DNA of 25,147 bases from positions 1-25,147 of IMG/VR virus record IMGVR_UViG_3300029448_000400. One strand, given 5' to 3'. Shown here piece after piece: positions 1 to 25,147 of this stretch (positions are counted from its first letter, which is position 1; the number at the start of each line of letters is the position of its first letter). Source of the stretch: a virus. The notes beneath the pieces were generated by a model. That model did no database searches. It was given only the letters and a program-made list of their open reading frames with translations, and was not told the DNA's origin. Both the position numbers and the translations under genes were made by a program.

Positions 1-1029
1 TCATTGCAATTTGTGGGCGCGCCGTTTGTATTTGGTTTATCACAACTTGGCGCTAACTGCGGTGCAGTATCACCACATAGTGCAGTTGATGTTAATGGCA
101 CTACGTTTTGGATGAGTCAAAATGCTTTTTATATGTTTGATGGTGGTATTAAAAAAATGCCGTGTAGTGTACAAGACTATGTGTTTGATGATTTTAGTTC
201 TACACAACAACAACTAGTTTACACTGGTATTAATACTGATTTTAATGAAGTTTCTTGGTTTTATGCTAGTAAAAACTCTAACTTTATTGATCGTAATGTA
301 ACTTATAATTATTTAGAAAATGTTTGGTACACTAATAATTTAGCTAGGACTACTTGGCTAGATAGAGGTGTGTATGAATTACCTTACGCTACAGAATATG
401 AACCAACTGAAACTGGAACTGTACCAACAGTGCTTGGGCTAACCGATGGTGCTTCTGTAGTTTATTTACATGAAAATGGTTTTAATAATGACACAGCAGC
501 GTTACCTTGTTTTTTACAATCAGGAGATGTAGATATAGAAGACGGCGAACAAATTTTGTCAATTAATAGATTTGTACCAGATTTTAAAAATCAAAAAGGT
601 AATGCTGATGTACTATTAAGTTTTAAAGATTATAACTCTGTGTCTAATGAAACAACTGTAGACGGTACAATTACTAGTAGTGCTACCACAATTACTTTAA
701 CAGACTCAAGTAATTTTCCTAGTACAGGAACTATTTTAATAGGCACTGAATTAATTACTTACACTGCTAATAATAGTAATACTAATGTACTAACTGGTTG
801 TACTCGTGGCACCAATTCTACTACCGCAGTTGCGCATGTTGATAATAAAAAAGTTACTAATTATAGCACCACCAGGATTAATAGATCAACTGTTACTCCA
901 ACTACCACTAAAGTAGATACTCGTGGTCGTGGTCGGCAAGCCAATGTATTAATATCTAGTGAGGATCTTAATGACACTTGGCGTTTTGGTACTCTTAGAT
1001 TAGAAATTAAACCAGACGGAGGTAGATAA
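1..1029 (+). CDS. Tail hub / DNA-stabilisation protein, P22 gp10-like (5' truncated)
   Basis: The frame is open from the first base, so the N-terminus lies outside the window; the first start-like codon is a TTG at base 4 but is probably internal. The visible 341 residues carry a pattern typical of marine-phage tail hub/packaged-DNA-stabilisation proteins: GTTFWMSQNAFYMFDGG near residue 32, YNYLENVWYTN near 101, a WLDRGVYELP stretch near 118, and a C-terminal Arg/Gly-rich segment followed by WRFGTLRLEIKPDGGR. The repeated W/Y-G blades suggest a beta-propeller-like fold (inference). Residues about 216-284 look like an inserted beta-rich module (TITSSATTITLTDSSNFP ... LTGCTRGT ... AHVDN), which splits the SFKDYNS and TTRINRS flanks. 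The stop overlaps the next start (TAATG). It probably sits at the portal-proximal tail and helps close the head after packaging. Family assignment is by eye. Confidence 0.6.
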   Translation, partial: SLQFVGAPFVFGLSQLGANCGAVSPHSAVDVNGTTFWMSQNAFYMFDGGIKKMPCSVQDYVFDDFSSTQQQLVYTGINTDFNEVSWFYASKNSNFIDRNVTYNYLENVWYTNNLARTTWLDRGVYELPYATEYEPTETGTVPTVLGLTDGASVVYLHENGFNNDTAALPCFLQSGDVDIEDGEQILSINRFVPDFKNQKGNADVLLSFKDYNSVSNETTVDGTITSSATTITLTDSSNFPSTGTILIGTELITYTANNSNTNVLTGCTRGTNSTTAVAHVDNKKVTNYSTTRINRSTVTPTTTKVDTRGRGRQANVLISSEDLNDTWRFGTLRLEIKPDGGR

Positions 1030-1199
1030 TGGCACAAATAATTGTAGGTAGATTACCACAGAGCAACACCGGAATAGTAGATTCTCCAACTTTTAACACG
1101 CTTATTAAAGAGCTTGAACAAGTAGTACAACAATTAAATTTTGGTTATCAACAAGACACCAAAGACGAAACATTAGCGAGGAACTGGTTCATTGGCTGA
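1029..1199 (+). CDS. Small hypothetical virion-cluster protein (56 aa)
   Basis: The start ATG shares its A with the upstream stop (TAATG), implying translational coupling. The product is 56 aa, begins MAQIIVGRLPQ and ends DETLARNWFIG. Residues about 24-45 could form one amphipathic helix rich in Gln and Leu (ELEQVVQQLN). There is no signal peptide or membrane segment. Its position between the tail hub protein and the next small structural gene suggests a minor tail component. I recognise the ending as recurring in marine phage genomes, but no function is known to me. Confidence 0.7.
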   Translation: MAQIIVGRLPQSNTGIVDSPTFNTLIKELEQVVQQLNFGYQQDTKDETLARNWFIG

Positions 1200-1518
1200 T
1201 TTATTTTTAAATAAAAAAGTAGACTTAACTACTACCGATAATACTTTGCTGTATACCGTGCCTACTAGCACTGTAACTGTAGTTAGATCAATTTTAGTAT
1301 CTAATGATGACGCTAGTAATCCCTGTGAAATAACCGTAACACTATTAAATAGTAGTGATACAGTATTTAGTTTATTTAAACAAAAAGATATAGGTGCTAA
1401 AACTACAGAAGAATTGTTAACTAACACCTTAGTATTAAATGAAGATGAAGAGCTTAGAGTACAAGCAGAAAATGCCAATGATTTACATGTAGTACTGTCA
1501 GCATTAGAGGTATCTTAA
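1192..1518 (+). CDS. Small structural protein, beta-rich (108 aa)
   Basis: The only available start is TTG at 1192, inside the last codons of the upstream gene; no other Met codon occurs in the frame, and an AGCGAGGA ribosome-binding sequence lies just upstream. The sequence alternates short beta-type segments (YTVPTSTVTVVRSILVSN, CEITVTLLNSSDTVFSLF) and ends LRVQAENANDLHVVLSALEVS, a pattern seen in small phage tail or decoration proteins. No Cys pair, membrane segment or enzymatic motif is seen. It lies in the tail gene series and ends in a TAATG overlap with the zinc-ribbon gene. A structural role is inferred from context. Confidence 0.65.
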   Translation: MADLFLNKKVDLTTTDNTLLYTVPTSTVTVVRSILVSNDDASNPCEITVTLLNSSDTVFSLFKQKDIGAKTTEELLTNTLVLNEDEELRVQAENANDLHVVLSALEVS

Positions 1519-1763
1519 TGCGGCTAATTAAAAAAGGTAAACCTATCACTTATAAGACTGTAGATGGCCAACAAATACCGGTAATACAGCCAGAAGTTTA
1601 TCAGAGAATCTATTGCAAAAATTGTGATTATGAGGTAAATTCAGAAGAACAGGCAATCGGCACCTGCCCACAGTGTGGACAACTATGGTCCACCACCAAA
1701 GCTGTAGATATTAAAGTTAACATATTAGAAATGCCACCTATAGGTGCGGAATCAGGAGAATAA
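1518..1763 (+). CDS. Small zinc-ribbon protein in tail module (81 aa)
   Basis: The start overlaps the previous stop by one base. Four cysteines form two CxxC knuckles: C33-x2-C36 and C50-x2-C53 (CKNC ... CPQC), the classical spacing of a zinc ribbon with a 13-residue loop. The N-terminal 30 residues are basic (MRLIKKGKPITYK) and the C-terminus is acidic and ends IGAESGE. A zinc ribbon in the middle of a virion cluster could be a compact structural fold rather than a nucleic-acid binder; the sequence does not decide this. It ends three bases before the ATG of the next gene, consistent with co-translation. Confidence 0.75.
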   Translation: MRLIKKGKPITYKTVDGQQIPVIQPEVYQRIYCKNCDYEVNSEEQAIGTCPQCGQLWSTTKAVDIKVNILEMPPIGAESGE

Positions 1764-2909
1764 ATGGCTTTTGGAATTGGCGGTAAATTAAAAGATTTTT
1801 TAGGCAGTGCAGCTAATAAAGTAGCTGACAAAATTGTTCCTAAAGAGTTGGCACCTTTTTTACCATTACTTGCTCCAGTATTCATGGGCCCACAAGCGGG
1901 GATCATGTCGCGTTATTTAATGCCACAATTATTAACAGCTTTATCATCAGGTAAAACTGCTGGTGATATTAGTGGTACTGGTCAAGTTTTAACTGGACTT
2001 GGTAGTTTGTTATCTGATCCACGTAGACTAGCTTTATCACAACAAACTGATCCGGTCGCTGCAACAGCAGGAAATAATCAAAGTCCATTTATAGAATCTA
2101 AAGAACAACTTGTTCCAAGAGAAGATTTTATAGGTATTCCGTCTGATGGAGGAATGGGCGTACCTCAACTTGAACTTAAAGATGTAAATATTCCAAGAAT
2201 GCCTAATCCAGATTATATTGCACCAACTGCTGCTATACCTTCACAACCTATATATGATATTTCACAAATAGATAATCCAACTTTGATAGACTATCTTAAA
2301 ACCGGTGTCAACGAAGCACAAGATTTCATGCAAGGTTTAAATACAGCTAATACTTATCCTGGCGGACCAGAAGTTGTTGATGCTGCCGGTAATGCAGTGT
2401 TAGTTAGAGATGCCGGGTTTATGCAAAACTTACCACGACGTGCAGTTATGCAAGGCATACAAAGTATTGGACCAGCATCAACTGCTATTGATAAATATAA
2501 AGCTGATCAAGATGCCGAAGCAGCTAGATTAGCAGAAGAGCAAGAAGCTTATAATAATGCAGTTGCTGAATTAGGTAGATACTATAGTTCTTTAGCTGAC
2601 CCTGATGAAAGATTTGGATCCTACTATAATCAAGGTGGCCGTGTAAATAAAAACGTGGGCGGCATCATGAACAACATGGGTAGCATTCCACAAACACTTA
2701 ATATACCAGAAGGCATGCAACTAGATGGTCGCGGTGGTGGTTTTATCCCAATGGGCGCACAAGAAAAAAAAGATGATGTGCCAGCGATGCTAGCAAAAAA
2801 TGAATTTGTCATGACGTCAGATGCAGTTAGAGCCGCGGGTGGTGGTAGTATTGAAAAAGGGGCACAACGCATGTATGACATGATGAACCAATTGGAAGCA
2901 CAAGTATAA
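1764..2909 (+). CDS. Virion protein, probable internal/ejection protein (381 aa)
   Basis: The first of a run of large Ala/Gln/Gly-rich virion proteins that sit where T7-like phages place internal (ejection) proteins. The N-terminus (MAFGIGGKLKDFLGSAAN) is followed by a hydrophobic stretch at about residues 29-60. The middle is Pro-rich and probably loosely folded. A helical segment at about 247-280 (YKADQDAEAARLAEEQEA) precedes the peptide GGRVNKNVGG (residues 291-300). The last 45 residues, around DDVPAMLAKNEFVMTSDAVR and KGAQRMYDMMNQ, form a recognisable C-terminal module that recurs in marine phage virion proteins; its function is unknown. The stop overlaps the next ATG. The ejection role is inferred from position and composition. 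Confidence 0.65.
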   Translation: MAFGIGGKLKDFLGSAANKVADKIVPKELAPFLPLLAPVFMGPQAGIMSRYLMPQLLTALSSGKTAGDISGTGQVLTGLGSLLSDPRRLALSQQTDPVAATAGNNQSPFIESKEQLVPREDFIGIPSDGGMGVPQLELKDVNIPRMPNPDYIAPTAAIPSQPIYDISQIDNPTLIDYLKTGVNEAQDFMQGLNTANTYPGGPEVVDAAGNAVLVRDAGFMQNLPRRAVMQGIQSIGPASTAIDKYKADQDAEAARLAEEQEAYNNAVAELGRYYSSLADPDERFGSYYNQGGRVNKNVGGIMNNMGSIPQTLNIPEGMQLDGRGGGFIPMGAQEKKDDVPAMLAKNEFVMTSDAVRAAGGGSIEKGAQRMYDMMNQLEAQV

Positions 2910-4537
2910 TGAACGAAAAATTAATAGATTTATTAGTACAAAGCGGCATGTCACCATTAGATGCAATGATGAAAGCACGTGAAGTATCACAAGATCCAAC
3001 TTTACTAGATGAATTAATGAACATGGAGACGTTATCTCAATCACAGATTTATCAAGAAGGTGGTCGTGTTAAAATGCAACAAGGTGGTCAAACCAATACC
3101 GATCCAACTTATCAAGAAATAGTAGATAAGATTATGGAATCGTACCCAGAGGGTACAGAAATGGATATTGAAAGAAGGGAGCCACAGCTAGAAGCATTAA
3201 TTCAAGCGTTTGGTCCACAACTAGCTGACGCTTTAGGCACACCATTAAAACCAACTGAAGGTGGTGTAAATGTTTCTGGTCAAGCGTATGATGCTTATGC
3301 ACCAGAATCTGCTGGTCAAAACCAATTACAACAAGCAGCTATAAATGCAGCGTTAGCGCAAGCTGGTTTTGGTGAAGGTACATTTGGAGAAGATGGTGGT
3401 CTTACTGCTATTGGTGCAAGATTATCCGGCGATGCAGGGTTAGGTGGTTTTCAACCGTTTTTAAATCAAGCCGCAGCAGATGCAAAAGCAGCAGGCGCAG
3501 CAGCAACAGCGGGTCAAGACGCGGGGATCGCGGGTATTAACGAAGCACAAAGATTACAAGGTTTAATGGCAGATTCTGCAATAGCAGGTCAAGGTGCAGG
3601 AGCACAGGCTTTAGCCAATGCACAAGCACAAGCAAATTTAATGTCACAAGCAGGTATATTGGGTCAAGGAGCGGGCGACGCGGATTTAGCAGCAGCTAGA
3701 GGCTTTACCGGACCAGATGCTTTTCAACAATTTATGTCACCATATCAACAAGAAGTTATTGACACTACTATGGCTGATTACAAAGCAGAATTACAAAGAC
3801 AACAAGCTCAACTAGGTCTTGGTGCGGGTAGCGCATTTGGCGGTAGTCGTTTTGGTGTGGCACAAGGTGAGCTTGGTGCACAAGGTGCACAAGGTTTAGC
3901 TAGAACTTTAGCTGGTTTACGACAGCAAGGCTTTACACAAGCGCAGCAATTAGCGGCGCAAGCAGCGCAACAACGTATGGCTGCAGGTCAACAAGCAATG
4001 CAACAAGCGGGACAAAATGTTGGCTTATTAGGACAAGGTTTATCAGGTCAACAAAGTCAAGCGCAAAATTTACAACAACAAGCTGCGCAAAACTTAGGTT
4101 TGTTAGGACAACCAGCACAAACAGCGTTAGCTGGTTCACAAGCAGCACAACAACAAGCCTTACAAAACGTCGGGTTACTAGGGCAGACCGGACAAATGCA
4201 AACTGGACTAGCATCCTTACAACCACAACTAGCAGCACAAAATATTGGCCAGCTAGGACAACTAGGTTCACAACAACAACAACAAGCACAAGCAAGATTA
4301 GACACAACAGCGCAAGCTAACAAGATGATAGCTTTTGAGCCTTACGATAGAATGGGCTTCTTTGGACAACAAGTTGCTGGTATTGGTGGTGGCTATCCAG
4401 GACAAACTACTTTCTCAACTCAACAAGCACAAGCTGGTATTAATCCGATGATGCAATTATTTGGTATAGGTGCAACTGCACTAGGTGGTATTGGTAATTT
4501 AGCTAGCACATTTGGATACGGCAACCCAACAAGGTAA
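2909..4537 (+). CDS. Ala/Gln-rich virion protein with 25-residue repeats (542 aa)
   Basis: The N-terminus (NEKLIDLLVQSGMSPLDAM) leads to the peptide GGRVKMQQGG at residues 51-60. The centre is built of Ala/Gln/Gly repeats. A xGQxAG block recurs at 201-206, 226-231 and 251-256. A second array has QN[VLI]GLLGQ-type blocks at 369-376, 394-401, 419-426 and 444-451. Both arrays have an exact period of 25 residues. Between them lies a less repetitive segment (MSPYQQEVIDTTMADYKAEL, then AGSAFGGSRFGVAQGELG). The C-terminus has a EPYDRMGFFGQQ segment and a Gly-rich end. The make-up suits a long helical internal virion or ejection-tube component; this is inference. The TAATG coupling to the gene before it supports joint expression. 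Confidence 0.65.
   Translation: MNEKLIDLLVQSGMSPLDAMMKAREVSQDPTLLDELMNMETLSQSQIYQEGGRVKMQQGGQTNTDPTYQEIVDKIMESYPEGTEMDIERREPQLEALIQAFGPQLADALGTPLKPTEGGVNVSGQAYDAYAPESAGQNQLQQAAINAALAQAGFGEGTFGEDGGLTAIGARLSGDAGLGGFQPFLNQAAADAKAAGAAATAGQDAGIAGINEAQRLQGLMADSAIAGQGAGAQALANAQAQANLMSQAGILGQGAGDADLAAARGFTGPDAFQQFMSPYQQEVIDTTMADYKAELQRQQAQLGLGAGSAFGGSRFGVAQGELGAQGAQGLARTLAGLRQQGFTQAQQLAAQAAQQRMAAGQQAMQQAGQNVGLLGQGLSGQQSQAQNLQQQAAQNLGLLGQPAQTALAGSQAAQQQALQNVGLLGQTGQMQTGLASLQPQLAAQNIGQLGQLGSQQQQQAQARLDTTAQANKMIAFEPYDRMGFFGQQVAGIGGGYPGQTTFSTQQAQAGINPMMQLFGIGATALGGIGNLASTFGYGNPTR
3962..4261 (+). repeat. Four in-frame 75-bp (25-residue) degenerate repeats
   Basis: Residues 352-376, 377-401, 402-426 and 427-451 of the 542-aa virion protein each end in QN[VLI]G[LQ]LGQ. 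The spacing is exactly 25 residues with no indels, while the DNA is diverged. A related array (xGQxAG at 201, 226 and 251) shows the same period. Confidence 0.85.
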
Positions 4538-4541
4538 AAAT

Positions 4542-5837
4542 ATGGCATACACATTACAAAGAAAAATGTTTAAACTTGGCGGCAGCGTAGCACACGGTGG
4601 TGGCATTACCGCTAACTTAAAAAACCCAAACAGAACATCAATGAAAAAAGGTGGTAAAGTTGCACCAATTGGTCAAGTGGGTAAAGGTCCATTATATATG
4701 AAAGGCCCTGATGGTAAAATGAGAGAGATGCAAAATCCCTTAGCTTTAATTCTTGGAGGCGCTGGGTTGTTATCACGAGGAATACCTTTAGCAACTCGAG
4801 CGGCTAAATTTTTAATGCCACGAGGTTCACAAGCTTTAATTCAAGCAGGTAGAAAACGTTCATTAGATCCTATTAAAAATTATTTAAATTTTGGACAAGC
4901 TAGCGGAGCTAGTGCGGCACAAAAAGCAGCTGCTATAAAAAAAGCTATGGAGACAGGACGGGCTGCAACAATGAAATCAGGCATACCTGTGAAACTTGGT
5001 CGAGGTGTATTTGGTTTAGGTACAGGAGCAGCAGGATTAGCTGGTTTAGGTGTTGGTTTACCTTCAGCTTTACTATCAACAGAAGGACCTGACGATACAA
5101 ATTTTGAAAAAATTACAAGAGCAATAGGTAGAACAGGTGTGGATTTAAGTGGTCCTGGTCTTGCAACTAATCTAGTACAACGACTTAGAGGCACAGCAAC
5201 AGAACCTAAAGAAACTAGTTTATATAATTTAATTTCTGGAAAAGAAACTGGTCCTGCAGAAGTGCCTAAATCAGAAACACGTAAAGTTGCAACTAAACAA
5301 GTTTCTGAAATGGAAAAATTAAAAAACCAAGCACTAGAGAGAAAAGAGTTATATGAATCATTAATGTATGAGCCAGATAAATTAGCGCTAGCTAGTAACG
5401 CTTTACTATCTGCAGGAACCTCTGCGCTACGTGGTGATGAATTAGCTGATGTTGTAGAAGCTGGCTTTAGCCCAATTAACACTGAAGCTGCAAGACGTAG
5501 AGAGATTGAAAGTGCTTCATCACAACAAGCTATAACTGATATACTAAATGATAAAGCGACAAGACAAGCAATATTAGCTGAAGTTGCTAAGAGTGGTGAC
5601 ACTAGAGCTATTGCTAGAGTTAAAAAATTCTTTGATGCTTCTGATCAAGGCGTTGATGATGCATTACCGATGAATGCTAAAGGTGCAATGGATACAACAC
5701 AAATGCGTGCCGGCACTATTTACGCTGACGTTGAAAATGCCACTGGTAAATTGTTTGTAGCGGTCAACGAATCGGGCAGCGAGATAAAACAATTTGATAC
5801 AATAGAGGAAGCTATCGAACACTCACAGAAACCGTAG
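4542..5837 (+). CDS. Virion protein with GG[SK]V repeats, probable ejection protein (431 aa)
   Basis: I choose the ATG at 4542, five bases after the upstream stop, with AAGGT just upstream; the TTG at 4512 inside the upstream gene would add only ten residues and lacks support. The N-terminal 50 residues hold two glycine motifs, KLGGSVAHGGG and KKGGKVAPIG. Two hydrophobic stretches follow at about residues 69-92 (LILGGAGLL ...) and 159-179 (LGTGAAGLAGLGVGL), which could insert into or cross a membrane. Residues about 255-380 are charged and helical. The C-terminus (IYADVENATGKLFVAV ... EEAIEHSQ) looks like a small beta-beta-alpha unit. Membrane segments between two other internal virion proteins fit a role in DNA ejection. 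No family name recognised. Confidence 0.65.
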   Translation: MAYTLQRKMFKLGGSVAHGGGITANLKNPNRTSMKKGGKVAPIGQVGKGPLYMKGPDGKMREMQNPLALILGGAGLLSRGIPLATRAAKFLMPRGSQALIQAGRKRSLDPIKNYLNFGQASGASAAQKAAAIKKAMETGRAATMKSGIPVKLGRGVFGLGTGAAGLAGLGVGLPSALLSTEGPDDTNFEKITRAIGRTGVDLSGPGLATNLVQRLRGTATEPKETSLYNLISGKETGPAEVPKSETRKVATKQVSEMEKLKNQALERKELYESLMYEPDKLALASNALLSAGTSALRGDELADVVEAGFSPINTEAARRREIESASSQQAITDILNDKATRQAILAEVAKSGDTRAIARVKKFFDASDQGVDDALPMNAKGAMDTTQMRAGTIYADVENATGKLFVAVNESGSEIKQFDTIEEAIEHSQKP

Positions 5838-5845
5838 GAGATAGT

Positions 5846-8800
5846 ATGGTTGCGTTAACACTTGTAAAACCTTTAGTTCCAAAAATTTATTCTTTAGCTA
5901 AAAAAGCAGGAACAGCTTTAAAAAAATATACTCCAAATCAGTACAAAAATACTGGCACTGAGGCGTATAAACATAGAAAACAAACCTTAGATAGTTTTTA
6001 TAATGATTTTAAAAACATACAGGGTAGAGAACCAAATCGTTCTGAATATACTTCTTTGTTAAAATTTGGTGATGTTAGAGGATTAAGTGCAAACGAAACT
6101 AGATTACAAAATCCTGGAATGAAATTTTTTAAAAACAGAACACCCGAACAATTATCACTAAAAAGTCAAGAACGAAAAAAATTTTTTGATGCAAACAGAA
6201 AACAAAGAAAATATACTGAACCAACTTTATTTACTGAAAGTTTAACACCAGGTAAAAAAGCAAAACTTAAAGGTGTTCTTTTTGCTAATGACAAACAACA
6301 ACAAAAGTTTGATAAACTTTTAGATGAGTTTTATGAATCACCGTCAGGACAAGCACCTAAAAGAGTATTAGATAAATTTATACCTTTTTTTAAAAAAGGC
6401 ACGGATCCTGAATATATTTCAAGAGTTAGAACTACTAGGGGAAGACAATTAAACAAAACATTTAAACCTATGAATAAAAGAACCACAGCTTTAAGTACAA
6501 GCGTTCCTTCTTCAATGTTAAAATATAAAAAAATGGCATCTAGTATGGACGAACAATTAGACGCTGCGCATTTACAAGGTAAAAATGCTGCTCTGTCAAA
6601 ATACGCCGTAGCAAAACAAGATCTTCCAGAAATGATGCCGAAATACACCGACGCTACGTTTTTTTCTAATAGGGGTATAAAATTAAAACCTAGCTATTTA
6701 ACAACTAAAGAAAGAAATCAAAAAATACACGTTAGACAAGAAAAAGATTTATTAGAATTATTAGATAATAGAAATGGTTTTTTAGAGGGGGCAACTAATG
6801 CTAAAACTAACGCGGATAAAAAATTATTTTTTGATGGATTAAAAAGAAATCAAAAATTAATTGATGAATTAAATGATGAAATGATATCCTACAGAAATTT
6901 AAGTGTCATTAAAGATCCTATAACAGGTAATATTAAATATTATGGAAAAGAACCAGAATCAGTTAGTAAAATTTTAAATTTAAAGAAAAATATTTCTGGT
7001 ACTACTCCGGACATACCCATAGGTGTTAAAGATGGTGGTCGTATAAAATTAAAAGACGGTGGCAATGTAGAGAAAGCTAATGTTGATGATGTGTTTAGAC
7101 AGTATTTAAACTTAGGTGGTATTGCCGGCGATAAGTCTAGTAATCTTGGTAGCACTAGAGTAAGTAATTTTGGTGGCATTCAACAACGTAGCAACGATAA
7201 GGTAGGTACTATACAAAGTTTATTATCTGGTATTGCTGCTGGTTTAATTGACATACCTAAAGGTGCCTTTACTCTTGGCGCATCACTAATGGATTTAGGT
7301 ATGGGCACTAACAATGCAGCTAAAGTAGAGAGTTATTTTGATGACCTAACTACTTTTGATGAAAAAGCTGAAGCTACCACTGCTGGTAGTTTAGCAAGAA
7401 TATTTACTAATTTAGGTATTCCAGGATCACAAGGTTGGAAGTTAGGTAGTGCGCTAGCAAAGAGAGCAGTAACTTCTAAACGTGCTGGTAATTATTTTAA
7501 AATATCTCGACCAGATATGGAAGGCCGAATGCAAGAAGCGTTGACCACGGGTGGTAAACTATTGACCACAGCCGGTGGCGCTGCAGGTATTGGTGTTGCT
7601 GATGCTATCTTTGTCGGTGATCCAGAATCTGTCGGCACATTGGGTGATGCATTTAGTGTTGGACCTACACAATTAGATCCTAATAGTGACACGGACCCAT
7701 CAAGAGAAATACTAAACAGGATAAAATTTGGATTAGATAGTTCACTAATGTTAGGTGTAGTGGCTGGCACTGGCTCTGCTATTGGTAAAGTTATTGCTAG
7801 AAACAAAGGCCTAGAGTCTAATAACAAAGTTCTTGATAAATTATTTTCTAAACTTAGACCACGTGGTGACAAGCCGCAAGAATTTTTTAATTTAGAACGA
7901 CAACAAATAGGTATTAGACAAGCAGATTTAAATCGGGCTACTGAGTTACAACGAAACGTGGATCGTCATATTGATAAAATATTTCCGTTTGTAAAAGGTG
8001 CATTAAACAGAACTAAAACTACTGACCGTGCTGATCTTATGAAACAATTAAACGAAACATTATTGTCCGGTGAATTAATTGATGATGTTGCTGGTGGCCT
8101 TAAATTTACACCAATAGATGAAACTAGTCGTGCTGCGTCTATAAAAAAATTAAAATCTTTAGGTGCCGGTAAAAAAGAAATAGATGGTATTTTTGATGCC
8201 TTTGAAGACATGCGTACTGAATGGGGTGAGATGTTTGGTTATTTAGGTAAAAAAATGTCAGCGGATGACCTAGCTTCTTTTAAAACAGGTTTTGGTAAAA
8301 AGTTTGGTGACTATCTAGGATCAACCTACGAAGTATTTAAAAACAAATCTTTAATACCAATGTTTAATTTTGCACCTGGCCGAGAGGCTATTAAAAAAGG
8401 CATGAATATGTTTAAAGAATCTGCAGAAAAAGCAGGTAAAAAAATAACAGACGAACAAGCAGAGTATTATGTAAACCAGGTAGTAGAATCAGCAAGACCA
8501 CCACAAAGATTATCTACTGCAGCAGAACAAAACGCAGGAGTTTATTTTAACGCACCAGATTTTTTTGGTAATAAAACTACATTACATGAATTAGATTTTA
8601 AAGGTAAAGGTTTAGCTATAAATGATTTAAAGCCAGGATCTAAACAAGTTGTAGAAGAAATACTTGGTAAGGTAGATGATCCTATGTCAACCATGTTAGC
8701 TGGTACTGGTAAATTATCTTTATTAACTAGACGTAATCAATTTTTTGATAAGCTATTAGATGAGTCTAATTTAGCAAGGGAAATAGATCCTAAGACTGGT

Positions 8801-11017
8801 AATAAAGTTTATCCAGAAAAAAAACAAATGTTTTTTGATGACGAAGCTGCTGCTGTAGAAGCCTTGGGCAACGGTAATGTTAAACTAGTTGGGTTTGATC
8901 CAGGCGGTAAAGTACAAATAGGTAACGCTGCACACAGATTAAACGGTATGTTTGCTCATAAAGGTATTGCCGATGCACTAGCAGAAACTAGCACCAATAT
9001 ACTAGGTGATGGTATGCTATCTAAACTATATCAAAATTTAATTTTATACCCTAAAGCTACTTCACAGCTTGCAAAAACTGTGCTTAGTCCTATTACTCAC
9101 GTGCGTAACGTTGTTAGCGCTGGAGCCTTTGCTACCGCTAATGGTATTTTCTTTCCGGTAGAAGGTAAGGCTATGAAAGAAGCTTATAAGATGTTGCAGT
9201 TTGGTGCGCGTGGTGATGCTGAGGCTAATGCCATGTATCAAAAATTATTAAAACTTGGTGTGGTTAATACTAATGTGCGTCTTGGTGATTTACAAAGATT
9301 ATTAACCGACGTTAAGTTTGGCGAGGGCACTAGTAATTTAACCGCGCTACGTGGGTTAACAAAAAAATTATCTAAACTTAAAAAAGGTGCTGAAGATTTA
9401 TATACAGCTGAGGATGACTTTTGGAAAATTACATCATGGGCCGTGGAACGTAACAGATATGACAAAGCTTTTCGAAAAGCTGGGCTAACAGACTTAAACG
9501 CTTACGCAAAAACTAAAGGGTTTGACAAGTATGATGATTTCTTAGATGAGACTGCAGCTGATATAGTGCGTAACAACATACCTAACTACGACTATGTAAA
9601 TGAATTTGTAAAAGGATTAAGAAAATTACCTATAGGTAATTTTGTATCTTTTCCAGCAGAAATTATGCGTACTAGCGCTAACATTTTATCACGTGGGTTT
9701 AGAGAAATAGCAGAAGAAATAACTTTACCTGATGGTAGAAAAGTTAAACCGTTTTCAAGCATTGGTTATAAAAGATTAATTGGTTTTGGTGCAACAACAG
9801 TAGCAGTGCCGGCAGCTGTAACTGAAACATTTAAAATGGCATACGATGTTGGTGAAGATGAAATGGATGCTTTAAGAAGATTTGTACCTGATTGGTCTAA
9901 AAACTCAACACTAGTTCCAATACGAGATAAAGAAACTGGTAACTTAAAATATGTAGACTTTTCTCATGCTAATGCATACGACACTATGCTTAGACCTTTC
10001 ACTACAATAATGAATAATGTTAGAGACGGTAACAAAGACGAGTCGCCGGTTATAGAAAGCATGATGCGTGGTATGTTTGAAGCCACTAAAGAACTTGGTT
10101 CTCCTTTTATTAGTGAATCAATTTGGACGCAGGCAGCAACAGATATTATTGTAAGGGGCGGGCGTACTAGAACTGGACAAAGATTATACACGGACCAAAC
10201 ACCAGTTGGAGAAAAAGTACAAAAAATAGTAGGACACTTAGTTGAAGCACAATTACCAGGATCAATAGAATCATTGAAAAGAATAGATTTAGCAATAGAA
10301 CCAGTTGACATAATACAAAGAGGTAAGTTTGATAAATATGGTAAGACTTATGAACTAGGAGATGAACTAGCAGGCCTTGTTGGTTTGCGTGCAGTAGAAG
10401 TTAATCCGGTCAATGCAATGAAATTTAAAATCGCTGATTTTAGAACGGGAATCAACAATGCTCGTCGTGAGTTTACACAACCCTTACTTAGAGGTGGACC
10501 AGTAACACCAGAACAAATTATAGATCGTTATCAAATTGCTAACGAACAAACTTACAAAGTACAACAAAACATGTTGAAAGATTATTATGCCGCTAGAGTT
10601 TTAGGCACTGGTGAAAATACTTTAGATAGAGAGTTTAAAGATAGGGTATCTAATATCCAATTAAATGCTATTAAGACTGGTAGGTTTAGACCTTTCATAC
10701 CATCAGAAAACATAGTTAATTCTTTTGCAGAGAATGCTAGAGCTATTGGTCAACGTAGCCCGTACTTAGCAGCACAAAGAGAGATAGAAAGATTGTTAAA
10801 AGAATACAACTCATTACCATTAACATTGGAACGATTCCCAATATCAATTAATCCATTTAGCGTCGCACCAGAAGTGCCTACCGCAGGTATGAATTTAACT
10901 GGTGGTACCTTGCCACAACTTAATACACCGTTGCAAGGAACTACTATTGGTGGTATTAGTAATATTGGTAATACTCTAGCTAAAATAGAACAAGTAGATA
11001 AGGTATTTGATTTATAA
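5846..11017 (+). CDS. Giant internal virion / ejection protein (1723 aa)
   Basis: TAGGAG lies five bases before the ATG. At 1723 residues it is the longest gene in the window and the last virion gene before lysis, the position of the largest ejection protein in T7-like phages (T7 gp16 is about 1300 aa). The N-terminal 390 residues are strongly basic. GGRIKLKDGG occurs at 397-406. Hydrophobic stretches appear at about 456-478, 573-590, 629-649, 1079-1100 and 1311-1328. A segment from about 1190 (FWKITSWAVERNRYDKAF) through FVSFPAEIMRTSANIL near 1266 resembles regions of large polyvalent phage/mobile-element proteins. I see no lytic transglycosylase signature, so wall digestion must come from elsewhere if needed. 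Membrane passage and DNA conduit roles are inferred. Confidence 0.7.
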   Translation: MVALTLVKPLVPKIYSLAKKAGTALKKYTPNQYKNTGTEAYKHRKQTLDSFYNDFKNIQGREPNRSEYTSLLKFGDVRGLSANETRLQNPGMKFFKNRTPEQLSLKSQERKKFFDANRKQRKYTEPTLFTESLTPGKKAKLKGVLFANDKQQQKFDKLLDEFYESPSGQAPKRVLDKFIPFFKKGTDPEYISRVRTTRGRQLNKTFKPMNKRTTALSTSVPSSMLKYKKMASSMDEQLDAAHLQGKNAALSKYAVAKQDLPEMMPKYTDATFFSNRGIKLKPSYLTTKERNQKIHVRQEKDLLELLDNRNGFLEGATNAKTNADKKLFFDGLKRNQKLIDELNDEMISYRNLSVIKDPITGNIKYYGKEPESVSKILNLKKNISGTTPDIPIGVKDGGRIKLKDGGNVEKANVDDVFRQYLNLGGIAGDKSSNLGSTRVSNFGGIQQRSNDKVGTIQSLLSGIAAGLIDIPKGAFTLGASLMDLGMGTNNAAKVESYFDDLTTFDEKAEATTAGSLARIFTNLGIPGSQGWKLGSALAKRAVTSKRAGNYFKISRPDMEGRMQEALTTGGKLLTTAGGAAGIGVADAIFVGDPESVGTLGDAFSVGPTQLDPNSDTDPSREILNRIKFGLDSSLMLGVVAGTGSAIGKVIARNKGLESNNKVLDKLFSKLRPRGDKPQEFFNLERQQIGIRQADLNRATELQRNVDRHIDKIFPFVKGALNRTKTTDRADLMKQLNETLLSGELIDDVAGGLKFTPIDETSRAASIKKLKSLGAGKKEIDGIFDAFEDMRTEWGEMFGYLGKKMSADDLASFKTGFGKKFGDYLGSTYEVFKNKSLIPMFNFAPGREAIKKGMNMFKESAEKAGKKITDEQAEYYVNQVVESARPPQRLSTAAEQNAGVYFNAPDFFGNKTTLHELDFKGKGLAINDLKPGSKQVVEEILGKVDDPMSTMLAGTGKLSLLTRRNQFFDKLLDESNLAREIDPKTGNKVYPEKKQMFFDDEAAAVEALGNGNVKLVGFDPGGKVQIGNAAHRLNGMFAHKGIADALAETSTNILGDGMLSKLYQNLILYPKATSQLAKTVLSPITHVRNVVSAGAFATANGIFFPVEGKAMKEAYKMLQFGARGDAEANAMYQKLLKLGVVNTNVRLGDLQRLLTDVKFGEGTSNLTALRGLTKKLSKLKKGAEDLYTAEDDFWKITSWAVERNRYDKAFRKAGLTDLNAYAKTKGFDKYDDFLDETAADIVRNNIPNYDYVNEFVKGLRKLPIGNFVSFPAEIMRTSANILSRGFREIAEEITLPDGRKVKPFSSIGYKRLIGFGATTVAVPAAVTETFKMAYDVGEDEMDALRRFVPDWSKNSTLVPIRDKETGNLKYVDFSHANAYDTMLRPFTTIMNNVRDGNKDESPVIESMMRGMFEATKELGSPFISESIWTQAATDIIVRGGRTRTGQRLYTDQTPVGEKVQKIVGHLVEAQLPGSIESLKRIDLAIEPVDIIQRGKFDKYGKTYELGDELAGLVGLRAVEVNPVNAMKFKIADFRTGINNARREFTQPLLRGGPVTPEQIIDRYQIANEQTYKVQQNMLKDYYAARVLGTGENTLDREFKDRVSNIQLNAIKTGRFRPFIPSENIVNSFAENARAIGQRSPYLAAQREIERLLKEYNSLPLTLERFPISINPFSVAPEVPTAGMNLTGGTLPQLNTPLQGTTIGGISNIGNTLAKIEQVDKVFDL

Positions 11018-11019
11018 TT

Positions 11020-11280
11020 ATGAATGATACAGTAAAAGGCATAGTACCAGAAGATGATAGAGAACATATAATTTCTCTTTACGGTCACATCAAAGGTGTC
11101 GAACGTGAGATTGATATTATAAAAACTAATCACCTCAAACATCTGGACGACAAAATTTCACACGTACATCTTGACGTAGAAAAATTGGGCGGTAAGATAG
11201 ATAAGATCTATTGGGTAGTTTTATCTACAGTGGGGGCTGTAGGATTAATGGTTATAGACACATTGTTAGGAAAATTATAA
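11020..11280 (+). CDS. XhlA/holin-like single-TM lysis protein (86 aa)
   Basis: Charged N-terminal 60 residues with a likely coiled coil (VEREIDIIKTNHLKHLDDK ...) are followed by one C-terminal membrane segment at about 64-83 (YWVVLSTVGAVGLMVIDTLL). This arrangement matches the haemolysin XhlA-type phage proteins, which act with or as holins. Its stop overlaps the ATG of the M15 peptidase, making a two-gene lysis cassette. It most probably sits in the inner membrane with the N-terminus in the cytoplasm and helps release or activate the endolysin. A tail-needle or anti-holin role cannot be excluded; no second TM protein is found next to it. Confidence 0.65.
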   Translation: MNDTVKGIVPEDDREHIISLYGHIKGVEREIDIIKTNHLKHLDDKISHVHLDVEKLGGKIDKIYWVVLSTVGAVGLMVIDTLLGKL

Positions 11281-11741
11281 TGCAATTATCAGACAACTTT
11301 ACATTAAAAGAATTAACTAAATCACAGACCGCGACGCGTAAAGGTATTGACAACGAACCAGGGACCGCGGAGATTGAGAATCTTATTCACCTAGCGAAAA
11401 CCATCCTACAACCAGTGCGTGAGCACTTCGGTAAACCGGTTATGATATCTTCAGGCTATAGAAGCCCAGCGTTGTGCGAGGCTATCGGTTCTTCGGCTAA
11501 GTCACAACATGCCAAGGGTGAGGCAGCAGACTTTGAGATTCATGGTGTAGACAACAAGGAGCTTGCAGCGTGGATCGCGGCTAACTGTGAGTTTGATCAA
11601 TTGATACTAGAATTCTATGACGGTGTAGATCCAAACTCTGGTTGGATACACTGTTCTAGTAAGACGGGAAGTTTACGAAAACAAACGTTGAAAGCAGAAC
11701 GAATAGAAGGCCGAACTTCTTATTCCCCGATTCTACTTTAG
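11280..11741 (+). CDS. Endolysin, zinc peptidase M15A family
   Basis: The ATG at 11280 shares bases with the upstream stop (TAATG) and gives 153 aa; the in-frame ATG at 11211 lies inside the holin gene. The peptidase M15 signature is complete: SSGYRSPALCEAIG near residue 57, then the SQHAKGEAADFEI block with zinc ligands H77 and D84, and the second ligand H124 in GWIHCS, with an acidic residue (E111) in front as likely catalytic base. There is no signal peptide, so export depends on the neighbouring holin-like protein. Enzymes of this family cut peptide bonds in peptidoglycan stems. Cys66, Cys103 and Cys125 are present. The 3' end overlaps by 3 bases with the convergent helicase gene. Confidence 0.9.
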   Translation: MQLSDNFTLKELTKSQTATRKGIDNEPGTAEIENLIHLAKTILQPVREHFGKPVMISSGYRSPALCEAIGSSAKSQHAKGEAADFEIHGVDNKELAAWIAANCEFDQLILEFYDGVDPNSGWIHCSSKTGSLRKQTLKAERIEGRTSYSPILL

Positions 11742-13183
11742 ATCCAATCTTTAATATTTTCCCCCATAATTTCATTAGCAATGTCCACCTTATCTTTCAA
11801 TGATTTGATTATACGCTCATCTATAGTCTTTTCCGCGACCAAGTCAACGTAGGTAACACTGCCAGTCTGGCCGATGCGGTGCGCTCGGTCCTCTGACTGT
11901 AGTCTTTTTTCTAGATCATAATTGTTAGAATAGTAAATTACTGTGTTGGCAGCAGTAAGGGTAATTCCGTACCCTCCAGTCTGTGCATTTCCGACGAAAA
12001 AGCGTGTAGGGCCCTTAACTTGCTGAAACTGAGCAATGTTGTCCTGCCGGAGGGTAGCATCCACCCCACCGTGATATTCGACTGTAGAGGCCTCTCCGTA
12101 AGCTTTTTTTAACGCAGCGACTATATTTTTGATGTCTTCGCGGTATGTTGCCCAAATAATTGCCTTGCCGTCAATTTCTTCTATGCAATCCATCAAAGCA
12201 GTAATTCTATTATTTTTTATCGGTGTCACCGTACCATCGTCAGCTTTAAATGTGCCGCAAGTAATCTGATGTAGTCGTAATAAAGTTGTTAGTGCAGTAG
12301 CTGAACTCATGAGCTTACCTTTGTGTTCTGCAATCGCCGCTTTCTTCATCATGGTGTATTGTTGTTTTTGTTCGTCAGATAATTCTACTGTCCTGGTAGT
12401 AAATACTTTAGGTGGTAAATCTAAACAATCTTCTTTTAATACTCGATAAGAAAAACTATCTAGCTTACCGGCTAGTTCATCTAGTCTGCGATAACTATCT
12501 ACAATTTGTACTTGACGACCACCAAAGTTTCTTTTGACCATGTGTGCATAGCGCGCACGATAAGAATAGTATGAGTCCAGTCCTAGATGTTTTTTATCTA
12601 AGAACATACACTGGGTGTATAAATCTAGTGGGGATTTTGTTACGGGAGAGCCGGTGAGTATTCTACGGTATGTTGCAAGATTCCCTAGTGTTAAAATATT
12701 TTTTGTTCTTTTAGCTGTCGGATTCTTGATTGTCGTAGATTCGTCGATTCCTATTAGGGCTTTCCCTGCTAACATGTTAAGGAAACTATGTGCAAAGTCC
12801 AGTCCTTTCTTAGTAGAAAATGCTTCTACGTTCATTATCAATATCTTAAGTTCTTTTTTCTTATCAAACAATGTGTCTAACTCTAGTTGTTTTTTCCTAC
12901 TGTTAGTAGGTTCCCACAATACTTTAGTGTGTTTAACATTATCCGGTAAATGCACCGGTAACTCTATGTCATACCAGTTTTTGTACACGCCTTTTGGTGC
13001 CACGATTAAAGCACCGCGGATCGCGGCTTGTTCATATAAAATAGCTAAGTTATCCACAAGTACTTTTGATTTACCTGTACCCATTTCCATAAATAGGGCA
13101 TAAGTTTTTTCGGCCCAGGACTTCTCTAGAGCCAATTTTTGGTGGTCATACGGTTTAGTTTTAAATTTATAATTTTTTATCAT
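11738..13183 (-). CDS. SNF2-like superfamily 2 helicase/ATPase (481 aa)
   Basis: The protein begins MIKNYKFKTKPYDHQ and carries Walker A at 34-39 (MGTGKS), a DEST Walker B at 147-150, motif III LTGSP at 176-180 and motif VI QSEDRAHRIGQ at 429-439, the typical SNF2-like order. I take the ATG at 13183: AAGAGAAG lies just upstream, and a strong -10 box ends right at the alternative ATG at 13198, which would then be at or before the transcript start. It is the only - strand gene and is read divergently from the replication operon. Phage SNF2-like ATPases are thought to act in recombination, replication-fork remodelling or stripping of proteins; substrate unknown. No nuclease domain is fused. Confidence 0.88.
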   Translation of the reverse strand: MIKNYKFKTKPYDHQKLALEKSWAEKTYALFMEMGTGKSKVLVDNLAILYEQAAIRGALIVAPKGVYKNWYDIELPVHLPDNVKHTKVLWEPTNSRKKQLELDTLFDKKKELKILIMNVEAFSTKKGLDFAHSFLNMLAGKALIGIDESTTIKNPTAKRTKNILTLGNLATYRRILTGSPVTKSPLDLYTQCMFLDKKHLGLDSYYSYRARYAHMVKRNFGGRQVQIVDSYRRLDELAGKLDSFSYRVLKEDCLDLPPKVFTTRTVELSDEQKQQYTMMKKAAIAEHKGKLMSSATALTTLLRLHQITCGTFKADDGTVTPIKNNRITALMDCIEEIDGKAIIWATYREDIKNIVAALKKAYGEASTVEYHGGVDATLRQDNIAQFQQVKGPTRFFVGNAQTGGYGITLTAANTVIYYSNNYDLEKRLQSEDRAHRIGQTGSVTYVDLVAEKTIDERIIKSLKDKVDIANEIMGENIKDWI

Positions 13184-13191
13184 ATCTTCTC

Positions 13192-13219
13192 TTGACATAC
13201 TATATGGGATTGTTATATA
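13192..13219 (+). promoter_or_regulatory. sigma70-like promoter for the replication operon
   Basis: Read on the + strand: perfect TTGACA at 13192-13197, a 16-base spacer, then TATATA at 13214-13219 preceded by TGT (extended -10). The message would start near 13226, leaving a 30-base leader with AAGGAG before the ATG at 13256. It overlaps the oppositely directed helicase promoter almost completely, so the two cannot be occupied at once. Confidence 0.55.
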
Positions 13220-13228
13220 AGAAGTCAA
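13199..13228 (-). promoter_or_regulatory. sigma70-like promoter for the SNF2-like helicase
   Basis: Read on the - strand: TTGACT (13228-13223), an 18-base spacer, then TATAGT (13204-13199). Each box differs from consensus at one base. Transcription would begin near 13192, placing the SD sequence AAGAGAAG at the very 5' end of the message and supporting the start at 13183. Confidence 0.55.
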
Positions 13229-13255
13229 GATTAAATTAAAATAAGGAGAAGAATA

Positions 13256-13435
13256 ATGGACGACAAACAAATCATAAATGTTTTACTTGCTAAAATACAA
13301 AAATTAAACCAGGAAATTTTACAGCATGAAATTAATGCAGCAATGAAAGACACAGACCTTGCTACAGCAAAAGAGAAGATAGCTGAGTTAGAAAAGACTG
13401 AAGACTTTACAGTAACAAAAGAAGAAAATAATTAA
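13256..13435 (+). CDS. Small coiled-coil early protein (59 aa)
   Basis: First gene of the rightward early operon, with AAGGAG at 13243-13248, seven bases before the ATG. The product begins MDDKQIINVLLAKIQKL and ends VTKEENN. It is charged, has no cysteine and shows a heptad-like spacing of Leu/Ile (IINVLLAKIQKLNQEIL, then KIAELEK), so one helix or short coiled coil is likely. Function unknown. Its place as the first early product suggests a host-interaction or regulatory role, but that is only positional. Confidence 0.65.
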   Translation: MDDKQIINVLLAKIQKLNQEILQHEINAAMKDTDLATAKEKIAELEKTEDFTVTKEENN

Positions 13436-13453
13436 ACACGAAAGGGTGGGAAG

Positions 13454-14014
13454 ATGAGTAATATAACTCTAGAAGATTTAGAGGATGATCAACAGCAGTT
13501 GATTGAGAAAACAGATATTCAAACACTGGCTTCTTTTTGCCAAGAGCTACAGGCACACGAAGAAGAAATACAAAGACTTGAAGCGACGGTAAAAGAATAT
13601 AAAGAAAAAGCAGACAAGATTAGTTCAGAGATAATACCTAACTTACTAGCAGAGCAAGGGTTGTCATCTTTGAAACTCGCTGACGGTAGCGGCGTTGATG
13701 TCAGAAAGACATATAGCTGTACTGTAAAAAAAGACTCGGTCGAATCAGCGTACACATGGCTTCGTAATAACGGACTCGGTGACCTTATTAAAAATGAGGT
13801 TGCTGTTCAGTTCGGGAAGGGCGAAGATAACAAGGCGGAGCAATTGCTCAACCTTGCCGCAGAAGAAGGCTATGAGCCTACCCAAAAACAAAAGGTAGAG
13901 CCCATGACTTTGAAAGCGCTATACCGGGAGCGTATTGAGGCCGGCCTCGATATGCCCTCGGAGTTCTTTAACACTTTTGTTAAAGATCAAACTAAAATTA
14001 GCCGGAAATCATGA
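13454..14014 (+). CDS. Conserved early phage protein with coiled-coil N-terminus (186 aa)
   Basis: GGGTGGGAAG precedes the ATG. Residues about 28-60 form a strongly charged coiled coil (AHEEEIQRLEATVKEYKEK), followed by a compact domain from about 65 (NLLAEQGLSSLKLADGSG) to 115 and a helical C-terminus (MTLKALYRERIEAGLD). I recognise the general type as a phage early protein that commonly precedes ssDNA-binding proteins, but no function is assigned. It lies directly upstream of the predicted SSB gene, whose real start is 27 bases past this gene's stop. A partner or loader role for the SSB would fit but is speculation. Confidence 0.7.
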   Translation: MSNITLEDLEDDQQQLIEKTDIQTLASFCQELQAHEEEIQRLEATVKEYKEKADKISSEIIPNLLAEQGLSSLKLADGSGVDVRKTYSCTVKKDSVESAYTWLRNNGLGDLIKNEVAVQFGKGEDNKAEQLLNLAAEEGYEPTQKQKVEPMTLKALYRERIEAGLDMPSEFFNTFVKDQTKISRKS

Positions 14015-14040
14015 ATCAAATAAACAAGGAGAAAAGAAAC

Positions 14041-14808
14041 ATGACAGAGAAACAAGTAGCGAAGAAGCAAAACTCAAGCGTAGCTCTAGCGAGTATGTTT
14101 GAGGCAGATTCTAGCACCGGTTTGGACAATATGGGCGCAGAAGATTTAGCCCTGCCATTCTTGAGAGTGCTAGGACAACTATCACCCGAGATAAATAAAC
14201 GGGATGCCAAATATGTAGAAGGCGCTGAGGCAGGTATGATATTTAATACCGTGACTAAGGTGGCATATGATGGCGAGAAGGGACTAAACTTAATACCGTG
14301 TTATTACAAACGCGAGTATGTAGAATGGTCAGATAGAGGACAGGGCACATCTGCTCCTGTTGCTATCCACTCAGTAAATAGTGGTATCATTAAAGAAACT
14401 ACTAGGGGTGCAGATTGGAAAGACAGATTACCAAATGGTAATTATCTTGAAAACACTGCATCGTACTATGTACTTACTGAGGATATGCAGACGGCATTGA
14501 TATCTATGAAATCTACACAATTAAAAGTTAGTAGATCATGGAACTCAATGATGAACAGTATCAAACTTGAAGGCAAGAATGGTCTGTTTACTCCTGCATC
14601 ATACAGTCACGTGTATAACTTAAAGACAGTAGAACAATCAAATGACAAGGGAACTTGGTATGGTTGGACTGTGTCTAAGGTTGGTCCTGTACAGGATAAA
14701 AATCTGTACGCGGCTGCTAAAAGTTTTGCGGAGTCATGTAAAAGTGGCGATGTGAAAACCAAGCATAGTGAAGGTGAGTCTAAGTCGGAAGACGAAGTAC
14801 CATTTTAA
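14041..14808 (+). CDS. Predicted single-stranded DNA-binding protein (255 aa)
   Basis: I choose ATG 14041, which has AAGGAGA at 14026-14032; an ATG at 14011 overlapping the previous stop has no SD. The protein has a Gln/Ser-rich start, a core with many beta-type segments (GLNLIPCYYKREYVEW, ASYYVLTEDM, ALISMKSTQLKVSRSW, WYGWTVSKVG), and a disordered acidic end KSEDEVPF. That ending matches the DDDIPF-type tip by which SSB proteins recruit partners. Composition, tail and position before the primase point to the phage SSB. An OB fold cannot be proven by eye, and I do not know a named family for it. The gene is followed by a perfect hairpin. Confidence 0.55.
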   Translation: MTEKQVAKKQNSSVALASMFEADSSTGLDNMGAEDLALPFLRVLGQLSPEINKRDAKYVEGAEAGMIFNTVTKVAYDGEKGLNLIPCYYKREYVEWSDRGQGTSAPVAIHSVNSGIIKETTRGADWKDRLPNGNYLENTASYYVLTEDMQTALISMKSTQLKVSRSWNSMMNSIKLEGKNGLFTPASYSHVYNLKTVEQSNDKGTWYGWTVSKVGPVQDKNLYAAAKSFAESCKSGDVKTKHSEGESKSEDEVPF

Positions 14809-14817
14809 CTGTGAACA

Positions 14818-14848
14818 GGTACCGAGCTAATCCCCCCGGCTCGGTACC
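14818..14848. terminator. Perfect 10-bp hairpin after the SSB-like gene
   Basis: GGTACCGAGC (14818-14827) and GCTCGGTACC (14839-14848) are exact inverted copies around an 11-base loop that contains six C. Only ATTT follows, so it is weak as a rho-independent terminator. It may act as an attenuator or as a 3' stabiliser that keeps SSB-like message more abundant than the genes behind it. The next gene's AGGGAGG begins five bases later. Confidence 0.5.
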
Positions 14849-14866
14849 ATTTAGGGAGGATAGCAC

Positions 14867-15097
14867 ATGGCAGGGAGCAGAACAAGTTATCATAGACAAT
14901 ATTATCGCAAGCAAGCGATGGATGATCTTAGGAACACAATTAAAAACCTAAGACAAGATATGAAAATATTTATGCAAAGTCCTGAAGGCATTGCATACAA
15001 AAAAAGAAAACAAAAAGAATACGCTGTAAAGTATCGAGAGAAGAACAAAGATAAGTTAAACAAATATCAGAAGGAGTATCATAAATTATATGGATAG
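14867..15097 (+). CDS. Small basic protein (76 aa)
   Basis: AGGGAGG at 14853-14859 sits eight bases before the ATG. The product is rich in Lys, Arg, Tyr and Gln and begins MAGSRTSYHRQYYRKQ; its C-terminal third (YAVKYREKNKDKLNKYQKEY) resembles the helical tract often found in phage HNH-associated small proteins, though no HNH motif is present. It could bind DNA non-specifically. Its stop overlaps the ATG of the primase by eight bases, so the two are probably translated together. Function unknown. Confidence 0.7.
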   Translation: MAGSRTSYHRQYYRKQAMDDLRNTIKNLRQDMKIFMQSPEGIAYKKRKQKEYAVKYREKNKDKLNKYQKEYHKLYG

Positions 15098-16634
15098 ATT
15101 TAAGCAGATATTTGAAGGCAACAACAGCGCATACGGACAATTAATTTTAACTGGTGAAACTACCGACAAAGGTAAAGCAGTTGGCAAAGCGTTTATAAAA
15201 CGTGAACCAATACCGGATCAGTTATGGCAAGACCATCTTGATGGTAAGGACCCAGCACTTGGTGTTATACCTATTAATGAAGACAACAGTTGTCGTTGGG
15301 GTTGTATCGACGTTGATGAATATAACTTAGATCACAAAAAATTAGCGGCCTCTATTAAGTCCCATAAATTCCCACTGGTAATGTTTAGGTCAAAATCTGG
15401 TGGTGCACATTTGTTTTTGTTTACTACAGAATTTATTGCGGCATCATTAATGCAAACAAAACTAAAAGTTATGTCAGAAGCATTGGGTTTTGGTGGTAGT
15501 GAGATATTTCCAAAGCAAACTGAGATACTTGTAGAACGTGGCGACACTGGTAACTTTTTGAATTTACCCTATCACGGTGGTATGCGTGGATTAAGATATG
15601 CTTTTAATGAGGAGTGTGAAGCTATGAGTTTGGAGGATTTTTGTAAATTTTATGAAAATTTTGTACAAACAGAAGATCAAGTACATGAAATAAAAATAGA
15701 TAAAATACAAGTTAAACAAGAAGCTTTTAAAGATGGTCCGCCATGTTTAAATAAACTAGCTCAAGAAGGGTTTGGTGAAGGTTCACGTAATAATGGTTTA
15801 TTTAATATTGCTATGTATCATAAACAAGCTGATCCCGATAAATGGCAAGATGCTGTGATGATAAGTAATGCTGAATATTTTGATCCGCCTTTGCCTTATA
15901 AAGAGGTTAATGATTTAATTAAATCTATAGGCAAACGTGGTTATGATAAATATAGATGTAAAGACCAACCTATTTGTGGTGTATGTAATGCTGCTAAATG
16001 TAGAACAAAAAGATTTGGTGTAGGTTTTGACGAAGAACAAATGCCCTCTTTAGGTAATTTAACTAAAATTAATTCCTTTCCGCCTCAATGGTTTTTAACT
16101 GTAGGTGATCAAAACCAAGAAGGTAAACGTATAGAATTAAAAACAGAACAAATACACAACCCAAATTTATTTGCCATAGCCTTATTAGATCAAGCTAATA
16201 TTGTAGCACCTATATTAAAAGCAAAAGATTGGCGTGAAGTTTATTTAAAACCTTTGATGATGAACTTGCAGGAAATAAAACCTTTAGAGTCTTTAGATCC
16301 AACAGTGCAAATAGAAAACTATTTATATGAGTTTACTAGAAATCGTGCTGACGCTTTAACTATCGAAGATACCTTAGAGGGTATGCCTTTTACTGACGAA
16401 GAAAAAGGATGCACTTATTTTAAACTAGATGATTTTTATAGTTTTCTTAAAAAGAGTAATTGGGATCTAGATAAAACTAAAACAGCAAACCTAATAAAGC
16501 AAAATAAAAATATTTTTATAGAAGAGGATAGACCTACAATAAGAAACAGTCGTCCACGTCTTATAGTAATAAAAGCTATGCAAAAAATAAAAGCTAGTAC
16601 TAGTAAACAAAACTACGATGAGGTTCCGTTCTAA
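15090..16634 (+). CDS. DNA primase, archaeo-eukaryotic (AEP/TOTE-type) family
   Basis: The N-terminal half carries AEP marks: CIDVDEYNLD with metal-binding D74 and D76, RSKSGGAHLFLF with H107, and NFLNLPYH at 155-162, the order seen in TOTE-type primase domains. A Cys cluster C290-x5-C296-x2-C299-x4-C304 may bind zinc or an iron-sulphur cluster. The C-terminal region ends NYDEVPF, matching the tip of the predicted SSB. It likely makes primers for the family A polymerase. No helicase domain is fused; the adjacent SF1 helicase overlaps it by one base and is the likely partner. It overlaps the upstream small gene by eight bases; the SD-like AAGGAG at 15071 is a little far. Confidence 0.82.
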   Translation: MDRFKQIFEGNNSAYGQLILTGETTDKGKAVGKAFIKREPIPDQLWQDHLDGKDPALGVIPINEDNSCRWGCIDVDEYNLDHKKLAASIKSHKFPLVMFRSKSGGAHLFLFTTEFIAASLMQTKLKVMSEALGFGGSEIFPKQTEILVERGDTGNFLNLPYHGGMRGLRYAFNEECEAMSLEDFCKFYENFVQTEDQVHEIKIDKIQVKQEAFKDGPPCLNKLAQEGFGEGSRNNGLFNIAMYHKQADPDKWQDAVMISNAEYFDPPLPYKEVNDLIKSIGKRGYDKYRCKDQPICGVCNAAKCRTKRFGVGFDEEQMPSLGNLTKINSFPPQWFLTVGDQNQEGKRIELKTEQIHNPNLFAIALLDQANIVAPILKAKDWREVYLKPLMMNLQEIKPLESLDPTVQIENYLYEFTRNRADALTIEDTLEGMPFTDEEKGCTYFKLDDFYSFLKKSNWDLDKTKTANLIKQNKNIFIEEDRPTIRNSRPRLIVIKAMQKIKASTSKQNYDEVPF

Positions 16635-18199
16635 TGGAAGAAAGAAAAAAAGGTAAACCGGGTGGACCAAAAGAAGTAATATTAGGTCCACCAGGAACAG
16701 GTAAGACAACCAGGCTTTTAGATATAGTGGAACATTATTTACAAGAAGGTATTACTCCAGATCAAATAGGATATTTTTCTTATACTGTCAGAGCTGCGAC
16801 TGAAGCATCAACCAGGGCTATTAAACAGTTTTCAAACTATATAGAAAAAGATTTTAAAAGTTTTAGAACATTACATTCATTAGCTTTAGCTCACATGCCA
16901 AAGTATAGAAACCGTTTGATGCAACCAGCTGACTACAAAGACTTTGGTAAAAAATGTAATATTAATTTTAATAATGTAACACAAAGCGAAGAAGATGGTG
17001 TTTTAAAAACTAGTAATGAATATCTAAATTTAATTAATTTATCTGTTATTACTAAAAAAAGTATTATTGAAGTGATGCGTGATAGAAATTATAGGGAATC
17101 CAATATAATTCCTGATAGAGCTGAAAAAATACACAGTGAATTACAAGCATATAAAAAAGCAAAAGGTTTAATTGATTTTAATGATTTATTAATTAAGTTT
17201 GCTGAGCTAGACTATGAACACATACCAAGCTACGAAGTTTTAATTATAGATGAGGCGCAAGATCTTAGTACAATACAGTGGGACGTGGTGGCTAAATTAG
17301 TTCACAATTCTAGAAACTGTCATATTGCTGGTGATGATGACCAAGCTATTTATGTTTGGGCCGGAGCAAGTGTAGATTTATTTCGCAACTTAACAAAAAT
17401 ACCAGGTATAAAAGTAACAGAGTTAACGCAATCGTATAGGGTTCCGAAATTACATTATTACTTAGCGAAGAGAGTTATTGAACGTGATGCGGGAAGAATA
17501 CCAAAAAAATATTTGCCCGCGGACCGCGAAGGTGTAGTGGAACGACCTAGCACGATGTGGAATGTAGACATGAGGAGACCTGGTCATTGGTTGATTATAG
17601 CTAATGAACATAAATTTCTATTACAAGCAGAGGAAATGGTAAAACAAAAAGGTTTGCTTTATATATACCATAATAAAGGTGGTATATCAGATGTCATAAT
17701 TAAAATTATAGGTGTGTGGGAAAAATTTAGACAAGGTGGTATAGAATTAAAAGGCGAACAAGTAAAAGAAATATACAAATACATGGGTAAGAATGTAGCT
17801 CATGGTTACAAAAACGGCAAGAAATCACCTGACGATTTGGATACATATGATATAATTAAATGCATTGAAGGTTTTGGTTTATTAACTAAAGATAGTTGGG
17901 ACAAAGCTTTAATAGGTTTAAATGAAAGCGACATAGCTTATCTTAAAAGAATTCAATCTTCCGGTGGTGAAATAACAGGTGAAGCAACAGTAAGACTTTC
18001 TACTATATCATCTATTAAAGGGGCTGAGGCGGACAATGTTATTTTGTTTAGTGACATTGGTTATCCAACCTATGCTGCAATACACAAAGGTGATGAAGAA
18101 GCACATAGGAAATTTTATGTGGGTCTGACTAGATCAAAAAACTATTTAGCAATTGTAAAAGAAAATACAGGAGAAAGATCTTATGGCTACAAAATTTAA
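16634..18199 (+). CDS. UvrD/Rep-like superfamily 1 helicase (521 aa)
   Basis: The SF1A motifs are in order: Walker A GPPGTGKTT at 18-26, YTVRAATEA (motif Ia) near 50, FRTLHSLA near 78, DEAQD at 206-210, GDDDQAIYVWAGA at 233-245, TQSYRVP at 265-271, TISSIKGAEADNVIL, and RKFYVGLTRSKNYLAIV near the C-terminus. At 521 aa it is shorter than cellular UvrD (about 720), with reduced accessory domains, as usual in phages. It would be a 3'-5' DNA unwinding motor. With no DnaB-like helicase in the window, it is the likely replicative motor, though a recombination role is possible. The ATG overlaps the primase stop (TAATG), and its 3' end overlaps the DUF3310 gene by 17 bases. Confidence 0.9.
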   Translation: MEERKKGKPGGPKEVILGPPGTGKTTRLLDIVEHYLQEGITPDQIGYFSYTVRAATEASTRAIKQFSNYIEKDFKSFRTLHSLALAHMPKYRNRLMQPADYKDFGKKCNINFNNVTQSEEDGVLKTSNEYLNLINLSVITKKSIIEVMRDRNYRESNIIPDRAEKIHSELQAYKKAKGLIDFNDLLIKFAELDYEHIPSYEVLIIDEAQDLSTIQWDVVAKLVHNSRNCHIAGDDDQAIYVWAGASVDLFRNLTKIPGIKVTELTQSYRVPKLHYYLAKRVIERDAGRIPKKYLPADREGVVERPSTMWNVDMRRPGHWLIIANEHKFLLQAEEMVKQKGLLYIYHNKGGISDVIIKIIGVWEKFRQGGIELKGEQVKEIYKYMGKNVAHGYKNGKKSPDDLDTYDIIKCIEGFGLLTKDSWDKALIGLNESDIAYLKRIQSSGGEITGEATVRLSTISSIKGAEADNVILFSDIGYPTYAAIHKGDEEAHRKFYVGLTRSKNYLAIVKENTGERSYGYKI

Positions 18200-18428
18200 T
18201 AAAAAAACACACGATCCGGTAAACTATCCAGCACACTACAACAAAGGTGGAGTACAATGTATTGATGCTATTGCTTCTATGCAAGGTGATGGTTTTAAAT
18301 ATTATTTACAAGGTAGTGCGGTTAAATATATTTGGCGGCACGAACATAAAGGCAAACCCATTGAGGACCTAGACAAAGCAATTTGGTTCTTGAACAAACT
18401 CAAGGAGCAATACAATGAGAAAAAGTAA
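18183..18428 (+). CDS. DUF3310 family protein (81 aa)
   Basis: The start lies 17 bases inside the helicase gene with GGAGAAAG upstream. DPVNYPAHYNKGGVQCIDAI at residues 11-30 and YLQGSAVKYIWRHEHKG near 41-57, followed by EDLDKAIWFLNKL, are diagnostic for DUF3310. This domain is widespread in phages and has been linked to the T7 gp1.7 nucleotide-kinase type; whether this short form has kinase activity is not known. It overlaps the DNA polymerase start, consistent with a dNTP-supply or replication-linked role. Confidence 0.9.
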   Translation: MATKFNKKTHDPVNYPAHYNKGGVQCIDAIASMQGDGFKYYLQGSAVKYIWRHEHKGKPIEDLDKAIWFLNKLKEQYNEKK

Positions 18429-20277
18429 ATATCAACAACCTAAATTTTGGCCACCAACAGAGTGGCTACAGCCCCAATTAAAACCATTACAAAATTATAA
18501 AACTATAGCTATTGACTTAGAGACCAGGGATCCTGGTTTAATTAGTATGGGCTCAGGATCAGTGCGTGGCGACGGAGAGATTGTTGGTTTTGCTGTTGCG
18601 GTTGAAGGTTGGCAAGGTTATTTTCCAATAGCTCATGAAAACGGTGGTAATTTAGACAAGACTATAGTTACAGAATACATACAAGAAATTTTATCTACAC
18701 CTGCGGATAAAATATTTCACAATGCCATGTATGATGTTTGTTGGTTACGATCAATGGGCTTTACAATTAACGGCCGTATTTATGATACCATGATAGCAGC
18801 ATCTTTAATTAATGAAAATAGGTTTAGTTACACCCTAGATTCTATTTCTAGAGAATATGTAGGTCTTGGTAAGAATGAGAAAGTTTTACAAGAAGCAGCT
18901 AAACTGTCAGGAGTAAACCCTAAATCTGAGATGTGGCGTTTGCCAGCGCCAATGGTCGGTGAGTATGCAGAACGTGACGCAGAAGTAACTTTAAAACTGT
19001 GGGACGTTTTAAAACATCAAATTACAGAACAAGATTTATGGCAAATATTTAATACAGAAACTGATTTGTTTCCATGTTTAGTTGACATGAAATTTAAAGG
19101 CGTAAAAGTTGATGTTGAGAAAGCCTTTTTATTAAAAAAGAAATTTGCTAGTCAAGAAAAGAAAATATTAAAAGCAATTAAAGATGAGTCTAATGTTGAC
19201 GTAGATATTTGGGCCGGCGCTACCATTGCTAAAGCTTTTGATAAACTAAAAATTAAATATAATCGCACGGAAAAAGGCACCCCAAGTTTTACCAAAAATT
19301 TTCTGGCAACACACACACATCCGTTGGCACAACAAATTGTGCAAGCTAGAGAGTTAAACAAGGCACACACAACTTTTATTGATTCGATAATAAAGCATGA
19401 ACATAACGGCAGGATTCATGCTGACATCAACCAGATCCGGTCGGACGACGGGGGGACTGTAACCGGTCGTTTTAGTTATAGTAACCCCAACCTACAGCAG
19501 ATACCAGCACGCAACAAGGATATCGGACCGTTGATTCGTGGATTATTTATTCCGGAAGAGGGAGCTAAGTGGGGTTGCTTTGACTACTCGCAACAAGAAC
19601 CGCGGATTTTAGTACACTTTGCAGAAGTAATGAAGATGGAAGGACTAGAAACAATTATTAATTCTTATCACGAAGGTGATGCTGATTTTCATCAAATGAT
19701 TGCAGACATGGCTGGGATTGATCGTAAACAAGCCAAGATAATTAATCTTGGTATTATGTACGGCATGGGTAAAAATAAACTTATGGGCGAGCTAGGTTTG
19801 ATGGTTGAGGAAGCTGAACAGTTATTAAAAACCTATCATCAAAGAACACCGTTTGTAAAAATGTTATCTGATGCAGCGACACGCAGAGCAGAAGACAGAG
19901 GTAAAATAAGAACTATTGGCGGTCGGTTGTGTCATTTTGATATGTGGGAGTCGTATGAGTTTGGGGTCAATAAACCATTAAGTTTTGATGATGCTAAAGC
20001 ACAATACGGGTTAGGTATGATGAAACGTGCGTTTACCTACAAAGCATTAAACAAACTAATACAAGGTAGTGCAGCGGACATGACTAAGATTGCAATGGTA
20101 GAACTATACAAAGAAAACTTTGTGCCACATATACAGATACACGACGAACTAGATTTTTCTGTCTACGACAAAAAACAAATTCAGCAAATTACAGAAATTA
20201 TGGAGCAGGCAAAAACATTAGCGGTGCCTAATAAAATTGATTATGAAGAGGGCAAAAATTGGGGCGACATAAAATAA
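18415..20277 (+). CDS. polA: Family A DNA polymerase with 3'-5' exonuclease
   Basis: The exonuclease domain has D34/E36 (IDLETRD), HNAMYD with D107, and YAERD with Y184 and D188, so proof-reading should be intact. The polymerase has VTGRFSYSNPNLQQIP at 349-364, motif A FDYSQQEPR (D390), the O helix RKQAKIINLGIMYG (R437, K441, Y449), and motif C HDELD (D577). The usual DYSQIELR is changed to DYSQQEPR, a variant common in marine phages. Leu445 lines up with E. coli Phe762. There is no 5' nuclease domain, as expected for phage enzymes. The start overlaps the DUF3310 gene by 14 bases, and the stop overlaps the nuclease ATG (TAATG). Confidence 0.95.
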   Translation: MRKSKYQQPKFWPPTEWLQPQLKPLQNYKTIAIDLETRDPGLISMGSGSVRGDGEIVGFAVAVEGWQGYFPIAHENGGNLDKTIVTEYIQEILSTPADKIFHNAMYDVCWLRSMGFTINGRIYDTMIAASLINENRFSYTLDSISREYVGLGKNEKVLQEAAKLSGVNPKSEMWRLPAPMVGEYAERDAEVTLKLWDVLKHQITEQDLWQIFNTETDLFPCLVDMKFKGVKVDVEKAFLLKKKFASQEKKILKAIKDESNVDVDIWAGATIAKAFDKLKIKYNRTEKGTPSFTKNFLATHTHPLAQQIVQARELNKAHTTFIDSIIKHEHNGRIHADINQIRSDDGGTVTGRFSYSNPNLQQIPARNKDIGPLIRGLFIPEEGAKWGCFDYSQQEPRILVHFAEVMKMEGLETIINSYHEGDADFHQMIADMAGIDRKQAKIINLGIMYGMGKNKLMGELGLMVEEAEQLLKTYHQRTPFVKMLSDAATRRAEDRGKIRTIGGRLCHFDMWESYEFGVNKPLSFDDAKAQYGLGMMKRAFTYKALNKLIQGSAADMTKIAMVELYKENFVPHIQIHDELDFSVYDKKQIQQITEIMEQAKTLAVPNKIDYEEGKNWGDIK

Positions 20278-20543
20278 TGGAACCAAGCAAACAACAAAAA
20301 GGTATTCGTGCTGAACTGTTGGCGGCTGTTGATTTTCTAGGAGAGCCCAATACACATGTCTATTACGATTTAGGTGGTAAGGGTCCGGTAGACCTTATTG
20401 TCGTGAATAGTGCTACGGGGACCGTGGATTTATATGATGTCAAGATGAAAAGTTATCGAATGCAAAAAGGTAAAATGACTATGATAAATAGAACCAAAAA
20501 TAAATCAGCAAAAAATTTAGATGTTAAAGTATTGTATATATAA
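20277..20543 (+). CDS. Small PD-(D/E)XK nuclease, resolvase-like (88 aa)
   Basis: ATG 20277 overlaps the polymerase stop; the longer frame from 20259 lies wholly inside polA. The fold signature is readable: QQKGIRAELLAAVDFL with E13, then GPVDLIVVN with D39, and TVDLYDVKMKS with D54 and K56, giving E-(x)-D-(x)-DxK around a beta hairpin. The whole protein is barely the core of the fold, similar to small Holliday-junction-resolvase-like or VRR-NUC-type nucleases. Placed at the end of the replication operon it may cut branched DNA or flaps before packaging. The exact subfamily cannot be set by eye. Confidence 0.65.
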   Translation: MEPSKQQKGIRAELLAAVDFLGEPNTHVYYDLGGKGPVDLIVVNSATGTVDLYDVKMKSYRMQKGKMTMINRTKNKSAKNLDVKVLYI

Positions 20544-20575
20544 TGCCGGGTGTAGAAAGGTTAGAACACCCGGCA
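20544..20575. terminator. Hairpin closing the replication operon
   Basis: TGCCGGGTGT (20544-20553) and ACACCCGGCA (20566-20575) are exact inverted copies with a 12-base loop, extended to 11 bp by an A-T pair. It begins directly after the nuclease stop. It lacks an immediate T-run, the next T-rich stretch being 16 bases later, so termination may be partial or need another factor. The new promoter begins about 45 bases further on, which supports an operon boundary here. Confidence 0.55.
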
Positions 20576-20619
20576 TATGAAGGTGAGAAGATTATTTTAA
20601 AATATATTATTATAAATAC

Positions 20620-20649
20620 TTGTCAAATAAAATAAAATGACTATATTAT
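20620..20649 (+). promoter_or_regulatory. sigma70-like promoter for the ribbon-helix-helix gene unit
   Basis: TTGTCA at 20620-20625 (one mismatch) is followed by TATATT (20642-20647, spacer 16) or TATTAT (20644-20649, spacer 18), each with one mismatch. The DNA before it is extremely AT-rich. An imperfect operator-like pair ACTAT-N8-ATAGT (20640-20644 and 20653-20657) straddles the -10. A clear AAGGAG then leads to the ATG at 20683. Confidence 0.5.
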
Positions 20650-20682
20650 CCCATAGTATAACACAAACAAGGAGAAAAAAAA

Positions 20683-20850
20683 ATGCCAGATACAAGTAGA
20701 TTTAAATCAGTTTCTGTGTCGACAAGCACACATAAACAATTGGAATCGTTGGCTAAATCACGATTTGAAGTGCCGGTCAGTATTCAGAAGGTAATAGAGT
20801 TTCTATTATCTAAAGAACTTAAAAGCAAAAAACGTGCCAAAGCTAGTTGA
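20683..20850 (+). CDS. Ribbon-helix-helix (Arc/MetJ/CopG-like) DNA-binding protein (55 aa)
   Basis: AAGGAG at 20669-20674 lies eight bases before the ATG. The protein starts MPDTSRFKSVSVSTSTHKQL: the strand KSVSVS would be the DNA-contacting ribbon, helix A runs through THKQLESLAKSR and helix B through SIQKVIEFLLSKEL, ending in a basic tail. The length and the strand-helix-helix order match the smallest Arc/CopG-type repressors, which bind as dimers to tandem or inverted operators. It is the first gene behind its own promoter, and a box shared with the divergent early promoter lies at 20648-20659. Autoregulation and control of the early switch are inferred. Its 3' end overlaps the next gene by 17 bases. 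Confidence 0.65.
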   Translation: MPDTSRFKSVSVSTSTHKQLESLAKSRFEVPVSIQKVIEFLLSKELKSKKRAKAS

Positions 20851-21100
20851 GACAATTTGCCCACGCTGTGACGGCAACGGCTATATTCGCATATTACCAG
20901 TAGTTGCTGGGGTGTTTGACAAAACCACTGAAATGGATTGTCCGATGTGCGAGGAAGAGTTTATGCACATGGGTATGAAAGTTACAACACATAACGGCTA
21001 CGTTATGTTACCCATAGAACAGACACGACTAAATATTGAAGGTGGTCGTGAATCAAAAATAAAATGGTCAAGGGAAACCTTGCCAGAGGTAGGTAAATAA
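20834..21100 (+). CDS. Small DnaJ-like zinc-finger protein (88 aa)
   Basis: The only start before the first cysteine is GTG at 20834, inside the preceding gene. CPRCDGNGYI near residues 9-18 is a CxxCxGxG knuckle as in DnaJ zinc fingers, and CPMC at about 36-39 gives the second half, so one zinc site is likely. The remaining sequence (MKVTTHNGYVMLP ... RETLPEVGK) shows no known domain. Small proteins with single DnaJ-type knuckles are common in phages; function unknown. It may be translated by coupling from the ribbon-helix-helix gene. Confidence 0.65.
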   Translation: MPKLVETICPRCDGNGYIRILPVVAGVFDKTTEMDCPMCEEEFMHMGMKVTTHNGYVMLPIEQTRLNIEGGRESKIKWSRETLPEVGK

Positions 21101-21128
21101 TGCCATTAGACCCGGAGGACGAATACGG

Positions 21129-21299
21129 ATGGTAGCATCATTAAGAATAAGACGCATTAACAACTGCAGAGATATGTTGACTAAAGTAAGTTGTCCACGC
21201 ATGCGGTTGATGTGGAAAATGAATTACGAAAAACTGTTAAAAAAATATTGGGAGCAAGAAGGTGAAAGAATACTTAACGCCGCTGGGCAAGTACACTAA
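21129..21299 (+). CDS. Small basic hypothetical protein (56 aa)
   Basis: GGAGG at 21114-21118 precedes the ATG by ten bases, a strong site that sits inside an 11-codon mini-frame (21100-21135) opened by the TAATG of the previous gene. The product begins MVASLRIRRINNCRDMLTK, is Arg/Lys-rich with two Cys and several Met, and ends NAAGQVH. The middle (RLMWKMNYEKLLKKYWEQEGE) is probably helical. No family recognised. It overlaps the next gene by 38 bases, in a different frame. Confidence 0.55.
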   Translation: MVASLRIRRINNCRDMLTKVSCPRMRLMWKMNYEKLLKKYWEQEGERILNAAGQVH

Positions 21300-21483
21300 T
21301 CTAGTCTTGTTACTATTAATACTGCATTTCTGCATAACAGTTATGGTTGTAAATTTTAGATATATTGATAAACTAAACACCACAATAGAAACAATGTGGC
21401 ACGAGATAGAGCAGGTGAAGGAGACTAATATAAGCTTATTCCAATTTATCGAGGAACACGGAGATGACATTACAGGACGATAA
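21262..21483 (+). CDS. Single-TM small membrane protein (73 aa)
   Basis: Starts with GTG behind GGGAGCAAGAAG. Residues about 13-31 are strongly hydrophobic (NLVLLLLILHFCITVMVVN), giving one membrane segment, followed by a charged helical tail (KLNTTIETMWHEIEQVKETN). No lipobox or signal-cleavage site is obvious, so an inner-membrane anchor with a soluble C-terminal helix is likely. It could be a host-membrane-targeting early protein or an anchor for replication. It is far from the lysis cassette, so a spanin role is less likely. Overlaps both neighbours. Confidence 0.6.
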   Translation: MKEYLTPLGKYTNLVLLLLILHFCITVMVVNFRYIDKLNTTIETMWHEIEQVKETNISLFQFIEEHGDDITGR

Positions 21484-21862
21484 AATTATGCGACATAAGA
21501 TTCCGGATCGGATGATGAGTACAACTTTCACTTTACCGATAGATAATCGTAAAGTGGTAGGAATTGTAAATTACGTTGCCGATGATAATGGTATTACGCC
21601 GTTAGCCCTGTGGGTTAAAATTAAGCCAACGGATTCCTATATAGATAGAGAGCTACGTGCAAGTGGTAAACTCATATCAAGATGTTTGCAGCACGGCGAA
21701 GATTTAAAAGACTTGGCAGAAACGCTAAGTCAAGATAATATTATTGGACAAATGGTTCACTACTTTCAAAAGAATGTAGAAGATATAATTATGGGTAACC
21801 AGCCCGACAAAAAACAACGTATGTTATCGACCGATCCGTATGTGTCGATGATGAAGGAATAA
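21464..21862 (+). CDS. TSCPD-domain-like protein, ribonucleotide-reductase related (132 aa)
   Basis: The ATG lies 20 bases inside the membrane-protein gene, behind GAGGAACACGGAG. The segment from about residue 18 (MSTTFTLPIDNRKVVGIVNY) through LWVKIKPTDSYIDRELRASG and LISRCLQHGEDLKDLAETLS resembles the TSCPD domain found at the C-terminus of class II ribonucleotide reductases: strand-rich start, then two helices with a GxxLxDLAExL-type stretch. Here it stands alone, with no reductase catalytic domain in the window and only one cysteine. It may modulate the host reductase or phage nucleotide supply; this is inference. Assignment is by pattern only. Confidence 0.5.
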   Translation: MTLQDDKIMRHKIPDRMMSTTFTLPIDNRKVVGIVNYVADDNGITPLALWVKIKPTDSYIDRELRASGKLISRCLQHGEDLKDLAETLSQDNIIGQMVHYFQKNVEDIIMGNQPDKKQRMLSTDPYVSMMKE

Positions 21863-21864
21863 AT

Positions 21865-21993
21865 ATGGCGCATCCAAGTGGTAGAGCAAAAACTGGATCT
21901 AAAAGTAAAATTGCTGCAACGTCAGCGGCACACAAATCACACACAAAAAAATTAAAACGTGGTGGTAAAGTTAAAAAAGGCAAGAAAAAATAA
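21865..21993 (+). CDS. Tiny Lys-rich protein (42 aa)
   Basis: Starts two bases after the previous stop and ends by overlapping the next ATG (TAATG). It begins MAHPSGRAKTGSKSK, contains two His-rich positions (AAHKSHTKK) and ends KRGGKVKKGKKK. There are no acidic residues at all. It is probably unstructured and DNA- or RNA-binding. The ending carries the same GG[KR]-basic motif as the small proteins at 24237-25130 and the larger virion proteins. Confidence 0.6.
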   Translation: MAHPSGRAKTGSKSKIAATSAAHKSHTKKLKRGGKVKKGKKK

Positions 21994-22250
21994 TGGATAC
22001 TGAAGAATTAGAAATATTATGGATTCCTGAGGGGGAAACTAAACATGTGTTTGTAGAGAGCACGCCGGACGGTGATAATATACCGGTGGACTTACCAGCA
22101 AGCACGGTGGATAGATTGTGTAAAAAGAAATTTGGTCACACTAACTGGGCTCGTATGGGTGCAGTGATGCCAGAAGAGTTACACCACAACCCTCATGAAA
22201 TAGACTACCTAGAAGGTATTGTTTATTTCAAGAATCCGAGAATGGTGTGA
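21993..22250 (+). CDS. Hypothetical protein (85 aa)
   Basis: The start is TAATG-coupled to the Lys-rich gene. The protein is acidic and begins MDTEELEILWIPEGETKHVF, with a segment VDLPASTVDRLCKKKFGHTNW in the middle and a His/Glu-rich part (EELHHNPHEIDY). No motif is recognised. Its stop overlaps the GTG start of the exonuclease (GTGA), so it may be an accessory factor for that enzyme; this is only positional. Confidence 0.65.
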   Translation: MDTEELEILWIPEGETKHVFVESTPDGDNIPVDLPASTVDRLCKKKFGHTNWARMGAVMPEELHHNPHEIDYLEGIVYFKNPRMV

Positions 22251-22933
22251 AGCTATTAAATAAGTATGATTATCCCTCTTCTACACGAGCTAGTATTGAA
22301 GGGCTTCGACATTACAATGTCGATGGCTCTACAGAACGGCTACCCTCGGTTACGACGGTTCTTGGTCAAACTCAGGAGCAGAGTAAAAGAGATTCTTTAC
22401 AACGATGGCGAGATAAAGTAGGTCACGAGACCGCCGCCAAAATCACACAAGAAGCCGCGAGCCGCGGTACGTCGATGCATATGTACCTGGAGAAGTATTG
22501 TCTAGGCGAAGGCTACCTGGATCTAACGGATGTTGGTAATGTCGCCAAGCATATGGCTGAAAAGATTGTAGATAATGGTATTGACAATCGGCTGACTGAG
22601 ATCTATGGCAATGAGGCAACATTATTTTATCCCGGTTTGTACGCAGGTAGTGTAGATTTAGTTGGACAGCACGACGGAGACATTGCTATCATCGACTTCA
22701 AGCAGACAAATAAACCCAAACAACGTGAATGGATTGGTGATTATTTTCTGCAGATGGCGGCGTATGGCATGGCGCACGACGCGGTATACGGGACAAATAT
22801 TGAGAGAGGGGTGATCATGATGTGTTCAAAAGATCTCTACTATCAAGAATTTGTGATAGAGGGGGAAGAATACCGGACCGCGAAGCACGGATTCCTACGT
22901 CGCCTGGATAAATTTTATAGTGATAGGGGTTAA
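22247..22933 (+). CDS. PD-(D/E)XK exonuclease, RecB/MGME1-like (228 aa)
   Basis: A GTG start overlaps the previous stop by four bases (GTGA). LPSVTTVLG at 32-40 and SRGTSMHMYLE with H78 (72-82) are the N-terminal marks of RecB/MGME1-type nucleases. The active site follows: GSVDLVG with D137, IIDFKQT with D150 and K152, and the YFLQMAAYG motif with Y166 and Q169. The family digests DNA ends and serves in phage recombination or degradation of host DNA. It pairs in function with the predicted SSB and the SNF2-like ATPase. Its length (about 230) is normal for phage members. The start agrees with the conserved LPSVTTVL spacing. Confidence 0.85.
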   Translation: MKLLNKYDYPSSTRASIEGLRHYNVDGSTERLPSVTTVLGQTQEQSKRDSLQRWRDKVGHETAAKITQEAASRGTSMHMYLEKYCLGEGYLDLTDVGNVAKHMAEKIVDNGIDNRLTEIYGNEATLFYPGLYAGSVDLVGQHDGDIAIIDFKQTNKPKQREWIGDYFLQMAAYGMAHDAVYGTNIERGVIMMCSKDLYYQEFVIEGEEYRTAKHGFLRRLDKFYSDRG

Positions 22934-22934
22934 T

Positions 22935-23150
22935 ATGTACTGGGTAATTACAATAATGTTAATGTTTCATGGCACTGACGTAACATTGGAACGGGAATAC
23001 AAACTAAAACAGTTTAATGACGATTGGTCGTGTCATAAATTTATATATCAGAACAAGTCAACGCTGTTAGAACAGCACCTTCAAGAGTTTGGTGGGAGTT
23101 TAAAAAGTTGGGAATTATTCTGTGAAAGTAGATATGGAGAAGAAGTGTGA
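22935..23150 (+). CDS. Small hypothetical protein with hydrophobic N-terminus (71 aa)
   Basis: I use ATG 22935, just after the exonuclease stop, with TAGGGG upstream; a GTG at 22920 would lie in the exonuclease gene. The product begins MYWVITIMLMFHGTDVTLER: a short hydrophobic start too brief for a sure membrane anchor, possibly a buried strand. Two Cys (SCHKF and LFCESR) could pair. The rest is polar and helical. No family is recognised. Confidence 0.55.
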   Translation: MYWVITIMLMFHGTDVTLEREYKLKQFNDDWSCHKFIYQNKSTLLEQHLQEFGGSLKSWELFCESRYGEEV

Positions 23151-23265
23151 CATTTATGCAACATTCTACCGCCGTACCTATAGTGGAGATTTTGACCCTA
23201 CGATGTTTATTTTTTACGAACGTTTCAAACACGCGGTAATGGTGGTAATTGGGTTAAGTATATGA
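23134..23265 (+). CDS. Possible small protein (43 aa)
   Basis: An uninterrupted frame from ATG 23134 (or GTG 23122) to TGA 23265. It begins MEKKCDIYATFYRRTYSGDF and ends AVMVVIGLSI, aromatic-rich and not of low complexity. It overlaps the previous gene by 17 bases, like many true pairs here, but the ribosome-binding sequence is poor (GAAAGTAG). It may be a real small gene or an accident at the edge of the non-coding island. Confidence 0.4.
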   Translation: MEKKCDIYATFYRRTYSGDFDPTMFIFYERFKHAVMVVIGLSI

Positions 23266-23445
23266 TATTATTCAATAAACAGTCTACCACGCATCTACCG
23301 TTCTCTTTTTGTCCCGGTAGATTACAATCAATTTTTCCCAGTTTTTTCATACTTGGCGCGATAGAGTTTTTTCTCCAACTTTTTTTAACAGTGGGGGGTC
23401 AAATCCCCACTATACCACGACCTAAAACTAGGATATATTTCGATT
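23266..23445. other. Non-coding island with two hairpins and T-tracts
   Basis: No convincing gene is found here, in a window otherwise packed with overlapping genes. The island holds an exact 8-bp hairpin (ATCTACCG 23293-23300 with CGGTAGAT 23315-23322, 14-base loop), T-runs beginning near 23332, 23342, 23367 and 23380, a GC patch GGCGCG at 23355-23360, and an exact 7-bp hairpin (AGTGGGG 23390-23396 with CCCCACT 23405-23411) whose loop GGTCAAAT recalls a tRNA T-loop. It could be an origin, an attachment or packaging site, or a structured RNA. The sequence alone does not decide. Confidence 0.5.
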
Positions 23446-23721
23446 ATGAGTAATGATATACCACCTATGGTCAACGTAGTTTGGCTAGACACCAATGAAT
23501 GCAGCTTATCTACTTGGCAATCTAAAGAAGAATTACTAGACAGTAAGTTTTGCACAGTTGACTCACTTGGTTATCTTATTGCAAACAAAGAAGATTGTGT
23601 AATTATTGCAGGAGACAAAGACACTTTTAACCAAGACGATATGTTTGGTAGGTCACAAGTAATTCCTAAGGGTATTGTGCTAGATATACAATACCTATCT
23701 AAAAATGAAGACAATAACTGA
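23446..23721 (+). CDS. Conserved phage hypothetical protein (91 aa)
   Basis: First gene after the non-coding island; the ribosome-binding sequence is weak. The protein has the layout of a small phage family: VNVVWLDTNECSLSTWQSKEE, then a C-x-D-S-L-G-Y-L-I segment, EDCVIIAGDKD, and an IPKGIVLDIQYL ending. It looks like a compact beta-sheet domain with a conserved IPKG turn. I know such proteins from several phages, but not a function. It overlaps the next gene by 17 bases. Confidence 0.7.
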   Translation: MSNDIPPMVNVVWLDTNECSLSTWQSKEELLDSKFCTVDSLGYLIANKEDCVIIAGDKDTFNQDDMFGRSQVIPKGIVLDIQYLSKNEDNN

Positions 23722-24268
23722 AGATATTCTAGACTGGTCTAAAAACTTTATAGAAAAACCTAATGAATATTTAGGTAATGTACCAGTTTGCCCTTATGCA
23801 GCCAAAGCTAGGCAAGATAAAGCCTTAAAAGTATTGGAAGTAACTAAAGACTATAATCTTATAGACAAGATTGTTGAAGGCACAGAACTAATTAAAGAAC
23901 CTAAGACAGATATAGTTATTGTTGCCTGTAGTGATATACACATAACCGTTGAAGAACTAAACATACTTATACACGGCTATAATGTAGTGTTTGTACCACA
24001 AGACATATACCTGATGGCGTCACACCCTTACGACGACGACGAAGATGAACCGGTAGAGTTTTTAGAAACAGATAATTGGGAACCAGACAATGAATTTTTA
24101 ATGGTATTGATACAAAATTTTGATAAACTAGAAAGAGCTAGTGACATGATGCGTAAAAAAGGCTACTATGATAAGTGGCCACTAGATTACTATGATGGCA
24201 CAGTAAATAAACGAAAATCTTATAGGAGATATAGACATGGCAAAGAAGTTTCCAGATCTTACAGGTGA
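23705..24268 (+). CDS. Conserved marine-phage hypothetical protein (187 aa)
   Basis: The N-terminus ITEDILDWSKNFIEKPNEYL leads to VPVCPYAAKARQ with C29-P-Y-A, then a middle with DIVIVACSDIHITVEELN and VVFVPQDIYLMASHPYDDD, a strongly acidic stretch near 108-116, and a C-terminal helix (FDKLERASDMMRKKGYYDKW) before a basic tail. The whole pattern (W-S-x-N-F, pVCPYA, PxDIYLM-x-HPY) is familiar from marine phages and may be an enzyme, with the CPY site as the best candidate for a conserved cysteine centre. Function unknown. Its basic 3' end overlaps the repeat protein by 32 bases in another frame. Confidence 0.7.
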   Translation: MKTITEDILDWSKNFIEKPNEYLGNVPVCPYAAKARQDKALKVLEVTKDYNLIDKIVEGTELIKEPKTDIVIVACSDIHITVEELNILIHGYNVVFVPQDIYLMASHPYDDDEDEPVEFLETDNWEPDNEFLMVLIQNFDKLERASDMMRKKGYYDKWPLDYYDGTVNKRKSYRRYRHGKEVSRSYR

Positions 24269-24497
24269 TGGTAAAGTCACGCAAAAAGACATTCTCAAAG
24301 GAAGAGGTGTTGCACTTAAACGTGGTGGAACTGCTAAAAAGAAAAAAACTAAAAAGAAACGTGCTAAAGCTATGGGCGGCGGCATGATGAAAAAACGTGC
24401 TAAAGCTATGGGCGGCGGCATGATGAAAAAACGTGCTAAAGCTATGGGCGGCGGCATGATGAAAAAAAGAATGAAGCGAGGAGGACGCGCTAAATAA
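24237..24497 (+). CDS. Basic protein with calcium-loop-like start and KKRAKAMGGGMM repeats (86 aa)
   Basis: TAGGAG precedes the ATG within the end of the upstream gene. Residues 7-18 (DLTGDGKVTQKD) fit an EF-hand/dockerin loop with D7, T9, D11, T15 and D18 in the ligand positions. A Lys-rich linker is followed by three perfect 12-residue copies of RAKAMGGGMMKK and a Lys/Arg end KRMKRGGRAK. Three copies are identical at DNA level (36 bp each), so recent expansion is likely. Charge and Gly/Met content suggest a nucleic-acid- or membrane-associated protein, possibly packaged. The start motif is common in marine phages; no function is known to me. Confidence 0.7.
   Translation: MAKKFPDLTGDGKVTQKDILKGRGVALKRGGTAKKKKTKKKRAKAMGGGMMKKRAKAMGGGMMKKRAKAMGGGMMKKRMKRGGRAK
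24360..24467 (+). repeat. Three identical 36-bp tandem repeats
   Basis: Units at 24360-24395, 24396-24431 and 24432-24467 are identical, beginning CGTGCTAAAGC and ending GATGAAAAAA. They are in frame and encode the RAKAMGGGMMKK repeats. There are no spacers between them, so this is not a CRISPR array. Confidence 0.97.
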
Positions 24498-24688
24498 TGG
24501 CTAAAGATACACACGTAACTAAAGACGGTAGAACAGCAAAAAAAGGTTTGTACTATTACATGAATCGAGCCAAGAAAAAAGGCACTAGCAGAAAAGGCAA
24601 AGGCACTGTTACTGACAAAGCATTAAAAGAATCTGCTAAAACTGCTAAGAAACCAGTTAAGAAAAAGAAAAAAAAGAAGACTAGCTAA
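24497..24688 (+). CDS. Small basic conserved phage protein (63 aa)
   Basis: TAATG-coupled to the repeat protein. It begins MAKDTHVTKDGRTAKKGLYY, has a conserved-looking core YYYMNRAKKKGTSR followed by KGTVTDKALKESAKTAKK, and ends in a run of Lys. The core pattern recurs in marine phages. It is strongly cationic, with no Cys and no membrane segment. A DNA-binding or virion-interior role is plausible from charge and from being in a run of four such genes, but unproven. Confidence 0.7.
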   Translation: MAKDTHVTKDGRTAKKGLYYYMNRAKKKGTSRKGKGTVTDKALKESAKTAKKPVKKKKKKKTS

Positions 24689-24849
24689 TGTCTATTGGGA
24701 GGGGGAACTTACCTAAGACCACCACTGGTCCAGGCACGACCAAAAAACCAAAAAAAGAAAAATATATTGGAACATATATTGATGGTGATTTGGGCGGTGT
24801 AAAAGTTTCTAACCCTAGCTATAAGAAATACTATAAAGGTATGATCTAA
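24688..24849 (+). CDS. Small hypothetical protein (53 aa)
   Basis: Coupled to both neighbours by TAATG overlaps, which strongly supports it as a real gene despite its size. It begins MSIGRGNLPKTTTGPGTTKK and continues with a Lys-rich turn, then a more ordered end with repeated Tyr and Gly (YIGTYIDGDLGGVKV, PSYKKYYKGMI). No family is recognised. Confidence 0.65.
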   Translation: MSIGRGNLPKTTTGPGTTKKPKKEKYIGTYIDGDLGGVKVSNPSYKKYYKGMI

Positions 24850-25130
24850 TGGCAATAAGAAAAACTACAACCGGCAAAGGAGCAAACTATCGTAAGACTA
24901 AAGCCGGCGCTGGTATGACAGCTAAGGGTGTGCGTGCCTATAGACGTGCTAACCCTGGTAGTAAATTAAAAACAGCAGTAACAGGTAAAGTTAAGCCCGG
25001 CAGTAAGGCAGCAAAAAGAAGAAAATCTTATTGCGCTAGATCCGCCGGTCAGTTAAAAAGATCATCAGCAAAAACTAGAAATGATCCAAATTCAAGAATA
25101 CGACAAGCAAGAAGACGATGGAAATGTTAA
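24849..25130 (+). CDS. Basic conserved phage/virus protein (93 aa)
   Basis: TAATG-coupled to the preceding gene. The sequence KGVRAYRRANPGSKLKTAVT, then KPGSKAAKRRKSYCARSAGQ and a C-terminal RNDPNSRIRQARRRWKC follow a pattern I recognise from a conserved small basic domain of phages and large viruses, with two Cys (SYCAR and the final WKC) that may pair or bind metal. It is extremely Arg/Lys-rich. A role in DNA condensation or in the virion is plausible but not demonstrated. The remaining 17 bases of the window show nothing certain. Confidence 0.75.
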   Translation: MAIRKTTTGKGANYRKTKAGAGMTAKGVRAYRRANPGSKLKTAVTGKVKPGSKAAKRRKSYCARSAGQLKRSSAKTRNDPNSRIRQARRRWKC

Positions 25131-25147
25131 ATAAAAATTGTGAAAAT

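Follow-up and report, generated by a model that had tools for sequence, protein, structure and literature searches.

A ten-residue peptide, GGR[VI]x4GG, recurs in otherwise unrelated proteins of the structural module in a large group of marine tailed phages, where it forms a mobile short linear motif that may serve as a docking or packing tag of internal (ejection-type) proteins; we give this reading a probability of roughly 45%. The group includes phages infecting SAR11, among the commonest bacteria of the sea. As judged from sequence, the spacing is exact, the R-V/I-(G)-aromatic core is under selection, the host proteins are unrelated, copy number and position vary, and the motif is confined to the structural module.

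The DNA analyzed, referred to here as the window, is the stretch of 25,147 nucleotides of the IMG/VR record IMGVR_UViG_3300029448_000400. ORF calls followed a plain longest-ORF rule. A structural block occupies the left part of the window, with a tail-tube-like gene, small genes and genes 1764, 2909, 4542 and 5846 (Table 1). The first gene matches PHROG 3287 'virion structural protein' (E = 4e-45), and its position suggests the label 'tail tube'. From gene order and PHROG matches, genes 1764 to 5846 probably encode internal or ejection proteins. Gene 5846 is followed by a small gene and an M15 peptidase, and the remaining window holds an SNF2-type helicase, a primase, a UvrD-type helicase, a DNA polymerase A and then small genes. 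The nearest isolates by gene 5846 are phage 023Pt_psg01 and Pelagibacter phage HTVC027P, where the counterpart is gp85 'putative structural protein'. Profiles of the gene 1764, 2909 and 5846 families gave nothing convincing against the PDB, and a fold search with residues 1052-1641 of gene 5846 returned no PDB match at E ≤ 0.001.

Table 1. Features of the window that carry, adjoin or resemble the GGR[VI]x4GG motif.
Feature	Coordinates	Strand	Remarks
Gene 1764, predicted internal or tail-lumen virion protein	1764..2909	+	weak matches to tape measure PHROGs
Motif copy 1, GGRVNKNVGG	2634..2663	+	residues 291-300, gene 1764
Conserved C-terminal element of gene 1764, GGFIPMG...DDVPAMLAKNEFVMTSDAVRAAGGGSIEKGA	2712..2903	+	from alignment of relatives
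Gene 2909, predicted ejection protein	2909..4537	+	weak match to PHROG 4287 'DNA ejection protein' (E = 0.005); ORF cluster of 147 members
Motif copy 2, GGRVKMQQGG	3059..3088	+	residues 51-60, gene 2909
Gene 4542, virion-block protein with separate N-terminal signature	4542..5837	+	
GGSVAHGGG, gene 4542	4578..4604	+	belongs to the R[PK]MFxxGGxV signature
Gene 5846, large virion structural protein closing the internal-protein block	5846..11017	+	PHROG 22602 (E = 5.5e-25)
Motif copy 3, GGRIKLKDGG	7034..7063	+	residues 397-406, gene 5846, end of N-terminal extension
GGKV in 42-aa basic protein, possible degenerate copy	21961..21972	+	no second GG
86-aa basic repeat protein ending in KRGGRAK	24237..24497	+	N-terminus like HTVC027P gp44 (by eye)

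The initial annotation had placed the peptide once in each of three large virion proteins. All three copies were located exactly at the residues given, and a six-frame search found no other match in the window. Composition-preserving shuffles of the 34 window proteins yielded 0.002 expected matches against the three seen, with none of 1000 shuffles reaching three; for the four virion-block proteins the expectation was 0.0012 (0 of 5000 shuffles). Since GG dipeptides are not enriched in the window proteins (65 observed vs. 59.9 expected), the excess is not an effect of glycine content. The carriers had been described as otherwise unrelated in sequence, and they do fall into separate BLAST clusters. 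A looser match, GGKLLTTAGG, is present at residues 569-578 of gene 5846 (7550-7579), and locus L006 has GGRLMATLGG at its apparent counterpart.

The arrangement of residues was examined by counting distinct contexts in the window and the homology-fetched loci. GG[RK][VI]x4GG occurred in 76 contexts, whereas the order-swapped GG[VI][RK]x4GG occurred in none, the patterns with Arg-Val shifted by one or two residues in one each, and the charge-changed GG[DE][VI] and GG[ST][VI] in one each. The GG[RK][LA] variant was found in 24 contexts. Spacings of 1, 2 and 6 gave zero contexts, and spacings of 3 and 5 gave eleven and twelve. A pattern scan of IMG/VR without homology found at least 120 stretches, with 119 in frame among the 120 listed; Arg was written as MGA (AGA/CGA), and arginine codons CGT, CGC, CGG and AGG were thus missed. 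The control scan with R and V swapped gave 43 stretches in the entire collection, 27 of them in frame. Chance similarity between glycine-rich proteins, which the glycine content of the host proteins might have suggested, is refuted by the shuffles, the swapped-pattern scan and the permutation controls, and its probability is negligible.

The distribution among relatives was followed in a first locus set obtained from three homology scans plus the isolates HTVC027P and 023Pt_psg01. GG[RK][VI] was observed 131 times in the ORF cluster of the gene 1764 family (13 by shuffling), 52 times in the main gene-4542-type family (6.7) and 13 times in a further family of 53 members (2.7), and it was absent from the replication families w11738, w13454, w14044, w15090 and w16634. 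The carriers are the gene-1764, gene-2909, gene-4542-type and gene-5846 families, cluster 12 and small-protein families, which form separate BLAST clusters. None of 95 motif-bearing ORFs matched Pfam at a threshold of 1e-3, and PHROG matches were to tape measure (23, 6 and 1), ejection (1), endolysin (2) and unnamed families. The 88 ORFs adjoining motif ORFs include portal, terminase, PHROG 3287 (tail tube) and PHROG 22602, and also auxiliary genes.

Both nearest isolates follow the same distribution. Among the 87 genes of HTVC027P, GGR[VI] occurs only in gp41 and gp42, which sit between terminase gp40 and portal gp43, in the small basic gp47, and in gp82, the counterpart of gene 1764; the capsid protein of this phage, which can be grown on HTCC1062 (PMC11066056), is gp59. 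In 023Pt_psg01 it is limited to four genes of the structural half: one follows the terminase, one (110 aa) follows the portal, one corresponds to gene 1764 and carries it twice, and one precedes the gene-5846 counterpart. A single genome can therefore hold both portal-side and tail-side carriers. The related isolate HTVC023P has no GG[RK][VIMA] anywhere in its genome, so the motif is not universal. Its gp32 and gp51 (locus L325) both terminate in RGxGAAxRGxxFxGV, which may be another shared tag of this phage devoid of GGR[VI]. Taken across families, the homology-free scan, the isolate genomes and the spacing and permutation controls, the evidence supports a signal confined to virion-module genes, enriched in virion-module families and missing from the replication families.

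Conservation was considered at both the peptide and the DNA level. A longer consensus is about [AFY]A[DNK]GGR[VI]G[YF]xxGG, derived from contexts such as YADGGRIGFNSG, YKTGGRVGFKYGGG and KDGGRIGYKHGGLASIL (protein end), and the residues between the fixed positions vary. The gene 1764 proteins of the window and of locus L004 are identical at 367 of 380 aligned residues (97%), with a block of 80 residues inserted immediately upstream of the motif. Copy 1 reads GGRVGLNMGG in L004, with altered x residues and GGRV and GG kept; copy 2 is GGRVHLQEGG in L004 and GGRVGMQEGG in L005; copy 3 is identical in L004, GGRVDLELGG in L005, and replaced by overlapping copies, GGRVGMNEGGRVKLAVGG, in L013. The 213 motif instances comprise 101 distinct 15-mers, and since the codons vary in this way, selection acts on the peptide. 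A DNA-level element was rejected on the same count, with codon use broadly ordinary and varying much as elsewhere in the proteins.

Motif copies vary in number and position among relatives. Absence from close relatives, which would have spoken against a shared function, was seen in part: L004 keeps three copies, L005 keeps two and has none in gene 1764, and HTVC023P lacks the motif. In the gene 1764 family, 80 of 150 ORFs have no GG[RK][VI], several showing GGRA, GGLA or GGLM. The motif is therefore dispensable or replaceable. Its co-occurrence in gene-1764 and gene-4542-type proteins across loci showed no association (p = 0.48).

The GG[KRS] variants that the initial annotation counted as further copies mostly belong to a different signature or lie near chance. 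GGSVAHGGG was rejected as a copy, as it is part of the N-terminal signature R[PK]MFxxGGxVxxxGxGIxSG[LM] of gene 4542 (4560-4640), whose [RK]MFxxGG core is found in 112 of 132 and 11 of 11 members of gene-4542-type families. The GGKV of gene 4542 has no second GG, and the L004 relative has GGSV there. Fixed, unrelated contexts account for GGKI or GGKV in a family of 24 members and in the small gene that follows gene 5846. In the 42-aa protein, KRGGKV has a shuffle probability of 0.009; in the 86-aa protein, which contains tandem KKRAKAMGGGMM repeats and is similar at its N-terminus, by eye, to the product of the HTVC027P gene after the portal, the probability of GG[RK][VIA] is 0.17, so its KRGGRAK is compatible with chance. 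These tiny basic proteins were not accepted as equals of the three copies.

The position of the motif within its proteins was studied on gene 1764, the sole carrier with the motif modelled, from alignments built without rows from named phage records. In the AlphaFold model (53 sequences; mean pLDDT 60), a long helix and the conserved C-terminal element are joined by a low-pLDDT linker that holds the motif (block means 58 and 47). Across 55 aligned relatives 21 columns are invariant, most of them within this element, whose DDVPAxLxKNEFVxTxDAVRxAGGG is nearly invariant and like an element of siphophage tape measure proteins. The tape-measure-type DxVPAxLxxxEFV element, matched in tape measure PHROGs, thus accompanies the motif in gene 1764, about 40 residues downstream, but it is a separate feature, as 96 of 123 motif ORFs fail to match its pattern. 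In relatives, motif copies also close proteins (GGRVGFKNGGLASIL at the end; GGRVPYMMGGLANLVDIYD), and at the C-terminus they exceed expectation modestly (30 vs. 17.1, close relatives included). The N-terminal extension of gene 5846 was looked for as a domain common to portal-side proteins and was not found.

Tat-like segments of the form RRxFLKLxGGLASIPxxGKF directly follow GGRIGFxxGG inside large portal-side proteins (L207, L223, L232, L241, L253, L261, L270 and others), and similar segments form the extreme N-terminus of separate ORFs in L193 and L196. Matches of these segments to the Pfam TAT_signal family were below the cut-off. GG[RK][VIMA] lies up to 30 residues upstream in 17 of the 23 Tat-like segments (RRxFLK plus a hydrophobic stretch) that the fetched loci contain, an association that is biased because the loci contributing most of these segments had been chosen for the motif.

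The main rival to docking is a proteolytic site, in which a phage or host protease would cut GG pairs (GG/R or xxGG/x) at head maturation or after ejection and so free domains of multi-domain virion proteins. It holds this place because, in portal-side proteins of related phages, the motif runs straight into Tat-like RRxFLK segments, which in two other phages open ORFs of their own, as if the motif were a junction; the 80-residue module inserted just before the motif also speaks for it, and GG-type cleavage is known in packaged core proteins of adenovirus. We nevertheless consider it unlikely, since the only peptidase among the window proteins scanned is the M15 endolysin-type enzyme and the annotations of HTVC027P and 023Pt_psg01 list no prohead protease. 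Moreover, cutting the C-terminal copies would shed only about 5-9 residues, and the overlapping tandem copies of L013 would be redundant. The double-Gly-type cleavage offered in the initial annotation did not hold: double-glycine leader peptides share the GG pair, but the window motif is not N-terminal, starting at residues 51, 291 and 397 with no short leader before it, and no Pfam match to a C39 peptidase or ABC exporter was found among the window proteins scanned.

A flexible linker, that is, a sequence preference for a turn or spacer at module boundaries, spread by recombination between modules and with no dedicated partner, agrees with the low-confidence linker of the one covering model, with the module inserted beside the motif between two 97%-identical proteins and with the mosaic nature of the host proteins. 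It is improbable in that the fixed R followed by V/I, the preferred G plus aromatic and the sharp spacing far exceed linker composition, and the flanks show no depletion of order-promoting residues (0.29 vs. 0.28). The motif might instead contact nucleic acid or membrane as an RGG-like or small hydrophobic peptide of ejection proteins that coat DNA or enter the envelope. Although Arg adjoins the glycines, several small carriers are strongly basic and hydrophobic GGLASI segments follow some copies, this reading is quite improbable: each copy has one Arg, and the variants GGKL, GGRA and GGLA are tolerated. Acidic residues are frequent at the x positions (ADGGRIGFDEGG, QEGG), which makes a simple DNA contact less likely. 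Among the functions initially offered for a shared signal, docking appears the most plausible, and the confinement of the signal to virion-module genes is well supported.

Known systems give partial parallels for docking. In T7, residues 84-98 of gp7.3 are anchored to the gp12 nozzle in six copies and loop I of gp6.7 lies on the portal barrel in twelve, so that small virion proteins, for the most part unresolved, use short segments to dock on symmetric rings of the head-tail axis (PMC11784390). HTVC027P gp41 and gp42 directly precede the portal gene, as T7 gp6.7-gp7.3 precede gp8, and the Lys-rich N-terminus of the gene 1764 family weakly resembles that of gp7.3. Homology between the two is a lead only (hhalign probability of 49% over 21 low-complexity basic residues; PDB hit at E = 0.07), and the T7 loops differ in not being one motif repeated across several proteins. 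In phage T4, unrelated proteins are brought into the head by a shared peptide, the capsid targeting sequence; this is N-terminal and removed by the prohead protease, while the marine phage copies lie within their proteins or at the C-terminal end. In cargo of family 2 encapsulins, the targeting motifs that have been proposed are disordered and rich in glycine and occur both internally and as C-terminal repeats; cargo peptides are short, often Gly-rich, disordered or terminal, and present in unrelated proteins (PMC8346489). They have another sequence, the marine carriers are proteins of the phage structural module, and shell binding could be suggested by analogy.

As a docking or packing tag, the motif would act in proteins encoded at three sites: between terminase and portal, as small basic proteins from portal to capsid, and in the internal-protein block after the tail-tube genes. 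These carriers, placed in the virion by gene order and PHROG matches, may travel in the head-tail lumen and be ejected at infection. Their flexible parts would bind through the motif to a repeated, symmetric site, candidates being the head-tail axis (portal barrel, core ring, adaptor or nozzle) or the inner face of the HK97-fold shell, and several different proteins could occupy equivalent sites and so be incorporated together. A motif profile gave no match in the PDB, and the core strings GGRIGF, GGRIGY, GGRVGF, GGRVGY, GGRVGM and GGRIGL were not found in the open-access literature searched.

A phage-wide peptide code, in which one tag of 10-13 residues in several unrelated proteins directs internal proteins into the procapsid or to the portal or core, is a more tentative possibility. 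If true, injected proteins in this abundant group of marine phages would have an address system in common, and other lineages, such as that of HTVC023P with its C-terminal peptide in two proteins, may use a different code. The majority of internal virion proteins in marine phages have no family match. With one peptide to search for, candidate proteins that are carried in the particle and injected would be flagged in many phage contigs, and the motif gives a way to test directly how one head takes up several unrelated proteins.
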